NCBI GenBank assembly: GCA_004172865.1
Contig: SEBV01000006.1
Location: 1 to 64,000 of the forward strand
Source: Gammaproteobacteria bacterium
Lineage (GTDB): Bacteria; Pseudomonadota; Gammaproteobacteria; Pseudomonadales; Cellvibrionaceae
Reading direction: 5' to 3'
Length of the DNA: 64,000 bases
Positions 1 to 64,000 of this stretch are shown here, one piece after another (positions within the stretch are counted from its first letter, which is position 1; each line of letters starts with the position of its first letter). Below the pieces are notes generated by a model. The model saw only the letters and a list, made by a program, of their open reading frames with translations, was not told the DNA's origin and did not search any database. The position numbers were made by a program, and so were the translations under genes.

Positions 1-82
1 TATTTTCATTCGGTTTTTACAAATCTCGCTAACTTTGCGTTTCGATCCGGGGATCAAAACCGCCTGCTCGGCGAGGGCGCGA

Positions 83-111
83 ACTATAGGCACCCCAACA
101 ATTCATTGCAA
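83..111 (-). promoter_or_regulatory. strong sigma70 promoter of rRNA P1 type
   Basis: On the minus strand a -35 TTGCAA (106-111) and a -10 TATAGT (83-88) are separated by exactly 17 bp. An A/T-rich stretch that could be an UP element lies upstream (about 112-145), and a G/C-rich discriminator (TCGCGCC) follows the -10. A/T-rich upstream plus G/C-rich discriminator is the signature of stringently controlled rRNA or tRNA promoters. In Pseudomonas an rRNA operon follows tyrS, so I infer that a 16S gene starts just beyond the left edge. No rRNA sequence itself is visible. Confidence 0.6.
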
Positions 112-178
112 GCTTTTTTTGAACGGATTTTTACTTTATTTGCGAGATAGAATATTCGTCAATCAGAACGAATACTTT

Positions 179-1486
179 TTACGCAACATCAAACAAGTGA
201 TATTTTTTCTTACCCAATTTCACTAAATAGAAACGCTTGAAAAAAGCTTTTTCAGATGAGAAAGAATTTGCGGATTGCATATTGTCATCAACAGACTTTG
301 CTTCACCATTGATAAAAACTGCATTGCGAACCAACGCATCCTTTACTTGCTTGCCTGATGCAGCCATTTCAACATCCGCAAGAATCTGAGTTAAAGGCGT
401 TTCGCCAATATCAGAGCGAAGCAATTTAGATGAAGGAAGACCATCCTGCTGCAATTGCTCAAAATCAGATTCACTCAATCCGGCAAGATCATCATTGAAT
501 AACGCCTGCGTAATACGTTGCGCAGCCGACAAACCTGAATCACCGTGAACCAAACGAGTCATCTCTTCAGCAAGAATACGCTGAGCTTCAGGTTTAGCTG
601 CGCGAGCAACATCCTCAGCCTCTATCTCAGCAATTTGAGCAACACTTAAAAAAGTGAAGTAACGTAAGAATTTGTACACATCTGCATCAGCCGTATTTAG
701 CCAGAATTGGTAAAACGCATAAGGTGATGTTTTAGATGAATCCAACCAAACGGTGCCGCTTTCGGTTTTGCCGAATTTTGTGCCGTCAGATTTGGTCACA
801 AGCGGCATAGTTAAGCCAAAAACATGACCGCCATGCATACGGCGAGTTAAATCGATACCGCCGGTAATATTACCCCATTGATCACTACCGCCAATTTGCA
901 AAGTGCATTGGTTACGTTGATACAACTCGGCGAAATCATAGGACTGCAACAACATGTAGGTGAATTCAGTAAACGAAATGCCCTCACCTTCACGCTCGAT
1001 ACGCTGTTTCACGGACTCTTTATTGATCATGTTATTGATGGAGAAGTGCTTACCTACATCGCGCAGGAAACTGAGCACATCAAGCTTGCCAACCCAATCG
1101 AGATTATTTACAACCTCAGCTGAAGCCAAGCCAGCGTCAAAATCTATGAAACGCGATACCTGAGCCCTCAGTTTATCAACCCAACTTGCAACCACATCTG
1201 ACGTATTGAGCTTACGCTCCTGCGCTTTAAAGCTAGGATCACCGATCAATCCTGTAGCACCGCCAACCAATGCAATAGGTTTATGACCTGCAAGCTGAAA
1301 GCGTTTTAACATTAATAGAGGGACGAGGCTTCCAATATGGAGACTATCGGCGGTTGGATCGAAACCACAATAAAGAGTGCGACTCGCAGAATTAAGGTGC
1401 TCAACCAAAGCATCGCCACCTGTTGTTTGTGCAATTAAGCCGCGGTCTTGCAACTCTTTTAAGAAATTTGTGTCAATTGTCGCCAT
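179..1486 (-). CDS. tyrS: tyrosyl-tRNA synthetase
   Basis: This class I aminoacyl-tRNA synthetase charges tRNA-Tyr in the cytoplasm. The Rossmann catalytic core carries the HIGH-type motif ([11 protein letters not shown], about residues 47-57) and the KMSKS-type loop in its bacterial TyrRS form (KFGKT, about residue 236). The tyrosine-binding segment (SYDFAELYQ and GGSDQWGNI) is intact. The C-terminus, about residues 350-435, looks like the usual S4-like RNA-binding domain ([15 protein letters not shown]). At 435 aa it is a normal family length. It is divergent from the M23 peptidase gene with a 191-bp gap, and its 3' end faces the rRNA-type promoter. Confidence 0.97.
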
Positions 1487-1677
1487 AAATCACCAATAAA
1501 CCTCAAGAAAATAACGCTTAGAACTAAAAAAGCTGATTACGATACCGGATGTTGTGCGGAAATCACAACCTATACATAGACAAGTTACAAAAAGTGAATT
1601 TTAAAGATGTCTTTAGAAATTTTTTCTGCTATAAATATATGTTCGGTAACTAACATAACGGCGAGCTTGTTTCTCCT

Positions 1678-3123
1678 ATGCACCCACTAATTACATCCTC
1701 AAAGAAAGCGCTTTGCGTTGCCTTAGAGCAAGTTCCTCGCGGCCACTTGGTGGCAGCAGGAGCGTTAATGGCAAGCCTGCTGGTTATGTTGGCGTTGAAC
1801 CCTGCAAAATCTTCAGTTCCTGCTACTGATAATGACGCTGTAATTGTTAATACTGTTAGTCAATTGCCATCAGCCGACGCGCAAATTTTTCCAGCAAAAG
1901 CTACCAAAGAATCCGAAATAGATGTGTTTGCATTGCCCGAGTTAATCTCTTCGTTTGCGATTACTGATACATCTACACCTGTAGAAGTAAAATCTACAGA
2001 GCCAGCGCTACAAGAACTTACGATTAAATCGGGCGACAACCTATCCAGCGTATTTGCTCGCATGGGCCTGAATGATCGCGATATTTATGAACTGTTTGAT
2101 GGAAGCAAAAACGCAAAAGATTTAAGAAGTATTTCGCCGGGACAGAAGTTTGAATTTGTGGTTGATAATCAAGGCAAGCTGCAAGAACTTAAATACTATA
2201 AAAATAATCTGGATTCACTCAAATTTACCCGCAACGATACCGGCTTCACTAGTGAACAAATCTCCTTAAAACCTGAAATTAAACGTAGCTTCCGTCAGGG
2301 AACCATTAACAGCTCATTGTTTTTGGCAGGTAAACAAGCAGGTCTTCCAATCAATTTAACCATGCAGCTTGCTGATATTTTTGGTTATGACGTCGACTTC
2401 GCACAAGACATCCAAAAAGGCGACCAATTCAAAGTAATGTTCGAAGAGCAATACTTGAACAACAAAAAAATTGGCACCGGCGTAATCCTTTCAGCTGAAT
2501 TTACCAATGCCGGGAAAACTTATCGCGCAGTACGTTACACCAGTAAAGACGGCACCACTCGCTACTATGCTCCAGATGGCAAAGGTTTAAATAAAGCGTT
2601 TTTGCGTATGCCCGTTGAATTTGCCCGTATTAGTTCAGGATTTAGCTTAGGTCGTTTGCATCCTGTACTGAACACTATTCGCGCGCATAAAGGCACAGAT
2701 TACGCTGCTGCAACTGGCACCCCTATTCGCTCAACGGGTGACGGCAAAATTACTTTTGCTGGTCGTCAAGGTGGTTTTGGTAACTGTATCGTTATTCAAC
2801 ATGGCCAAGGTTATGAAACTCTATACGGCCATATGAGTAAATTTGGTAAAGGCGTTACTACTGGTACCCGTGTTAGCCAAGGTCAAGTTATTGGTTATGT
2901 GGGTATGACTGGTTTGGCGTCTGGACCTCATCTTCACTATGAATTCCATGTAAACGGCCAGGTTCGCAACCCTGTTACTGTTGATCTTCCAAAATCAGTT
3001 GGCATAGCCGCTAACGAAAAAGATCGCTTCAACTCAACAACACAAACACTGGTTGCCCAGCTGGAAGACTTTGAACGCAATAGTCATTTAGCTTTGGGTG
3101 AGAGCCAAACCAAATCTAACTAA
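1678..3123 (+). CDS. M23 family peptidoglycan metallopeptidase (MepM-like)
   Basis: This is a predicted cell-wall endopeptidase of 481 aa. A hydrophobic segment near residues 22-42 is a signal anchor, so the rest should be periplasmic. Residues about 110-170 look like an OapA/LysM-like peptidoglycan-binding region (TIKSGDNLSSVFARMGL). The C-terminal LytM domain holds the zinc-site motifs HKGTDYA and HLHYEF plus a GHM segment. It matches the MepM/PA0667 family, which cleaves D,D-crosslinks during wall growth. Its stop overlaps the anmK start (TAATG), so the two are translationally coupled. This links wall hydrolysis to recycling of the released anhydro-muropeptides. Substrate specificity is inferred from family only. 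Confidence 0.9.
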   Translation: MHPLITSSKKALCVALEQVPRGHLVAAGALMASLLVMLALNPAKSSVPATDNDAVIVNTVSQLPSADAQIFPAKATKESEIDVFALPELISSFAITDTSTPVEVKSTEPALQELTIKSGDNLSSVFARMGLNDRDIYELFDGSKNAKDLRSISPGQKFEFVVDNQGKLQELKYYKNNLDSLKFTRNDTGFTSEQISLKPEIKRSFRQGTINSSLFLAGKQAGLPINLTMQLADIFGYDVDFAQDIQKGDQFKVMFEEQYLNNKKIGTGVILSAEFTNAGKTYRAVRYTSKDGTTRYYAPDGKGLNKAFLRMPVEFARISSGFSLGRLHPVLNTIRAHKGTDYAAATGTPIRSTGDGKITFAGRQGGFGNCIVIQHGQGYETLYGHMSKFGKGVTTGTRVSQGQVIGYVGMTGLASGPHLHYEFHVNGQVRNPVTVDLPKSVGIAANEKDRFNSTTQTLVAQLEDFERNSHLALGESQTKSN

Positions 3124-4235
3124 TGAATAAGTCCGAGTATTATCTTGGGCTTATGTCTGGCACCAGTGCCGATGCAGTTGATTTAGTTGTCGTTGATTTT
3201 TCAGATAATAAAACTCGTCTAATTGGCAGCCATTCGCTGCCGCTCTCAGCTGATATTCGCCAACAAATTCACGCCTTATCTACTCCCGCCGATAATGAAA
3301 TTGATCGATCAGGTCAGCTTGATGTGCAATTAGGAAAGCTTTTTGCCGAAAGCATTAATCAGCTTCTCACCAAACTCAATTTAAATCAAAAGCAAATAAA
3401 AGCCGTTGGCAGCCATGGACAAACCATTCGCCATCGTCCGCCGGGTTCGCTGGAATTTCCATTTACGTTGCAGATAGGCGATCCCAATATCATTGCCGAG
3501 TATACGGGAATCACCACAGTTGCAGATTTTCGCCGTCGCGATATGGCGGCGGGCGGTCAAGGCGCTCCATTGGTACCGGCATTTCATCAGGCAATATTTC
3601 ATAGCCAAACCTTGGATAGAGTTGTCGTTAATATTGGAGGAATGGCGAATATTACCTGGCTGCCAAAATCTGGCGACACTCTTGGTTTTGATACTGGCCC
3701 AGGTAATGTTCTGATGGACACATGGACGTTAAAATATCTTGGCAAAGCTTATGATGCCAACGGTGATTGGGCAGCATCAGGAACTCTAGATTTAGAATTG
3801 TTGGATCGTCTACTTGCACATCCCTTTTTCACTCAGCTGGCACCTAAAAGTACCGGACGAGAAGCTTTTAATCTAGATTGGCTGCACGCTGAAATAGCTC
3901 AAAAAGCGCGGTCACCTGAAGATATTCAAGCCACATTGCTCGCTTTAACTGCGCAATCTATTGCGAAAGATATTAATCAGCTTACCAGCACAGCCTGTGA
4001 AGTCTTCGTATGTGGCGGCGGTGCCTATAACACGCGGCTTATGATGGAATTGGCACATCTGCTTCCGCTAGCGAAACTTGCCAGCACAGCTGAATTGGGA
4101 ATAGCGCCGGAATGGATTGAAGCCATGGCTTTTGCGTGGCTCGCGCGGCAAACCATGTTGCGCCAACATGGCAATTTGAGCGCGGTGACTGGTGCCAGTC
4201 GTGAGGTGATTTTGGGTGGAGTTTATTTCGCTTAA
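3123..4235 (+). CDS. anmK: anhydro-N-acetylmuramic acid kinase
   Basis: AnmK cleaves and phosphorylates 1,6-anhydro-MurNAc to MurNAc-6-phosphate in peptidoglycan recycling. The 370-aa protein has the N-terminal phosphate-binding motif GLMSGTSADAVDLV, the segment GSHGQTIRHRPP, the nucleotide-binding GFDTGPGN and the late motif VCGGGAYN, all typical of the ASKHA-fold AnmK family. The start overlaps the last base of the upstream M23 gene. It is convergent with erpA, with 37 bp between the stops. The M23-anmK pair is conserved in pseudomonads. Confidence 0.96.
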   Translation: MNKSEYYLGLMSGTSADAVDLVVVDFSDNKTRLIGSHSLPLSADIRQQIHALSTPADNEIDRSGQLDVQLGKLFAESINQLLTKLNLNQKQIKAVGSHGQTIRHRPPGSLEFPFTLQIGDPNIIAEYTGITTVADFRRRDMAAGGQGAPLVPAFHQAIFHSQTLDRVVVNIGGMANITWLPKSGDTLGFDTGPGNVLMDTWTLKYLGKAYDANGDWAASGTLDLELLDRLLAHPFFTQLAPKSTGREAFNLDWLHAEIAQKARSPEDIQATLLALTAQSIAKDINQLTSTACEVFVCGGGAYNTRLMMELAHLLPLAKLASTAELGIAPEWIEAMAFAWLARQTMLRQHGNLSAVTGASREVILGGVYFA

Positions 4236-4272
4236 GCGATATCCACCCGATAGAAAACTTAGAGAGAAAAAC

Positions 4273-4626
4273 TTACATAGAAAAGGAAGAACCGCAACCG
4301 CAAGTGCTAGACGCATTAGGATTTTGAATCACAAACTTTGAACCCTGCAGGCCCTCTTCGTAATCCACTTTAGCGCCTACCAAATAGGGATAACTCATAG
4401 CGTCTACCACTACTTTTACGCCATCTTTTTCCACAATTGAATCATCTTCTGCGACAGCTTCATCGAACGTAAAACCGTATTGGAAGCCTGAACAACCGCC
4501 GCCGGTTACGTAAACGCGCAACTTAAGATCGGGATTATCCTCTTCCTCAACCAAGCTTCTGACCTTGGCTAAAGCGCTATCAGTGACGTAAACAACTTGG
4601 GGAACAAAAATTTCTGCGGTGGCCAT
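4273..4626 (-). CDS. erpA: iron-sulfur cluster insertion protein ErpA
   Basis: ErpA is an A-type carrier that delivers Fe-S clusters to apoproteins. The 117-aa protein has the three family cysteines: one in [11 protein letters not shown] and two in the C-terminal CGCGSSFSM. The start was set at MATAEIF because a GGAG ribosome-binding site lies 6 bases upstream; an in-frame ATG 12 bases earlier (4638) has no better support. The gene is the last of a leftward series after argC, the DUF6776 gene and the bactofilin gene, a grouping also seen in Pseudomonas. Confidence 0.95.
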
Positions 4627-4685
4627 GTACAACTCCAAAAGACGGTTACTGCGCAGGCAATTATCCCTTTACCCGAGTATTTTAG

Positions 4686-5117
4686 TCAACTATTAACGGC
4701 GTCAACCGGAATATCAATTACATCGCCATCAACAGGCTTTTCCAAGCTCAAAATTGGCTTTGCGGTCGAATGCATCTGGCCTTTTAGCTGAGCACCTTTC
4801 ACCATCTCGATGGATTGGTAGTGAATATTTCCTTCTACTACTGCCTTTGCAGCCAATTCGAGATGTTTGCTTGAATAAATAGCCCCGCGAACATGACCAT
4901 TAATGATGACGTTAGAGGCGTGAATTTCGCCTTCTACAGACGCTGTCTCCGTTAAAATCAACTTACCGGGCTTACCGTCTTCAGCGTGGATGTTGCCCTT
5001 CAAAGCGCCTTCCAGATAAAAATCGCCACTGAAATAAATGTCGCCAACAACTTTAGTGGCGGCACATAACAGGGAGTGATGATTCACAAATGTCTTTTTC
5101 TTCTTGGAGATAAGCAT
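4686..5117 (-). CDS. bactofilin (polymer-forming cytoskeletal protein)
   Basis: This 143-aa protein is a single bactofilin domain. Repeating short hydrophobic beta-strand units (for example GDIYFSGDFYLEGALKG, GEIHASNVIINGHVRG, GNIHYQSIEMVKG) give the right-handed beta-helix expected of DUF583/PF04519 proteins. These polymerise without nucleotide and often scaffold cell-wall enzymes at the membrane. The N-terminus is short and basic. It starts 11 bp after the DUF6776 gene, so the two are probably co-transcribed. The cellular process served here is not shown by the sequence. Confidence 0.9.
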   Translation of the reverse strand: MLISKKKKTFVNHHSLLCAATKVVGDIYFSGDFYLEGALKGNIHAEDGKPGKLILTETASVEGEIHASNVIINGHVRGAIYSSKHLELAAKAVVEGNIHYQSIEMVKGAQLKGQMHSTAKPILSLEKPVDGDVIDIPVDAVNS

Positions 5118-5128
5118 CGAAATAATCT

Positions 5129-5866
5129 CTATTTAGGTTTGAATGCGGAAACAGGCCAGTCCAATTCAGCTGATACCAAAGGCGGCGTTTTGTTTTCCGG
5201 GCCTTTTACTACCAACTCAATGGTTTGCGGCACAAAATCAGCGGGCAACGTGAGGTCGCCCTCGAAGGTTTGAAAGTATTTGAAGCTGACAGGAATGCTA
5301 GGCGCAGATACCTGGCTGGATACTTGATAAAGCGACAGCTGCAAACTTTTACCCGCTTGCTGGCCGATAATTCTGAATTCCAGAAATCCGGTGAAATCGG
5401 AATCTTTGGTCGCAAGTTTTTGTACAGTTAGACTGTAATTAAAGTGCCCAGTCTCCTTTAGCGGAGTTGCCGTCAATACGCCAAAGCTAATACCTAATGG
5501 ATTCGTCTTGGCGCCCGGCGCTAGCAAATCTTTGTACACGCGAAGATCGCGTTCAGAGGCATTTATTTGCGCTTTTTGAGTCATCACCAGCTGACGCAAA
5601 TCCTCCATGGATTGACGATCAACCTCGATGTTAGTTTTTAATTCCGTCAATTGTTGAGTGAGATCAGCAGATACTTTTTGTTGTACCTGATCGCGCTGGC
5701 CTGCATCCTTAGCTTGCTGTAAACCTGCGACATAAATACCGAGAAAATAACTCGCAGGCATACACACTATAAATGCGAGAACAAACGCGGCCGTGCGTAA
5801 TGCACGAGCACCGGGATTATGAGGAATTACCCGCATGGGCGTGAATTTGCTGCCTTTAACCGCCAC
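5129..5866 (-). CDS. DUF6776 family single-pass membrane protein
   Basis: This 245-aa protein has a basic cytoplasmic N-terminus, one transmembrane helix at about residues 24-48 (AAFVLAFIVCMPASYFLGIY), a coiled-coil stretch at about 50-115 rich in Gln, Glu and Leu, and a C-terminal beta-rich domain of about 120 residues. The layout matches the family called DUF6776 in gammaproteobacteria (PA0663-like). It lies 11 bp upstream of the bactofilin gene and 84 bp after argC, so it may be a membrane partner of the bactofilin. Function is unknown; the family name is recalled from context and overall layout. Confidence 0.75.
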   Translation of the reverse strand: MAVKGSKFTPMRVIPHNPGARALRTAAFVLAFIVCMPASYFLGIYVAGLQQAKDAGQRDQVQQKVSADLTQQLTELKTNIEVDRQSMEDLRQLVMTQKAQINASERDLRVYKDLLAPGAKTNPLGISFGVLTATPLKETGHFNYSLTVQKLATKDSDFTGFLEFRIIGQQAGKSLQLSLYQVSSQVSAPSIPVSFKYFQTFEGDLTLPADFVPQTIELVVKGPENKTPPLVSAELDWPVSAFKPK

Positions 5867-5950
5867 GTTTATCTGCCTTATTAGAAAACCTATCTTATTT
5901 AAAAAGATCAGGGGCGATAAATCGCCCCCGTTTCCAAACTCGAACTTATC

Positions 5951-7003
5951 TTAAGGTAAAAGTGCGACTACATTCAGCCCCGCAGTTTCCTTAAAGCCGA
6001 ACATGATATTCATGTTCTGAATCGCCTGACCGGATGCACCTTTTGTCAGGTTATCGATTACCGATAACACCACCACAGTATCGCGATTTTGCGGACGCAA
6101 GACCGAGATCCGGCACACATTGGAGCCTTTTACTGTACGTGTTTGCGGCAATACGCCTGCGGGCAAAACATCCACAAATGGCTCGTTGGCGTAACGTTTT
6201 TCGTAAAGCGCTTGCAGGTCTGGCAAATTGTTAGCATCCAACGCGGTTGCATACAAAGTGGCGTGAATACCGCGAATAATCGGCAGCAAGTGCGGTACGA
6301 AAGTTAAGCCAACCGGCGCAGATCCTGCTGGTTGTATATCGCGTAAACCTTGCTCGATTTCTGGCAAGTGACGATGACCTGAAGCGCCATAGGCTTTAAA
6401 GCTATCGGTAATTTCGGTCAGCAAATTGTCGATTTTACCCTGACGCCCGGCACCGCTCGCACCGCTGGCGGCATTCGCAATTAAGCGACCTGGATCGACC
6501 AAATTATTTTCCAGCAAAGGAATAAAGCCAAGCTGTGTTGCCGTAGGGTAACAGCCTGGGCAAGCGATAAGCTTGGCGGTTTTGATAGTTTCGCGATTCA
6601 CTTCTGGCAAGCCATAGACCGCTTGCTCAACCAATTGGGGAGCGCCATGCGGCTGGTTGTACCATTTTTCCCAGAGCGGAACATCGCGGATTCTGAAGTC
6701 GGCAGAAAGATCGATAATACGGGTTTTGGTCGCCATCAACGCGGGCATCATATTCTGCGCAACACCATGCGGGGTGGCGAAAAACACTACATCCAGCTCG
6801 CCCAAAACAGCAACATCTGGCTCAGTAAACGCCAAATCGATGTGACCGCGCAGACTGGGATACATATCAGCAACTTTAACGCCCGCTTCTGCGCGCGACG
6901 TAATCACAGCCACTTCAGCGTTTGGGTGATTGACCAACAACCGCAGCAATTCAACTCCGGTGTAACCTGTACCGCCAACTATGCCTACCTTAATCACATG
7001 CAA
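5951..7003 (-). CDS. argC: N-acetyl-gamma-glutamyl-phosphate reductase
   Basis: ArgC catalyses the third step of arginine synthesis, the NADPH-dependent reduction of N-acetylglutamyl phosphate to the semialdehyde. The 350-aa protein begins with the Rossmann motif [18 protein letters not shown]. It has the active-site cysteine in [14 protein letters not shown] and the family segment [10 protein letters not shown]. Length and motifs match the type 1 ArgC family. It is the first gene of the leftward block continuing to erpA and is divergent from hemJ across a 352-bp gap. Confidence 0.97.
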
Positions 7004-7355
7004 CCCCTTAATTTACGTGTTCATTCTTCATTTACTAAACAGGTGAGCCATCTCAGGCGCTCAAAAACAGCGCCCTATGATAAGAGTCTTGACCGCAAAT
7101 CTAAAGCAAAAATATGACCGTTGACCGAGAAGAACATTCCCTGGTCAACATCAAAACCGATTTGTGACGATATTGGACTGTATAGACTGAGTACAACACT
7201 CATACGGATATTCGGCGAATTATCCCGATGACAATAAGAATGCAGCTGATACACTGCTCGACCTATCGACTAATAGCTCGCATAAACCGTTTAGAGGCGA
7301 GCTCATCGACAACTATTACAAACTTCAACACGACTATTATGATGTTCCTTTTATT
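7004..7355. other. intergenic region between divergent argC and hemJ
   Basis: This 352-bp stretch separates divergent genes and must hold both promoters. The part next to hemJ is A/T-rich. I see no convincing ORF, no hairpin of note and no riboswitch. Short ORFs reading through here are extensions of antisense frames of argC. I could not fix a clear ArgR-type palindrome by eye. Confidence 0.5.
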
Positions 7356-7784
7356 ATGATATTTCTTTGGATCAAAGCCTTTCATATCATTGCGGTTATC
7401 ACCTGGTTTGCCGCCCTGTTTTATTTGCCGCGTTTGTTCGTTTATCACACCATGAGTGAAGATGAAATTAGTCGTGAGCGATTTAAAATTATGGAGCGCA
7501 AATTACTGCGTGGTATTGCAAATCCATCCATGATTGCTGTTTTTATTTTTGGCGGTTGGATGAGTTATTTAGGTTGGGATTATTATCCGCAATCAATTTG
7601 GTATTGGTGCAAATTAACGCTGGTTGCCGCAGTAGCGATTTACCACCACATGTGCATTATTTATTTCAAACAATTGCGCGATGATAAATGTACCAAGAGC
7701 CATAAGTTTTTCCGTGTCTTTAACGAACTTCCAGTGTTGTTGTTAGTTGGAATTGTGATTCTTGTTGTCGTGAAACCCTTTTAA
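7356..7784 (+). CDS. hemJ: HemJ-type protoporphyrinogen IX oxidase
   Basis: HemJ is the membrane heme-binding enzyme that oxidises protoporphyrinogen IX to protoporphyrin IX in bacteria lacking HemG or HemY. The 142-aa protein has four predicted transmembrane helices. It carries the N-terminal family motif KAFHIIAVITWFA with the heme-ligand histidine (His10), and YLPRLFVYH. It is followed 4 bp later by thiE and then hemL, so a second tetrapyrrole gene is in the same cluster. The older label CopD/DUF2214-like membrane protein would be less specific. Confidence 0.85.
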   Translation: MIFLWIKAFHIIAVITWFAALFYLPRLFVYHTMSEDEISRERFKIMERKLLRGIANPSMIAVFIFGGWMSYLGWDYYPQSIWYWCKLTLVAAVAIYHHMCIIYFKQLRDDKCTKSHKFFRVFNELPVLLLVGIVILVVVKPF

Positions 7785-7788
7785 ATCT

Positions 7789-8415
7789 ATGACTAATATT
7801 CACACCAATTTATACGCAATTACCGACTCAACACTTATGCCCGACGAAAAATTATTTTCGGGTGTAACCGCGGCACTGAAAGGCGGCTGTAAGTGGATTC
7901 AATATCGTGATAAATCTACGGATCATTCACGCCGATTTTCAGAAACAAAAACCTTGCTGAGGCTTTGTGTGCAACACAATGCTAAATTATTAATCAATGA
8001 TGATGTTAGTCTTGCGCAAGAAATTGGTGCCCATGGAGTTCATTTAGGACAAAGTGATATAAATCCCGTTGCCGCCCGCATTATTCTCGGCAGTAACGCT
8101 GTCATCGGTGTGACCTGTCACGACTCACTTGCACTGGCACAGCAAGCAATTAAAGACAGCGCCAATTACATTGCTTTCGGTAGATTTTTTTCATCCAACA
8201 CAAAACCTGATGCGCGCCCCGCTCCGCTCAATTTGTTAACGCAAGCGCGAGCGAAATTTCCGCATACGACGATTGTTGCGATTGGCGGAATCACGACAGA
8301 AAATGCCAAAAGTGTTTTAACCGCAGGCGCAGATTTAATTGCAGTTTGCCACAATTTATTTGCAGCGGATGATATTGAAGCGCAAGCAAAATTATTTAAC
8401 GAATTATACAAATGA
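7789..8415 (+). CDS. thiE: thiamine-phosphate synthase
   Basis: ThiE joins HMP pyrophosphate and thiazole phosphate to form thiamine monophosphate. The 208-aa TIM barrel begins NLYAITD and has the substrate motif IQYRDK, the Mg/pyrophosphate residues in LLINDDVSLAQEIGAHGVHLGQSD, and the phosphate-binding AIGGITTENA. It sits between two heme-synthesis genes with gaps of 4 bp to hemJ and 21 bp to hemL. The thiE-hemL pairing is common in pseudomonads. No TPP riboswitch was seen upstream of the cluster. Confidence 0.95.
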   Translation: MTNIHTNLYAITDSTLMPDEKLFSGVTAALKGGCKWIQYRDKSTDHSRRFSETKTLLRLCVQHNAKLLINDDVSLAQEIGAHGVHLGQSDINPVAARIILGSNAVIGVTCHDSLALAQQAIKDSANYIAFGRFFSSNTKPDARPAPLNLLTQARAKFPHTTIVAIGGITTENAKSVLTAGADLIAVCHNLFAADDIEAQAKLFNELYK

Positions 8416-8436
8416 AGTTTATTTTTAGGATTTAAC

Positions 8437-9726
8437 ATGACTCGTTCCGAAGAATTATTTGCAGAAGCACAACATTTTATTCCCGGCGGTGTTAATTCAC
8501 CCGTGCGCGCATTTCGCGCTGTAGGCGGTACGCCGATATTTTTTGAGCGCGCGCAAGGTGCTTACGCGTGGGACGCTGACGGCAAGCGCTATATTGATTA
8601 CGTGCAATCCTGGGGACCAATGGTGCTTGGTCACGCGCATCCAGACGTGATTAACACCGTTATCGAAACTGCAAAATTCGGTTTAAGTTTTGGTGCGCCG
8701 ACGCAGCGCGAAACTACGCTCGCCGAAACGCTATGCAATTTAATTCCCAATATGGATATGGTGCGTTTCGTAAGCTCAGGTACCGAAGCGACTATGAGCG
8801 CGATTCGTTTAGCGCGTGCATTTACCCAGCGCGATAAAATTATTAAATTTGAAGGTTGCTACCACGGCCACTCGGATTCTTTATTAATTAAAGCTGGCTC
8901 AGGCGCGCTCACTATGGGTGTTCCAAGTTCACCGGGCGTGCCTGCTGTTTTGGCCGCGCATACAGTTACGCTTGATTACAACGACTCACAACAAGTGCGC
9001 GATTATTTTGCAGAACAGGGTGATACGGTTGCCTGCATTATTGTTGAACCGGTTGTGGGTAACATGAATTGTGTTCCACCAGTTGCAGGATTTTTGGAAA
9101 CGCTGCGCGACGTGTGCGATCAATCCGGCGCGCTTTTAATTTTTGATGAAGTGATGACAGGTTTTCGCGTCGGCCACACAGGCGCGCAAGGTCATTACAA
9201 TGTTAAAGCGGATATCATTACTCTTGGAAAAGTTATCGGCGGCGGTATGCCCGTTGGAGCATTTGGTGGTCGCCGCGATGTAATGCAAATGATCGCGCCT
9301 TCTGGTCCGGTCTATCAGGCAGGCACTTTGTCTGGCAACCCGGTTGCAATGGCTGCTGGTTTGAAAACGCTGGAGCTTTTAGCGGAGCCGGAATTTTATA
9401 AAAAGCTTAGCGCTCGCACTACGCAGTTGGCTGAAGGCTTGCAAAAACTGGCCGATGAAGCGGGTATTCCGTTCACGACCAATCACGTTGGCAGCATGTT
9501 TGGATTTTTCTTCACCAGCGAGCCAAAAATCACCAATTTCAAACAAGTCATGGCGTGCGATATTCCGCGCTTTAATAAATTTTTCCACGGCATGTTAAAG
9601 CGCGGGATTTATCTTGCACCTGCATCTTATGAAGCTGGATTTATGTCTGGTGCGCATACCGATGAAGATATTCAAAATACCTTATTAGCTGCGAAAGAAG
9701 TTTTTGCTGAGTTGGTAGCAAGCTAA
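8437..9726 (+). CDS. hemL: glutamate-1-semialdehyde 2,1-aminomutase
   Basis: HemL converts glutamate-1-semialdehyde to 5-aminolevulinate in the C5 route to heme. The 429-aa fold-type I PLP enzyme shows the N-terminal motif [11 protein letters not shown], the PLP-phosphate segment [17 protein letters not shown], the aspartate in [12 protein letters not shown] and the Schiff-base lysine in [17 protein letters not shown]. Length is normal. A strong intrinsic terminator follows 15 bp after the stop and closes the hemJ-thiE-hemL unit. Confidence 0.97.
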
Positions 9727-9741
9727 CCGATGAACACTAAG

Positions 9742-9772
9742 CACTTTGGCAGAAATGCCAGAGTGTTTTTTT
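9742..9772 (+). terminator. intrinsic terminator after hemL
   Basis: A 10-bp stem (CACTTTGGCA paired with TGCCAGAGTG, one G-T pair) capped by a GAAA tetraloop is followed at once by seven T residues. It ends the rightward hemJ-thiE-hemL transcript. Confidence 0.9.
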
Positions 9773-9802
9773 GTAATGCGTTTCGTAATCGCTTTTCTCT
9801 AT

Positions 9803-9916
9803 TCGATCCTTCATTCTTTTCAAACTCGTTCCTCTTCACCTTCACTCCTATTTATCTTCGTTCCTTTTATCTTAGTTCCTATTCACGCTAGCTCCTTTTC
9901 GTCCTCACTCCCTTTC
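9803..9916. repeat. degenerate pyrimidine-rich tandem repeat, unit about 16 bp
   Basis: The plus strand is almost purely C/T from about 9790 to 9955. Within it, units of roughly 16 bases follow each other: TCGTTCCTCTTCACCT (9826), TCACTCCTATTTATCT (9842), TCGTTCCTTTTATCT (9858), TAGTTCCTATTCACGC (9873) and TAGCTCCTTTTCG (9889), with looser copies on both sides. Read on the minus strand this is a purine-rich stretch with about nine GGA trinucleotides. It lies between the hemL terminator and a leftward terminator, outside any gene. An apparent 69-aa ORF across it is a low-complexity artefact. Confidence 0.7.
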
Positions 9917-9964
9917 AATACTGTCCTTTCTTCTTTTCATTTTCTCTTTACCTAAATTTCAGGC

Positions 9965-10039
9965 AAAAAAAAGCGAGCCTTACGGCCCGCCAAGCGTGCA
10001 ACCCCGAAGGGACTCTTTGGCTTTAGACTCTCGTCTAAA
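9965..10039 (-). ncRNA. candidate structured RNA or 3' UTR ending in an intrinsic terminator
   Basis: Read leftward, three compact hairpins stand in a row: TTTAGAC-GAGA-GTCTAAA (10022-10039), CCC-TTCG-GGG (10002-10011) inside a GCCAA/TTGGC pairing, and GCGGGCC-GTAA-GGCTCGC (9973-9990) followed by eight T residues (9965-9972). GAGA and GTAA are GNRA-type loops and TTCG is the classic UUCG loop, so all three caps are unusually stable. The last hairpin is a clear leftward terminator. The rest may be the 3' UTR of the response-regulator transcript or a separate small RNA. I do not recognise a known RNA family. Confidence 0.4.
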
Positions 10040-10112
10040 CCAGATGACCGCATTTTGCCATCACCGTAAATTCGTTAATACTGGCGCATCATTTCTTGCC
10101 CGCGCTGATTCT

Positions 10113-10211
10113 TCAAGTGCTTTTAGTCATTAACTGTTCACGTTGTTTGCGCAACCAGTAGATGTAAAAAAACGAGCCGCCGTAATCCTTACTTCTGTAC
10201 TCGTTAATCAT
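10113..10211 (-). CDS. possible small protein of 32 residues
   Basis: A leftward ORF starts ATG at 10211 with an AGGA motif 8 bases upstream, a good ribosome-binding site. It encodes 32 residues beginning MINEYRSKDYGGSFFYIYW and ending with a basic stretch (RKQREQ). An in-frame ATG at 10256 would give 47 residues. It precedes the hairpin run that ends at 9965, so both could lie on one transcript. Against coding: a weak stem (AACGAG/CTCGTT) followed by seven T residues overlaps the ORF and could be a terminator instead. No family is recognised. Confidence 0.25.
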   Translation of the reverse strand: MINEYRSKDYGGSFFYIYWLRKQREQLMTKST

Positions 10212-10407
10212 CGCAAATATCCTGACCTGCAATGTGCAGAGCGTATGACTCCGCATGACGGTGTTTTAAAAAACACTTAACCAACACAATAGCGCAATCG
10301 TCAATGATTGCGCTAACAGCACCATAACAAAAAAATTGTCCGATGCCAAATGAAAATTTCGGCTTTTTGGCCTTATGGTTGGCGTTTAACGCCGTTTGTC
10401 TGATAAT

Positions 10408-11508
10408 TTAGAAAAAATCTATATCGCTGGATGCTGCTGCGGCAGATTCTGCGGTTTGCGATGCTCCCAAATAGCTATCTACAATTGCCTTTACCCGCGT
10501 CTGTTCAGCATCGAGGCTCGTCAATAATGCCAGCGCAGTTATCAAATTATTATGCACATCGTCTTTAGTCGTAGCAGCTAAAGACTCTTTGGAATCCTCC
10601 ATCTGTTGCGCGCTGTTACTTAGAAGATCGTGTAATTGGTGAATGCTGGTGGCGACATGATCCTGCTGAACGAGCACGGTATTTTGTACATCCAGCGCGC
10701 CTACTTTTCCATCCACCACCCCCAGAATCCAGGGCACAGTATCTTTAATACGGCCATAACGTTCGGGATTTGCTTCCGGCATATTTTTGATGAGCAGCGA
10801 AACCCGCTCGAAATTGCAAAACGTGCGATTGCCGAAATCGCAAAAACGCCCTTCATGGTGAATCGCCTGAAACATATCGCGCTCCAGCGGCGACATTTCA
10901 TATTTATTCTGCACGTAAAATTGCGGGCCAGATTGGGTGATAAACATTACCGACGTATCCAGACCAAATTCTTCCATGGTTTGGAATAAACCTTCGGCCA
11001 GCTTATCGAAACTGTGTAACGCATAAGTACGTTCAGCAAAGCGTACCGAACGCCCAAGGTCAGCGCTGCTGCTCATGGCTTCGAAGGCGAGCACTTCTGC
11101 GCCAGTAGCCTTTTCGCCCAGCTCTCTTTTTTCGCGATAAAGGATTTCGCTGCGAGCAATTTTGGCGCGCAGTAATTCAGATTCGCAGGGTTTAACGATG
11201 TAATCATCCGCCCCCAATTTAAAGGCGATGATTTTTTCTTGCAGGCGGGACGCAGAGGAGACAAAAATGACGGGAATATCGCGTAATTTCAGGTCGGTTT
11301 TCAAGGCGGTGCAGACTTGATAGCCATTTTTAACGGGCATTTCGATATCAAGTAAAATGGTATCTGGCAACCATTCCTGCGCGAGTTTCAAACCAATATC
11401 GCCATCCAACGCGGCCAAAACGTCGTAGTCGTCTTGAAAGGCTGCGGCTAAAAATGCTTGCCAGGCTTTATCATCATCAATGATCAATACTTTTCGACGC
11501 GCTGTCAC
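10408..11508 (-). CDS. response regulator with uncharacterised C-terminal domain
   Basis: This is a 366-aa two-component regulator. Residues 1-120 are a receiver domain with acidic pocket DDD (11-13), phospho-acceptor Asp54 in LLDIEMP, a conserved Ser in VIFVSSAS and Lys in YIVKPCE. The rest has no DNA-binding helix-turn-helix, GGDEF, EAL or HD-GYP motif. Residues 150-285 look like a GAF-type sensory fold containing FCDFGNRTFCNF. Residues 290-345 are helical, and the tail ends SDIDFF. No histidine kinase is adjacent, so the partner is unknown. It resembles receiver proteins with DUF3369-like output, but I cannot assign it firmly. It stands alone between the structured region and the TonB receptor. 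Confidence 0.8.
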   Translation of the reverse strand: MTARRKVLIIDDDKAWQAFLAAAFQDDYDVLAALDGDIGLKLAQEWLPDTILLDIEMPVKNGYQVCTALKTDLKLRDIPVIFVSSASRLQEKIIAFKLGADDYIVKPCESELLRAKIARSEILYREKRELGEKATGAEVLAFEAMSSSADLGRSVRFAERTYALHSFDKLAEGLFQTMEEFGLDTSVMFITQSGPQFYVQNKYEMSPLERDMFQAIHHEGRFCDFGNRTFCNFERVSLLIKNMPEANPERYGRIKDTVPWILGVVDGKVGALDVQNTVLVQQDHVATSIHQLHDLLSNSAQQMEDSKESLAATTKDDVHNNLITALALLTSLDAEQTRVKAIVDSYLGASQTAESAAAASSDIDFF

Positions 11509-11592
11509 GGTTGCACTCCTTCACCAAACCTTAGTCAGTAAAGTGTAGATGCAGTTATCAAAGCTGCGAACTTAAAACAAAAAATGATAAGG

Positions 11593-11628
11593 AAAAAAGC
11601 GGCCACACATAAATGTATGCGTGGCCGC
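11593..11628 (-). terminator. intrinsic terminator after the TonB receptor gene
   Basis: An 8-bp G/C-rich stem (GCGGCCAC at 11599-11606 paired with GTGGCCGC at 11621-11628) is followed, in the leftward direction, by six T residues. It lies 25 bp past the receptor stop. Confidence 0.85.
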
Positions 11629-11653
11629 GATTTACATCAGCTTATCTGAAAGA

Positions 11654-14596
11654 TTAAAAATCCAAACGTAAACCCACGCGATACATACGACCTAACACAT
11701 CATAGAGCAAAGGATTCGCGCCATAAGTCACGTTAGTTTGTGGCGATGGAACGGGATCTTTATTGAACACATTATCGACTTTGAAATAGGCCGTCATATG
11801 TTCGGCAAATTTATAGCTACCGCCTAAATCTACGTACAAAGCGCCATCCATGTGGTTGTCATCGATTGTTGGGTGCACGTTGGTCGCAACCGGGCAATCA
11901 GTCTGACATTCAATAAATTCCCTGCTGTAAACACCATCGCTAATCCAACGCTCGGTAAGTGTGAGGCTGAAAGTGTCGGTATCCCAACTTTGCGTGCCCA
12001 GCAATTTCCAATAAGGCGTACTGCCTTGGTTGACGCCCGCTGCTTCGCTCGGAATTGTGCCGACCACACCGGGATCAGTCAGGAAACTAATGGTGTGAGT
12101 CGCCAGTGCACGCACGGTGAAGGAACCGGGCAAACCGACATCCGTTAACGGCATGCGATAAGACGCTTCAATGTCGTAGCCACGGTTTTCCATAGACGCC
12201 AAGTTGAACGCCTGAACGCGTACAAAATTGGTGTTAGGAAGCGTACTGGTCAGCAGCATCGCACTGCAAAGTTCCTGATTGCCCGCAACACAAAGATCCA
12301 CTTCTTGCTGTGCAGAAAGCGATGAAACAACATCGTTTACTTTGATATCGAAGTAATCAATCGATGCGCTAAAACCGGGTGCCCAACTTGGCTCGGATAA
12401 GACAATACCAATCTCATTATTGCGTGACACTTCCGGGCGCAAATCTGTATTACCGATAGTCCGCTGCAGCACCGTGATGGTCGTGTTGTTGTAGTTGACC
12501 ACGTTATTAGTCACGATTTCCGCGGCATACAATTCACTCAAGTTCGGCGCTCGCACATCGCGCGAGGTTACTGCGCGTATGCGGATACCATCGATGCCCG
12601 TCTTCCAACTGCTGCCGATTTTCCAGGTATCTACATCGCCAAAAGTGCTGTAGTTGGTGCGACGGCCCGCAACGTTGATATTGGCATCGCCCCAGGAATC
12701 GGAATTGAGGATCGGAATGTTAAGCTCTAAGTATCCTTCCTTAACCTTAAAGCTACCTTCGGCGTTGTGATAATTACCCGCGTACCAGTTGTTGCCCACT
12801 GCTGTATTGAGCACAGGATCAGCCGGATAATCTTCGGTATTCGGGCTGCCGTCGCGCACGCCATTACCGTAAGGATCGGCGCTAACTTTGTACCACTCTT
12901 TGCGATATTCCAGACCTGTCGCTATAGCAACCGGGCCCGCCCATGACGAAAACGGCTCGCCGGTAATGTTAAAGCTGAACACATCCTGGGTTTGTGGCGA
13001 GTGTTGATAAGGCCCGTTTTCCGGCAAGACATAAGCAATCGCCGCCGGGTCTGCAGGTACATTACCGATAATATTTAAAGGTACGCAACCTGCCGCTCGC
13101 GCTACCGGATCGCGGCAAATAACTGTGTTATTTGGGCCTGCAATCGCGTCGATGGCTTTGTTGTAACGTGGCGTCAGGGAGATATCGTGAACGCGAATGT
13201 CTGTAGTATTTCTGCCGTGCTCATAATAAGTATCGTATGACCAGGTAGTTCCAAACCCGCCGAATTTACCATCCGCTCCCACCACCAAACGCTCTTGCTC
13301 ACGGGTTGGATGCACATTAATAAACTCAGGAAATACCGCATTGCTGGTGCCGTATTGAAAACTGGTGATGTTATTGGCCGCGCACTGCACACGAATCGAA
13401 TCCGGCACAAAGGGATTTTCACACTGAATCGTCAGGTTCGCATTTTTTGCCGCGCCTGGGTTTGGCGTATTCATTGAGACTACTTTTGCTTTGTTGAAAG
13501 TTGCATAGATCTCATGGTCATCACCCAAATCATAACTGACTCGACCGTAGCCCACTGAACGCTCAAGCTCGGAAGCCAAACTGGTACCGTTACCCACCAA
13601 GCCATTCAAATCACCGCCGGAGCAGAAAGGCGTAATACAACCAGTGACCGCGCCTGTTCCAGTCGGCACGCCATTTGAGCCATATTGAAATTGATAAGGC
13701 ACACCGTTATCGCCAAATGCCGTGCCTTGTAATGGGCCGGAAGTGATCAAACCGTATTTGGCATATTGGAATTGCTGGGCATTATCGATCAAGATCATGC
13801 GCGGCTTGCCGTCAGTCGTATCGCCAATCGGACGAACCTGAAACGCGGGCGAGTTGTACCAAGTACGGCCATTCGGGCCTGGTCCTATACCGAAACCTGC
13901 CGAGGGAATGCCGTTTTCTTTGCCGTATTCGCCGCTCAGCGATACATGCAATTTATCTTCAAGAAAACTATCGCCCCACGCCATTTGGCCAGTGATATTT
14001 TTGTCATCGTGATAAGTGGTTTGGCCGCCTTCGATATTGGCCTTGAAGCCTTTGAATTTTTTATCAGTGATAAAGTTGACCACACCACCGATTGCATCAG
14101 AACCATAAGATGCAGACGCTCCGCCGGTAACCACTTCCACATTTTTGATCAACAATTGCGGGAATTGGCTGATGTCCGGCACGCCGGTTACGTTAGCGCC
14201 AACTACGCGTTGACCATCTAGCAAGGTCAAGGTGCGAATCGTGCCCAAGCCACGCAAACTAAATGAACTTAGGCCCTGACTACCGCTGCTCGTACTACCT
14301 ACGCCAGTCGCGCGACCAGTGCTGCCTTGTAAGGATGGCAACTGCGCAATAGCGTTAAAAATGTTCGGCTGCCCGGACTTTTCAATATCTTCTACGGTTA
14401 GTGAGGTCGTTGGCGTCGGCTGGGTAAAACCGCTCGAAATAATGCGCGAGCCAGTAACCATGATTTCGGTAACTTCTTCTCCCGACTCAGTCTTGCCCGG
14501 GTCAGCGGCGTAAACCTGCTGACCAATACTCGATAGTGTTAATGCGGCAATACAGACAGAAAGTAACTTGTGGTTGAATATTTTTATTGATTTCAT
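11654..14596 (-). CDS. TonB-dependent outer-membrane receptor
   Basis: This is a 980-aa outer-membrane transporter. A signal peptide of about 30 residues ends at VYAADP. A TonB box-like stretch (EEVTEIMVTGSRI) follows, then the plug domain (about 60-170, with SFSLRGLGTIRTLTLLDGQR and GGASASYGSDAIGGVVNF), then a long beta-barrel ending in the aromatic C-terminus GLRLDF. Such large receptors with the VTGSRI start are abundant in Cellvibrio and other polymer degraders and import sugars, peptides or chelates. No neighbour reveals the substrate. The gene is alone, with an A/T-rich upstream region and its own terminator. Confidence 0.95.
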   Translation of the reverse strand: MKSIKIFNHKLLSVCIAALTLSSIGQQVYAADPGKTESGEEVTEIMVTGSRIISSGFTQPTPTTSLTVEDIEKSGQPNIFNAIAQLPSLQGSTGRATGVGSTSSGSQGLSSFSLRGLGTIRTLTLLDGQRVVGANVTGVPDISQFPQLLIKNVEVVTGGASASYGSDAIGGVVNFITDKKFKGFKANIEGGQTTYHDDKNITGQMAWGDSFLEDKLHVSLSGEYGKENGIPSAGFGIGPGPNGRTWYNSPAFQVRPIGDTTDGKPRMILIDNAQQFQYAKYGLITSGPLQGTAFGDNGVPYQFQYGSNGVPTGTGAVTGCITPFCSGGDLNGLVGNGTSLASELERSVGYGRVSYDLGDDHEIYATFNKAKVVSMNTPNPGAAKNANLTIQCENPFVPDSIRVQCAANNITSFQYGTSNAVFPEFINVHPTREQERLVVGADGKFGGFGTTWSYDTYYEHGRNTTDIRVHDISLTPRYNKAIDAIAGPNNTVICRDPVARAAGCVPLNIIGNVPADPAAIAYVLPENGPYQHSPQTQDVFSFNITGEPFSSWAGPVAIATGLEYRKEWYKVSADPYGNGVRDGSPNTEDYPADPVLNTAVGNNWYAGNYHNAEGSFKVKEGYLELNIPILNSDSWGDANINVAGRRTNYSTFGDVDTWKIGSSWKTGIDGIRIRAVTSRDVRAPNLSELYAAEIVTNNVVNYNNTTITVLQRTIGNTDLRPEVSRNNEIGIVLSEPSWAPGFSASIDYFDIKVNDVVSSLSAQQEVDLCVAGNQELCSAMLLTSTLPNTNFVRVQAFNLASMENRGYDIEASYRMPLTDVGLPGSFTVRALATHTISFLTDPGVVGTIPSEAAGVNQGSTPYWKLLGTQSWDTDTFSLTLTERWISDGVYSREFIECQTDCPVATNVHPTIDDNHMDGALYVDLGGSYKFAEHMTAYFKVDNVFNKDPVPSPQTNVTYGANPLLYDVLGRMYRVGLRLDF

Positions 14597-14811
14597 CTCA
14601 TAAACTCCAAAAATTTTTATTTTTTGATAACATCAAATTTACAATTTGTTTGCGCTATCATTTTAAATATAAAAAAATACCCAGAGATTTTTGTTAGTAA
14701 AAAACTGAATATTGATTTAATTTCCCTAGATTTGAGTACTTATATTGAAAAATAACATCTTATTTTAATTAATAGCACCACCAAAAATGGTTGCGCTAAC
14801 AAAACGATAAC
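14597..14811. other. A/T-rich upstream region of the TonB receptor gene
   Basis: About 215 bp of very A/T-rich sequence lie between the receptor start and the GDPD terminator. This should contain the receptor promoter. I see no ORF, and no hairpin or palindrome strong enough to name an operator. Confidence 0.4.
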
Positions 14812-14851
14812 AAAAAAAAGCCGCCAGACCAAGCATTTCCAGCGGCTTTTT
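14812..14851 (-). terminator. intrinsic terminator after the GDPD gene
   Basis: GCCGC (14820-14824) pairs with GCGGC (14842-14846) across a 17-base loop. Runs of A precede it and T follow it, so it can work in either direction. It serves the leftward GDPD gene, whose stop is 28 bp away. Confidence 0.65.
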
Positions 14852-14878
14852 GTATGATTATCAGAAAAGTCTTATAAA

Positions 14879-15595
14879 TCAATTGCTTGAAGTAAAGATC
14901 TGTAAGCGATCTGGTCTGTCGGTAAATACGCCATTCACACCCAAGCCTTGCAGCCAAGCCCAGTCGTCCTCTTGATTCACCGTGTAAATCCAGTTTTTCA
15001 GGCCGCGTTTGCGCGCGTCTTCCAATAATTCCGGCGTAACAAAACTCAAATGGGTATTAAACGCGTAGGCTTTTAGCGGCTCGCAACATTGCGCGTAATC
15101 TAGCGGAATACCTTCAATCAGCGCGGCGCGTTTAACTTGAGGGATGGTTTGTAAGGATTGAAATAACTGCTGATGATCGAAACTGGAAACTACGTAATGT
15201 TCAAAACCCAATTGGTGATCATGCACAAAAGCTTCCAGCTGCGATTTCAACGTCGGCACACAATTAGCACCTTTGATTTCGATATTCAGCAACGCGCGAT
15301 CCCCCACTAACTCCAACACGTCGCGCAAGGTTGGTAATGGCTCGCCATTTTCCAGCTTTTGTTCACGCAAGTAGGCTAAAGGCAAATCCGTAATAATTCC
15401 TTGCCCCGACACAACTCGGCCTAATCGGCGATCATGAGTTACAAGCAACTCGCCTTCAATTTGGTAGATATCAATTTCAACTGCATCAACACCGGCATCA
15501 AGCGCGCGCGCTATGGCGGCTAAGCTGTTTTCCGGCAGTGGTTGATTATTCATTAAAGGGCCGCCGCGGTGGGCAATGCAGGTAAGCTTCGACAT
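14879..15595 (-). CDS. glycerophosphodiester phosphodiesterase (UgpQ-like)
   Basis: This 238-aa GDPD TIM barrel hydrolyses glycerophosphodiesters to sn-glycerol-3-phosphate and an alcohol. Catalytic and metal motifs are present: AHRGG near the N-terminus, PENSLAAIARALDAG, DAVEIDIYQIEGELLVTHD with the second active-site His, and EIKG. No signal peptide is seen, so it is the cytoplasmic UgpQ-like form. It is divergent from the MscS-type gene. No glycerol-3-phosphate transport genes are nearby. Confidence 0.9.
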   Translation of the reverse strand: MSKLTCIAHRGGPLMNNQPLPENSLAAIARALDAGVDAVEIDIYQIEGELLVTHDRRLGRVVSGQGIITDLPLAYLREQKLENGEPLPTLRDVLELVGDRALLNIEIKGANCVPTLKSQLEAFVHDHQLGFEHYVVSSFDHQQLFQSLQTIPQVKRAALIEGIPLDYAQCCEPLKAYAFNTHLSFVTPELLEDARKRGLKNWIYTVNQEDDWAWLQGLGVNGVFTDRPDRLQIFTSSN

Positions 15596-15747
15596 AAATT
15601 CACAACATATTCAGATTAAAGGTTTTATACTGCGCACTCGATTTGTGCCTCACCGCTTGAGTATGGCAGCGGCTTTCATCTTGATCAATTAGCAATTATT
15701 TCTATCCTCAAGCATTAGCATTCATTAATTTAGCGAGAAGATTTTCC

Positions 15748-16404
15748 GTGTTATCCCTATATTCTATCGACGAAAAAATCATGAGCGAAAGCATGGCTAC
15801 CAAACTGGTGTTTGTTGGCATTAGTATTGTGTGCTTTTATTTAGCAACAAAATTGCTCAATAAAATTGCGCACGATGTTAGCGTGCGTAAAGCATTTGGC
15901 GATTCACGCGTACCCTACATTACCAAGCTGATGAATATCGGCATGGTATTTTGTTGCATCGTCGTTGTGTGTTTACTACTTGGACTCGGCTACAGCGAAG
16001 TCTCTGTTTTCTTATCATCCATTTTTGCCGTTGTCGGCGTTGGCTTATTTGCGCAGTGGTCGATACTGAGCAACGTTACCGCCAGCATGATTATCTTTTT
16101 CGGATTCCCCTATCGCATCGGCGATTTAATTAAAATTGCAGATAAAGATGAAGATATCAGCGGTGTGATCGAAGAAATCAGTATGTTCCATATTATTTTG
16201 CGTCGCGAAGACGGTAATATGATTACCTACCCAAATTCAATGTTGCTACAAAAAGCCGTACTAAAAATGGAACATTCCTACGAAACTTTTGCGGAACAAG
16301 AACCGGAAGTTGTCGATGCTGTTGATAGAAATGCTGTTGATCTAAATTCAAATGAAAAGAAAGATAGTAATCATTTAAAAAGCATTAAAACTAATCGTGA
16401 TTAA
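15748..16404 (+). CDS. small MscS-type mechanosensitive channel protein
   Basis: This 218-aa membrane protein has three predicted helices: about 18-37, 62-85 and the pore-like glycine/alanine helix 88-115 (SSIFAVVGVGLFAQWSILSN). A beta domain with FGFPYRIGDLIKI and GVIEEISMFHIILRREDGNMITYPNS follows, which is the MscS signature around the pore and upper vestibule. The C-terminal 45 residues are hydrophilic. It is shorter than E. coli MscS (286 aa) because the lower vestibule is reduced. A GTG start with GAGAAG 7 bases upstream was used; an in-frame ATG at 15781 is possible. It is convergent with kup. Confidence 0.85.
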   Translation: MLSLYSIDEKIMSESMATKLVFVGISIVCFYLATKLLNKIAHDVSVRKAFGDSRVPYITKLMNIGMVFCCIVVVCLLLGLGYSEVSVFLSSIFAVVGVGLFAQWSILSNVTASMIIFFGFPYRIGDLIKIADKDEDISGVIEEISMFHIILRREDGNMITYPNSMLLQKAVLKMEHSYETFAEQEPEVVDAVDRNAVDLNSNEKKDSNHLKSIKTNRD

Positions 16405-16411
16405 TTTTAAT

Positions 16412-16449
16412 ATTCCGTTCGCACCTCGCGTTTGAGGTGCGAACGGAAT
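16412..16449. terminator. long perfect hairpin between convergent genes
   Basis: A perfect 16-bp inverted repeat (ATTCCGTTCGCACCTC with its complement) surrounds a six-base loop GCGTTT. It sits exactly between the stops of the MscS-type gene and kup, 7 bp and 16 bp away. It has no long T-run on either side, so it may stop both transcripts by structure or protect the 3' ends. Confidence 0.65.
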
Positions 16450-16465
16450 AAGTAGCTACGCAAAT

Positions 16466-18379
16466 TTAAATCTGCACCCGCGTTCCCAATTCCACTACCG
16501 CATTATCGGGCAATCGAAAAAACTCAACTACTCCGCCAGCGTTACGGCTCATAGTCGCAAATAAGTTCTCTCGCCATTTTCCCATGCCACTTCCCGGCGT
16601 AGCCACAATAGTTTCGCGGCTTAAAAAATAACTGGTTTGAAATAGCGGAATATTCAAACCGAAAGCCTCGCATAACTTTAATGCTTTGGGTACATCTGGC
16701 ACTTCCATAAAACCAAAATGCAAAGTCACTTGCCAGAAATTTTTATGCAAATTTTCCAGCTCAACTCGTTCACTTTCATCCACCCAAGGCACATCAGAAA
16801 AACGTACGGTTAAAATTACATTTCGCTCATGCAACACTTGGTTATGTTTTAAATTGTGTAGCAATGCTTGCGGAACAGTCGACGGATCTGCAACGGGATA
16901 AACCGCTACTCGCGTAGATTGTTGAATTTCAGCAGGATTAAGCGTAGCGATAAATGCTTGTAGATCCACGCCTTCTTTGCGAATACTCGCTAACACAATA
17001 TCGCGACCGCGACGCCAGGTTGCCATAACTAAAAATAATAGACCGCCCAACACCAATGGGAACCAGCCGCCGTCAAAAAACTTGATCATGCATCCGCCCA
17101 CAAATGCCAAATCCACCAACAATAAAAATCCTATCAACATAGTTGCAATTGCTTTAGGTAATTTCCACCGAAAAATCATAACGAAAAAAGTAAGCATGGT
17201 AGTAATCATCATGGTCAATGTCACTGCAATACCATAAGCGCCTGCCAAACCGGCAGAGGTTTTAAATATCAATACTGCTGCAACAACACCAATCAATAAA
17301 ACCCAATTCACCGCCGGCAAATAAATTTGCCCCGCTTCATTTGCAGATGTATGTTGCACAGACATGCGCGGTAAAAAACCTAACTGGATAGCCTGACGCG
17401 TCATCGAATAAGCGCCGGAGATAACCGCTTGCGATGCGATAATAGCCGCAACAGTTGCAATAATTACCGCAGGCCACAAAAATTCTGTAGAAAATAAATT
17501 GTAAAATGGATTTGAAACAGCACTGGAATCTCGTAACAACAAAGCGCCCTGCCCTAAATAATTTAATGCAAGTGCGGGCATTACCATTCCCACCCAAGCC
17601 CATTGAATAGGTTTGCGACCAAAGTGACCCATATCCGCATAAAGTGCTTCAACACCGGTAAGTGCGAGTACAACTGCACCAAAAACTGCGAACACTAACC
17701 AACCACGATCAATTAAAAATCGAATTGCACAAAGCGGATTCAAGGCCGCAAGAATTTGCGGTTCACGCACAACGTGCACAGCACCAGAAATCGCAAGAAT
17801 CGAAAACCATAAAATCATCAAGGGGCCAAATATTTTTCCAACTGTGCCCGTACCTTTGCGTTGCACTAAGAATAATCCCACCAAAACACCGAGCGTAATT
17901 GGCACAACAAACGGCGTGAGCGTCGGCGTTACCACACTCAAACCTTCCATCGCGCCCAACACAGAAATTGCTGGCGTGATTACACTATCGCCATAAAAAA
18001 GTGTCGCGCCAAATAAACCTAACAATAATAACCAGGGACGCAAACGCGGAAATTTTTCTGTCGACTGAGCAGCCAACGCACTCAACGCCAAAACCCCACC
18101 TTCACCGCGATTATCTGCACGTAAAATTAATAACACATATTTAAAAGTCACCACCAACATCAGCGCCCAAAAAATCGCGGACACTGCGCCGGTGATATTC
18201 GCCGCATCCAAAGTAACTCCTGTCACCGGGCGAAAAATTTCCTGAAAGGTATAAAGCGGACTCGTACCAATATCCCCGTAAACAACACCCAAAGCCGCAA
18301 GCGTAATTGCCGCCGCGCTTTGAGATTTAATGGATTGATTACCAATATCGGCCTGCGTTGATAAACTTTGGGCAGTCAT
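16466..18379 (-). CDS. kup: KUP-family potassium uptake transporter
   Basis: Kup (TrkD) imports K+ with protons across the inner membrane. The 637-aa protein starts its membrane part with the family signature [20 protein letters not shown]. It has about 12 hydrophobic helices up to residue 450, and a cytoplasmic C-terminal domain of about 180 residues with [13 protein letters not shown]. The conserved GGEGGVLAL-like loop appears as [11 protein letters not shown]. It is followed upstream by the KdpE/KdpD-like genes, and its promoter region carries the same 11-bp-phased repeat as the kdpD promoter, so I infer shared control. Confidence 0.97.
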
Positions 18380-18429
18380 GCCAAAACTCCTCTGAGGTTA
18401 ATGTCAGAGTTAGTGTGGCAGGTGGGGTG

Positions 18430-18448
18430 TTAGGATTGTGTTAGGATT
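18430..18448 (-). promoter_or_regulatory. direct repeat, likely response-regulator site upstream of kup
   Basis: TTAGGATT occurs at 18430-18437 and again at 18441-18448, exactly 11 bp apart, 51-69 bp upstream of the kup start. One helical turn between half-sites is how OmpR-family regulators bind. The same pair, with small changes, lies upstream of kdpD (20829-20847). The assignment to the KdpE-like regulator next door is inferred. Confidence 0.55.
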
Positions 18449-18471
18449 AATTAGCTGATGAGTAGGAAATC

Positions 18472-18550
18472 TTCTCGCACCCAAGCTCCAGTTTGGGAGT
18501 GTATAGAAAATTTAATATGCATTCCCAAGCTGGAGCTTGAGGAACGAGAA
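18472..18550. repeat. 79-bp imperfect inverted repeat, REP/MITE-like
   Basis: The left arm TTCTCGCACCCAAGCTCCAG continues to TTTGGGA (18472-18498). It is mirrored by a right arm (18523-18550) that reads TCCCAAGCTGGAGCTTGAGG and then AACGAGAA. The arms are about 27 bp with a few mismatches, and about 24 A/T-rich bases lie between. The core CCAAGCTCCAGCTTGG, with an AACGAG flank, resembles palindromic repeats scattered in many proteobacterial and cyanobacterial genomes. Only one copy is present in this window. It lies between kup and the kdpE-like gene. Confidence 0.6.
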
Positions 18551-18567
18551 CATGAAATCAGTAATTT

Positions 18568-19269
18568 TCAATCATCAGCTAAACGATAACCAATGCCCGG
18601 CTCCGTTAACAATAAACTCGGATCAGCAGAATTCACTTCCAGCTTTGCGCGCAACTGCGCCATGTATAAACGTAAATAATGCGTGTGTTCGATAAATTCT
18701 GCGCCCCATACATCGCTAAGTAAATGTCGATGCGTTACCACTTTCCCTGCGCTGCGAACTAGCCGAGCTAATAAATTAAATTCTGTAGGTGTTAGATGAA
18801 CTTGTTCCCCATAACGTGTCACTGAATGCGCCGCTAAATCTATAAAGACACCGGCGCGATTATATTGAGTGATTGCCACATTGGTCGGTATTCCTTTATG
18901 GCGCAGTGCAACACGAATACGTGCTAGCAATTCGCCAATACCAAATGGTTTTACTAAATAATCGTCTGCACCCAAATCTAATAGCCGAATTTTTTGGCCC
19001 TCCTGTTCGCGTGCGGAAATTACGATCACCGGAATATTAAATTGTTTACGCAATTGCGCGAGTAAGGTTTCGCCATCACCATCAGGCAAACCTAAATCTA
19101 ATAAAATAAGATTCAACTCATTACCGGCAATGCGCGCATTAGCAACAATCGCATTACCTTCCGATAGGCTTGCGGCGGTAATTAATTTATAGCCTTCCAA
19201 TAACAACGCATCGCGCAAGGTTGCGCGTAATTCGCGGTCATCTTCAACTAATAATATGTTGCGGCTCAC
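18568..19269 (-). CDS. kdpE: KdpE-like OmpR-family response regulator
   Basis: This is a 233-aa two-component regulator. The receiver domain (1-120) has LLVEDD, the phospho-acceptor Asp in ILLDLGLPDGDGE, and K in YLVKPF. The C-terminal winged helix (about 130-230) has TPTEFNLLARLVRSAGKVVTHRHLL and the recognition-wing segment GIGYRL. It resembles KdpE more than other OmpR members. Its start overlaps the kinase stop by 4 bp, so the pair is translationally coupled. No kdpFABC genes are in the window; kup is the adjacent candidate target. Confidence 0.88.
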   Translation of the reverse strand: MSRNILLVEDDRELRATLRDALLLEGYKLITAASLSEGNAIVANARIAGNELNLILLDLGLPDGDGETLLAQLRKQFNIPVIVISAREQEGQKIRLLDLGADDYLVKPFGIGELLARIRVALRHKGIPTNVAITQYNRAGVFIDLAAHSVTRYGEQVHLTPTEFNLLARLVRSAGKVVTHRHLLSDVWGAEFIEHTHYLRLYMAQLRAKLEVNSADPSLLLTEPGIGYRLADD

Positions 19270-20807
19270 GATTTAACTTCCGAAGATTGTTGTGTAGGTA
19301 ATTCACGCAAAGGCAAACTCAACACAAACTTTGATCCACCTTCCGGCGGGCACTCAACACTCAGTTTGCCGTTATGTGCCGATGCAATTGCACGACATAA
19401 AGCTAAACCCACGCCTGCACCCGGCGTTTGTATTTTACTAAACGAACCACGCTGAAAAGGTTCGAATATTTTTTCATGCAAGCTTATATCTATTCCCTGT
19501 CCGCTATCGCTTACCGAAAATAAAAAATGATTCTCACCAACATTCGCTACCACTTTTACCGCGCTATCTGCCGGACTGTATTTGAGTGCGTTATCGATTA
19601 AATTTTCTAACAGCTGAGCGATTAATACTGAGTCGCACCAAACCAATGGTAGATCAGGATGTAACTCGATCTGCAAACGCTCGCCTGATTTTCGGCCACG
19701 CCAACGGCGCAATAAGTCGCCGGTGATTTCTTCGGCAGATTGCCAATCGCAATTAATGCGTTTATCCGCATCCAAACGCGCGAGCTGTAAAATATTGTGA
19801 GTGATGCTATTTAAGCGTTCAGCTTCATCAAAAATTCGTTGCGAAAGTTGATGCTGCTGATTTGAATCCAATTTATCCGCTTGTTCAGTCAACGATGATG
19901 CCGCTCCCATAATTGTTGCTAAGGGAGTGCGGTAATCGTGGGAAATTGCAGCGAGTAAATTGTTGCGAATCAATTGTGATTGCGCATGTTCGCGCGCGTT
20001 TATTTCTTGCTGTTGCAATCGGTAACGTTCAAGTGCGTTGCCGAATTGATCGCAAATCGCTTGCAGATGCACACGCGTAGAAAATTCATGTTCGGAAAAA
20101 TTACCAATCAGCACCGCACCTAACGCATGACCTCGTGCACGAAGCGGCAAATAAACATCTGAAAACATTTCGTAACGGCCAGTATCTCGCCCCAATTGCT
20201 GATTGTTGCGCGTGCAATACCAAAGCGCATGACGCTGCTCTATTCCAGCATCACCCAACAACCACACTTGTTGAATATCGTCTTGAGGTGGTAAGGAGTT
20301 TTTTAAAACCAGAACTGCAACTTGGCGAGAACTTAATTGCTCCAATAAATTTTTTAATTCATCCACATGCTCATGAGGCGCAATGGATTCAAGCAGACGA
20401 TCACTCCAGGCTCGTAACCTATCCGCTTCAATTGCATGTCGCTCTGCACGTTCGGATTGCGCGCGTTTAACGGCCATTAAACTTACCACAATAATATTAA
20501 CGACCAACATCACCAATAACATAACAGTGTGCTGCTGAAAATCTACCGTGAAAGTTCCGCGCGGAGGTATAAAAAACCAGTCAAACGCCAACACAAAAAT
20601 AATGGCAAGCACTATGGATATTCGCCACGGCAAGCACACCGCAGCCAGCGCGGACGTAAGCACCAGTAACATCGCTAAATTACTAAAATCCAGATGGGTA
20701 TCTAGCAAATAAATCGCGAGCCAACCGACAAGCCAAATCGCACCGCCTAACCAATGGGAGGTTTTGTTTCGCGATTCTTTAGGTGTGATAACAATTGGTT
20801 TCATCAT
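19266..20807 (-). CDS. KdpD-like sensor histidine kinase lacking the N-terminal Kdp domain
   Basis: This 513-aa membrane kinase has four helices at about residues 20-115 with the DUF4118 motif FDWFFIPPRGTFTVDF, a GAF-like region at about 150-260, an H-box ISHDYRTPLATIMGAAS at about 290, and an HATPase domain with NLIDNALKYSP, DSGQGI and GAGVGLALCRAIA. E. coli KdpD is about 894 aa. The roughly 370-residue cytoplasmic N-terminal KdpD and universal-stress-type domains are absent here. The start is 22 bp from a TTAGGATT direct repeat. It pairs with the overlapping KdpE-like regulator. It probably still senses ion status or envelope state, but the usual ATP and c-di-AMP input site is missing. Confidence 0.85.
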   Translation of the reverse strand: MMKPIVITPKESRNKTSHWLGGAIWLVGWLAIYLLDTHLDFSNLAMLLVLTSALAAVCLPWRISIVLAIIFVLAFDWFFIPPRGTFTVDFQQHTVMLLVMLVVNIIVVSLMAVKRAQSERAERHAIEADRLRAWSDRLLESIAPHEHVDELKNLLEQLSSRQVAVLVLKNSLPPQDDIQQVWLLGDAGIEQRHALWYCTRNNQQLGRDTGRYEMFSDVYLPLRARGHALGAVLIGNFSEHEFSTRVHLQAICDQFGNALERYRLQQQEINAREHAQSQLIRNNLLAAISHDYRTPLATIMGAASSLTEQADKLDSNQQHQLSQRIFDEAERLNSITHNILQLARLDADKRINCDWQSAEEITGDLLRRWRGRKSGERLQIELHPDLPLVWCDSVLIAQLLENLIDNALKYSPADSAVKVVANVGENHFLFSVSDSGQGIDISLHEKIFEPFQRGSFSKIQTPGAGVGLALCRAIASAHNGKLSVECPPEGGSKFVLSLPLRELPTQQSSEVKS

Positions 20808-20828
20808 TTTAGGCTAACAGATCTCACG

Positions 20829-20847
20829 TTAGGATTGCATAAGGATG
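20829..20847 (-). promoter_or_regulatory. direct repeat, likely autoregulatory site upstream of kdpD-like gene
   Basis: TTAGGATT (20829-20836) and TAAGGATG (20840-20847) are 11 bp apart, 22-40 bp upstream of the kinase start. They match the repeat upstream of kup in sequence, spacing and orientation relative to the gene. Autoregulation by the KdpE-like protein is inferred. Confidence 0.5.
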
Positions 20848-21246
20848 CTAATTTACGGGGATAGAATTACAAAATATCACCTAATCATTACCTAAGTTCA
20901 CGTGGGTATTCCAGCCCGCGCAAATTTCGATATTTGCTGAGTAGAAACCGATAGCATCAACAAAAACATAAGTTGATTGCACTTTTGTAGACATGATTTG
21001 AAAAGCCCACGCACTAATATCGTACTAGCAATATTAGTGTTCATATTTAGATGTGACCCCAGCCTGCCTTATTGTATGATCGATACTGTAGCGCTTAAAA
21101 TTTTTTGGACCACTATTTGCTGTTCACTAAAAGTTATTAGCAATAATCATTAAAGGAATTGCTACAGACATACAAGGTTTAAGCTTTTATTTTAGGATCG
21201 CACATCCTTCTATAAAAATCATACATCTGCTTTGGTGATAAAATTT
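20848..21246. other. intergenic region with a 9-bp hairpin
   Basis: About 400 bp without a supported gene lie between the divergent kdpD-like and acyltransferase genes. A perfect inverted repeat CACTAATAT/ATATTAGTG with a 10-base loop lies near 21012-21039. It has no T-run, so it is more likely a protein site or RNA structure than a terminator. I see no ORF with a ribosome-binding site. Confidence 0.5.
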
Positions 21247-22344
21247 ATGCAAAATTTGCGATCGAGCGTTAGTAACCATCCATTGGCAGCTATGCATCCC
21301 AATAAAGACAAATTACCAAATCTGGATGGCCTACGAGCAGTTGCTTGTTTATTTGTCATCATGGCTCACTTGCCATTACCTTGGGGACTTATCTTAGTCG
21401 GCTCCATGGGTGTCGGTATATTTTTTGTCTTGAGTGGATTCTTAATGGGCTATCTCTATGCAGAATCCGCATGGGATGCTCAATCGCTAGTTAAATATGG
21501 CATTGCAAGATTTTCGAGAATTGCGCCAATCTACTGGCTTGTCATTCTGGCTTGTATAATCCTGACTAAAGTCGTTCCGGATAGTTTCCCCTTACCTATG
21601 GAAGGCGTAACCACCATTACTCGCCATATTTTGTTTAGTGGCAGTGTAGGAATTTTTTGGTCGATTCCTCTTGAAGTACAGTATTACGTATTCTTTATTT
21701 TTGTATGGTGGGGGCTAGCCTATAAATTGAAGCTGCCTTATGCGTTACCTTTACTTATTTTCGTTTGTGTCGCGTTCATGCTCACGCAACGCTACTGGCC
21801 GCAATTAACAGTACCTAATAAATTACATTTCTTTTTAGCTGGTACTATCGCTGGCATGGTGCCACGTCGCGCATGGACCAATGCTACAGATAAGTTAGCG
21901 CTCAATCTGTTGCAAGTGGGTGCAATGTTCATGCTTGCCTTTCCATTTCTAATGTTTCGTAATGCACCAGGTTTTTATGATTATATGCCGTTAGCTTTTG
22001 CGTACGCGATGGCCATTTATTTGTTATCTATTTCGTCTGCCTGGACAAATTTTTTATTCGCAAATCCGGTGATGCGGAAAATTGGACAGGCAAGCTTTTC
22101 AATTTATTTGATTCACTTGCTGATACTGCATTACGGAGGAAAACTATTGGGATTACAGCAGAATGTGCTTGAGCCATTGTGGTTACTGCTTACAGGATTC
22201 GCAATAGTTATTCCAATGATTATTTCTGTCTACATAGAGATGCCACTACAGCGAATCACACGTAATTTTCTAACTATAAATTTATTGAGTAAATTCCAAA
22301 AACCTCAGCCTACTACAAATTTTCCAACGAAACCCTTTAAATAA
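21247..22344 (+). CDS. acyltransferase 3 family membrane protein
   Basis: This protein of about 365 aa has roughly ten transmembrane helices and is of the OafA/NodX/acyltransferase-3 type, which O-acetylates or otherwise acylates extracytoplasmic sugars. The N-terminal family motif LDGLRAVACLFVIMAHL includes the catalytic-type His. GVGIFFVLSGFLMGYLY, RIAPIYWL and IPLEVQYYVFF follow in the usual order. The start is unsure: ATG 21247 was chosen, but GTG at 21235 is in frame, and neither has a strong ribosome-binding site. No polysaccharide genes adjoin it, so the acceptor is unknown. It is convergent with the aminotransferase and shares its terminator. Confidence 0.85.
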   Translation: MQNLRSSVSNHPLAAMHPNKDKLPNLDGLRAVACLFVIMAHLPLPWGLILVGSMGVGIFFVLSGFLMGYLYAESAWDAQSLVKYGIARFSRIAPIYWLVILACIILTKVVPDSFPLPMEGVTTITRHILFSGSVGIFWSIPLEVQYYVFFIFVWWGLAYKLKLPYALPLLIFVCVAFMLTQRYWPQLTVPNKLHFFLAGTIAGMVPRRAWTNATDKLALNLLQVGAMFMLAFPFLMFRNAPGFYDYMPLAFAYAMAIYLLSISSAWTNFLFANPVMRKIGQASFSIYLIHLLILHYGGKLLGLQQNVLEPLWLLLTGFAIVIPMIISVYIEMPLQRITRNFLTINLLSKFQKPQPTTNFPTKPFK

Positions 22345-22360
22345 ATCGTAAAATTTAAGT

Positions 22361-22390
22361 AAAAAAAGCCTCCGAAGAGGCTCTTTTTTT
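22361..22390. terminator. bidirectional intrinsic terminator
   Basis: AGCCTC-CGAA-GAGGCT is flanked by seven A residues on the left and seven or more T residues on the right, so it can stop transcription in both directions. It sits between the convergent acyltransferase and aminotransferase genes and overlaps the latter's stop codon. Confidence 0.88.
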
Positions 22391-23579
22391 ATAGCACGCT
22401 AACAATAGCGCTACTTACGTAATCCAATTTTTCAGCGGTTAAACCCGCAACACTAATGCGGCTGGTGTCGGTCATGTAAATGCTGTAGTCATTTTTCAGC
22501 TTATGAACTTGTTCGACACTTAAACCCAAAAATGAAAACATGCCACGTTCATTGGCAATAAAACTAAAATCGCGCTGCGTTTGTAGTTGGTTTAAGGATT
22601 TAACAAGGTTTACACGCAAACCGGCGATGCGTTCGCGCATAAGCGTTAATTCATCGCTCCAGACTTTTGTTAATTCATCGCTGTGTAAAATAATATCGAT
22701 CAAGGCAGCGCCGTGTGCGGGCGGCATGGAATATAACGCGCGAGTCACGCTCAGTAATTGCGAGTTGCCTGCGTTGGCTTGCGCTTCATTTGCAAACACA
22801 AAACTTAATGCACCGGCACGTTCGCGATACAAACCGAAATTTTTGGAAAATGAAATGGCGATAATGACTTCTGGCAAACGGCTCGACAACAAACGTAAGC
22901 CGTAAGTATCTTCCTCTAAACCTTCACCAAAACCTTGGTAAGCCATATCCACAAATGGAATTAATCCATTGGCTTCGCACAAATCTGCGATTTGATTCCA
23001 TTGTTCGCGCGATAAATCGGCACCGCTCGGGTTGTGACAGCAAGCGTGTAATAAAACCAAATCACCGCGTGGAATTTGTTTAAGCGTTTCCAACATGGCT
23101 GCAAAATTAATGCTGTGAGTTTCGTAATCGTAGTAAGGATATTCTTTAAGCGTAAGGCCCGCGCTGCCGAGCAACGGAATATGGTTTGCCCAGGTCGGTG
23201 TGCTCACCCATAAACTTGCGCCGCGTTTTGCACGTTGAATTAATTCCGCCGCAACACGTAAAGCGCCGCAACCACCAGGAGTTTGAATAGTGCGCACACG
23301 ATTCGTTTCTACTGCAGGATGACCCGCACCAAAAACCAATTTCGTACAAGCCTCGTTGGCACCGGGATAACCTGCAGGCGGCGTATAAGCCTTGCTGGTT
23401 TCCTGCTGAATCCGCACTTTTTCTGCCGCCGCCACTGCCGCCATAATGGGCGTAACACCCGCATCGTTTTTATAAACACCTACACCCAAATCAACTTTGA
23501 GAGGATTGGTGTCTTTTGCGTAGGCAATACTTAAACCGAGGATCGGGTCGGCAGGTAATAAGGGCAGAGTTTCAAACAT
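22389..23579 (-). CDS. tyrB: aromatic amino acid aminotransferase
   Basis: This PLP enzyme of class I transfers amino groups between aromatic amino acids (or aspartate) and 2-oxoacids. The product of about 396 aa starts MFETLPLLPADPILGL, matches TyrB/AspC-type enzymes throughout, and carries VDLGVGVYKND, HACCHNPSGAD, the PLP-lysine segment ISFSKNFGLYRERAGALSF and a terminal substrate Arg region TSRISVAGL. The start at 23579 has GGATG 6 bases upstream. An ATG 12 bases earlier (23591) is also in frame. TyrB versus AspC specificity is by resemblance only. Confidence 0.88.
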   Translation of the reverse strand: MFETLPLLPADPILGLSIAYAKDTNPLKVDLGVGVYKNDAGVTPIMAAVAAAEKVRIQQETSKAYTPPAGYPGANEACTKLVFGAGHPAVETNRVRTIQTPGGCGALRVAAELIQRAKRGASLWVSTPTWANHIPLLGSAGLTLKEYPYYDYETHSINFAAMLETLKQIPRGDLVLLHACCHNPSGADLSREQWNQIADLCEANGLIPFVDMAYQGFGEGLEEDTYGLRLLSSRLPEVIIAISFSKNFGLYRERAGALSFVFANEAQANAGNSQLLSVTRALYSMPPAHGAALIDIILHSDELTKVWSDELTLMRERIAGLRVNLVKSLNQLQTQRDFSFIANERGMFSFLGLSVEQVHKLKNDYSIYMTDTSRISVAGLTAEKLDYVSSAIVSVL

Positions 23580-23808
23580 GGCGGCATCCAAAAATTGAGT
23601 GGCTTTGAAGGGCCGAGATTATACACAGGCGCTGCATAGGTTATTAGCTTCTGACGTAGATCGCGCACAAAAACTCATAAATCATGTGGGAAATATAACC
23701 CTGATTTCATCGCCTAAATCAGCGCATTTAAAACCGGGATGGCGACCTACAGGGTATTTATTTGGGTAAGAGCTTGGTATAAAGGGACCAAATCAAACGG
23801 AGAATTCT

Positions 23809-25326
23809 ATGTCATCGGCTCTAGTCTTTGCTCGCGCGGGCAAACAAGATATTGCGCTTTTATCCCAATTCGCCAACCGCCACGGCTTAATTGCTGGCGC
23901 TACTGGCACAGGCAAAACCGTAAGCTTGCAAAAGTTAGCGGAATGTTTTGCGGCCGAGGGTGTGCCGGTATTTATGGCGGATGTTAAAGGCGATTTAACC
24001 GGATTGGGCGCCATAGGCGAAGCTAGTGCAAAGCTACAAACACGCCTGGATTTATTAGAAATTACCGATTGGGAACCGCAAAAATTTGAAATCGCCTTGT
24101 GGGACGTTTTTGGTACTCAGGGCCATCCACTGCGCGCCACCATTTCTGACATGGGGCCGTTATTGTTAGCTCGTCTACTGAACTTAAATGAAGTGCAAGC
24201 CGGCGTACTCCATATTGTTTTCAAAGTTGCCGATGACAATGGTTTGTTATTGCTCGACCTTAAAGATTTAAAAGCTATGGTGCAGTTTGTGGGCGAACAT
24301 GCACGTGAAATGACAACGGAATATGGCAATGTGTCATCCGCAAGTTTGGGCGCAATTCAACGTGGGTTGTTAACGCTGGAAGAACAAGGCGGCGATAAAT
24401 TTTTCGGCGAGCCCATGCTCAACATTATGGACTTAATTCAAACCGATTCGAAAGGACGCGGCATTATTAATATCCTCGCTGCGGATAAACTTTACGGCTC
24501 ACCTAAACTTTACGCTGCATTTTTGCTATGGATGTTAGCAGAGCTTTTTGAGAATCTTCCTGAAGCCGGCGATTTGGAAAAGCCGAAATTAGTTTTCTTT
24601 TTTGATGAAGCGCATTTATTGTTTAACGATGCACCGGCTGCACTTTTAGAAAAAATCGAACAAGTTGTTCGATTGATTCGCTCCAAAGGCGTGGGTATTT
24701 ATTTTGTAACGCAAAATCCATTGGATATTCCCGATGCAGTGCTTGGGCAGTTAGGTAATCGCATTCAACATGCATTGCGTGCATTTACGCCGCGCGATCA
24801 AAAAGCCGTGAAAACTGCTGCAGAAACTATGCGCGCAAACCCGGCATTTAATGTTGAGACTGCGATTATGGAATTAGGCGTTGGCGAAGCATTGGTCTCC
24901 TGCCTCGATGCCAAAGGAACACCATGCATAGTAGAACGCGCACTCATTTTGCCGCCCAGCTCTCGCATCGGCCCATTGCGCAGCGATGAACGTAATGCGG
25001 CTATTAATGGATCTTTAGTTTATGGTGTTTACGAAGAAGTTTTGGATCGCGAATCTGCATTTGAAAAATTAAAACAAGCAAAAGCCGATGCACCTGAACC
25101 TATCCCTCAACCAAAAGCTTCAGCAACTAGTTCAGCACCGAGCGTTGGCAGCACAGGCAGCGCCATCAGCGATATTCTTTTCGGCACCACCGGCCCACGT
25201 GGCGGCAAGCGCGATGGAATTGCACAAATCGCCGCAAAAACTGTTGCACGTACAATTGCATCTGAAGTTGGCCGTCAAATTTTGCGCGGAGTTTTAGGTT
25301 CGATTTTGGGCGGAAGAAAGCGCTGA
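23809..25326 (+). CDS. HerA-like ATPase, DUF853 family
   Basis: This 505-aa P-loop ATPase has Walker [13 protein letters not shown] at about residue 31, Walker [13 protein letters not shown] at about 262, and an arginine-finger-type region [18 protein letters not shown]. It belongs to the DUF853/YjgR family, distantly related to HerA and FtsK DNA translocases. A Pro/Ala/Ser-rich linker (about 425-455) leads to a basic C-terminal tail ending GGRKR. Unlike true HerA loci there is no NurA nuclease gene beside it. The biological role of the family is not established. Confidence 0.88.
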
Positions 25327-25337
25327 ATTTTTTGAAT

Positions 25338-25354
25338 CCCGCATTCAATGCGGG
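25338..25354 (+). terminator. short hairpin after the HerA-like gene
   Basis: CCCGCAT-TCA-ATGCGGG forms a 7-bp stem 11 bp past the stop. There is no T-run after it, so termination activity is uncertain. Confidence 0.35.
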
Positions 25355-25471
25355 CATGATACTAATGCGGTTTTTATCTAATTAATTTTTAAATGAAAAT
25401 ATAAATAGAAATTACAAACGCAACGGGAAAAGTTAAAAATTAATATCTGCTAACTCTAAATTTCAAAAAAA

Positions 25472-26386
25472 CTAATTTCTAGCTTCCAAATAAGCGCGTC
25501 TCGCTAAAGCTAAAGCTCCTGTTATGCCCGCATCGCCACCTAAGGCAGTGGGGATGATGTAACGGTCCATATCTTTCAATGCAACATCATGTGCGTAGCC
25601 GTTGAGCATTTTTTTCAGGTTCGCGCGAATTTTTGGGTACAGAAAATCACGTTTCATAACGCCGCCACCGAAAATAATTTTTTCGGGCGCATACATCCAG
25701 GTCAAATTTACGCACATGACGGCGAGGTAATGGGATTCCAAATCCCATGCAGGATGTTCCGGCGGTAAATTTTTGGGATGGGTTTGCCAACGTTTGTGAA
25801 TCGCTGTGCCAGATGCAAGACCTTCCAAACAATTATGGTGAAAAGGACAGCTACCTGCGAATTCGGAATCTTCCGGCGCTTGTGGAATCATCATGTGGCC
25901 CACTTCGGGGTGACTGATTCCTTGCATAAGTTTTCCGCCCGCAAATATACCGGCACCAACTCCGGTGCCCACGGTGACATAAACAAAGTTTTCGCAATCG
26001 ACCGCGGCGCCTTCGCTGAACTCACCGAGCGCCGAGCTATTTACGTCGGTTTCGACTTCAACCAACACATTGAGCGCGTCTTTAAAATATCCAACCAGAT
26101 TTATATTCGACCAACCTGGCCGTGGTGATTTGGTGAGGTAACCGTAGGTGGGAGAACGTCGGTTTAAATCGAGTGGACCGAAAGAAACGATACCGATTGA
26201 TGCTAATTGACCAAATTCGGGGGCACTTGCAATAAAAAAATCTTTTACTGCGGCCAAGGTAATTTCAGCGGTATCCGTAGGAATATCCACACGAGCTTTA
26301 ATAAACCCGCGCGAATCAGCCAGCACGCAAATAAATTTGGTCCCACCGGCTTCTACTCCGCCAAAGAGTGGCTTTTCTTGACTCAT
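25472..26386 (-). CDS. ROK-family sugar kinase, fructokinase-like
   Basis: This 304-aa cytoplasmic kinase has the phosphate-1 motif GGVEAGGTKFICV, the catalytic-base region ALGEFSEGAA, the adenosine motif GTGVGAGIFAGGKL, and the ROK zinc site in CPFHHNCLEGLASG with HPEVGH upstream. Among ROK proteins the EAGGTKF start and this zinc loop fit bacterial fructokinase/mannokinase (ScrK, Mak) better than glucokinase. No sugar transporter or glycoside hydrolase is adjacent. Substrate is therefore inferred. Confidence 0.85.
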   Translation of the reverse strand: MSQEKPLFGGVEAGGTKFICVLADSRGFIKARVDIPTDTAEITLAAVKDFFIASAPEFGQLASIGIVSFGPLDLNRRSPTYGYLTKSPRPGWSNINLVGYFKDALNVLVEVETDVNSSALGEFSEGAAVDCENFVYVTVGTGVGAGIFAGGKLMQGISHPEVGHMMIPQAPEDSEFAGSCPFHHNCLEGLASGTAIHKRWQTHPKNLPPEHPAWDLESHYLAVMCVNLTWMYAPEKIIFGGGVMKRDFLYPKIRANLKKMLNGYAHDVALKDMDRYIIPTALGGDAGITGALALARRAYLEARN

Positions 26387-26443
26387 TACTACACCTTCAC
26401 GAACGACTTTGCTTGAGTGTAGAACAGGATCGCCAAAGCAACC

Positions 26444-27238
26444 CTATTTAATGAATAAGGAGACAATGCCCATAATGCTCACGCTCAATAAACTGATACC
26501 AAGAACACGGTAAAAAACCTTTGGGTCGCCATCGACAATTTTTTGATGAAAGCGCAAACCAATTAAATGGCCGACAGTTGCGCAAGGCAACAACCAGATA
26601 TGTTGCGCTAATTGCAGATCAATACCTGCGATTAAAAACGCCGTCATTTTTATAACGACTAAAATAAACCAGAGCACGAATAAAGTATCGCGCAATTGAT
26701 ATTTGGCAACATGAGTTGCGTAAACAGAGATGATTAACGGCGCACCAATTAATGAAGTTCCGCTAATGTAAGCACCCAGCACCAAAAATAAATTGTCCAA
26801 TAAGGGACTATTACTTTTGAACGGTTTATTCAAAATGTAAGTCACGGAATATACGGATACGATTGTAAAAATAATTCCCGTCATCACGCTTGCAGGAATA
26901 GTTAGCAAACCGGCAACGCCGATCAACTTTGGAACAATCATCACTTTCATGGTCTTTTTTAAATAAGCCCAATCAATTGTTCCCGAATCCGCATTCAAAC
27001 TAATGCCCGCTAATTTCTCGGTGCGATGTTTTCTGTAATTTTTCCAAACTGTGATTGACGAAAAAAATAATAAATGTACGGCGATAATTGGCAAGTAAAC
27101 TAGTGGACGATTATCCACCAATAATAAAAATGGCAATGACATAACGGCACCGCCAAAACCCAAACCGGAGCGCACAAATCCGCTCCATACGAATATTAAA
27201 GCGATCAACGCGTATTGATAAGGTAGCAACTCAGCCAT
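26444..27238 (-). CDS. TSUP family permease (TauE/SafE)
   Basis: This 264-aa membrane protein has about eight hydrophobic helices and the family start FVWSGFVRSGLGFGGAVMSLPFLL, with the second repeat showing LVLGAYISGTSLIGAPLIIS. TSUP proteins move small organic anions and sulfur compounds such as sulfite or sulfoacetate across the inner membrane. It lies 57 bp upstream of the ROK kinase gene on the same strand, so the two may be co-transcribed. No sulfur-metabolism genes are nearby, so the substrate is unknown. Confidence 0.85.
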   Translation of the reverse strand: MAELLPYQYALIALIFVWSGFVRSGLGFGGAVMSLPFLLLVDNRPLVYLPIIAVHLLFFSSITVWKNYRKHRTEKLAGISLNADSGTIDWAYLKKTMKVMIVPKLIGVAGLLTIPASVMTGIIFTIVSVYSVTYILNKPFKSNSPLLDNLFLVLGAYISGTSLIGAPLIISVYATHVAKYQLRDTLFVLWFILVVIKMTAFLIAGIDLQLAQHIWLLPCATVGHLIGLRFHQKIVDGDPKVFYRVLGISLLSVSIMGIVSLFIK

Positions 27239-27400
27239 TATTTACATCATCTTAAATGCGGACAGGGATTATGTGCAGGAGATTGTAAATCTGCAATTTA
27301 AAACTGCGATAAATAAAAAATAAATGAAAAAATCATTATGATGTGAGCGAGAAAGGGAAAACATGAAAATCATCCTTGATTTTCTATTTAAAAGTTCCAA

Positions 27401-28174
27401 CTATTTAAGAAATTTTCTCTGACGAAGACTTAAGGCCATAAAACCTAACCCCAACAATATAATAGCGGATGGCTCCGGTACTTCGACATTGCGTGGACCA
27501 GCGGTTATTTCGGAAATGCGACCTGCTACAGACGCATAAATTAAATTATCAGGTGAATCATTGGAATAAAAGTAAAGCGCTAAGGCAGGATTATCATCCC
27601 AATTTTCATAAACTTTTCCATCGTCATGCCAAGTAAAATCCTGAATCAAACTGTTTCCATTAACGTAGGGAATAATTGTGTCTAAAAATGATATTCCTCC
27701 AAGCTGATAAATAGAATAACTTCCATTGGTGGCCGCAACATCTTTACGAATACCAAAATATTCCTGATTAAAATCGTGTATGCCGGTATATCCATTAACA
27801 TCTGCAATATTATGCATTTCCCACACATCACTTTGCGTAAAACCTGCAGGAATATCCGCAGGGTTTAATGTTTTTCCATCGACATTGAATGTTACTCCAA
27901 GCCAATTAGTATTTTCCGTGAAACGCCACTGCCCTGTAGTTCCCATGTTTGCAGGCGCTAAATCTGTGTCGTACCAAAAACTGCCGGATAGACTTCCGCC
28001 TAGCAAATCGTCACTAAAAAAATTCTCATAATAGGGATTATTGAAGTCGCCATTATCGCCTACCGAAAAAACAGTCCCTTTGAAAGTGCCGTCAATAATT
28101 ACTGCATGTGCATTTAGTGAAAAACCGACAACGACAATCGATAAAAAATTTCGAAAAAAGTGTTTTTTGTTCAT
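27401..28174 (-). CDS. PEP-CTERM sorting-domain secreted protein
   Basis: This 257-aa protein has a signal peptide (about 1-24, cleavage after NAHA), a central beta-rich region of about 200 residues, and a C-terminal tripartite signal: VPEPSAIILLGLGFMALSL followed by the basic tail RQRKFLK. That tail marks proteins processed by exosortase (EpsH/XrtA-type) and usually linked to extracellular polysaccharide. No exosortase or glycosyltransferase gene is in the window. The central domain resembles other PEP-CTERM proteins only in composition; no catalytic motif is seen. Confidence 0.85.
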   Translation of the reverse strand: MNKKHFFRNFLSIVVVGFSLNAHAVIIDGTFKGTVFSVGDNGDFNNPYYENFFSDDLLGGSLSGSFWYDTDLAPANMGTTGQWRFTENTNWLGVTFNVDGKTLNPADIPAGFTQSDVWEMHNIADVNGYTGIHDFNQEYFGIRKDVAATNGSYSIYQLGGISFLDTIIPYVNGNSLIQDFTWHDDGKVYENWDDNPALALYFYSNDSPDNLIYASVAGRISEITAGPRNVEVPEPSAIILLGLGFMALSLRQRKFLK

Positions 28175-28420
28175 AGCGCGTCTCCATCAATCATATGTGA
28201 AAGAAATCCTGTTGAAACTATGTCACTCAACAAATATATGCTCATGTGGATAGGGTAAATAGTCGCCAACACGTTCTTAGGCGCCACAATTTTCAATTAA
28301 GCAAAAAGTATGAAGGTGATTGCTCGGACTGAACTTGGAAGTTATGTGCCAGTCAATCCTTGCATGATGCAATTAGCCCAATGTGCATCAACTATTACAT
28401 CAAAGATCAGAGGAATTTTT

Positions 28421-28738
28421 ATGACCAGAAGCCTGTCCCGTTTATTGACTGCCATGACCTGCGCTGCTTCATTGAGTGTTTATGCTGCCTACGCTGCGGA
28501 CGAATCTGACACGCGTCGCCCACCGCAAGGCAAACCTCATGCGCCGCCACAAGCTGCTATTGATGCTTGCAAAGGCCTGACTGAGAAAACGACTTGTCAA
28601 TTTAACGGACGCAATAACGAAGCGGTTAGCGGTACTTGTGCTTTGCCACCGCCAAATGCGGAATCGACCGAGTTATCCTGCCGCCCGGAACGCCGCGGAA
28701 AAGATGATCACGCCGATCACGCGGATAAAACCAACTAG
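28421..28738 (+). CDS. small secreted cysteine-containing protein
   Basis: This 105-aa protein has a signal peptide ending near AAYAADES. The mature part of about 80 residues is proline-rich at first and then has four cysteines (DACKGL, TCQFNGRN, GTCALPPP, LSCRPER), suggesting two disulfides. The tail is rich in His and Asp (DDHADHADK) and could bind metal. The start at 28421 has AGAGG 8 bases upstream; an earlier in-frame ATG at 28310 would bury the signal peptide. Similar small proteins with the CxFxGRN and GTC pattern occur in proteobacteria without known function. Confidence 0.7.
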   Translation: MTRSLSRLLTAMTCAASLSVYAAYAADESDTRRPPQGKPHAPPQAAIDACKGLTEKTTCQFNGRNNEAVSGTCALPPPNAESTELSCRPERRGKDDHADHADKTN

Positions 28739-28756
28739 TTCGATCACTCTATAATT

Positions 28757-28773
28757 GCGGCGCAGTGCGCCGC
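28757..28773. other. perfect 7-bp G/C hairpin
   Basis: GCGGCGC-AGT-GCGCCGC lies 19 bp after the small secreted protein gene. It could slow or end transcription but has no T-run. Confidence 0.35.
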
Positions 28774-28891
28774 TGGCTTTAATCCCTCGCAGATTTCAGA
28801 TAACCCGCAAGCCTTCCCTTTTCACACTATTCCTATATATTGCCGATCCACCATTTAAGTTGTTCCTCTGCAATACGATTCGGTAATACTT

Positions 28892-30277
28892 GTGACTTCA
28901 GCTGCTCAAACCTCATCTCCCAGCATCATCACTCAAACCCTGCGCGAATGGAAAATACTCGCGGTACTTGGCTTGCCGATTATGGTGGCGCAGCTGGCGC
29001 AAATGGCTAACGGTGTTGTCGATACTATGATGGCGGGTCATGCCAGCGCGCGGGATTTAGCGGCCGTTGGTATAGGTACTGGAATTTGGGGGCCGGTGCT
29101 GCTGTTTTTTATTGGCTTGTTGAGCGCTCTACAACCGCTTGTTTCGGGGCATCGCGGCGCAGAAAATTTCTCGCGCATAATGCCAATCACCTGGCAGGGG
29201 TTGTACATCGCTTTTATGGGGTCGATAGTCATGGCCGCTATTCTTACTCATGTGCGGCCCATTTTTGTGTTGCTGGGATTGGATGCCGAAACAACCGATA
29301 TCGCCCAAGGGTATTTAGATGCGCTCGCTTGGGGAATTCCAGCAGTTCTCTTGCTCAATTCATTGCGCGGCCTTACCGATGGCATGGGCCATACGCGCAT
29401 CGTTATGGCGTTTTCGCTGGTCAGCACAATAATAAATGTTCCGTTTAATTATCTATTTATTTTCGGCTTTTCAATCGGCGAATGGCATGTTGCGCCTATG
29501 GGCGGCGTTGGTTGCGGTTGGGCGACAGCTGCATCCAATTGGATTGCCGTAATCGCTTTATTAATTTATTTAAATCGCAGCGCAGACTACAAAAAATTTC
29601 ATTTGATTGGCGATTGGGTAAAACCTGATTGGGCTGAGATTAAACACATCCTGCATCTGGGTTTACCGATTGGTTTTGCCATGTTTGTAGAGGTCAGTAT
29701 GTTCTGCATGATTGCATTATTTTTATCGCCACTTGGCCCCACGGTAATTGCAGGTCACCAAATTGTTCTCAACGCAATTTCATTATTTTTTATGGTGCCA
29801 CTCAGCTTGGGCATGGCAATTACCTTGCGCGTTAGTTTTTTAGTAGGCGCGGAAGAACATTTCAAAGCGCGATTACTAGCACGCAGTGCGATTTTTTTAG
29901 GGCTGGGAATTGCCTGTGTTAATGCACCTATTTTATTTTTTGGCAGCGATTGGATCGCCGCGCTCTACACACGGGAGAGTGATGTAAAAGCCATCGCCAT
30001 CCAACTTTTTGCATTGGGTGCAATTTTTCAAATTGCCGACGTAACCCAAGTCACCATGATTAATGTACTGCGCGGTTACAAAGATACGAAAATCCCGATG
30101 TTCATTATGTTGTTTTCATTCTGGTGTGTGTGCCTGCCACTCGGTTATGTTTTAACCTTTAAAAATTGGCTACATGCACCTATGGGCGCGGCCGGCTTTT
30201 GGATGGCGTTAATTGTAGGTCTCGCGTGCGCCGCCTGTTTACTGACCTATCGCGTGTTTAATTTTAAGCCGCGTTAG
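28892..30277 (+). CDS. MATE family multidrug efflux protein (NorM-like)
   Basis: This 461-aa inner-membrane protein has twelve predicted helices in two homologous halves. The first half begins LAVLGLPIMVAQLAQMANGVVDTMMAGHA, cut here as two parts of the MATE signature. The second half begins HLGLPIGFAMFVEVSMF. Members export cationic drugs with Na+ or H+. The start is GTG at 28892 with poor ribosome-binding signal. It is followed 145 bp later by aqpZ on the same strand. Family is clear; substrate range is not. Confidence 0.9.
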   Translation: MTSAAQTSSPSIITQTLREWKILAVLGLPIMVAQLAQMANGVVDTMMAGHASARDLAAVGIGTGIWGPVLLFFIGLLSALQPLVSGHRGAENFSRIMPITWQGLYIAFMGSIVMAAILTHVRPIFVLLGLDAETTDIAQGYLDALAWGIPAVLLLNSLRGLTDGMGHTRIVMAFSLVSTIINVPFNYLFIFGFSIGEWHVAPMGGVGCGWATAASNWIAVIALLIYLNRSADYKKFHLIGDWVKPDWAEIKHILHLGLPIGFAMFVEVSMFCMIALFLSPLGPTVIAGHQIVLNAISLFFMVPLSLGMAITLRVSFLVGAEEHFKARLLARSAIFLGLGIACVNAPILFFGSDWIAALYTRESDVKAIAIQLFALGAIFQIADVTQVTMINVLRGYKDTKIPMFIMLFSFWCVCLPLGYVLTFKNWLHAPMGAAGFWMALIVGLACAACLLTYRVFNFKPR

Positions 30278-30422
30278 TCAGGTCTACTGACTTTATACCG
30301 CGCTAGCCAGATTTTTAAAATCCCCTTATAGTCGAGCGGTTTTCACTGGCACGATTGAAAATCCTGTCATTGCTTACACACACGGATTTACCAAATCAGC
30401 GACAGTTATACAGGGGCTTTTT

Positions 30423-31112
30423 ATGAAAAAGTACGTAGCGGAATCGTTTGGAACATTTTGGTTAGTGCTTGGCGGGTGCGGCAGTGCGGTATTAGCAGCA
30501 GCTTTTCCCGGGGTTGGAATTGGTTTACTCGGGGTTTCACTCGCGTTTGGTTTGACAGTCTTAACGATGGCATTTGCTATCGGCCATATCTCCGGTTGCC
30601 ACTTGAACCCGGCAGTTTCCATCGGGCTTTGGGCTGGCGGTCGTTTTCCTGCAAAACAATTATTACCCTACATTATTGCGCAAGTTGTTGGCGGCGTAAT
30701 TGCTGGCGCAGTGCTCTTTGCGATTGCGAGCGGCAAAGCAGGCTTCGACGTCTCAGCAGGTTTTGCTTCCAATGGCTTTGGTGCGCATTCCCCCGGTGGT
30801 TATTCGATGCATGCGGCGCTTATCAGCGAAGTTGTTATGACCATGATGTTTTTGATTGTCATCATGGGTGCTACGGATAAGCGCGCACCACAAAATCTTG
30901 CGCCAATCGCGATTGGGTTGTGCCTCACGCTAATTCATTTAATCAGTATTCCCGTAACCAACACATCGGTTAACCCGGCGCGCAGTACAGCTGTTGCCGT
31001 GTTTGTGGGTGATTGGGCAATCTCCCAATTATGGTTGTTTTGGGTAGCGCCGATTATTGGAGCGGTACTTGGAGCGGGTATCTACAAATATATTGGCAGT
31101 GAGAAAGGTTAA
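30423..31112 (+). CDS. aqpZ: aquaporin Z
   Basis: AqpZ is a tetrameric water channel of the inner membrane. The 229-aa protein has six helices and both half-helix NPA motifs: [11 protein letters not shown] and [13 protein letters not shown]. The selectivity-filter histidine and arginine context ([19 protein letters not shown]) is that of orthodox water channels rather than glycerol facilitators. GGC upstream of ATG and the position of the signal-like first helix support the start. A hairpin follows the stop. Confidence 0.96.
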
Positions 31113-31120
31113 TAAAACTT

Positions 31121-31160
31121 AAATCGGGCTGATACCTACCTAAACGCATCAGCCCGATTT
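31121..31160 (+). terminator. hairpin after aqpZ
   Basis: AAATCGGGCTGAT (31121-31133) pairs perfectly with ATCAGCCCGATTT (31148-31160) over a 14-base loop. Only a short T-run closes the stem, so strength is moderate. Confidence 0.65.
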
Positions 31161-31397
31161 ATCAGGAATTTTATATCCAAGCTCTGTGTGTAAGAGCGCA
31201 TGAATAACTCTGTTAAAACCGCAATCAACCTGCTCATCAAGCACGTTATTCCAAGGCTATTTATTGCTTTTGCCATAATATGATGTTTAGATAACGAGCA
31301 ACTTTAGTCATGTTAATCAAATAGTTAAATATCATTACGGGATTACGTTATCACTTCAATATCATCACCAAAACCCGTTCGCGAGCCTAGCCCGGTT

Positions 31398-31943
31398 TTG
31401 TCTGCATTGCGTTCAAGCACGAAAGACAGACACAGCATTCTCGATGCCGCCATGCCGTTGGCAAAGCCGGAAGCTGCATGGGCCGACTATATTGAGCACC
31501 TGCAAATTCTTGCTATTTGGCTTATACCACTCGAACACTGGTTGCGCAGTTTCAGTGATGGCCCACAAAACGCGAAGGCTTTTGATTTTATCTGTTACAG
31601 TGATTCAATCCTGCAAGACTTAGGCGACGATCACAGACCGCCGACCAACCAGTTATCTCAACCGATAAGCTGGCCACAACGAGATAACGCGGCATACCGA
31701 TGGGGAATTGCCTACGTTATTGAAGGTTCTCAGCTGGGAGGGGAATTCCTCTACAAGCGCTTATCGGTTAGACTCGCACCTCATAAATTACAGTATTTAC
31801 TGAGTAAACAACCTGGGCGCTGGCCAGCTTTTCTACAGGCAATTGCTGTAGCAGTGACTACCCCTGAGGACATCGAAAGCGCTTGCGCTGGTGCAGTGGA
31901 TGCATTTGATGCGTTATTACAGCAGCTCCCTGTACGAGTATAA
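31398..31943 (+). CDS. bphO: biliverdin-producing heme oxygenase (BphO-like)
   Basis: This helical protein of about 181 aa degrades heme to biliverdin IXalpha, the chromophore for the phytochrome encoded 5 bp downstream. It shows the heme oxygenase N-terminus with proximal His12 (STKDRHSILDAAMP) and the distal glycine helix (GIAYVIEGSQLGGEFLYKRL). There is no ATG or GTG start. TTG at 31398 gives a normal N-terminus, and TTG at 31407 is another choice. The frame stays open upstream to about 31329, so a rare start such as ATC or ATT further up cannot be excluded. The pairing with bphP strongly supports the function. Confidence 0.88.
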   Translation: MSALRSSTKDRHSILDAAMPLAKPEAAWADYIEHLQILAIWLIPLEHWLRSFSDGPQNAKAFDFICYSDSILQDLGDDHRPPTNQLSQPISWPQRDNAAYRWGIAYVIEGSQLGGEFLYKRLSVRLAPHKLQYLLSKQPGRWPAFLQAIAVAVTTPEDIESACAGAVDAFDALLQQLPVRV

Positions 31944-31948
31944 AAAGT

Positions 31949-34108
31949 ATGGTTCATCCGCAAGCCTTAGCACCAACTCTTGAAAATTGTGCCAGTGAGC
32001 CAATTCATATCCCCGGTTCAATTCAACCTCACGGTGCCATGTTGGTGCTTAATGAAGTCTTGAATATTACTGGGTGGAGTGCCAATTTTTTCTCGGTTCT
32101 GGGATTTGAACCTGTCCTCAATTCAGCAGCTAATTCTCTTGGCCTTGATGCTGAAATTCACAGTGCGATTGAAGATATTCGTCTCTCTATAGAAAACGGG
32201 GAAGCATCGCCGATTGCCTTAGAAACTCGCCGTCAAAATACGCTGTTTGATGTTGTGATTCACGCTCATCTTTACCGTATTATTATTGAATTCGAACGCC
32301 GCGAATTACCGTCCGATGAGGTTGCCAGTTTTGCCCTCAAAGCACATCGCGCTATCGATCGTCTGAAACGTCAGAAGTCTGTTAACTCCTTGTTGCAAAT
32401 CGCCGTTGAAGAAGTTCAAAAACTTACCGGTTTCGATCGCGTTATGGCTTACATTTTTCGCCACGATGATAGTGGTGACGTAGTGGCAGAACAACGCAGA
32501 GAAGATCTGGACGTTTACCTTGGGCGACGCTATCCCGCCAGCGATATTCCCTCACAAGCGCGTCGTCTTTACACGCTCAATACTCTGCGTACTATTGTCG
32601 ATGTTCTCTATGAGCCAGTTCCACTCATAGGCGATCCCGACCATCCTCCCTTGGATATGAGCTTTTGCGTGTTGCGCAGCGTGTCGCCCATTCACGTTGA
32701 ATACCTCCGCAATATGGGTGTGGGCGCGTCCATGAGTGTTTCGATTATTATCAACGGACGCCTGTGGGGCATGCTTGCCTGTCACCATATGTCCAGCCTG
32801 CAGGTTCCCTACTCTATTCGTATGGCCTGCGATGTACTCGCACAAATCATCGCTGCAACGGTTTCCAGCATTCAGGAACATGAGCGTGCAGAAGCCACGC
32901 GCGCCGCTAACAGCGTTCGCACGGCACTGATGGAAACGCTGATTGATGAAGACGATATGTTGCGCGCGCTGGGAATTCACGCCCAAGCGCTCAAGGCCAC
33001 CTTGGGTGCGGATGCTCTGGTCATAGCACAACATGGCAAACTGCTCGTATTTGGTGATTTCCAGAACACTGTAGCATCAGATATTTTAGCGGCACTGCCT
33101 ACCGATGGCGATGATCTGGTCTTGTGGCAAGCGCGCGCAGAATGGCCAGCAGCATTGCAAGACGTTATTGGCAAATGGGTAGGATTATTAGCGCTGCGGT
33201 TTGACCCCATCACTACCGGCTGGATTCTTGCGTTCCGTCTGGAGCAAATTGAAACCATTAGCTGGGGCGGTAAACCTGAAAAAGAAATTCAGGCGGGCCC
33301 GCTCGGCCCACGTTTAACACCACGTGGTTCATTCGATGAGTGGAAGGAAGTCGTTCGCGATACCACCACACCTTGGGACAATATGCAGCTGGATTCTGCG
33401 CGTGAACTTTTAAGCGCATTGCTGCGCACGAGTAATCGGCGCCACGCCGAAACAGATCGTGCTCGCACCCAGTTAATGGCAATTCTCGGCCACGACCTGC
33501 GCGATCCGCTCAACAATATTAATCTTGCAGCGTCTTTTCTGGAGCAAGGTAGCGGCGCCAGCAAAATGGGTTCGGTTATTCGCAATTCCAGTAGCCGCAT
33601 GCAGCGTTTAGTTGAGCAAGTGCTTGATATGAGTCGTATCGGAACTGGAATTGGTTTGGTACTTAATGTCGCTGAAGTGGATGTTGCGGTGATTATTCGC
33701 GATTTAATCAGCGAAGCACGACTGGGTTACCCCGGAAGTGATTATCAGATTGATATGCCCGAATCGTTTATGTGGCGCCTTGACCCGGATCGCCTTGCAC
33801 AGGCGGTGGGGAACCTGCTCAGCAATGCGCGTCATCATTGCGTTGCAAATTCTTCGATTTTCATTTCACTGACAACTGAAGACGATAAATTAATTATCAA
33901 CGTTAGCAATGAAGCCAACGAAATCGAACCTGAAGTCGTTGTACGTTTATTTTCGCCATTCAAAAATTCTTCATCCACACGCGGCCGCACAGGCTTAGGG
34001 CTTGGGCTTTATATTTCACATGAGATTATTAACGGCCACGGCGGGCAACTCAGTTATCACTATCAGGCTCCGCACGTTGTTTTTAAAATTGCGTTGCCCG
34101 CAGAATAA
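31949..34108 (+). CDS. bphP: bacteriophytochrome histidine kinase
   Basis: This is a 719-aa red/far-red light sensor kinase. It has an N-terminal PAS domain with the biliverdin-attachment Cys14 (ENCASEPIHIPGSIQPHG), a GAF domain (about 130-300) with the chromophore motif YPASDIPSQAR, a PHY domain with the tongue motif PRGSFDEW (about 450), then HisKA with ILGHDLRDPLNNI and HATPase with NLLSNARHH and GLGLGLYIS. It is cytoplasmic, with no membrane segment. It follows bphO by 5 bp. No response regulator is next to it, so its output is unknown. It abuts the HAD gene stop to stop. Confidence 0.96.
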   Translation: MVHPQALAPTLENCASEPIHIPGSIQPHGAMLVLNEVLNITGWSANFFSVLGFEPVLNSAANSLGLDAEIHSAIEDIRLSIENGEASPIALETRRQNTLFDVVIHAHLYRIIIEFERRELPSDEVASFALKAHRAIDRLKRQKSVNSLLQIAVEEVQKLTGFDRVMAYIFRHDDSGDVVAEQRREDLDVYLGRRYPASDIPSQARRLYTLNTLRTIVDVLYEPVPLIGDPDHPPLDMSFCVLRSVSPIHVEYLRNMGVGASMSVSIIINGRLWGMLACHHMSSLQVPYSIRMACDVLAQIIAATVSSIQEHERAEATRAANSVRTALMETLIDEDDMLRALGIHAQALKATLGADALVIAQHGKLLVFGDFQNTVASDILAALPTDGDDLVLWQARAEWPAALQDVIGKWVGLLALRFDPITTGWILAFRLEQIETISWGGKPEKEIQAGPLGPRLTPRGSFDEWKEVVRDTTTPWDNMQLDSARELLSALLRTSNRRHAETDRARTQLMAILGHDLRDPLNNINLAASFLEQGSGASKMGSVIRNSSSRMQRLVEQVLDMSRIGTGIGLVLNVAEVDVAVIIRDLISEARLGYPGSDYQIDMPESFMWRLDPDRLAQAVGNLLSNARHHCVANSSIFISLTTEDDKLIINVSNEANEIEPEVVVRLFSPFKNSSSTRGRTGLGLGLYISHEIINGHGGQLSYHYQAPHVVFKIALPAE

Positions 34109-34801
34109 TTATTGTGGATAAATTTCAAGCCCATCCAACACTCGTTCACAGAAGTCTTGGGGAGTTCGCGAAATAATATCTTCCGGTATTTCAAATTTAT
34201 TGGTTAACCGTAAATAGTTTTCAAAACCATAAGACACCATATACGGATGCATTCCGGTGTTAATCGCCGCAACATAATCTTTATTTTCATCCCCGCACAC
34301 ACCTGCACGCGCCGGGTTAACTCCAAAATGTTCACGCACCGCGCGAAAATGTTGTGTCTTCTTTTCTTCTAGCGGAACATGAATTAGAAAATCCAATTCC
34401 TCAATATTAATATGGTGACGATTAAATAATTGCCGCAAAGTCTCTAATGGCTCATTGGTAATGTTACGCGTGACTAAACCAACAATGACATTCGGCGCTG
34501 CAATTAAAGTGCGAATAAAATCTGCTATACCAGGATACAAAATCGCTTCTTCGCGATAAACCTGAGTTAAAGTATCAACGATTTGCTGGCGATTATGCTT
34601 GGTAATATTTTTGCGGAGGTTAGCGGGAAACTGTTTAATACCACCGAGGTATTTAAAGATGTGATGGCGCTTTTGAAAACTTTCTTCATCGCCCAAATTC
34701 ATGCCGTGTTGCGAAAATGTTTTTTCAATCGCGCTGTAGGCATCAACCGTTGTGCCATCTGCATCGAGAATAATCAGCTTTTTATGATTGGTATAAATCA
34801 T
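34109..34801 (-). CDS. HAD-superfamily hydrolase
   Basis: This 230-aa HAD phosphatase has motif I LIILDADGTTVDAY with the nucleophile Asp, motif II GLVTRN, and motif III-IV in RAGVCGDENKDYVAAINTGMHP. An alpha-helical cap lies between motifs I and II (about 25-100). The substrate is not predictable from sequence. It is the last gene of the leftward TonB receptor, POT transporter, M2 peptidase run, 89 bp after the peptidase stop, and its own stop touches the bphP stop. Confidence 0.8.
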   Translation of the reverse strand: MIYTNHKKLIILDADGTTVDAYSAIEKTFSQHGMNLGDEESFQKRHHIFKYLGGIKQFPANLRKNITKHNRQQIVDTLTQVYREEAILYPGIADFIRTLIAAPNVIVGLVTRNITNEPLETLRQLFNRHHINIEELDFLIHVPLEEKKTQHFRAVREHFGVNPARAGVCGDENKDYVAAINTGMHPYMVSYGFENYLRLTNKFEIPEDIISRTPQDFCERVLDGLEIYPQ

Positions 34802-34890
34802 AGGCGTTAAACCTTTCCCAAATTGTCATAAGTATCTCCAAAGTATATAAAGGAATTATGACAATTTAGAAAATGGTTCGGCAAACTTAC

Positions 34891-36762
34891 CTACCAACCG
34901 CAAGCTTGATGTTTGTTCTGCTCATTCAGCCACGCAGATAAAGGCGCAAAATATTCCAATATAGCGGAAGCATCCATTTTGCGAGTGCCTATGGCGGCCT
35001 CAAGTGTATCTTGCCAAGGTTGGCTTGCGCCTGCGGCCAACAATGTTTGAAGTTTTTCGCCTGCGGCTTTGTTGTCGTAAATAGAACATTGATATAGCGG
35101 CCCTTTAAAGCCAGCGGCATCACATAAAGCTTTGTGAAATTGAAATTGCAGAATGTGCGCTAAAAAATAACGTGTGTAGGGTACGTTAGCGGCGATGTGA
35201 TATTTCGCTCCCGCATCAAAATCACTTTCACTACGCGCAACCGGTGCAGCTATACCTTGATATTGCGTGCGCAATTGCCACCAGGATTTATTGTAATCTT
35301 CCGGTTTAATTTCCCCGGAATAAACTTTCCAACGCCATTGATCAATTAATTTTCCGAAAGGTAAAAACGCAATTTTATCCAATGCCATTCGCATTTGTTG
35401 ATTAATTACCGCGTGCTCATTACTCGCTGCTGTTTTATCTAGCAAACCAACTTTGGTCAAATAATCAGGTGTAATGGAAAGCATAATCGTATCGCCAATC
35501 GCCTCATGGAAACCATCATGCGCACCATTCTGAAATAAAAATGGCAAATTGTTGTAGGCGAGAAAATAATAAACATGGCCAAGTTCGTGATGAATCGTTA
35601 GAAACTCGGTTTCATTGGGTTGAATACATTCTTTAATGCGAACATCATTTTTTGCATCCATAGACCAGGCGCTTGCATGACATTCAACTTCACGGTCGCG
35701 CGGTTTAGTTAGCATTGATTTTTGCCAAAAACTATCTGGCAGCTTTTGCAGGCCGAGCGATACAAAAAAGTTCTCGGCAATTTTTGCAATTTGCACAGCG
35801 TCTTTCTTTTGTTTAACCAAGGCACCAGTAATATCTAATTTGCCCGCACCGGGATAAGGCTCAACCAAATCGTAAATATCACTCCATTGCTGACTCCACA
35901 TATCACCGAGCAAATGCGCGGGGATGGGTTTATCGAGCGGCACTTTATCTGCACCATAATGCTTGGATAAATCGCTGCGCACTTTGCATTGCAATGATTT
36001 ATACAAAGGTTCAACCTGATTCCACAGACGTTCTACTTCTAACTCAAAGTCTGCCGCAGGCATATCGTAACCAGAGCGCCACGACGCTCCCAAATCGTTA
36101 AAGCCATAAGCTTTAGCACCAGAATTCGCCAAAGCAATATAGCGCTCATAATCTTTACGATAGGCTGGCGAAATTGAATGCCAACCGGTCCAGGCATCGA
36201 GCAATTCATCGTAATTTCGGCTGGTAGACATTACTGCGGATAAGGCTGTTAAATCGCGGCAATTTTTTTCAGTTTTATCACCTTTGCAATATTTTGCTGA
36301 ACCATAAATGCCCGACATTTTTGTGCCCAGATTAGCTAGCTCGGCAATATCGGCGGCATTATCCGGCGGTAGTAATTCTTTGCCTTTGGTTAAATTAGTA
36401 AATGCTTTTGCGGTGGCCGCGCTCATCGGTAAAGTTTGATAGTCGCGGGCTTCGGCTAATAATTCTTTTTGTAGCGTAAGGAAACGTTCGTTGGATTTAG
36501 CAGCCAGCAATCCGCTGTCATCATTGATATAAGTTTCATAAACCCATTGCGCACTATTATTTTCAAGTGTTGCTGCGTCTAATTTTTTATTAGCATCGGC
36601 GATAAAATCATCAGGAGAGATGCTTGGAGTGGATGCAACCGAAATTGATGTTGTTTCATTTCCGCTTTCGCTCACTTTTTCCTTTTTATCGCATGCCGAT
36701 ATTAGCAAAGGTGCAATGACGGCTAGCACGAGAATTTTTTTAGCACATAAAATAGATTTCAT
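34891..36762 (-). CDS. peptidyl-dipeptidase A (M2, ACE-type) lipoprotein
   Basis: This predicted metallopeptidase of about 623 aa releases C-terminal dipeptides from peptides. The zinc motif HHELGH and the downstream Glu ligand in HEAIGD are intact. The start at 36762 gives a lipoprotein signal peptide with lipobox LLISAC, so the enzyme should be anchored in the periplasm or outer membrane. An upstream in-frame start at 36798 would spoil this. AAGGTG lies about 10 bases before the chosen ATG. It follows the POT transporter gene by 43 bp, which fits cleavage of peptides to dipeptides ready for POT uptake. Confidence 0.92.
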   Translation of the reverse strand: MKSILCAKKILVLAVIAPLLISACDKKEKVSESGNETTSISVASTPSISPDDFIADANKKLDAATLENNSAQWVYETYINDDSGLLAAKSNERFLTLQKELLAEARDYQTLPMSAATAKAFTNLTKGKELLPPDNAADIAELANLGTKMSGIYGSAKYCKGDKTEKNCRDLTALSAVMSTSRNYDELLDAWTGWHSISPAYRKDYERYIALANSGAKAYGFNDLGASWRSGYDMPAADFELEVERLWNQVEPLYKSLQCKVRSDLSKHYGADKVPLDKPIPAHLLGDMWSQQWSDIYDLVEPYPGAGKLDITGALVKQKKDAVQIAKIAENFFVSLGLQKLPDSFWQKSMLTKPRDREVECHASAWSMDAKNDVRIKECIQPNETEFLTIHHELGHVYYFLAYNNLPFLFQNGAHDGFHEAIGDTIMLSITPDYLTKVGLLDKTAASNEHAVINQQMRMALDKIAFLPFGKLIDQWRWKVYSGEIKPEDYNKSWWQLRTQYQGIAAPVARSESDFDAGAKYHIAANVPYTRYFLAHILQFQFHKALCDAAGFKGPLYQCSIYDNKAAGEKLQTLLAAGASQPWQDTLEAAIGTRKMDASAILEYFAPLSAWLNEQNKHQACGW

Positions 36763-36805
36763 AAAACTGCACCTTACATCACTATATTTTTGAAACATTA
36801 AAAAT

Positions 36806-38620
36806 TTATTTGATTCCGCGCATCGCCGTTTTCAAAAACGGAGCGAGCACCAACATAATTAAACCAGCAATAATTCCCATCCAGGTTAAGGTACTAAATA
36901 AAGACGTGTAATTCGCCAACATTTCAGCAGCTGTACTGCCGCCTACTTTGGTATCCACAGCGGCTAATTTTGACAATCTAAATGCAAGCGTTTCAGACAA
37001 TGCTGTGGCGACGAACCAGGTGCCCATGCTTACGCTAACTACGCGTGGAATAGATAATTTAGTGACTGCCGATAAACCAATAGGCGATAAAAATAATTCG
37101 CCGGTGCTGTGGAAAAAGTATGCGAGTACCATCCAGATTGCAGCGACTTTGCCAGCTTCGTTAGGAAAATGCGCACCTATTACCAAAGCACCAAAACCCA
37201 TACCGGCCTGAATAATTCCCAGTGCAAATTTCACCGGTGTACTCGGATTTAAATTTCGTTTCGCTAACCATGGCCACAATATCGCGATAGGAATTGATAG
37301 CGTCATGATAAATGCGGGATTTAATGAGGCAAATTGACTCGCAACAATTGTTTTACCCAACACTTCACGGTCTAAACTTCGGTCTGCAAACAATGTCATT
37401 GAACCTGCAGACTGTTCAAACAGCGCCCAAAATACAATCGTAGACACAATTAAAATCATCAACACGAGCGTACGAGAAAACTCTACGGAATAATGAAATA
37501 AATAGCCGTACACCACGAAGCCGACTATCGCGAGCAGAACTGCATAGACAAATACTTCTGAAATATTTTCGGAAACATTGAGGTAATGATTTTCTGAGAG
37601 AATCGCACACACACCGAGGAACAATGTAAGCAGCGAAATACCAATAACACGGCTGCGATGTTGCAGCGGATTATGGTGCAACATGGAAAATGCCAGAATG
37701 CCCAAAATACCGGCGAGTAAAAATATATTTTGCGTGATATGTACAACCGGTTCGTGTTGCACTAACAACCAAATAATTGCCATAGCTGGCAAAGTCCCTA
37801 AATAAAACAAATGCTCGAACTTTAGAAATCCCAACACGGGTCGTTTCAACAACTCACTGTCTGGTTCTGCGCTGAATGGCTTTAATTGTTTTTGTCCGTA
37901 GATGAAAGTAATCAATCCAACAACCATGCCGATGCCCGCCAAACCAAAGCCATAATTCCAGCCATAGGTTTCGCCGAGCCACCCGCAGATTAAGGTGGAT
38001 ATTAATGATCCTAAATTAATACCCATATAGAAAATAGTAAAACCGGAATCGCGTCGAGGATCATTTTCAGGATAAAGTTTTCCAACAATTACTGAAATAT
38101 TCGGTTTTAAAAAACCAACACCGACAACAATAAATGAAAGCGCTACGTAAAAAATATTAAGTGCATGAGTGTCGCGCGTGGTTATGGCTTCTGTTAATTG
38201 CGTACCTGCTGCAAGCAGGCGGCCATCGGCCAGACGTAAATTTTCCGTGAGAACAGTATTAGCCGCGTAATAAATAGCTTGATGACCTTCTATTGCCATT
38301 AAAGAGTGGCCAATCGCCAAAAGTATTCCACCAAATAAAACTGCTTTACGGGTCCCTAAATAACGATCTGCAATTAAACCGCCAATGACGGGCAAGGTAT
38401 AAACCAAACCGGCGTAAGCGCCCAATACATCCAGCCCCTCTCCATCGCTAAACAAATGATATTTTGTGAGGTAAAGGAGCAATAAATATTTCATTCCGTA
38501 AAAGGAAAAACGCTCCCACATTTCGGTAGCGAAACAAATATAAAGCCCTTTAGGATGACCTAAAAAATCGGTGGATGATGTAAGCGAAATATCTGTAGAT
38601 GACGTATTTGTGGATGACAT
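36806..38620 (-). CDS. proton-dependent oligopeptide transporter (POT/PTR2)
   Basis: This inner-membrane symporter of about 604 aa imports di- and tripeptides with protons. The POT signature FATEMWERFSFYGMKYLLLL near residue 30 includes the ExxERF motif, and a second signature FTIFYMGINLGSLIS is present at about 205. About 14 helices are predicted, as in bacterial DtpT-type proteins. Starts at GTG 38632 and ATG 38620 are both possible. It lies between a TonB receptor gene and an M2 dipeptidase gene on the same strand, which supports peptide rather than nitrate transport. Confidence 0.92.
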   Translation of the reverse strand: MSSTNTSSTDISLTSSTDFLGHPKGLYICFATEMWERFSFYGMKYLLLLYLTKYHLFSDGEGLDVLGAYAGLVYTLPVIGGLIADRYLGTRKAVLFGGILLAIGHSLMAIEGHQAIYYAANTVLTENLRLADGRLLAAGTQLTEAITTRDTHALNIFYVALSFIVVGVGFLKPNISVIVGKLYPENDPRRDSGFTIFYMGINLGSLISTLICGWLGETYGWNYGFGLAGIGMVVGLITFIYGQKQLKPFSAEPDSELLKRPVLGFLKFEHLFYLGTLPAMAIIWLLVQHEPVVHITQNIFLLAGILGILAFSMLHHNPLQHRSRVIGISLLTLFLGVCAILSENHYLNVSENISEVFVYAVLLAIVGFVVYGYLFHYSVEFSRTLVLMILIVSTIVFWALFEQSAGSMTLFADRSLDREVLGKTIVASQFASLNPAFIMTLSIPIAILWPWLAKRNLNPSTPVKFALGIIQAGMGFGALVIGAHFPNEAGKVAAIWMVLAYFFHSTGELFLSPIGLSAVTKLSIPRVVSVSMGTWFVATALSETLAFRLSKLAAVDTKVGGSTAAEMLANYTSLFSTLTWMGIIAGLIMLVLAPFLKTAMRGIK

Positions 38621-38804
38621 AGTTGGCTTCACAATTATTCTTAAATAGTAAATAGAATTTAAACGACAGATCTGCCTGAAAAAACGAACTGAAATTTACA
38701 TGCTAAATAGATTAACCTATTTAATGATGCGCAACGTCAAAAAATTAAAATTTTATGCGGAGTTAAAAAATCGACATTAGCATCTCTAAAAACAGATGAA
38801 TTTT

Positions 38805-38838
38805 AAAGCTCGCACACGGGTTCCAGCATGCGAGCTTT
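38805..38838 (-). terminator. hairpin after the second TonB receptor gene
   Basis: AAAGCTCGCA (38805-38814) pairs with TGCGAGCTTT (38829-38838) over 14 bases. The leftward T-run is short, so some readthrough into the POT-peptidase genes is likely. Confidence 0.55.
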
Positions 38839-38854
38839 ATCAAATCTCCAAATT

Positions 38855-41752
38855 TTAAAAATGCATATTTACACCAAGGAATCCACTACGACCGAGAGTA
38901 TCGTAAGTCGCGGGATAAGTGTTGCCGCTGTTTTCTGCGGTGCCACCATATTCATTACCTACAATTGGCGGCTTCTTATCTAACAGGTTAGTAATACCCG
39001 CGCGCAGAGTAATGTTCTCCATCAATTCATAGCTCGCGTATAAATTGAAATAATCGTAAGCGGAAATAACTGGCGCAGCATAATCTTCAGTTGTCGCACT
39101 GCCGAGTACTAAAGCATCCTGTTTAAGCTCGCCGATGTGTTGCCAACTTAATTTCAACGTCATGGGCCCTTTTGCCCAGGTAGTTGATTGAATAAAGCGA
39201 ACTTTTGGATCTGGTCGCGTACAGGTTTTACCTACCAAACCAACGCAATCATATTCATCCAATGCAGGTGCATCTTTTTTTACACTTTCGATGGTGTTAA
39301 CAACATCCAACTGAAAAGATAACGCGCCGTATTTTTCCAAATCAAGATTGTAAGATGCCGTGACATCAACACCTTTTGTTTGCACGCGTCCCGCATTGAT
39401 AACCGATGCATCCACACCTGTTTCAGTACCACCATTTAATGAACCGGTGATTGGATTGCGATGAATCAGCGAACAGAAAGTGCCGCTTGCATCTTTTTCG
39501 TTGAGATAACATGCATCAACAATACTTTGCTCAGACAATTGCACAATCGCATTTTTAATTTCGATATCGTAATAATCTACCGATAGTGAAAGCGGAATTG
39601 CGCTGGAGTTATAAATAAAACCAAAAGTCACTGTGTCGGCTTTTTCAGGTGTTAATGCTGTGTTGCCGCCGATGTAATTGTTAACCTGGCCCGCAATAAT
39701 ACTGTTGAACGCGCCTACTTTACCGACTGGCACACCGGTTCCCTGACAGGTGGCAACTAAAGTTGGATCGCTCGCTGCTTCAGGGTCAGAACAATAGTCA
39801 TCGCTCAAGTCGCCAATGCTGGAAGTTTTCGGCAAACCAATTTCGCGCATGTTAGGCGCTCTAACGGCGTGTTGGAAAAGTGAACGTAATCTAAACTCAT
39901 TGTTAATTGCCCACTCACCACCAAACTTATAACTGGTGCTGTTAAAGTCATTAGTGACTTTGCCCGCATTGCTAACTGTGTTGGTGTAATCAGAACCGCG
40001 CACAGCCGCTTCGAGTGTAATCGCTTTTGCGAAGGCAGCATTTTCAATAATAGGAATGCGTGTTTCAGCAAAATATTCAGTCACTTTAATACTGGCGTTA
40101 ACCGGTGAGCTTGCGCCATAACCTATGGTATTGCCGGTAGCGTAATTTTGATCAGGATGGTTCTCTGCCGCTTCCTCGCGATATTCCGCACCTACGGCGA
40201 AACCTATAGCGTGGCTCGCAAATGGAATTGTTAACGGCGTATCGCCGGACACAGAACCACCATAAATAGTTTGTGTGGTTTCATTGGTTTCATTCAAATT
40301 CAAACGAATAAAATTGGCCATTTCGTCGGTAATTTTTCCAGGGCCATAATAATCCACCGGCACACAACCACCGCTAGGATCCTGGCAAACAATTTCGCCA
40401 GTGTCAGGGTCTGTAACGGCAAGCATCGCTTGTTGCGTTGCACTCAAGCTTGCGTCATTAAGAAAGTTTTGCGTGCGCGATGTTCTGCCATCTTCAACAA
40501 AAATTTCCCAATCAATATTGTTGCCAAAATTACCGCGCAAACCTGCTTCAAATTGCATGGTGGTATTTTGATATTTTGATTCACGATTTCCCAGTTCAGT
40601 TAAGCGTCGACCAAATTGAATATCCACTAAGCCGTCGTTTTGTGCAGCTCCCGGCTCAATTGCATCCAGCCCCGCTAATACAGCTTGATCTTCGGCAGAT
40701 AAATAAGGGTTGTCGGTATTGAGTTGGTAGTTGTAGAAAAAAGTGCCCGTTGGCGCTATAACGGTATCTACACGATTATTAGCAAATGAAATGCGTGAAA
40801 AAAATTCCACTTCATCGGTAATTTTGTAATTTGCTAATACGGTTGCCGTATATTTTTCCTGCGGAGTTTGAAATAAATTGTACGGGTTAAAGTTAAATGA
40901 TTTAACGTCGCTGGTTAATTTTCCGTTGTCGTCAAACTGCAAAGGGTCATCAACCCCAACACCGAATGCAGGAACATTTTCAGACGTATAAATAGTACCG
41001 TTAGGATGAGTAGTACTACCGCCTTCTTCCAATAAATTATCTAACTGGAACTCGGAAAATTTACGCGCGCCTTGATAGACCGCCGCTTTTTTCGAGTAAG
41101 ACATACTCGCCACAATATTGCCGCGACCATCATTTATATTGCCCCCAAAGGTGAGGCTCATATCGCTACCTTTGCCGTCATTTTCAAAGGTAGATGAGCG
41201 AGAATAATCAAATTCAACGCCTTCAAAATTCTTTTTCATAATAAAGTTTACAACGCCGCCTACCGCGTCTGAGCCGTACACCGCAGAGGCTCCGCCGGTG
41301 ATAACTTCAACACGCTCAAGCAGCGCAGTGGGGATCATAGAAAGATCAACAAAACCTTGATAGTCGTAAGGGGTAAAGCGTTTTCCATCGACAAGAACGA
41401 GCGTTCTTTCTTCGCCCAAATTACGCAAATCTACGGTTGAGGCGCCATCATTTCCATTATTAGTATTGGAGCCAATTGCGGCTACAAAGCGTGGATCGCT
41501 ACGTAAAAATTCTTCAGGATTTGTTGTGTTTGCCAGCTTAAGTGCTTGCGAATCGATAACCGAGATTGGACTGTTAGATGAAAGCTCAGGCCTTTTAATC
41601 CGAGAACCCGTTACGACAATTTCTTCAGCGCCCACGGCATCCGCCGGCGCCTCGGCATGAACGAGTGGCGACACCGCCATTAAAACTCCCGAGCAAACAA
41701 TTGCATGAATTGCTGTAGCCAAATATGACTTTTCTCTCGATTTTTCTATCAT
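38855..41752 (-). CDS. TonB-dependent outer-membrane receptor, probably for peptides
   Basis: This 965-aa receptor has a signal peptide ending near VHAEAP, a TonB box-like EEIVVTGSRIKRP, a plug domain (about 60-170, with LRNLGEERTLVLVDGKRFTP and GGASAVYGSDAVGGVVNF) and a beta-barrel ending in Phe (GVNMHF). It is similar in layout to the receptor at 11.6-14.6 kb, and the plug motifs are close paralogues. It precedes POT and M2 dipeptidase genes on the same strand, so I infer that it brings peptides across the outer membrane. That specificity is inference only. Confidence 0.93.
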   Translation of the reverse strand: MIEKSREKSYLATAIHAIVCSGVLMAVSPLVHAEAPADAVGAEEIVVTGSRIKRPELSSNSPISVIDSQALKLANTTNPEEFLRSDPRFVAAIGSNTNNGNDGASTVDLRNLGEERTLVLVDGKRFTPYDYQGFVDLSMIPTALLERVEVITGGASAVYGSDAVGGVVNFIMKKNFEGVEFDYSRSSTFENDGKGSDMSLTFGGNINDGRGNIVASMSYSKKAAVYQGARKFSEFQLDNLLEEGGSTTHPNGTIYTSENVPAFGVGVDDPLQFDDNGKLTSDVKSFNFNPYNLFQTPQEKYTATVLANYKITDEVEFFSRISFANNRVDTVIAPTGTFFYNYQLNTDNPYLSAEDQAVLAGLDAIEPGAAQNDGLVDIQFGRRLTELGNRESKYQNTTMQFEAGLRGNFGNNIDWEIFVEDGRTSRTQNFLNDASLSATQQAMLAVTDPDTGEIVCQDPSGGCVPVDYYGPGKITDEMANFIRLNLNETNETTQTIYGGSVSGDTPLTIPFASHAIGFAVGAEYREEAAENHPDQNYATGNTIGYGASSPVNASIKVTEYFAETRIPIIENAAFAKAITLEAAVRGSDYTNTVSNAGKVTNDFNSTSYKFGGEWAINNEFRLRSLFQHAVRAPNMREIGLPKTSSIGDLSDDYCSDPEAASDPTLVATCQGTGVPVGKVGAFNSIIAGQVNNYIGGNTALTPEKADTVTFGFIYNSSAIPLSLSVDYYDIEIKNAIVQLSEQSIVDACYLNEKDASGTFCSLIHRNPITGSLNGGTETGVDASVINAGRVQTKGVDVTASYNLDLEKYGALSFQLDVVNTIESVKKDAPALDEYDCVGLVGKTCTRPDPKVRFIQSTTWAKGPMTLKLSWQHIGELKQDALVLGSATTEDYAAPVISAYDYFNLYASYELMENITLRAGITNLLDKKPPIVGNEYGGTAENSGNTYPATYDTLGRSGFLGVNMHF

Positions 41753-42253
41753 CAGTATTTCTCCTCAAGTTTTCACTTAAAAAATAAAAGCGTTTACAAC
41801 GACGCCGGTATCAGAAACATAAAAGTAGCGCGCACGCGACCGCAGCGAGATGTCGCAGGAGCATTCGCTAAATCAGGTTATTGACGAAAAAATTTAGGTA
41901 GATATAAACCCACGAAATTTCTAAAAAAATTTATGAGGGCACGACAGTAAAGAATGACGATAAATTCAGAATGAATTTAAGCCGAGGGGACAATGCTTAT
42001 TCCGTGCCACTTAGCATATAAATATATTTTTGTACTAAGAACGTGAAGAACAGCCTAATATTTTTTTGAAGCGAGTGAAAAACATACTTATTTGGTCAGG
42101 TTTTTACATGAGAATGGAATTGGATACTTACGGTGCTGGGCATAGCATTCTACAAATCGGTAATTATCCCTATTTACGAGCATGGGGCGCACCAATTTAA
42201 AGCGGGGATATATAAGACAGAAATTCTTGATTAATCGTTCAACTTAAATTTTT
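41753..42253. other. 500-bp region upstream of the TonB receptor gene
   Basis: This stretch should hold the receptor promoter near its left end. The rest is A/T-rich and mostly featureless. It has one short rightward ORF (42108-42200) with a weak ribosome-binding site, listed separately. No strong hairpin, repeat or RNA gene was seen. Confidence 0.45.
42108..42200 (+). CDS. possible 30-residue ORF
   Basis: ATG at 42108, with AGG about 8 bases upstream, opens a 30-residue frame beginning MRMELDTYGAGHSILQ and ending in a Tyr/Trp-containing stretch (YPYLRAWGAPI). It stands alone between the TonB receptor and HAD-IIA genes. No signal peptide or family is recognised and no modifying enzyme is near. 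It may be chance. Confidence 0.15.
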   Translation: MRMELDTYGAGHSILQIGNYPYLRAWGAPI

Positions 42254-43060
42254 TTATTTTGAATCTTTTAATACTGATAGATCTTCCACAAACTCAACCA
42301 CTGAGTCAGACACCATAAATGGCTTAACACCGGACTGTTCAAAATAGTTTTGCCGAAATTTTCCAGTTTTAACAAGGCAGCCGCGAATGCCGAACAATTG
42401 CGCACCATTAACATCGCTATCTACATCATCGCCAACCATAATGGAATCTTGTGCTCTCGCATTGGCAGAATCCAAAACTCGCTGAAAAAAATCCGGATTG
42501 GGCTTACCCATAACACGTGCTGGTTTGCTGCATACATATTCGAGACCCGCCACAAAAAAACCTATATCTGCTTTTAAACCTTTATCAGTTTGCCAGAAAC
42601 GATTTTTATGTAGCGCAATTAATTCTGCACCGCCGTGGATTACATTGAACAAACGGTTAATTAACGTCAAATCCCACCGGTTGCCAATATCACCGAGCAC
42701 AACTGCATCGGGAGATTCTTCATCCCACTCGAATTCGTTGAAATCACTTTTGATAGCGTCGGCAACGACGGGCCAAATACGCAGCGGTTTATTGCGTTGC
42801 TGTTGTAGATTTTTAAGTTCAAGTGCGGCGGCAACCGGCGCACTGATAAGTTCGTCATCATTCAATTCAAAATTAAAACCGCGCATTTGCGCTACTAATT
42901 CTGCTTGGGATTTAGTGGTGGTATTCGTAATAAAACGCAGCTGAAAACCTTGTATGCGCAATTGTGCGATGGCCAAAACCGCGCCGGGAATTACCTGATT
43001 GCCGGTGTAAAGCGTACCATCGAGATCAAACATAATAAGTTGCGGATGATTAGTCGTCAT
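42254..43060 (-). CDS. HAD-IIA family phosphatase (NagD-like)
   Basis: This protein of about 268 aa starts with motif I LIMFDLDGTLYTGNQVIPGA and has FITNTTTKS (motif II), the C2-type cap in the middle, KPNPDFFQRVL, and motif IV MVGDDVDSDVNGAQLFGIRG. This is the NagD/phospholysine phosphohistidine phosphatase group, which dephosphorylates small sugars or nucleotides. The start at 43060 has GGGAGC 6 bases upstream; the ATG at 43078 has none. It is followed upstream, on the same strand, by the LysR gene with a 77-bp gap. Confidence 0.88.
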   Translation of the reverse strand: MTTNHPQLIMFDLDGTLYTGNQVIPGAVLAIAQLRIQGFQLRFITNTTTKSQAELVAQMRGFNFELNDDELISAPVAAALELKNLQQQRNKPLRIWPVVADAIKSDFNEFEWDEESPDAVVLGDIGNRWDLTLINRLFNVIHGGAELIALHKNRFWQTDKGLKADIGFFVAGLEYVCSKPARVMGKPNPDFFQRVLDSANARAQDSIMVGDDVDSDVNGAQLFGIRGCLVKTGKFRQNYFEQSGVKPFMVSDSVVEFVEDLSVLKDSK

Positions 43061-43137
43061 GATCAGCTCCCTTATCAAGCTACCGAGAATTGTCGCCCAA
43101 CTATAACGCTATTTTTAATAAAGCAAACATCATGCAA

Positions 43138-44067
43138 TTAAAGCGTAGTGTTTATCGCAGGAATATTCAGAGCATCCGCGCGGGCTTTTAAGGCCGCAAT
43201 TAACACACTGACCTTATGCGATGGCTGCGCACTTGCGGGAAATACCGCGTAAATCCCGCCCCCCATTAGCGACCATTCGGGCACCAAACGAATCAGCCGC
43301 CCGGCGGCAATATCTTCCCTTACTGAAAAGTCGGGGCAAATCATAAATCCTGCTCCAGCCATGACCGCTGATTTTACTGTGGAGGATGTATTGGAAACGA
43401 TGCTCGCATTGAATCGCACAGACTCAGAAGCATGATCTGGCCGCGCAAACGTCCAATGCAGAAAGTTCGGCAGAACTGAAAGACCAACAAATGGATAGGC
43501 TTCCAACTCTTTCGGTGACTTGGGCAGTCCATGCGGGAATAACTCCGGAGGCGCGACGACCCACTCTTCAAAATAAGCAATTAGCGCCGCCTTATGGCTC
43601 GAATCTGCGAGGCGACCGATGCGAATGGAAACATCGACGCCCTCTGCAACCATATCCACGCGATGATCGCTGGACACAATTTCTATCTTCAACTCGGGAT
43701 TAGCGCGAGTGAGTTCCGCCGCCAATGGGCCAATCACCGTTATGCCGTAATCGATGGAAGTTGACACTCTTAATTTACCGCGCAATTGCGTGGTGTTACT
43801 GCTAGCGAGGGATATGGCCGCTTCAGTGTCCTGCAAGATTTTTTGGCAGGCCTCGTAAAATAAGGTGCCCGCCTCGGTGAGATGCAAGCGCCGTGTGGTG
43901 CGAATCAGCAAACTGCTGCCAATTTCCGCCTCCAATTTTTGCATGTGTGCGCTCACCATGGTTTTTGCCAGCCCCAACCGCTTGGCCGCCGCCGTAATAG
44001 AACCTGTTTCAACCACCGCTACAAACACGACGAGGCGATTGAGGTTGATATCGAAAAGATTTGCCAT
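43138..44067 (-). CDS. LysR-family transcriptional regulator
   Basis: This 309-aa regulator has an N-terminal winged helix-turn-helix (LVVFVAVVETGSITAAAKRLGLAKTMVS, here in two halves) and a C-terminal periplasmic-binding-like effector domain (about 95-300). The start at 44067 (MANLFDINLN) fits the family, and an AGGCG site lies upstream; a longer frame reaches 44133. It is divergent from the VOC gene at 44220 across 152 bp, the usual arrangement for a LysR protein that controls its neighbour. The effector is unknown. Confidence 0.9.
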   Translation of the reverse strand: MANLFDINLNRLVVFVAVVETGSITAAAKRLGLAKTMVSAHMQKLEAEIGSSLLIRTTRRLHLTEAGTLFYEACQKILQDTEAAISLASSNTTQLRGKLRVSTSIDYGITVIGPLAAELTRANPELKIEIVSSDHRVDMVAEGVDVSIRIGRLADSSHKAALIAYFEEWVVAPPELFPHGLPKSPKELEAYPFVGLSVLPNFLHWTFARPDHASESVRFNASIVSNTSSTVKSAVMAGAGFMICPDFSVREDIAAGRLIRLVPEWSLMGGGIYAVFPASAQPSHKVSVLIAALKARADALNIPAINTTL

Positions 44068-44219
44068 GACGCCTATTGTCCATTTAAAGAGAGCATTCGT
44101 GTAAAGATTAGCAAGCTTGAACGCACAATGCATCCACTCAGACCTCTATGCGTTAGCGCACAGACCTGCCCACAGCGCGCGCGTAATTTTGATTAATCCA
44201 TACATAAGGAGCTGCGGTG

Positions 44220-44576
44220 ATGAATATTCAAAATGCGCTTGCAAGCCTTGCCGTTAAAGACCTAAGAGCATCGAGCAAATGGTACCAGGCGTTATTCGAG
44301 CGCCCGGCGGATTCAGTGCCTATGCCTGAAGTTGCCGAATGGCACTTTGAGCGCGGCGGCTGGCTGCAGGTTTATCAAACTACGGATCGCATAGGTGTTG
44401 GTTCGGTGACTTTGGCCGTTGCAGACATTGCAGCACAAATAGAATCGTTGAAAAAACTCGGTATAGACCCTGGTAAAGAAGTTGATACTGAAAAAGTAAA
44501 ACTGGTAATGATTAAAGATCCCGATGGCAACAGCATTGCTTTTGCGCAGGCGAAAGATGCGAGCATCGCGCAATAA
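44220..44576 (+). CDS. VOC (glyoxalase/dioxygenase-fold) protein
   Basis: This 118-aa protein is a single VOC domain with two beta-alpha-beta3 modules: ALASLAVKDLRASSKWYQALF at the start and DPDGNSIAFAQ at the end. Glyoxalase-type metal ligands are not all obvious. Binding or resistance functions are as likely as catalysis. ATG 44220, with AAGGAG 8 bases upstream, was preferred to the adjoining GTG. It is the first rightward gene facing the LysR regulator. Confidence 0.78.
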   Translation: MNIQNALASLAVKDLRASSKWYQALFERPADSVPMPEVAEWHFERGGWLQVYQTTDRIGVGSVTLAVADIAAQIESLKKLGIDPGKEVDTEKVKLVMIKDPDGNSIAFAQAKDASIAQ

Positions 44577-44623
44577 ATTGTCAGCCTTTTAATTTATTCA
44601 AAACAATTTACGTGGAGAAATTT

Positions 44624-45124
44624 ATGGCCATCACTCAAAAAATTAATCCCTGTTTATGGTTTGACGATAATGCAGAAGCAGCGGTGAATTTTTATCTTTC
44701 CATTTTTGAGGATTCACGAATTGTAAAAGTCGTTCATTACGGCGAGGCTGGTTTTGAGTTTCATAAAAAGCCTGCTGGTGCAGTTATGACTATTTCTTTT
44801 GAATTAAATGGACAAGTGTTTACCGCACTGAATGGTGGCCCCAATTTTAAATTTAACGAAGCGATTTCGCTCGAAGTGAATTGCGAAACCCAGGAAGAAG
44901 TTGATCACTATTGGGATAAATTATCGGAAGGTGGCGATGAAACTGCTCAGCAATGCGGTTGGCTAAAAGATAAGTACGGCCTCTCGTGGCAAATCGTTCC
45001 AGCATTGGTTAACGAATTAGTTAGCGATGTGAATTACGAAAAATCCCAACGCGCGATGAACGCGATCCTGCAAATGAAAAAAATAGATATTGCCGAATTA
45101 AAGCGCGCCGCTGAAAACGAATAA
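44624..45124 (+). CDS. PhnB-like VOC protein
   Basis: This 166-aa protein begins AITQKINPCLWFDDNAEAA and contains VNFYLSIF, FTALNGGPNFKFNEAISL and GWLKDKYGLSWQIVP, all typical of the PhnB / 3-demethylubiquinone-9 methyltransferase-like VOC group. That older name is misleading: no methyltransferase fold is present. GGAG lies 6 bases upstream of the chosen ATG. It follows the first VOC gene by 47 bp. Function is not established. Confidence 0.82.
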   Translation: MAITQKINPCLWFDDNAEAAVNFYLSIFEDSRIVKVVHYGEAGFEFHKKPAGAVMTISFELNGQVFTALNGGPNFKFNEAISLEVNCETQEEVDHYWDKLSEGGDETAQQCGWLKDKYGLSWQIVPALVNELVSDVNYEKSQRAMNAILQMKKIDIAELKRAAENE

Positions 45125-45274
45125 CCCTCCAACACTGTTTGCAAGCAAGCAGCATTGTCCATTTAGAGTGAACGCAGATTTATATTTATAGTGACTTATC
45201 AGGACAATCCTCCATAGTCATACTGGCCTCACTGAATCGTCAGTTAATCTTCCTAACATATTTGGAGAGTCATT

Positions 45275-45886
45275 ATGAAAGTTGCATTGATCGGTGCTAC
45301 CGGTTTTATTGGCCAATACATTCTTACCGAAGCGGTTGCACGTAAACATCAAGTGACAGCACTTGTGCGCGATACAGCAAAAGTTGCACCTGCGGAAAAC
45401 GTGAAAGCACAACAACTACAAATCAACGACAGCAAGGCAGTAAGCGCTGCGTTAGCTGGTCACGATGCGGCCATTATATCGTTACACCACGAGGGCCTGA
45501 ATTTGCATGCCTTGGTAGACGCCGTTAAAGCTTCAGGTGTTCCTCGCTTGTTAGTCGTTGGCGGAGCAGGTAGCCTGGAAGTTGCACCTGGTGTGCAAGT
45601 AGTAGATACGCCAGATTTTCCCGCCGAATGGAAGGCAACTGCGCTTGCAGCACGCGAATTTTTGAATATTTTGCGCGGTGAAAAAAATCTCGACTGGACT
45701 TACCTGTCGCCTTCTGCGTTTATCGAACCTGGCGAACGCACTGGTAAATTTCGATTAGGCACAGAACAATTATTGTTGGACGAAAAAGGCGAAAGTCGCA
45801 TCTCAAATCAGGACTACGCTGTTGCATTAATCGATGAACTCGAAAATCCATCGCACAGCCAAACACGCTTTACCGTAGGCTACTAA
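45275..45886 (+). CDS. NAD(P)-binding oxidoreductase-like protein
   Basis: This 203-aa Rossmann protein of the NmrA/YwnB atypical SDR type has the nucleotide motif KVALIGATGFIGQYIL, VTALVRD, and LLVVGGAGSLEV. The C-terminal half has DWTYLSPSAFIEPGERTGKFRLG, common in this group. The catalytic Tyr-x-x-x-Lys of classical SDRs is absent. Similar proteins sense or reduce quinones or flavins. A GGAGAG site lies 6 bases upstream. It is 150 bp after the PhnB-like gene. Confidence 0.82.
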   Translation: MKVALIGATGFIGQYILTEAVARKHQVTALVRDTAKVAPAENVKAQQLQINDSKAVSAALAGHDAAIISLHHEGLNLHALVDAVKASGVPRLLVVGGAGSLEVAPGVQVVDTPDFPAEWKATALAAREFLNILRGEKNLDWTYLSPSAFIEPGERTGKFRLGTEQLLLDEKGESRISNQDYAVALIDELENPSHSQTRFTVGY

Positions 45887-46044
45887 TGTTCTACTAAAGA
45901 ATTGCGCGATTTTTTTTGCTGTGATGGAAAATCTTTAAGTGAGCTAACAGCTTAATTTAAGCTGTTACTCACACCTGAGTTACGCCATACTTGTTCCGCA
46001 AATATTAAGACGTAAACAGAAAAAATTACATTAAGGATTCAGTG

Positions 46045-46533
46045 ATGAAAAAAATCTCCACGTTTTTATTTCTCAGCGCTTTATTAAGTTTTCCACTCGC
46101 AAGCCATGCGCAACACGCAGTTACCGCAGTAAAAGATCATAAGCCCTTGCTGGCAAGCACCGACCCAAAACTCGCTGCCAATAAAAAGCTGGTTTACGAT
46201 TTTTGGCGCGAAGTACTCGAAGCTGGTCATATGGAATTAGCGCCGAAATATTTGACAGAAAGCTACATTCAACACAACCCGAATGTGGGCAGCGGGCGCG
46301 ATGCATTTATCGCATTTTTTTCCAAATTCAAAAAACCGCAAGCCATCGAAAACAAAATCACCAGACCTTTAGTAACTATCACTGCAGAGTGCGATTTAGT
46401 GACGCTGACGTTTGTAAGTGAGCTTAAAGATCCTGATGATGCGACCAAAACTTACACCACTACCTGGTTCGATATGTTCCGCATCGAAAACGGAAAAATC
46501 GCCGAACATTGGGATTCCAGCCTTAAACTTTAA
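46045..46533 (+). CDS. secreted SnoaL-like (NTF2-fold) protein
   Basis: This 162-aa protein has a signal peptide (about 1-21, ending ASHAQ) and an NTF2-like domain (about 45-160) with KKLVYDFWREVLEAGHMELAP, YIQHNPNVGSGRDAF and TWFDMFRIENGKIAEHWD. The His-Asn and C-terminal HWD positions match the SnoaL polyketide-cyclase-like pocket, but secreted members have no known reaction. TAAGGA lies 8 bases before ATG 46045. It is the last gene of the LysR-divergent series and is closed by a terminator. Confidence 0.82.
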   Translation: MKKISTFLFLSALLSFPLASHAQHAVTAVKDHKPLLASTDPKLAANKKLVYDFWREVLEAGHMELAPKYLTESYIQHNPNVGSGRDAFIAFFSKFKKPQAIENKITRPLVTITAECDLVTLTFVSELKDPDDATKTYTTTWFDMFRIENGKIAEHWDSSLKL

Positions 46534-46560
46534 GTACGTCGATAGCTATATATAATCCAT

Positions 46561-46592
46561 AAAGGAGCCAATGGTGGCTCCTTTACTTTTTT
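46561..46592 (+). terminator. intrinsic terminator after the SnoaL-like gene
   Basis: AAAGGAGCCA-ATGG-TGGCTCCTTT forms a perfect 10-bp stem followed by ACTTTTTT. Confidence 0.88.
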
Positions 46593-46670
46593 GTATCCCC
46601 AAGCGTTTCGCCACGACAGTGTTAAACGTTATACTCGCGACTTTTCCACGTTTTCAGGAGACGATTCGCA

Positions 46671-47723
46671 ATGTCGAAGTTTTGGAGTCAGGTGGTGCGC
46701 GAGCTGGAACCCTATGTTCCCGGCGAACAACCGCAAATTGATGGCTTGATCAAGCTCAATACCAACGAAAGCCCTTACCCGCCTTCGCCTGAAGTTATCA
46801 AGTTGATGACTCATGACGCTATTGATCGCTTGCGACTTTACCCTGATCCAAACTCCAAAAAACTCAAAAACACTATCGCGGAATATCACAGCATAAATGC
46901 TGAACAAGTATTTGTAGGCAACGGTAGCGATGAAGTGTTGGCGCTGGCATTTATGGCATTTTTCCAGCAGGAAAAACCTTTGCTGTTCCCGGACATTAGC
47001 TACAGTTTTTATCCTGTTTACTGCAAATTATTTGGAATAAATTTCAACACCCTTGCACTGCGCGATGATTTCACGATCAATCTCAGTGATTATACAGCCA
47101 ACAATGGCGGAATTATTTTCCCAAATCCAAATGCGCCAACTGCGATTGGAAAACCATTAGCGGATATTGAAACGCTGCTGAAAACCAATACAGAAACCGT
47201 GGTAGTCGTAGATGAAGCCTACATCGATTTTGGTGGCGAAACGGCTATTGGCTTGATTGATAAATATCCCAATTTGCTAGTGGTGCAAACCTTGTCGAAA
47301 TCCCGCTCGCTGGCTGGGTTACGCGTTGGTTTTGCGGTGGGCAATAAAGATTTAATTACAGCACTGGATCGCGTAAAGAATTCATTTAATTCCTACCCGC
47401 TTGATCGTCTCGCAGAAGTTGCAACTGTGGCTGCATTTGAAGATGATGCTTACTTTAAAAGCTGTCGCGATAAAATAATCGCTACCCGTGAATGGACAGT
47501 GACAGAGCTTGAAGCGCTTGATTTTCATGTGTTGCCATCGCAAGCGAATTTTGTGTTTGCGAAACCGAGACACAAAAATGCGGCGGAGCTTGCGCAATAT
47601 CTTCGCGAGCACAAAATTTTGGTGCGCTATTTTAATGCGCCGCGTATCAATGAATTTTTACGCATTACCATTGGTACGCCGGAGCAAATGCACAGCTTGA
47701 TTGATGTATTAAAAACGGTGTAA
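46671..47723 (+). CDS. hisC: histidinol-phosphate aminotransferase
   Basis: HisC converts imidazole-acetol phosphate to histidinol phosphate in histidine synthesis. The 350-aa class II-type PLP enzyme has [47 protein letters not shown] and the PLP lysine in [20 protein letters not shown] 46671 is preceded by CAGGAGACG, a good ribosome-binding site. The gene stands alone between terminators rather than in a his operon, as in many Gammaproteobacteria. Confidence 0.95.
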
Positions 47724-47734
47724 TTGTTTCGGCC

Positions 47735-47777
47735 AAAAAAATGCCTGACTCATAAAATATGAGTCAGGCATTTTTTT
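47735..47777. terminator. bidirectional terminator between hisC and the STAS-like gene
   Basis: ATGCCTGACTCAT/ATGAGTCAGGCAT is a 13-bp perfect stem with a 5-base loop, flanked by seven A and seven T residues. It serves the convergent genes on both sides. Confidence 0.92.
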
Positions 47778-47782
47778 GCGTA

Positions 47783-48406
47783 CTACATTTCTCCAGGACT
47801 GCCCTGAATCGTGAAATATTTGTCCATTCCCGACCACTGCAGCATTTGCCAGACTTCTTTATTGCAATGACACAATTTAATGTCGCCGCGCTCTGAGCCT
47901 TTTTGCTCTTTAAATAGCAGCAACATCCCCAGACCCGTCAGGGTCAAGCTGGGCGCTTCGGTTAAATTAAACTCAAATTGGCCCACACTACTCGCAGCAG
48001 TTTCATCCAATAATTTACGCCACTCTTTGCGCATATTCTGATCGAGATTTCCGAAAATATTAATCCGCAAACCATGACCGCTATTGATCGGCAACCAATT
48101 GATGCTACTCAAACTATTATCGGAATAACTACCTTCGATAATGGCTTTTTTAATACTTGAACCGAGTGTGACAGGTACTTTTTTAGGCTTTGGCTTGGGT
48201 GGAGGCGCATGCGCGCGCATCACCTTTGGCGGTGCGCCAGAGGGATCAGGATAGTCGTGCTTAACAAGATCATCCCAAGTGCTGGGTTGCTTTTGGGTAC
48301 TGAGCACATCATCAATTAAATGCCCACGCGCTTTCTTCGCCTGCGCTTCATCATCGCTGGCTCGCGCAATATGCTCTTCACCCAGAAAGGGTACCTTACG
48401 CCTCAT
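47783..48406 (-). CDS. protein with C-terminal STAS-like domain
   Basis: This 207-aa protein has a charged N-terminal half with a Pro/Lys-rich linker (HAPPPKPKPKKVP, about residues 65-78). The C-terminal domain (about 110-205) looks like a STAS/anti-sigma-antagonist fold: RINIFGNLDQNMRKEW, FEFNLTEAPSLTLTGLGMLLLF and IKLCHCNKEVWQMLQWSGMDKYF. The usual phosphorylatable Ser position falls in LTLTGLG as Thr. No anti-sigma kinase or phosphatase is near, though the next gene makes or breaks c-di-GMP. The role is unknown. Confidence 0.7.
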   Translation of the reverse strand: MRRKVPFLGEEHIARASDDEAQAKKARGHLIDDVLSTQKQPSTWDDLVKHDYPDPSGAPPKVMRAHAPPPKPKPKKVPVTLGSSIKKAIIEGSYSDNSLSSINWLPINSGHGLRINIFGNLDQNMRKEWRKLLDETAASSVGQFEFNLTEAPSLTLTGLGMLLLFKEQKGSERGDIKLCHCNKEVWQMLQWSGMDKYFTIQGSPGEM

Positions 48407-48666
48407 GGCGCCTCCAAAACCTTTATTAACGTTATTAGATGTTTATGGTGATCTCACGCTTAAAAGTACCAGCGCAGGATGCCTCTCAAGTATAGGTAAG
48501 ATTTAAAAAATGGCACGCAGATTGTTTTTTATGCAGAAAATTAAGTGTGATTACTCCTAACAGATAGCTTGAATAACCGGGTGTAACCGAATAACCCAAC
48601 TTCCATTTTTATTACAGACATACTTATGGTTTTTGTTTATGATGAGGAAAAGCTATATGCAGCCAT
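48407..48666. other. intergenic region upstream of the GGDEF-EAL leader
   Basis: This holds the divergent promoters of the STAS-like gene and of the rightward leader transcript. It is A/T-rich with no supported ORF. I could not fix promoter elements with confidence. Confidence 0.35.
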
Positions 48667-48792
48667 TGAGTTTTAAGCTCCCAAACCGCTGCAAAACAGA
48701 AGGATTATGCAATAAGGCCGCTGGATTTCGCCTTAACTGAATTTGCAAGGTAGCTAAACCGCCAAAAAGCTCTCCAATGAGCTATTTTTTTT
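48667..48792 (+). promoter_or_regulatory. structured leader with intrinsic terminator upstream of GGDEF-EAL gene
   Basis: About 100 bases with short pairings (for example CTG-CAAAA-CAG, CCTT/AAGG) end in a terminator: AAGCTC-TCCAAT-GAGCT followed by eight T residues (48767-48792). It lies 116 bp before the GGDEF-EAL start. Words in order (CCAAACC, a small hairpin, GCAATAAGGCC, GGTAGC) recall the c-di-GMP-I (GEMM) riboswitch, but the GNRA loop and the exact GCAAAGCC core are missing. It could also be a small RNA or an attenuator. I treat the riboswitch idea as weak. Confidence 0.35.
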
Positions 48793-48908
48793 GAGTAGCA
48801 CAATTACCTATTGGTAGATTCGATGCTCGCGGTTATCACTATTTATGTATTAAGTGATATGAGTCTGTTGGCAAGCCACAGCTCAGAAATCATCCCTAGT
48901 GGGCAGCT

Positions 48909-51206
48909 ATGCAAAATAAAAACAATACAGTGGAATTGATAAAAAAATTCCAACAAATTTTTGCGAACTTAAACCACAAAGAAATCGCCGAACGTTTGGT
49001 GAAATTGGTGGTGAGCAAACCGACTATTAGCCGCGCCGTACTTGTAGTGGAGCGCGACAGCCATCTTTACGTTGAAGCCATCGCCTCCCAACAAGAATCC
49101 GATTTACTGGTTAGCGGCGTTAGCACGTCGCTTAATCGCCTCAACTATTTGCCACATCAACATATTCATCAGGTTTTCGATTCCGGAAAATCCAAAGCAC
49201 TGGATGCCGACCAAATTCAAGCTCTTGGCGCCATGTTTACCAAAAAAGGCTGCAACGCCTGCTATCTTCATCCTATTCTCGAAAACAATAAAACCATTGC
49301 CGTGTTTTATATGGAAGCCGAGCAGGGTTTGACCGCGCTTATAAAAACCGTTGGTGAATTGGAATCGGTGTGGACATTTAGCTCGCTACTGGTTCGCCAG
49401 GTTATAGATATGTGGCATCACGAAGAGCAAGCTGAGCGTTTTCGTTTGGCGGAGCAAGCTTTGTGGGCCAGCGAAACTTATCTCAATGCGATTTTACGTT
49501 TTTCACCCGCGCTCATTTCGGTTAAAGATCTCGACGGCAATGTGGTTTTGGCGAGCGAACATTTCAAGCAAATGGCCAACATTGACGAGACCGGATTTGT
49601 AGGCAAAAACGTTTTCGACGTTTACCCAAAAGATGTTGCGCAATCTATTTGCGATATAGATACAGCTGCAAAAACCAAGCAGCAAACTTACGAAGTCGAA
49701 CTCGACTTAATGCACAAAGACGGCAGCATGCACACCTATTTGATGGTGAAGTTTCCGCTGCGCTCCAAAGAAAATCGCGTCTTCGGCGTGTGTACTATCG
49801 GCACCGATATCTCCGAACGCAAGCTGGCTGAAAATGCCTTGCGTGAACAGCAATCGCGCCTGAATTACATGGCCTTTCACGATTCGCTCACTGGCCTGCC
49901 TAACCGCTCATTATTTTACGACCGTATTTATCACGGGCTTGCGCGAGCGCGCCGCGGCAACTCAAAAGTTGTCCTTATGCTGTTGGATATCGACCGTTTT
50001 AAAAACATTAACGACAGCCTCGGTCACGACGCTGGTGATCTAATGTTGAAAGCCATCTCCACCCGCTTGATGGAAGGCGTGCGCGATATGGACACAGTTG
50101 CGCGCCTGGGCGGCGATGAATTTGTGGTTGTATTGGAGGGCGTGCATGACCTGGAAGATGTGATGTTCGTGGCGAATAAATTACTCGTTACACTTGCGAG
50201 ACCCATGGAAGTTAGCGGTCACGAAATTACCTCGACAGTCAGCATTGGCGTAAGCATTTTTCCTGAAGATGGTTCTGATACCGACGAACTACTCAAGCAC
50301 GCCGACATCGCTATGTATAAGGCGAAAGAAGCCGGCAAAAATAATTGCCAGTTCTACACCAAAGGCATGAATGCCACGGCAGTTAATTATTTGTTGCTGG
50401 AAAATGATTTGCGCCGCGCGCTGGATTTACATCAATTCACTCTGCATTACCAACCGCAAATTGATTTGAAAACTGGCGAATTGATGGGCGTTGAAGCTCT
50501 GGTTCGCTGGCAACATCCAGATCGCGGTCTGGTTTCGCCCGCACACTTTATTCCACTCGCTGAAGAGACAGGTCTAATTGTGCCGATTGGTGAATGGGTG
50601 CTACGCGAAGCGTGTCGACAGCAAAAACTGTGGTTGGATGCAGGCAAAAAAGTCGGCAAAGTTGCAGTGAATTTATCGCCACGGCAGTTCCGTCAAAAGA
50701 ATTTCCCCGGCAAAGTAGAAGCAATTTTGCGTGAGACACAGTTGCTACCGGAATATCTGGAATTAGAAATTACCGAAAGTTGCGCCATGGAACACGCGGG
50801 CGAAACCATTAATCAGCTCAATCAGCTCAATCAAATGGGCATGTATCTCGCGATAGATGACTTCGGTACGGGGTACTCATCGCTCGCTTATTTGCAGCGT
50901 TTTCCTATCCAGAAATTAAAAATTGACCGCAGTTTTGTGAACGATATTCACGATGACATGAACGATGCGGCCATCACCAAAACGATCATTGCATTAGCCC
51001 ACAGCATGCAATTGCGAGTCGTTGCTGAAGGTGTGGAAACTGAGCACCAAGCTGAGTGGTTGCGGCAACGTGGCTGCGATCAAGCGCAGGGATTTTTGTA
51101 CGCAAAACCTATGTCACCCAAACAATTTGAAAGCCACTTCCACGGTGGTCGCTTCTGCTTTGATGGCACCGTTATTCCGCTGGAAAATTACAAACTCGGG
51201 GCGTGA
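48909..51206 (+). CDS. GAF-PAS-GGDEF-EAL cyclic-di-GMP enzyme
   Basis: This 765-aa soluble signalling protein has a GAF-like N-terminus (about 1-160), a PAS domain (about 180-305, with SPALISVKDLDGNVVLASEHF), a GGDEF domain with intact RLGGDEFVV, and an EAL domain with intact GVEALVRW, plus DDFGTGYSSLAYL and KIDRSFV. Both catalytic signatures are complete, so either diguanylate cyclase or phosphodiesterase activity is possible. A Cys in the GAF (KKGCNACYLHP) might bind a ligand. A terminator-containing leader lies upstream. No membrane segment is seen. Confidence 0.93.
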   Translation: MQNKNNTVELIKKFQQIFANLNHKEIAERLVKLVVSKPTISRAVLVVERDSHLYVEAIASQQESDLLVSGVSTSLNRLNYLPHQHIHQVFDSGKSKALDADQIQALGAMFTKKGCNACYLHPILENNKTIAVFYMEAEQGLTALIKTVGELESVWTFSSLLVRQVIDMWHHEEQAERFRLAEQALWASETYLNAILRFSPALISVKDLDGNVVLASEHFKQMANIDETGFVGKNVFDVYPKDVAQSICDIDTAAKTKQQTYEVELDLMHKDGSMHTYLMVKFPLRSKENRVFGVCTIGTDISERKLAENALREQQSRLNYMAFHDSLTGLPNRSLFYDRIYHGLARARRGNSKVVLMLLDIDRFKNINDSLGHDAGDLMLKAISTRLMEGVRDMDTVARLGGDEFVVVLEGVHDLEDVMFVANKLLVTLARPMEVSGHEITSTVSIGVSIFPEDGSDTDELLKHADIAMYKAKEAGKNNCQFYTKGMNATAVNYLLLENDLRRALDLHQFTLHYQPQIDLKTGELMGVEALVRWQHPDRGLVSPAHFIPLAEETGLIVPIGEWVLREACRQQKLWLDAGKKVGKVAVNLSPRQFRQKNFPGKVEAILRETQLLPEYLELEITESCAMEHAGETINQLNQLNQMGMYLAIDDFGTGYSSLAYLQRFPIQKLKIDRSFVNDIHDDMNDAAITKTIIALAHSMQLRVVAEGVETEHQAEWLRQRGCDQAQGFLYAKPMSPKQFESHFHGGRFCFDGTVIPLENYKLGA

Positions 51207-51614
51207 TGCAGCCATTATCGTCCCGAGTCCGCTCTTGAATCTTTCGCATATTGATGTCGCCGGCCTATCAATCCATACCTAAAAACGTGCCGTACGCTGC
51301 GCGGATTTGAGAGGTTTTCTTATAGTCATCCAACGCTCACTCCATAAGTGTTACCAACAAAACAAAGTCATCAAAAAAAACAATTACATAAAGTAACGTT
51401 TAGACGACAAGCCAAACTTTTAACTGATTTTAATGCCATAAATAGATAAAAATGGAATAATTTAGACGCTTATATTCAGATAAGTAATAAATTTAGCGAA
51501 AATCAATCTTAAAAATCGTAACATTAAGTAACATTTATGAAAAATCCCTGCCTATAATGTTTCCGTAAGTAGCGTTAAACATTCTGGTTCAAATCAATTT
51601 CTGAGGGATTTATC
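51207..51614. other. A/T-rich region with TAAC(A/G)TT repeats and a likely promoter
   Basis: About 400 bp without a gene. A consensus -10 TATAAT lies at 51553-51558, 57 bp before the next start. Upstream of it AAGTAACGTT occurs near 51391, and GTAACATT then AAGTAACATT occur near 51519-51537, as spaced direct repeats. These could be regulator sites for the small secreted protein gene. No matching -35 is clear. Confidence 0.4.
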
Positions 51615-51914
51615 ATGTCAAAGTCTGTAATTTCTAAATTAGTTGCTGTTGTATCTTTAGTTAGCTTGTCTTCTTTTGTAAGCGCTGAAGCCTACGTTTC
51701 GTACAAAGAAGTTCCCGGCGTTGTTACCAGTGTAGATGCTGCGAAAAGCACCGTTACTGTTACCACTAATGACGGCAGCTCAAAAGTATTCAATGTTTCT
51801 CAAAACGTGAAAGTCACTACCAAAACTGGCGGCCAACTTTCGTTATCCTCATTGAAAAAAGGCCACACTGTTCTTCTGAAAAATCGTATTACTCAACCAG
51901 TAGCAGCAATATAA
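51615..51914 (+). CDS. small secreted protein with DUF5666-like domain
   Basis: This 99-aa protein has a signal peptide of about 24 residues (ending FVSAEAY). A single small beta-rich domain follows (GVVTSVDAAKSTVTVTT, VFNVSQNVKVTT, LKKGHTVLLK), like the OB-type DUF5666/DUF1344 periplasmic proteins. It has no cysteine and no catalytic motif. A GAGGGA site lies 7 bases upstream. It stands alone with a likely promoter in front. Function is unknown. Confidence 0.75.
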   Translation: MSKSVISKLVAVVSLVSLSSFVSAEAYVSYKEVPGVVTSVDAAKSTVTVTTNDGSSKVFNVSQNVKVTTKTGGQLSLSSLKKGHTVLLKNRITQPVAAI

Positions 51915-52188
51915 ATAGGCAGAATTTTTATCGGTTAATACTGTCGATAAAGCCTTTGAGTTGCGAGAGTACGAGACACCAAATGTTGCATAGGTAATGT
52001 TTACAGATATATTCGGTGTAGACGCTAACGTGAAGTTTGAAACTGTGTATAGGTACTGACTTGGCAATTTTCTTCGTCGCCAGGTAGCTACAGTGCTGGA
52101 TATTATTATGATTACTGGTGTTCTGATTGCTGATTCGACAAGCTCCCATATAGGCGCTTGCCGTAATCAGTTAATCGTGCGAAGGGAA
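51915..52188. other. intergenic region between convergent genes
   Basis: About 270 bp between convergent genes. I see no good terminator hairpin and no ORF with a ribosome-binding site. Confidence 0.35.
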
Positions 52189-53094
52189 TTAACCTTTACC
52201 TTTAGTCTTATTGTTATTTGGGCGCGCATTTTCTTCGATAAATTCGATAATCATATCGGCAATATTTTTCTTGGTAGTTGCTTCGATACCTTCCAAGCCC
52301 GGTGAAGAGTTTACCTCCATCACCAATGGCCCTCGGCTTGATCGCAACAAATCCACACCGGCAACCTGCAACCCCATGGTATGCGCAGCTTTGATGGCAG
52401 TAGTACGCTCTTCAGGTGTTAGCTTGGTCATTTTTGCACTGCCACCACGATGCAAGTTTGAGCGAAACTCACCTTCCTGAGCTGTGCGCTGCATAGACGC
52501 CACAATTTTATTGCCAACTACAAAACAGCGAACATCGCTACCATTAGCTTCCTGAATAAATTCTTGCACCAAAAATTCCGCGCGCAACTCACGAAAGGCT
52601 TCGATAACACTCTCCGCTGCCTTTGAGGTTTCTGCTAATACAATCCCGCGACCCTGGGTACCTTCGCATAGCTTAAGCACCAGCGGCGCGCCGCCGACGA
52701 GCTTGATCAACTCTTTAGTATCGTGAACGTTGTAAGCAAAACTGGTTTTCGGTAATCCAATTCCTTTGCGCGACAATAATTGCAGCGCGCGAAGCTTATC
52801 GCGTGAACGCCCCAAAGCTACGGATTCGGTCAGGCAATAAACGCCCATCATTTCAAACTGACGAATTACTGCCAAACCGTAGTGAGTTACCGACGCACCT
52901 ATACGTGGAATTACCGCATCAAAACCTTGCAACTCTTCCCCCATATACCATATGGCGGGGTTGGACGAACTGATGTCCATATAACATTTAAGGATGTCGA
53001 TAACACGCACCTCGTGCCCACGAGCAACACTGGCTTCCACCAAACGTTTAGTGGAATAGAGATGACGGTTGCGCGACAAAATAGCTATTTTCAT
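52189..53094 (-). CDS. rimK: RimK-type ATP-grasp glutamate ligase
   Basis: RimK adds glutamate residues to the C-terminus of ribosomal protein S6 and can make poly-glutamate. The 301-aa ATP-grasp protein starts [20 protein letters not shown]. It has the core [36 protein letters not shown] and the Mg site in [13 protein letters not shown]. It is immediately downstream of a RimB-like gene (37-bp gap) on the same strand, the pairing seen in pseudomonads where RimA/RimB modulate RimK. It lacks the full rimABK set here. Confidence 0.93.
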
Positions 53095-53131
53095 AAAGGA
53101 CTCAAAAGGTGAGAAAACTCAACGAGTAGAC

Positions 53132-53614
53132 TCAAACAGATACTGGGCGGTTTTTATTGCCACCCAATAAAAAAGATTTGCCGCTATCAACCACAAAACG
53201 CCTTTTGAGCGCATTGCGACCAAGCAACATACGGAACATCATATTTTCGCGATCAGTTAATGTCAGTTCGATAACACGCACTTCTCCCTGCACAAGCAGA
53301 CTGGTTTCAATCACCGGACGCATCTCGGCATGACCACCGGAATCAGTTACGCGGCGAACATCTTTCACGCGCGCTTCACACTCAATAACTTGGCCGACGG
53401 AAGCTTGCAACGGATGCACGCCAAACTTCACCCAGGAAACACCATCACGCTCAAATCGCTTCACATAAAATGCATGCAACGCACTGGTTTTAGCCCCCGT
53501 ATCAACTTTGGCTTTGATTTGAGGAATTGCCAAGTCCGGTAATGCGACCCATTCGCGCCAACCAATCAATGTTTTTTGAACGCTCGCTTGCCTTGCTATT
53601 GACTCATCTGCCAC
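53132..53614 (-). CDS. RimB-like retropepsin-type ATP-dependent zinc protease
   Basis: This 160-aa protein of the COG4067 family has the aspartic-protease-like motif KAKVDTGAKTSALHAF, then MRPVIETSLL and MLLGRNALKRRFVVDSGKSFLL. Family members are called ATP-dependent zinc protease, but their fold is retropepsin-like. In Pseudomonas the member RimB acts with RimK on S6 modification. It lies 37 bp upstream of rimK and is probably co-transcribed. Confidence 0.85.
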   Translation of the reverse strand: MADESIARQASVQKTLIGWREWVALPDLAIPQIKAKVDTGAKTSALHAFYVKRFERDGVSWVKFGVHPLQASVGQVIECEARVKDVRRVTDSGGHAEMRPVIETSLLVQGEVRVIELTLTDRENMMFRMLLGRNALKRRFVVDSGKSFLLGGNKNRPVSV

Positions 53615-53799
53615 AGCTCAAACCTCGCAAAATATTCCGGCCATTATAGTGCTGGAATGATGGATTTTTTCAGGATTAATCCCAAGAAGTACTAAAAGAA
53701 AAAAACTAGGGCACTTTTTAATATTTTTCTTTTTTTTTAATTTAGCCTATGGTAAATAGCGCGGGTCAAAATTATCCACACAAGCCCTGGAGCATTCAC

Positions 53800-54006
53800 A
53801 TGTCAGTTGATGTAGACCATTCTCAAGATTCGGATTTAATTGGCGATGCAAGTATCGAAGCAGAAGAAGACGTAGCACCCAAATTGACAGGGAAGGAAGC
53901 TAGCCAACATACGCTGGAAATGCGCCGCAAATTAGAAGACCGACTGGAACGCAAACGCATTAAAGACCAACTCGGTTACGACGATATTTCAGACCTAGAC
54001 TTTTAA
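53800..54006 (+). CDS. PA3496-like small conserved protein
   Basis: This 68-aa acidic-then-basic protein ends with a charged helix and the tail RKLEDRLERKRIKDQLGYDD, which matches the PA3496 family of small putative envelope-integrity proteins. There is no signal peptide. ATG 53800 has GGAG 7 bases upstream; an earlier in-frame start at 53749 is less likely. It lies upstream of the alternative hairpins and the broken GGDEF gene. Function is not established. Confidence 0.75.
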   Translation: MSVDVDHSQDSDLIGDASIEAEEDVAPKLTGKEASQHTLEMRRKLEDRLERKRIKDQLGYDDISDLDF

Positions 54007-54013
54007 TCCCAAA

Positions 54014-54070
54014 CTGAAGCTTTAAGCCTTTAAGCCTTTAAGCTTCAGCTTTTAAAATAAGCTGAAGCTT
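54014..54070 (+). repeat. three-arm inverted repeat forming exclusive hairpins
   Basis: Arm 1 CTGAAGCTTTAA (54014-54025) pairs with arm 2 TTTAAGCTTCAG (54037-54048). Arm 2 extended, AAGCTTCAGCTT (54040-54051), pairs just as well with arm 3 AAGCTGAAGCTT (54059-54070). The two hairpins share arm 2 and cannot form together. The word TTTAAGCC is repeated in the first loop. It starts 8 bp after the PA3496-like gene stop. No T-run follows. Confidence 0.6.
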
Positions 54071-54176
54071 CTTCCACTACTTCCATCGCAATAACCGCAT
54101 CAACTCCCTCACTAAGTTGTGTTTTCAGGTTTTTTAGCTAGTATTGAGCAAGCCCACTCACTACATAGGTTTACCC

Positions 54177-54878
54177 ATGCTAGAAAAATGGCGTTTGGAA
54201 ATAATACTCATTGCACTGGTATTTTTGACAATAATCGCCATAGTTGCCGAACAAAAAATCCTGCAAGCCTCAATTACGATCACTCCCCGAGATGGTTACT
54301 TCATTGAAGTCTACGATGACGGACGTAGCGGCGGTAACAGTCACGCTGAAATGATAAGCCCGCAAAACTTCCAATGGCGTTGCACCCTAAAAAATAAATT
54401 TAACTATCCATATTGTGGCTTCGAAATATTCTTTGATCCCAAACGCGAACACGGCGTGGATTTGAGTCACTACAACAAAATTCGTCTTTGGCTGGATTAC
54501 AAAGGCCCCAATAAAACCTTAAGAATTTATCTTCGTAATTCCGATCCGCTTTACAGCTCCCCCGGCGTAGAAGCCAGTACTAAATACAATCAACTTGAAT
54601 TTTCTACAGACCTACTTAAAAACCAGGTTCTTGAGTTTTCGCTGAAAGATTTTTTCGTTGCCGATTGGTGGTTAATTGAATACAACATTCCACCAGAACT
54701 AAGAGCACCACAATTTGACAACATTATTATGATCGAAGTGCAGACCGGCTCGAAAGAACCGCTCGGCGAACATAACTTTCAACTAAAAAAAGTTGAATTG
54801 ATCGGCCAACGATTACCAACTGAAAAGTGGTATCTCATTATCATGATCGCTTGGCTCGGTATCTTTGCAATCTTTTAG
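54177..54878 (+). CDS. membrane sensor part of a frameshifted GGDEF protein
   Basis: This N-terminal fragment of about 233 aa has a transmembrane helix at about 7-27 (IILIALVFLTIIAIVAE) and a periplasmic domain of about 180 residues that looks carbohydrate-binding-like, with DLSHYNKIRLWLDYKGPNK. A second helix begins at WYLIIMIAWLGIFAIF, where a stop ends the frame. Adding one T to the TTTT run at 54873-54876 would join it to the GGDEF frame that follows. The layout is that of a membrane diguanylate cyclase with an extracytoplasmic sensor. The 54144 TTG start is less likely than ATG 54177. Confidence 0.7.
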   Translation: MLEKWRLEIILIALVFLTIIAIVAEQKILQASITITPRDGYFIEVYDDGRSGGNSHAEMISPQNFQWRCTLKNKFNYPYCGFEIFFDPKREHGVDLSHYNKIRLWLDYKGPNKTLRIYLRNSDPLYSSPGVEASTKYNQLEFSTDLLKNQVLEFSLKDFFVADWWLIEYNIPPELRAPQFDNIIMIEVQTGSKEPLGEHNFQLKKVELIGQRLPTEKWYLIIMIAWLGIFAIF

Positions 54879-55477
54879 GTTACCGAATTGCATCGCTAAA
54901 CAGTCAAGTTCGCACGCAGAAAAAACGTGAATCGGAATTGCTTGAAATTAATTCGCTTCTCGACATTCGTGGAAAACAGCTGGAAGAAAAAAGCAAAACA
55001 GATTCGCTAACAGGCGCATTCAATCGCGAAGGTATTGAAGAAGCTATACGTATTGACTTGTGGGAATGGCGCAGCCAGAAAAAGCCTTTATCACTTATTT
55101 TAATAGATATCGATCATTTCAAAAAAATTAATGACGAACATGGACATGCACTAGGTGACAATGTTTTATCCACCCTTTCAAATATAGTGAAACAACATAT
55201 TCGTACTAACGATATATTCGCACGCTGGGGCGGAGAAGAATTTGTTCTCGTGTGCATAGATACAAAAATTGAACAAGCAAGCCTAATCGCCGAAAAAACC
55301 CGTGAAATTATCGCCAACTTTTCATTTACAGATAACATTCATGTGACCGCCAGTTTTGGAGTGGCAACACTCGATGCAAATGAAACACTGGAACAGCTAT
55401 TCAACAATGCAGATAAAGCGTTGTACGAAGCTAAAAATCAAGGCAGAAATAAAGTTGTTGTCGCGGATTATTTATAA
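54827..55477 (+). CDS. GGDEF part of the same frameshifted protein
   Basis: From about 54870 this frame continues the second helix and linker (GYRIASLNSQVRTQKKRESELLE), a coiled coil, and a complete GGDEF domain (about 70-215) with DSLTGAFNREG, LILIDIDHFKKINDEHGH and intact RWGGEEFVLV. Diguanylate cyclase activity would be expected if translated. The listed start in the overlap is only the first start codon of the frame and has no ribosome-binding site, so separate expression is doubtful. One T deleted in the upstream run explains the split. Confidence 0.75.
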   Translation: MVSHYHDRLARYLCNLLGYRIASLNSQVRTQKKRESELLEINSLLDIRGKQLEEKSKTDSLTGAFNREGIEEAIRIDLWEWRSQKKPLSLILIDIDHFKKINDEHGHALGDNVLSTLSNIVKQHIRTNDIFARWGGEEFVLVCIDTKIEQASLIAEKTREIIANFSFTDNIHVTASFGVATLDANETLEQLFNNADKALYEAKNQGRNKVVVADYL

Positions 55478-55508
55478 ATAACGTTTAACCATGAGAAAAT
55501 AAAAAATA

Positions 55509-55538
55509 AAAAAGCCAGCAATTATGCTGGCCTTTTTT
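55509..55538. terminator. bidirectional terminator
   Basis: GCCAGCA-ATTA-TGCTGGC is flanked by A residues on the left and six T residues on the right. It separates the convergent GGDEF and beta-barrel genes. Confidence 0.85.
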
Positions 55539-55552
55539 GTTACTGCGATTTA

Positions 55553-56296
55553 TTAAAACCTAACGGATGCGCCTATCGTTACCGCATTACCGTAGTCAGT
55601 GTCCGAATAAGCTAATTCTCCGCTGAATTGCTCTGAGAAGAATTTACGCGTGCGAACAGTGTAAGAACTGCCATTATCATCATCACCAATAACGGCGCCG
55701 ACACTAAAAGTCCTATCAATAAAATAATCACCACCGATAGCTTTATAAGTGCCTGCGTGATCAGTATCTGCCACAGTTGCTTCTACGTTAATGAACTGAC
55801 CATTACCAATATCGGTAACATATTTTGCTGAGATGTTAGCGTCATAACCTGCGTCATGCTGGTAAGAAGTGGTTATCAACAACCCATCTATAGGAGTTAT
55901 ACCTACTGTCGTAAACCAATCGCTGTCTTTATTCCCTTCATAGGAATTGCGTGATACACCAGCTTTAACGTACAGGAAACTTTCAGGAATATAAACTTCG
56001 ACCCCGGCACCATAAGTATTAGTTTTTGGGGTATATGCAGTTCCTTCGGTGTAGGAATACGCACCAAAGAAATTGCTATTCTTGCCTAAATAGGCTGCTT
56101 CCGATAAAGGCGAGTTCTCAGTTTTTACTGGATTGAAATAATAGCTACCGCCAACAGCGTAGGATTCATACTTACTGCTAATCCCATCAGTGTCGAAACG
56201 AGTGGCTTGCCCGTTAACTTCTGCTTGATATGAATCAGCCAATGCAAAACCTGATGCAACAACACCAAAAGCAGCTACGAGTAATTTTAATTTCAT
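55553..56296 (-). CDS. putative outer-membrane beta-barrel protein
   Basis: This 247-aa protein has a signal peptide (1-20, ending GFALADS), about ten amphipathic beta-strands and a C-terminal strand ending in Phe (VTIGASVRF), the BAM recognition signal. The start at 56296 has AAGGAAAT upstream; a longer frame to 56344 would hide the signal. It resembles putative porin families of marine and soil Gammaproteobacteria. No substrate can be inferred. Confidence 0.75.
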   Translation of the reverse strand: MKLKLLVAAFGVVASGFALADSYQAEVNGQATRFDTDGISSKYESYAVGGSYYFNPVKTENSPLSEAAYLGKNSNFFGAYSYTEGTAYTPKTNTYGAGVEVYIPESFLYVKAGVSRNSYEGNKDSDWFTTVGITPIDGLLITTSYQHDAGYDANISAKYVTDIGNGQFINVEATVADTDHAGTYKAIGGDYFIDRTFSVGAVIGDDDNGSSYTVRTRKFFSEQFSGELAYSDTDYGNAVTIGASVRF

Positions 56297-56421
56297 AAAA
56301 ATTTCCTTAGATAAATAAACGACACAAACTGCAACAGAAAACACATCTGCTACATTTGAATGCGGGGGCAGGTTAACAGTTTTTACTGAACGTAAAATGA
56401 ATGGATTTTTAAAAAATTGAA

Positions 56422-57234
56422 TCAGGCCTCACAAAAACAACTGAATAATTGTTCGTCCTCCAAACGTAATGCGGTAAGTGACCCACCCCACACACAACCT
56501 GTATCTAAAGCGTATATATTAGGAGTATTTGTTTTTCCTTCGAGCGCAGCCCAATGGCCAAAAATAATTTTATCGTTAAAAGTTTTTCGCTGCGGGAACG
56601 AAAACCATGGGGAAAACCCAAGCGGTGCTGAACCGGAACTTTCTTTTGTCTCAAGCTCCAACATACCGTCTTCTGTGCAAAAACGCATACGAGTAAAATA
56701 ATTAGTAATTAATCGCAAACGCTCTACACCAATTAATTTATTTTTCCATTTATTAGGTTGATTGCTATACATATTGGCGAAAAAATCGCGCGCATATCGG
56801 CTTTGCAATACGGCTTCAACTTCACGTGCATGTGCTTGTGCCTGGTGTAAAGACCAAATAGGAGGAATACCAGCATGAACCATGGTGAAACCCAGAGATT
56901 CATTGGTATGAATTAATTTGCCTTGAATTAGCCAATCAATTAGCTCTTGCCTGTCGGGCGCAGTTAATAACGCATTGAGCGTATCGTTATCGCCCAATTT
57001 GCGCGTTCCAAATGCAACCGCTAAAAAGTGCAGATCATGATTACCCAAAACAAATTCAACAGAGTGACGAATTGAATATAAATAACGCAGGGTTGCTAAA
57101 GAATCTGGCCCGCGATTTATTAAATCACCTACGAGCCACAAGGTATCCAGATCAGGATTGAATGCAATTTTTTCCAATAAACATTGGAGCGATTCGAAGC
57201 ATCCTTGAACATCACCAATTGCGTATGTGGCCAT
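56422..57234 (-). CDS. apaH: symmetrical bis(5'-nucleosyl)-tetraphosphatase
   Basis: ApaH hydrolyses Ap4A to two ADP and removes Np4 caps from RNA. The 270-aa calcineurin-like phosphoesterase has ATYAIGDVQGCFESL, GDLINRGPDSL, LGNHDLHFLAVA and the later FGHWAALEGK. It is the last gene of the lptD cluster, 116 bp after apaG, in the classical order surA-pdxA-rsmA-apaG-apaH. Confidence 0.96.
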   Translation of the reverse strand: MATYAIGDVQGCFESLQCLLEKIAFNPDLDTLWLVGDLINRGPDSLATLRYLYSIRHSVEFVLGNHDLHFLAVAFGTRKLGDNDTLNALLTAPDRQELIDWLIQGKLIHTNESLGFTMVHAGIPPIWSLHQAQAHAREVEAVLQSRYARDFFANMYSNQPNKWKNKLIGVERLRLITNYFTRMRFCTEDGMLELETKESSGSAPLGFSPWFSFPQRKTFNDKIIFGHWAALEGKTNTPNIYALDTGCVWGGSLTALRLEDEQLFSCFCEA

Positions 57235-57350
57235 AACAATGGAAACCTTTTTGAGTGCGGAATTTTTCTAAAAAAAAGTAAAAATGAAAATGCTTATTTA
57301 CTTATTTGGTTTAGTTTAAGCCATATGGAACGCACTGTTGCGAATACCGC

Positions 57351-57719
57351 TTAATGTACTGCGTGTGGCGGTACGAGTGCAAATGCAGGAATTTCAGCGT
57401 CAAAATTATCGCCATTGTCCGCACGCATTTGATAAGTGCCTTCCATAATACCTGTTTCAGTCTCAAGGACCACACCGCTGGTGTAAGTAAAACTTTCTCC
57501 CGGATCTATGAAAGGTTGCTCACCAATCACACCCGTTCCCTGCACTTCTTGCAAATTATTTTGTGCATCGCGAATCAGCCAGTGTCGGCTAATTAATTGC
57601 GCTGCCTGATCACCTTGATTCGCAATAGTAATGGTGTATGAATAAACATAACGTTTTTTTGGCAACGTTTGATCAGCAATATAAGTGGTTTTTACACTAA
57701 CAAAAATTTTATTTTGCAT
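57351..57719 (-). CDS. apaG: ApaG protein
   Basis: ApaG is a small beta-sandwich protein of the Co2+/Mg2+ efflux or Ap4A-related family whose biochemical role is unsettled. The 122-aa sequence has RYVYSYTITIANQGDQAAQL, RHWLIRDAQN and YTSGVVLETETGIMEG, all characteristic. It starts one base after the rsmA stop and precedes apaH. Confidence 0.94.
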   Translation of the reverse strand: MQNKIFVSVKTTYIADQTLPKKRYVYSYTITIANQGDQAAQLISRHWLIRDAQNNLQEVQGTGVIGEQPFIDPGESFTYTSGVVLETETGIMEGTYQMRADNGDNFDAEIPAFALVPPHAVH

Positions 57720-57720
57720 C

Positions 57721-58578
57721 TTATAAGCTACTTTCTATTGATGAAGATTGCGCTGAAAGCGAATCTAATAAATTACTGGTGGCTACATATTCCGCCAAAC
57801 TAATTTCCTCAGCCCGCGCAGAAGTATCTATAGGCAGCTGTTCGATTATATCGGGAGCAAGCAGCTGCTTAAGCGCGTTACGCAAAGTTTTGCGACGTTG
57901 TTGGAACGCGACATTAACAAGATTTTCCAAGGTTTTAATATTAGTCGCTTTGTACGGTAATTCTTTGTACGGCACCAAACGCACTATGGCCGAATCCACC
58001 TTTGGGGCGGGATCAAAAGATGTGGGCGGCACTTCAAACAAATTTTCCACTTCACAATAATATTGCACCATTATTCCTAAACGACCGTAAGCACTATCGC
58101 CCGCGTGGGCAGCCATGCGTTTTACTACTTCTTTTTGCAACATAAAATGCATATCGCGCACTTGCGTTGAATAGGAGAGCAAGTGAAAAATCAGCGGCGT
58201 AGAAATATTGTAAGGCAAATTTCCAACGATTCTAATCGGGCGATCTTGTTTTACCAATTGCGCAAAATCAAATTGCAAAGCATCTGCCTGGAATAATTGG
58301 AAATTAGGATGATGTTCAAATTTTACTTTTAACCAGGGAACCAAATCGCGATCCAATTCAATCAAACTTAAATTATCGCAGCTATCTGCCAGCAACTGAG
58401 TAATAGCGCCCTTACCTGGCCCAATCTCTACAATGCAATCATCTTTACGTGGATGAACTGCGCGCACTATGTCGCGAATAATTCCATGATCAATTAAAAA
58501 ATTCTGCCCGAAACGCTTGCGCGCTTTATGCTGGCCTTGATGGTTTTGGGATGTTTCATTCGAAAACTTTTTATTCAT
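57721..58578 (-). CDS. rsmA: 16S rRNA (A1518/A1519) dimethyltransferase
   Basis: RsmA (KsgA) dimethylates two adjacent adenines near the 3' end of 16S rRNA during 30S assembly. The 285-aa protein has [16 protein letters not shown], the SAM motif [12 protein letters not shown] and the catalytic NLPYNIST. It overlaps pdxA by 4 bp (ATGA), so translation is coupled. Confidence 0.97.
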
Positions 58579-59579
58579 ACTAATTGCGCCCGTTGGCGCG
58601 CCTCAACCATATCTAATGCGTAACTCAATGCAGTGCGCAGGCTACCTAAATCAGCTTTACCTGTGCCCGCTAAATCTAATGCGGTACCGTGATCTACAGA
58701 CGTGCGAATAATCGGTAGCCCCAAGGTTATATTCACCGCTTGACCAAAACCTTTGTATTTTAATACTGGCAAACCTTGATCATGGTACATGGCTAAAACA
58801 GCATCGGCGTGATCTAAATATTTTGGGGTAAATAAAGTATCCGCTGGAAGCGGACCAATTAAATTTATACCTTGCGCGCGCAATTTATCCAAAGTCGGCT
58901 CGATGATTTCTATTTCCTCGCGACCTAAATGCCCGCCCTCGCCAGCGTGAGGATTTAGTCCGCATACATAAATTTTCGGTTGCGCTATACCAAATTGCAC
59001 CTGCAAATCGCGATGCAAAATAGTGATGACTTGTGCTAACTCTTTTTCATTAATGGCAGCGGCAACATCTTTCAATGGCAAATGCGTAGTCGCCAATGCA
59101 ACGCGTAAACCTTTGGTTGCGAGCATCATGACCACTTTTTCAGTGGCAGTTTTTTCAGCGAGATATTCGGTGTGACCACTGAATGCAATTCCGGCGTCGT
59201 TAATAACGCTTTTGTGAATGGGGCCAGTTACGAATGCGGCGAAGGATTTATTTACGCAGCCCTCAATCGCGGCGTCGAGCGTTTCCAAAATATATCCTGC
59301 ATTGGCAACATTTAATTTGCCTGGCGTCACCGAATCACTTACAGGAACAGCTAATACCGCTAATTCACCTGCGACAGAAGGTCTTGGAGCATCCGCAAGA
59401 TCAACCAGACGAATACGTAGCGGCAAACCTAACAATTGCGCACGCGCTTGCAATATCTCGGGATCAGCGATTGCAACGATTTCATGCGGCTGCGCACTTT
59501 GCGCCAAAGTCACCACAAGATCAGGGCCTATGCCTGCAGGTTCACCGGGCGTTAACGCGATACGAAAACATGCGGTCAT
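58575..59579 (-). CDS. pdxA: 4-hydroxythreonine-4-phosphate dehydrogenase
   Basis: PdxA oxidises 4-phosphohydroxythreonine in vitamin B6 synthesis. The 334-aa protein starts [17 protein letters not shown] and has the metal ligands in FSGHTEYLA and [15 protein letters not shown], with the late His in [15 protein letters not shown]. It lies 122 bp after surA, with a long hairpin in the gap, and overlaps rsmA. Confidence 0.97.
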
Positions 59580-59610
59580 GATTATTCCAATTATTTTGAA
59601 CGGCTACAAA

Positions 59611-59689
59611 ATCAAAACGCGGCTTAAACAAAGTCATTCATTAAACAAACTTATGTCTGTTAATAAAACTTGTCTAGCCGCGTTTTGAT
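59611..59689 (-). repeat. long inverted repeat between surA and pdxA
   Basis: ATCAAAACGCGGCT (59611-59624) and its exact complement AGCCGCGTTTTGAT (59676-59689) flank 51 bases, with an inner ACAAAGT/ACTTGT pairing. Read with the operon, the stem is followed by TTTTG, so it may be a leaky terminator or processing site that lowers pdxA expression relative to surA. Confidence 0.6.
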
Positions 59690-59701
59690 ATTAAATAAAA
59701 T

Positions 59702-61009
59702 TTACTTAAGTTTAATTTCCACAAACGCTTCTTCGCGAATTTGTGTTAACCACAATTGAAACTCTTCATCAAAACGACGCGAGCGAATTACGTTTTGCGC
59801 TTGATTACGTTTCATTTGCTCGCTCATATCTTCTTTGCGGCGTTCGAGAACTTGCAAAATATGCCAGCCAAATTGGCTCTTGAAAGGGCGGCTGATTTTA
59901 CCAATTGGCGTGTTCGCGAGATTCTCTTCAAACGCAGCCACAAACATTCCCGGCGTAGACCAACCCAAATCGCCACCGCTCAACATGGAGCCAGTATCTT
60001 CCGAATTTGCTTTTGCGAGTTTTGCAAAGTCTTCACCTTTTTCAATGCGATCTTTCAAGCCCAATAATTTTTCACGTGCCTGGTTGTCATCCATAATCTC
60101 TGAGGTTTTTACCAGAATATGGCGTGCATGAGTTTGCTCAATTAATTGTGCACCGCCACCACGTTGCTCAATATTTTTAAGAATATGAAAGCCGGCGCCG
60201 CTGCGGAACGGCTGAGTAACTTCACCCGTCTTCAAAGTCGCCAATTGTGTGCCGAACAACTCTGGCAATTGCGCCAGCTTGCGAAAACCAATATCGCCAC
60301 CTTGTAATGCAGCCTGATCATTTGAATTGGCAATCGCCAATTGCGCAAAGTCAGCTCCGCCTTGCAATTTTTGATAAATATCTTTGGCTTTTTTGTCAGC
60401 GGCCGCAATAGTTTCTGCATCTGCTGTGCTGGAAACGGCAATCAAAATATGGCCGATATGATAATCAGGCGAGGTCGCAAACTTGCCATCACTTGAAGCG
60501 AGAAAGTTATCAACTTCTTGTGGAGAAACTTTAATGCGACTACTAACAACCCCTTGTTGTAAATGGTTAATGGTTAACTCATCGCGAATTTGGTTGCGTA
60601 GGCCAGCAATGTTTAAACCTTGGCGTTTTAAATCTGCAGCAAAATCATCTGCCGTCATTTTATTTTTGTCGCGAATACGTTCAATCGCTTGATCGATTTC
60701 AACTTCTTCAACTTTGATTTCGTAACGCTTTGCCAAACCTATTTCAATGCGCTCTACGATTAATTGCTCAAGCACTTGCTTGCGCAATACATCTTCTTCT
60801 GGCAACTGCGAGTACTGGCCCTGCAAACGTTGTAATACCGCTTTGGTACGATCATTTAATTCGCTTTCAAGCACTACATCTTCGTCCACAATAGCGACAA
60901 CTCTATCAAGCCCAATAGAATTATTAGTTGCTGCCATTGCCTGTGGCCCTACCATTAAAAGAGCGGCGATGAAAAGGCTACAGTATTTTTTAGTCAATCG
61001 TATTTGCAT
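59702..61009 (-). CDS. surA: periplasmic peptidyl-prolyl isomerase and chaperone SurA
   Basis: SurA escorts outer-membrane beta-barrels such as LptD across the periplasm. The 435-aa protein has a signal peptide ending AMAATN, the SurA N-terminal chaperone domain (about 30-165), and two parvulin domains (about 180-280, DYHIGHILIAV; and 290-395, THARHILVKTSE). It lies 18 bp after lptD, its best-known client, on the same strand. Confidence 0.96.
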   Translation of the reverse strand: MQIRLTKKYCSLFIAALLMVGPQAMAATNNSIGLDRVVAIVDEDVVLESELNDRTKAVLQRLQGQYSQLPEEDVLRKQVLEQLIVERIEIGLAKRYEIKVEEVEIDQAIERIRDKNKMTADDFAADLKRQGLNIAGLRNQIRDELTINHLQQGVVSSRIKVSPQEVDNFLASSDGKFATSPDYHIGHILIAVSSTADAETIAAADKKAKDIYQKLQGGADFAQLAIANSNDQAALQGGDIGFRKLAQLPELFGTQLATLKTGEVTQPFRSGAGFHILKNIEQRGGGAQLIEQTHARHILVKTSEIMDDNQAREKLLGLKDRIEKGEDFAKLAKANSEDTGSMLSGGDLGWSTPGMFVAAFEENLANTPIGKISRPFKSQFGWHILQVLERRKEDMSEQMKRNQAQNVIRSRRFDEEFQLWLTQIREEAFVEIKLK

Positions 61010-61027
61010 AATATTTTCACTTGTTGT

Positions 61028-63646
61028 TTAGCGTAAATTTTTGTCGCGCTCTTTAAAACCGGTTATGGTTTTTTCCAGCAATGTGCTGATTTTTTTATCC
61101 ATACTGCCCAAACCTTTAAGCTCCAGTTCGAACATAATTCCCGGTTCATAATCATCGTTAGTTAAATTGGATAAGAATTGTGGAGTTGTGTAGTCGACTC
61201 GCAACCAACGACGCCCCATGACCCTAACCCGGTAGCAACAATCGTTGTATTCGAGCCCGGCATAGGTATCTAGTTCCACGCCGTAGGTATAATCATGGTT
61301 ATTTCGCGCAATAATGCTCCAGCGGCTATTAATCGGCAGGATTATCGATGTATCCAACTGATTCATTGACCCGATTTGTTGCGGCAATGGCTGGTTTGGA
61401 CTGGCAATAACAGGATTCAGGGTATAGCGATAGGTCATGTTAAAAATGCGATAGGAGTTATCTATGTAATGGAAACCCAGGTTACCGCTGTCTAATCGAT
61501 TATTGCGTTGATCGTAGGCGGCGTCTGCACTTAGCAGGACTCTATCGTTAACTTGACCGGACAATTGCGCTACCAAATCTGAAGATGAGCGCGTGTTTTC
61601 TTCTGCAATGGCAGAATCGCTAGCTAGTAGGGATTTGTCGTAAACCGTCACTTCGCGATCATGTGCATAAAAAATTTGACCGACGCTGACCCGCAAACGT
61701 TCTATACCTGTTTCTTTAGATGAAAAAGCAGTTGTTACTGCAAGCGATATTTGATTCGCATCATCCAGACGGTCACCACCAGCAAAGCGCGTGGTGCGGA
61801 ATAATTGGTTGTAATTGAAAGTTAGATCGCCGGTATCGAAATTAACCAGACTATTTTTTTGAGTAAGGTTGTACAGTGCCGATTGGTCTCTATAAGCACT
61901 ATAAAAATAGAATGCTCTTGGCTCCAAAGTTTGCAGGAAACTGCTACCAAATATAGTGGTATCACGCTCGAAGAATAAACCTGCATCAACACTAGCTTGC
62001 GGCGTTACAAAACGCGGCGATGAATCAGCACCAGCGTTCAGGTTATAACTATCCAACTGATAGGAAAGCCCTTTAACCGCAACACTCGGTTTTACAAAAC
62101 CCCACGTGTAGGACTTGTCCCAAGTCAAACTATAATTGGTATTGAAGCGCTCACCATAAATGGTATTTAAATAGGCAGTATCGTACTCAGCCGGCGTGCC
62201 GAAAGAATCCTGGTAAAACCGGTTTTGTACAAAGTTAACGTATTCATTATTGAGCTTTAGCACCCAATCGTTAATTTGGTAACTACCATCGGCGTGTATA
62301 CGCGGCAATTCGCGATACGGCAATTGCGTTGTTGTTAGCAAGCGATATTCATCGACTTTAACGCCGGTAAACCAATGCTCGGAACGATAATCAGCCGATG
62401 CCATTTGGCGAATATAAGCTTGACGATTCGAATCAATCGAGCCGTTATACAAGTCGCGCAGGTAATCTTTATCACTCAAGTCTGCATAGCTGACAAGAGT
62501 GCTCCAGTCCTGACCAACACCGCCAGTTTGATCTAACTTCGCATACCAACGATCACGACCTCGATAGGGATAAGCTTGTTCTTCGGTTAGGGCACCGTCG
62601 GCAATTTGGCCCTCCAGATAACTACTGTAACCACCTCGATCATTGCTAATCGCGCTGCTATCCAGCGTGGTTTTAAAGTATGGCGATAAATGGCGCAATT
62701 CCGTATCCAACATAAAACCACGGTTGGATAAATAGTGCGGCGTAAGTGTAGCGTCGGTATCGGGTGCAATATTCCAGTAAAAAGGAACGGCCAGTTCGGT
62801 ACCGTTGCGCTTACTGTAACCAGGTGTGGGCGTTAAAAAACCCGTCAAACGATCATTGCCCACGGGGAAACGAATATAGGGAAGATAAAGCACCGGTACA
62901 TCGCCGATGTTAATGCGCATATTGTCGGCGGTGCCGTAATGCTCATCGGGATGCAAAGAAATTTCCGAACCATGGATTGACCAGGCGCTATCCCCCGGCT
63001 CACAGCTGCTGATAACACTTTGCTGCAAATTAACAACGTTATCGCCAAATTTCTTGAGCTGTGATGCCACACCGTGGATGCGGCTCTCATAGAGAACGAA
63101 GCGCGCGTTATTAAAAGTCGCATCGCCGCTATCGACATTGATATCGCCAGACTCGGCGCGAATCATAACCTCAGGGTCACGCAACTGAATACCGCCGGTG
63201 AGCTTGGCCATTTCAGTGTCGTTATCGAAAGCTGCGGTATCAGTAGTAATCGAACGATTACCTTGAGTAATAGACACATTGCCTTTAAAGACCGCGCGCG
63301 CATTGCCTTCGCTGGTCTGCTCATCGGCATGGGCGCGAATCGGCGCCTGCTTGGGATCAAGAGCCACATCGCTATCAGTTCGCAAAGGCGCAACATAGGC
63401 ACCTTTGCAGCAGCTATTGGGAATGCTTTTCTTCTGTTCTTCGGTAAGATTTTCAATCGGCACCCAATCGAGATGACGACTATCTTCAAATTCTTTTTCA
63501 AGTTTTTTGGTACTTACAGGTTGCTCATCGGCAACCGCAGAGGGGACATAAAGCAAACTCATCACCGGCGCTGCGGCGGCAAAACCGGCGGCGTGCATGG
63601 CTATTATTAGTTGCTTCACAGGAAATTTGGGAGTCAAAGCCATCAA
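61028..63646 (-). CDS. lptD: LPS-assembly protein LptD
   Basis: LptD with LptE forms the outer-membrane translocon that inserts lipopolysaccharide. The 872-aa protein has a signal peptide ending near VADEQ, an N-terminal OstA jellyroll (about 105-215, with ITTDTAAFDND), and a 26-strand barrel region up to about 850, with PYIRFPVGNDRLTGFLTP. Cysteines are present near the N-terminus (NSCCKG, SSCEPGD) and in the barrel (YNDCCYRV), which fits the required interdomain disulfides. It opens the lptD-surA-pdxA-rsmA-apaG-apaH cluster. Confidence 0.97.
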   Translation of the reverse strand: MMALTPKFPVKQLIIAMHAAGFAAAAPVMSLLYVPSAVADEQPVSTKKLEKEFEDSRHLDWVPIENLTEEQKKSIPNSCCKGAYVAPLRTDSDVALDPKQAPIRAHADEQTSEGNARAVFKGNVSITQGNRSITTDTAAFDNDTEMAKLTGGIQLRDPEVMIRAESGDINVDSGDATFNNARFVLYESRIHGVASQLKKFGDNVVNLQQSVISSCEPGDSAWSIHGSEISLHPDEHYGTADNMRINIGDVPVLYLPYIRFPVGNDRLTGFLTPTPGYSKRNGTELAVPFYWNIAPDTDATLTPHYLSNRGFMLDTELRHLSPYFKTTLDSSAISNDRGGYSSYLEGQIADGALTEEQAYPYRGRDRWYAKLDQTGGVGQDWSTLVSYADLSDKDYLRDLYNGSIDSNRQAYIRQMASADYRSEHWFTGVKVDEYRLLTTTQLPYRELPRIHADGSYQINDWVLKLNNEYVNFVQNRFYQDSFGTPAEYDTAYLNTIYGERFNTNYSLTWDKSYTWGFVKPSVAVKGLSYQLDSYNLNAGADSSPRFVTPQASVDAGLFFERDTTIFGSSFLQTLEPRAFYFYSAYRDQSALYNLTQKNSLVNFDTGDLTFNYNQLFRTTRFAGGDRLDDANQISLAVTTAFSSKETGIERLRVSVGQIFYAHDREVTVYDKSLLASDSAIAEENTRSSSDLVAQLSGQVNDRVLLSADAAYDQRNNRLDSGNLGFHYIDNSYRIFNMTYRYTLNPVIASPNQPLPQQIGSMNQLDTSIILPINSRWSIIARNNHDYTYGVELDTYAGLEYNDCCYRVRVMGRRWLRVDYTTPQFLSNLTNDDYEPGIMFELELKGLGSMDKKISTLLEKTITGFKERDKNLR

Positions 63647-63903
63647 CAGCTATCTCTTTGGAGAAGGATGCCGCGCATCCTCACATAAGCGTACTTGAGA
63701 TCACACAAAATAGATCACGTAAAAATTGCCGCGATTCTACTGCAATCAGCCTTGGCAGGGAATTAATTCGCCATTAATCCTTTGTAATCAGCACGACTTG
63801 TAACACCAAAATCATCCTGAGCGGATTTTAGCGGGAGATTTAGCCTGCGTGCCGATGCTAGAATCGCGCCCAACTTACACTCCACGTCCTTACCGGAGCC
63901 TGA
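63647..63903. other. divergent promoter region between lptD and amgK-like gene
   Basis: These 257 bp separate divergent genes and must hold both promoters. I see no convincing ORF. A 76-aa leftward frame here overlaps the amgK start in antisense and has no support. No hairpin or repeat stands out. Confidence 0.4.
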
Positions 63904-64000
63904 ATGTCGCCTACCGAGACACTCGCCGTGCGCGAACAGCAACTTAGCCTGTGGGTTGCACAACAACTTGCACGTGCGCCCAAATCCATTCAACTTAAAC
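63904..64000 (+). CDS. amgK: N-terminus of AmgK-like sugar kinase (cut by window end)
   Basis: ATG 63904 opens a frame that runs to the window end, with 32 residues visible (MSPTETLAVREQQLSLWVAQ and so on). The N-terminus is cytoplasmic-looking. In Pseudomonas and relatives the gene divergent from lptD is amgK, a phosphotransferase-fold kinase that phosphorylates MurNAc and GlcNAc at the anomeric position for peptidoglycan recycling, followed by murU. The call rests on position and on fit to this start; too little protein is visible for motifs. It complements the anmK route at 3.1 kb. Confidence 0.6.
   Translation, partial: MSPTETLAVREQQLSLWVAQQLARAPKSIQLK

Follow-up and report, generated by a model that had tools for sequence, protein, structure and literature searches.

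A paired promoter site through which a KdpD/KdpE relative probably activates kup and itself

Main finding

In the bacterium studied here and in dozens of others, a relative of the KdpD/KdpE pair probably switches on both its own genes and kup, the gene of a potassium uptake permease, through the same paired site. We hold it likely that these genes form a dedicated, self-activating KdpDE-like potassium circuit that would make Kup inducible, a reading that stands on the genes, the sites, their geometry, their conservation, their co-occurrence and the lack of KdpA and TrkH, all taken from sequence. We infer that the regulator binds the site, that it activates from there and that K+ is the signal.

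Two direct repeats in front of kup and the kinase gene

The window is the whole stretch of DNA analysed, 64,000 nt of contig SEBV01000006.1 (assembly GCA_004172865.1, Cellvibrionaceae). The features concerned are the following.

16466–18379, minus strand: kup, K+ uptake permease of 637 aa (Pfam K_trans, 595 bits, and K_trans_C; NCBIfam TIGR00794)
18412–18417, minus strand: -10-like hexamer in the kup promoter, gene-strand sequence CACACT (other kup sites keep NANNNT at this offset)
18430–18448, minus strand: first direct repeat, in front of kup; putative binding site of the response regulator, with half-sites TCCTAA (18430–18435) and TCCTAA (18441–18446)
18482–18539, no strand assigned: abutting inverted repeat with 29-nt arms, between the regulator gene and the kup promoter
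18568–19269, minus strand: gene of a KdpE-like OmpR-family response regulator (Response_reg and Trans_reg_C), whose GTG start overlaps the kinase stop
19266–20807, minus strand: gene of a KdpD-like histidine kinase of 513 aa (DUF4118 membrane domain, GAF fold, HisKA, HATPase_c)
20811–20819, minus strand: kinase promoter, extended -10-like element with the gene-strand sequence TGTTAGCCT (TG and NANNNT at conserved offsets)
20829–20847, minus strand: second direct repeat, in front of the kinase gene; putative binding site of the response regulator, with half-sites TCCTAA (20829–20834) and TCCTTA (20840–20845)

An earlier note on this DNA had described direct repeats upstream of kup and of the kinase gene, with an 11-bp phase and the same orientation relative to the two genes. 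Both repeats are present, starting at 18430 and 20829, and phase and orientation are as described at each. On the forward strand they read TTAGGATTGTGTTAGGAT(T) from 18430 and TTAGGATTGCATAAGGAT(G) from 20829; on the gene strand (both genes lie on the minus strand) ATCCTAACACAATCCTAAC precedes kup and ATCCTTATGCAATCCTAAC precedes the kinase gene.

The note had also offered a literal search pattern, TTAGGATTN3TWAGGAT. Its exact matches in the 5.25-Mb genome number two, and both lie at these promoters. When mismatches were allowed, the pattern was no commoner than its reversed control: 18 matches against 24 in the genome (up to two mismatches) and 12 against 13 in 41 genomes of the family (up to one mismatch). 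In the window there were 5 matches (up to three mismatches) against 3.3 expected. On these counts, the literal 8-mer TTAGGATT is a weak search term, and it was rejected as too local. It is the local form, in this lineage, of a conserved promoter element.

Conservation of the site within the genus

The kinase was searched in 144 genomes of the family (E of 1e-8 or better); 13 were positive, including the genome studied, and all belong to its own genus, which we take to be Cellvibrio from the name borne by its sequence relatives. The genus sample comprised 21 genomes, 13 with the kinase, regulator and kup (hereafter the module) and 8 without. The conserved element reads on the gene strand as half-sites (CCTTATG/CCTAAC/CCTGATG) 11 bp apart, followed by a -10-like hexamer at one fixed spacing. 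Judged by comparison of these promoters, the conserved part is thus the two half-sites, the 11-bp phase and the fixed distance to the -10-like hexamer.

The site lies before kup in 13 of the 13 module genomes and before the kinase gene in 12 of them; the latter count includes one kinase site with a single mismatch (G029) and a degenerate one (G030), and no site was found upstream of the kinase of G031. The hexamer motif NANNNT stands at offset 30 in all 13 kup sites and all 12 kinase sites of the genus, and the TG of an extended -10 keeps one offset in 12/12 kinase sites. In G031 (loci L026 and L071), kup is separated from the regulator gene by some 24 kb of the same contig and has kept its site.

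A refined pattern gave 31 matches with up to one mismatch in the 21 genus genomes, as compared to 21 for the reversed control. Exact matches numbered 24, of which 23 fall at the module, a clustering that is partly circular because the pattern was made from those same sites; among the 7 one-mismatch matches, 1 is at the module. The second kup of the genus genomes carries no match (21 genomes, up to one mismatch). Seven of the 31 matches lie off the module. For 6 of them the surrounding locus was available, and tblastn detected neither kup, kinase or regulator genes nor KdpA or KdpB within roughly 1.5 kb; at the stringency used, no third target of the regulator was found.

The site in an independent sample outside the genus

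A kinase-alignment scan of 84,980 species genomes returned 103 relatives, from which 80 loci were taken. Nine of these duplicated genus genomes and were removed, leaving 71, mostly from Burkholderiales, and kup follows downstream in the same direction in 51 of the 71. Promoters were scored on 16 positions defined from the genus sites, with a threshold of 14. At least 14 was reached by 49 of the 51 kup promoters, 39 of the 51 kinase promoters and 0.3% of 3654 control windows, the kup stretches being up to 460 bases long and the controls 260. The two remaining kup promoters score 9 and 10.

At the 98 sites scoring at least 13 (49 kinase, 49 kup), NANNNT stands at offset 30 in 98 of 98, and other offsets show it in at most 12%. 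The positions of this hexamer did not enter the score, which makes its fixed spacing a further, independent indication of a promoter element.

Twelve whole genomes (about 62 Mb) were then searched with up to one mismatch. The 18 matches fall at 7 kinase and 11 kup promoters and none elsewhere, and the reversed control gave 2; these genomes were chosen from the loci, and 6 of the 24 expected promoters were missed at this stringency. Three of the 11 kup matches are at kup genes distant from the regulators (G148, G149 and G150), where contig coordinates put kup some 5 to 13 kb past the regulator gene. Together, these comparisons bear out the two checks that had been proposed: the site, in its refined form, concentrates at the promoters of kup and of the kinase gene, and it is conserved genus-wide and into Burkholderiales. 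They support the earlier suggestion that a KdpE-like regulator would control kup and itself.

The 20 loci without kup downstream in the available stretch were followed in part, ten by reading frame and the proteins of five by Pfam. Two of their kinases, those of L136 and L145, are 789 and 811 aa long; in the genomes of L141, L147 and L164, kup is found further off with its site kept.

These data also bear on a rival origin of the repeats, as sites of a different OmpR-family regulator or as AT-rich repeats arisen by chance. The behaviour of the literal pattern, no commoner than its control once mismatches are allowed, would fit such an origin. The conservation, phase and spacing of the site speak against it, as do its co-occurrence with the present regulator in 13/13 genus genomes and its retention where kup is distant from the regulators. 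Moreover, the 8 genus genomes without the regulator give a single exact match to the refined pattern, away from kup. We regard this explanation as highly improbable.

Against the proposed circuit count the kinase promoters: their site is absent in G031, degenerate in G030 and weak, scoring under 14, in 12 of the 51 outside the genus. The kinase of Azomonas (L157) is among these 12; no site was found up to 500 bp upstream of it, and its kup has the site in front. For 13 loci whose kinase site is weak or irregular, extending the search to 500 bp upstream brought up no better site.

Promoter geometry and proposed mechanism

In class II activation, the activator site replaces the -35 element. Offset 30 places any -35 element inside the repeat, and none is seen there by eye, so that the site probably takes the -35 place as in this type of promoter. 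A site in place of the -35 element, at fixed spacing, appears to be the arrangement at the 12/12 kinase and 13/13 kup sites of the genus and at the 98/98 others.

The mechanism that we propose runs as follows. The membrane kinase would sense low K+, by analogy with KdpD, and phosphorylate the KdpE-like regulator. A regulator dimer would bind the two half-sites 11 bp apart, in the -35 place, 12 bp ahead of the -10 hexamer; once bound, it would recruit RNA polymerase, the geometry pointing to class II activation. One of the two target promoters would be that of the kinase-regulator operon itself, which would create positive feedback. The other would be that of kup, so that Kup would become inducible and stand in for KdpFABC.

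The same occupancy could have the opposite effect: the regulator might bind the site and repress, keeping RNA polymerase off the two promoters as long as the signal is absent. The half-sites do cover the -35 position, where repressors also bind. However, with no -35-like hexamer seen by eye at the right distance, there would be little basal promoter to repress, and the invariant -10 spacing in 98/98 sites fits an activator acting in place of a -35 element. In addition, the closest relative of the regulator, KdpE, is an activator: it turns on kdpFABC when K+ is low (PMC5458449, PMC9239096). Repression is accordingly an unlikely reading.

The kinase, the regulator and the nature of the signal

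The Pfam matches over the 513 aa of the kinase are DUF4118, HisKA and HATPase_c only, with no match to a KdpD or Usp domain. Its alignment to the KdpD model covers model positions 416–890. The predicted structure (mean pLDDT 86) has four long helices before the sensor domain. Kinase cores dominated a fold search with the whole kinase, so a separate model was made of the sensor region. This model (mean pLDDT 94) matches GAF domains, and the E. coli KdpD GAF structures 4y2f and 4qpr come second and ninth by E-value. For 4y2f the TM-scores are 0.71/0.74, of which 0.71 is the highest query-normalised value among the matches listed. The kinase thus appears to carry both the four-helix membrane domain (DUF4118) and, by predicted fold, the GAF domain of KdpD. 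It is the one DUF4118 protein found in its genome.

The regulator has the OmpR-type receiver and winged-helix domains (Response_reg, Trans_reg_C), and its best solved-structure match is E. coli KdpE (4kny). The earlier description of the pair as KdpD/KdpE-like holds as a likeness, but both proteins fall under the NCBIfam equivalog cut-offs: the kinase reaches 232 bits against PRK10490 (KdpD), where 1123 are required, and the regulator 241.3 bits against its best model, PRK10529 (KdpE), where 325 are required. The pair should work like KdpDE, yet lies outside KdpD and KdpE by the membership tests made. The permease is above the cut-off of TIGR00794 (547.8 bits; 539.6) and below that of a second model, PRK10745 (699.4 bits; 883).

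In E. coli, KdpD senses K+ in its membrane and GAF domains, and its N-terminal domain phosphorylates the pump subunit KdpB (PMC11018627). The absence of the latter domain here fits the proposed circuit, because there would be no pump to inhibit. The circuit could also be the same and answer to a signal other than K+, such as osmotic pressure, pH or the phosphotransfer system, with Kup as one response. Pointing that way, the KdpD of Sinorhizobium fredii is bound by PtsN1 via its GAF domain (PMC9239096). On the other side, the K+-sensing membrane and GAF domains of E. coli KdpD (PMC11018627) are retained, and in the genomes searched the site was found only at kup and at the circuit's own genes. 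Another signal is hence a minor possibility, though a less remote one than repression, and K+ is the signal that we favour.

Potassium importers in the genomes

The earlier note had remarked that kdpFABC is missing nearby, which turned out to apply more widely: no KdpA is found in the whole genome, and no TrkH-family protein either. A second kup, at 52% identity, is present; among the Kup, TrkH and KdpA families examined, this genome (G000) thus shows two Kup proteins as its K+ importers. G025, G026, G028, G030, G031 and G033 are likewise without TrkH and KdpA, some of these genomes being incomplete; G033 has only the second type of kup.

Within the genus sample of 21, orthologues of the present kup (at least 70% identity) go with the kinase: all 13 genomes that have the kinase carry one, and the 8 others carry none. 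TrkH is found in 14 of the 21 and in 7 of the 13 module genomes; KdpA is found in 5 of the 21, two of which carry the module, and in 3 of the 12 whole genomes outside the genus. Kup is consequently not always the sole importer, since 7 of the 13 module genomes have TrkH and two have KdpA.

Comparison with known Kdp systems

The E. coli kdp half-sites are TTTATA and TTTACA with 5 bp between them (PMC3264566). The module shares with E. coli KdpDE the two direct half-sites in 11-bp phase, its kinase aligns with part of the KdpD model, and its regulator is closest to KdpE. It differs in a kinase without the N-terminal KdpD and Usp domains, in its target, kup, and in a genome without KdpA; the half-site has changed from TTTATA-like to CCTTATG/CCTGATG-like and the recognition helix from HLRQK to QLR[AS]K.

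Canonical kdp promoters were also found within the genus upstream of kdpA, with TTTATA/TTTATA or TTTACA/TTTACG in 11-bp phase (L037, L209, L072 and L073); a strict TTTAYA-type expression found no such repeat upstream of kdpA in L206, L207 and L208, which are from other genera. Measured against TTTAYA direct repeats, the module sites share the 11-bp phase and differ in half-site sequence, chiefly with CC for TT and G for A in each half. In G016 and G029 (L037, L209), the canonical kdpF promoters resemble the module promoters in carrying a hexamer, TAnnnT, at offset 30 of their TTTATA repeat. Such a -10-like hexamer is seen in L209 and L037 but not in L072 or E. coli; as two of the four kdp promoters checked show it, we do not extend the offset-30 geometry to KdpE at large.

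In a quick tree, 39 module regulators (13 from the genus and 26 from the 51 other loci with kup) separate from five KdpEs with an SH-aLRT of 99; the genus regulators form two groups. The recognition helix is QLR[AS]K in 38 of the 39, the remaining one not matching the search expression, and HLRQK in 5/5 KdpEs. We infer that the change in the recognition helix sets the new half-site.

Split KdpD systems, in which the membrane/GAF/kinase chain is apart from a KdpD/Usp chain, have the same truncated kinase architecture as the module; there the shorter chain serves KdpFABC (PMC11018627), whereas here the genome has no KdpA and the target would be kup. In E. coli, Kup counts as a constitutive importer (PMC5458449). 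The KdpE of S. fredii was found to bind the promoter of kdpFABC and to leave that of kup unbound (PMC9239096). This counts against the proposed circuit; control of kup would then be a feature of the present variant.

The gene order of the module is that of KdpD1-KdpE1-KupA in Azotobacter, in print since 2015, whose authors name KdpD1/KdpE1 as regulators of KupA (PMC4465626). The accessible part of that account treats neither a binding site nor the promoters, and mentions neither loss of domains nor a wider distribution. In the openly accessible literature searched, the kdpD-kdpE-kup arrangement appears only there, and the site, its geometry, the split from KdpE and the distribution are not described.

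A predicted leaderless kinase mRNA and a possible orthogonal switch

The kinase ATG of the window lies 7 nt after the -10-like hexamer (20799–20819). At the genus kinase promoters examined, the ATG comes 7 or 8 nt after the last -10 base in 10/10. Among 49 other kinase promoters, the first in-frame start is 6–9 nt after the -10 in 41, always ATG, and a Shine-Dalgarno-like sequence was found in 1. Transcription normally starts at about that distance after the -10. With the ATG about where transcription starts, the mRNA should have almost no leader, and we predict a leaderless kinase mRNA conserved between Cellvibrio and Burkholderiales. Against this, the reading frame is open further upstream in 44 of the 49, so that a start inside the promoter element is also compatible with the frame. 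For kup, the first in-frame start of the 49 others is 28–31 nt after the -10 in 31 and 7–8 nt in 11, with a Shine-Dalgarno-like sequence in 9; these figures overlap, so kinase and kup differ only by degree. In Burkholderia cenocepacia, regulator genes with leaderless transcripts have been reported (PMC4603805).

Taken jointly, the observations somewhat favour the view that the module is a KdpDE paralogue turned into an orthogonal, Kup-dedicated K+ switch, with a changed half-site and helix and a leaderless kinase mRNA. As parts of this joint reading, the shift from TTTATA to CCTTATG/CCTGATG would go with the helix changes H to Q and Q to A, the switch could run beside a true KdpDE in one cell (G016, G029), and it would have spread through Burkholderiales, being present in Cellvibrio and Azomonas as well. 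If true, the circuit would explain a response to K+ limitation without KdpFABC and, in the genome studied, without TrkH. Sister regulators with different half-sites would be a natural pair for studying shifts of specificity in the OmpR family, and the predicted leaderless sensor-kinase mRNA is offered as a conserved case from Cellvibrio to Burkholderiales.

Other features around kup

The inverted repeat at 18482–18539 spans 58 bases with a AAGCTCCAGCTTGGGA core, of which a looser 16-mer copy lies at 54007–54022. By eye, it was not seen in the other regulator-kup gaps compared. It may be a REP/MITE-like element or a hairpin terminator. On the other side of kup, and convergent with it, lies an MscS-like channel gene (15748–16404, 218 aa); an MscS-like gene is also found near kup in five fetched loci of the genus (L025, L027, L030, L035 and L036).
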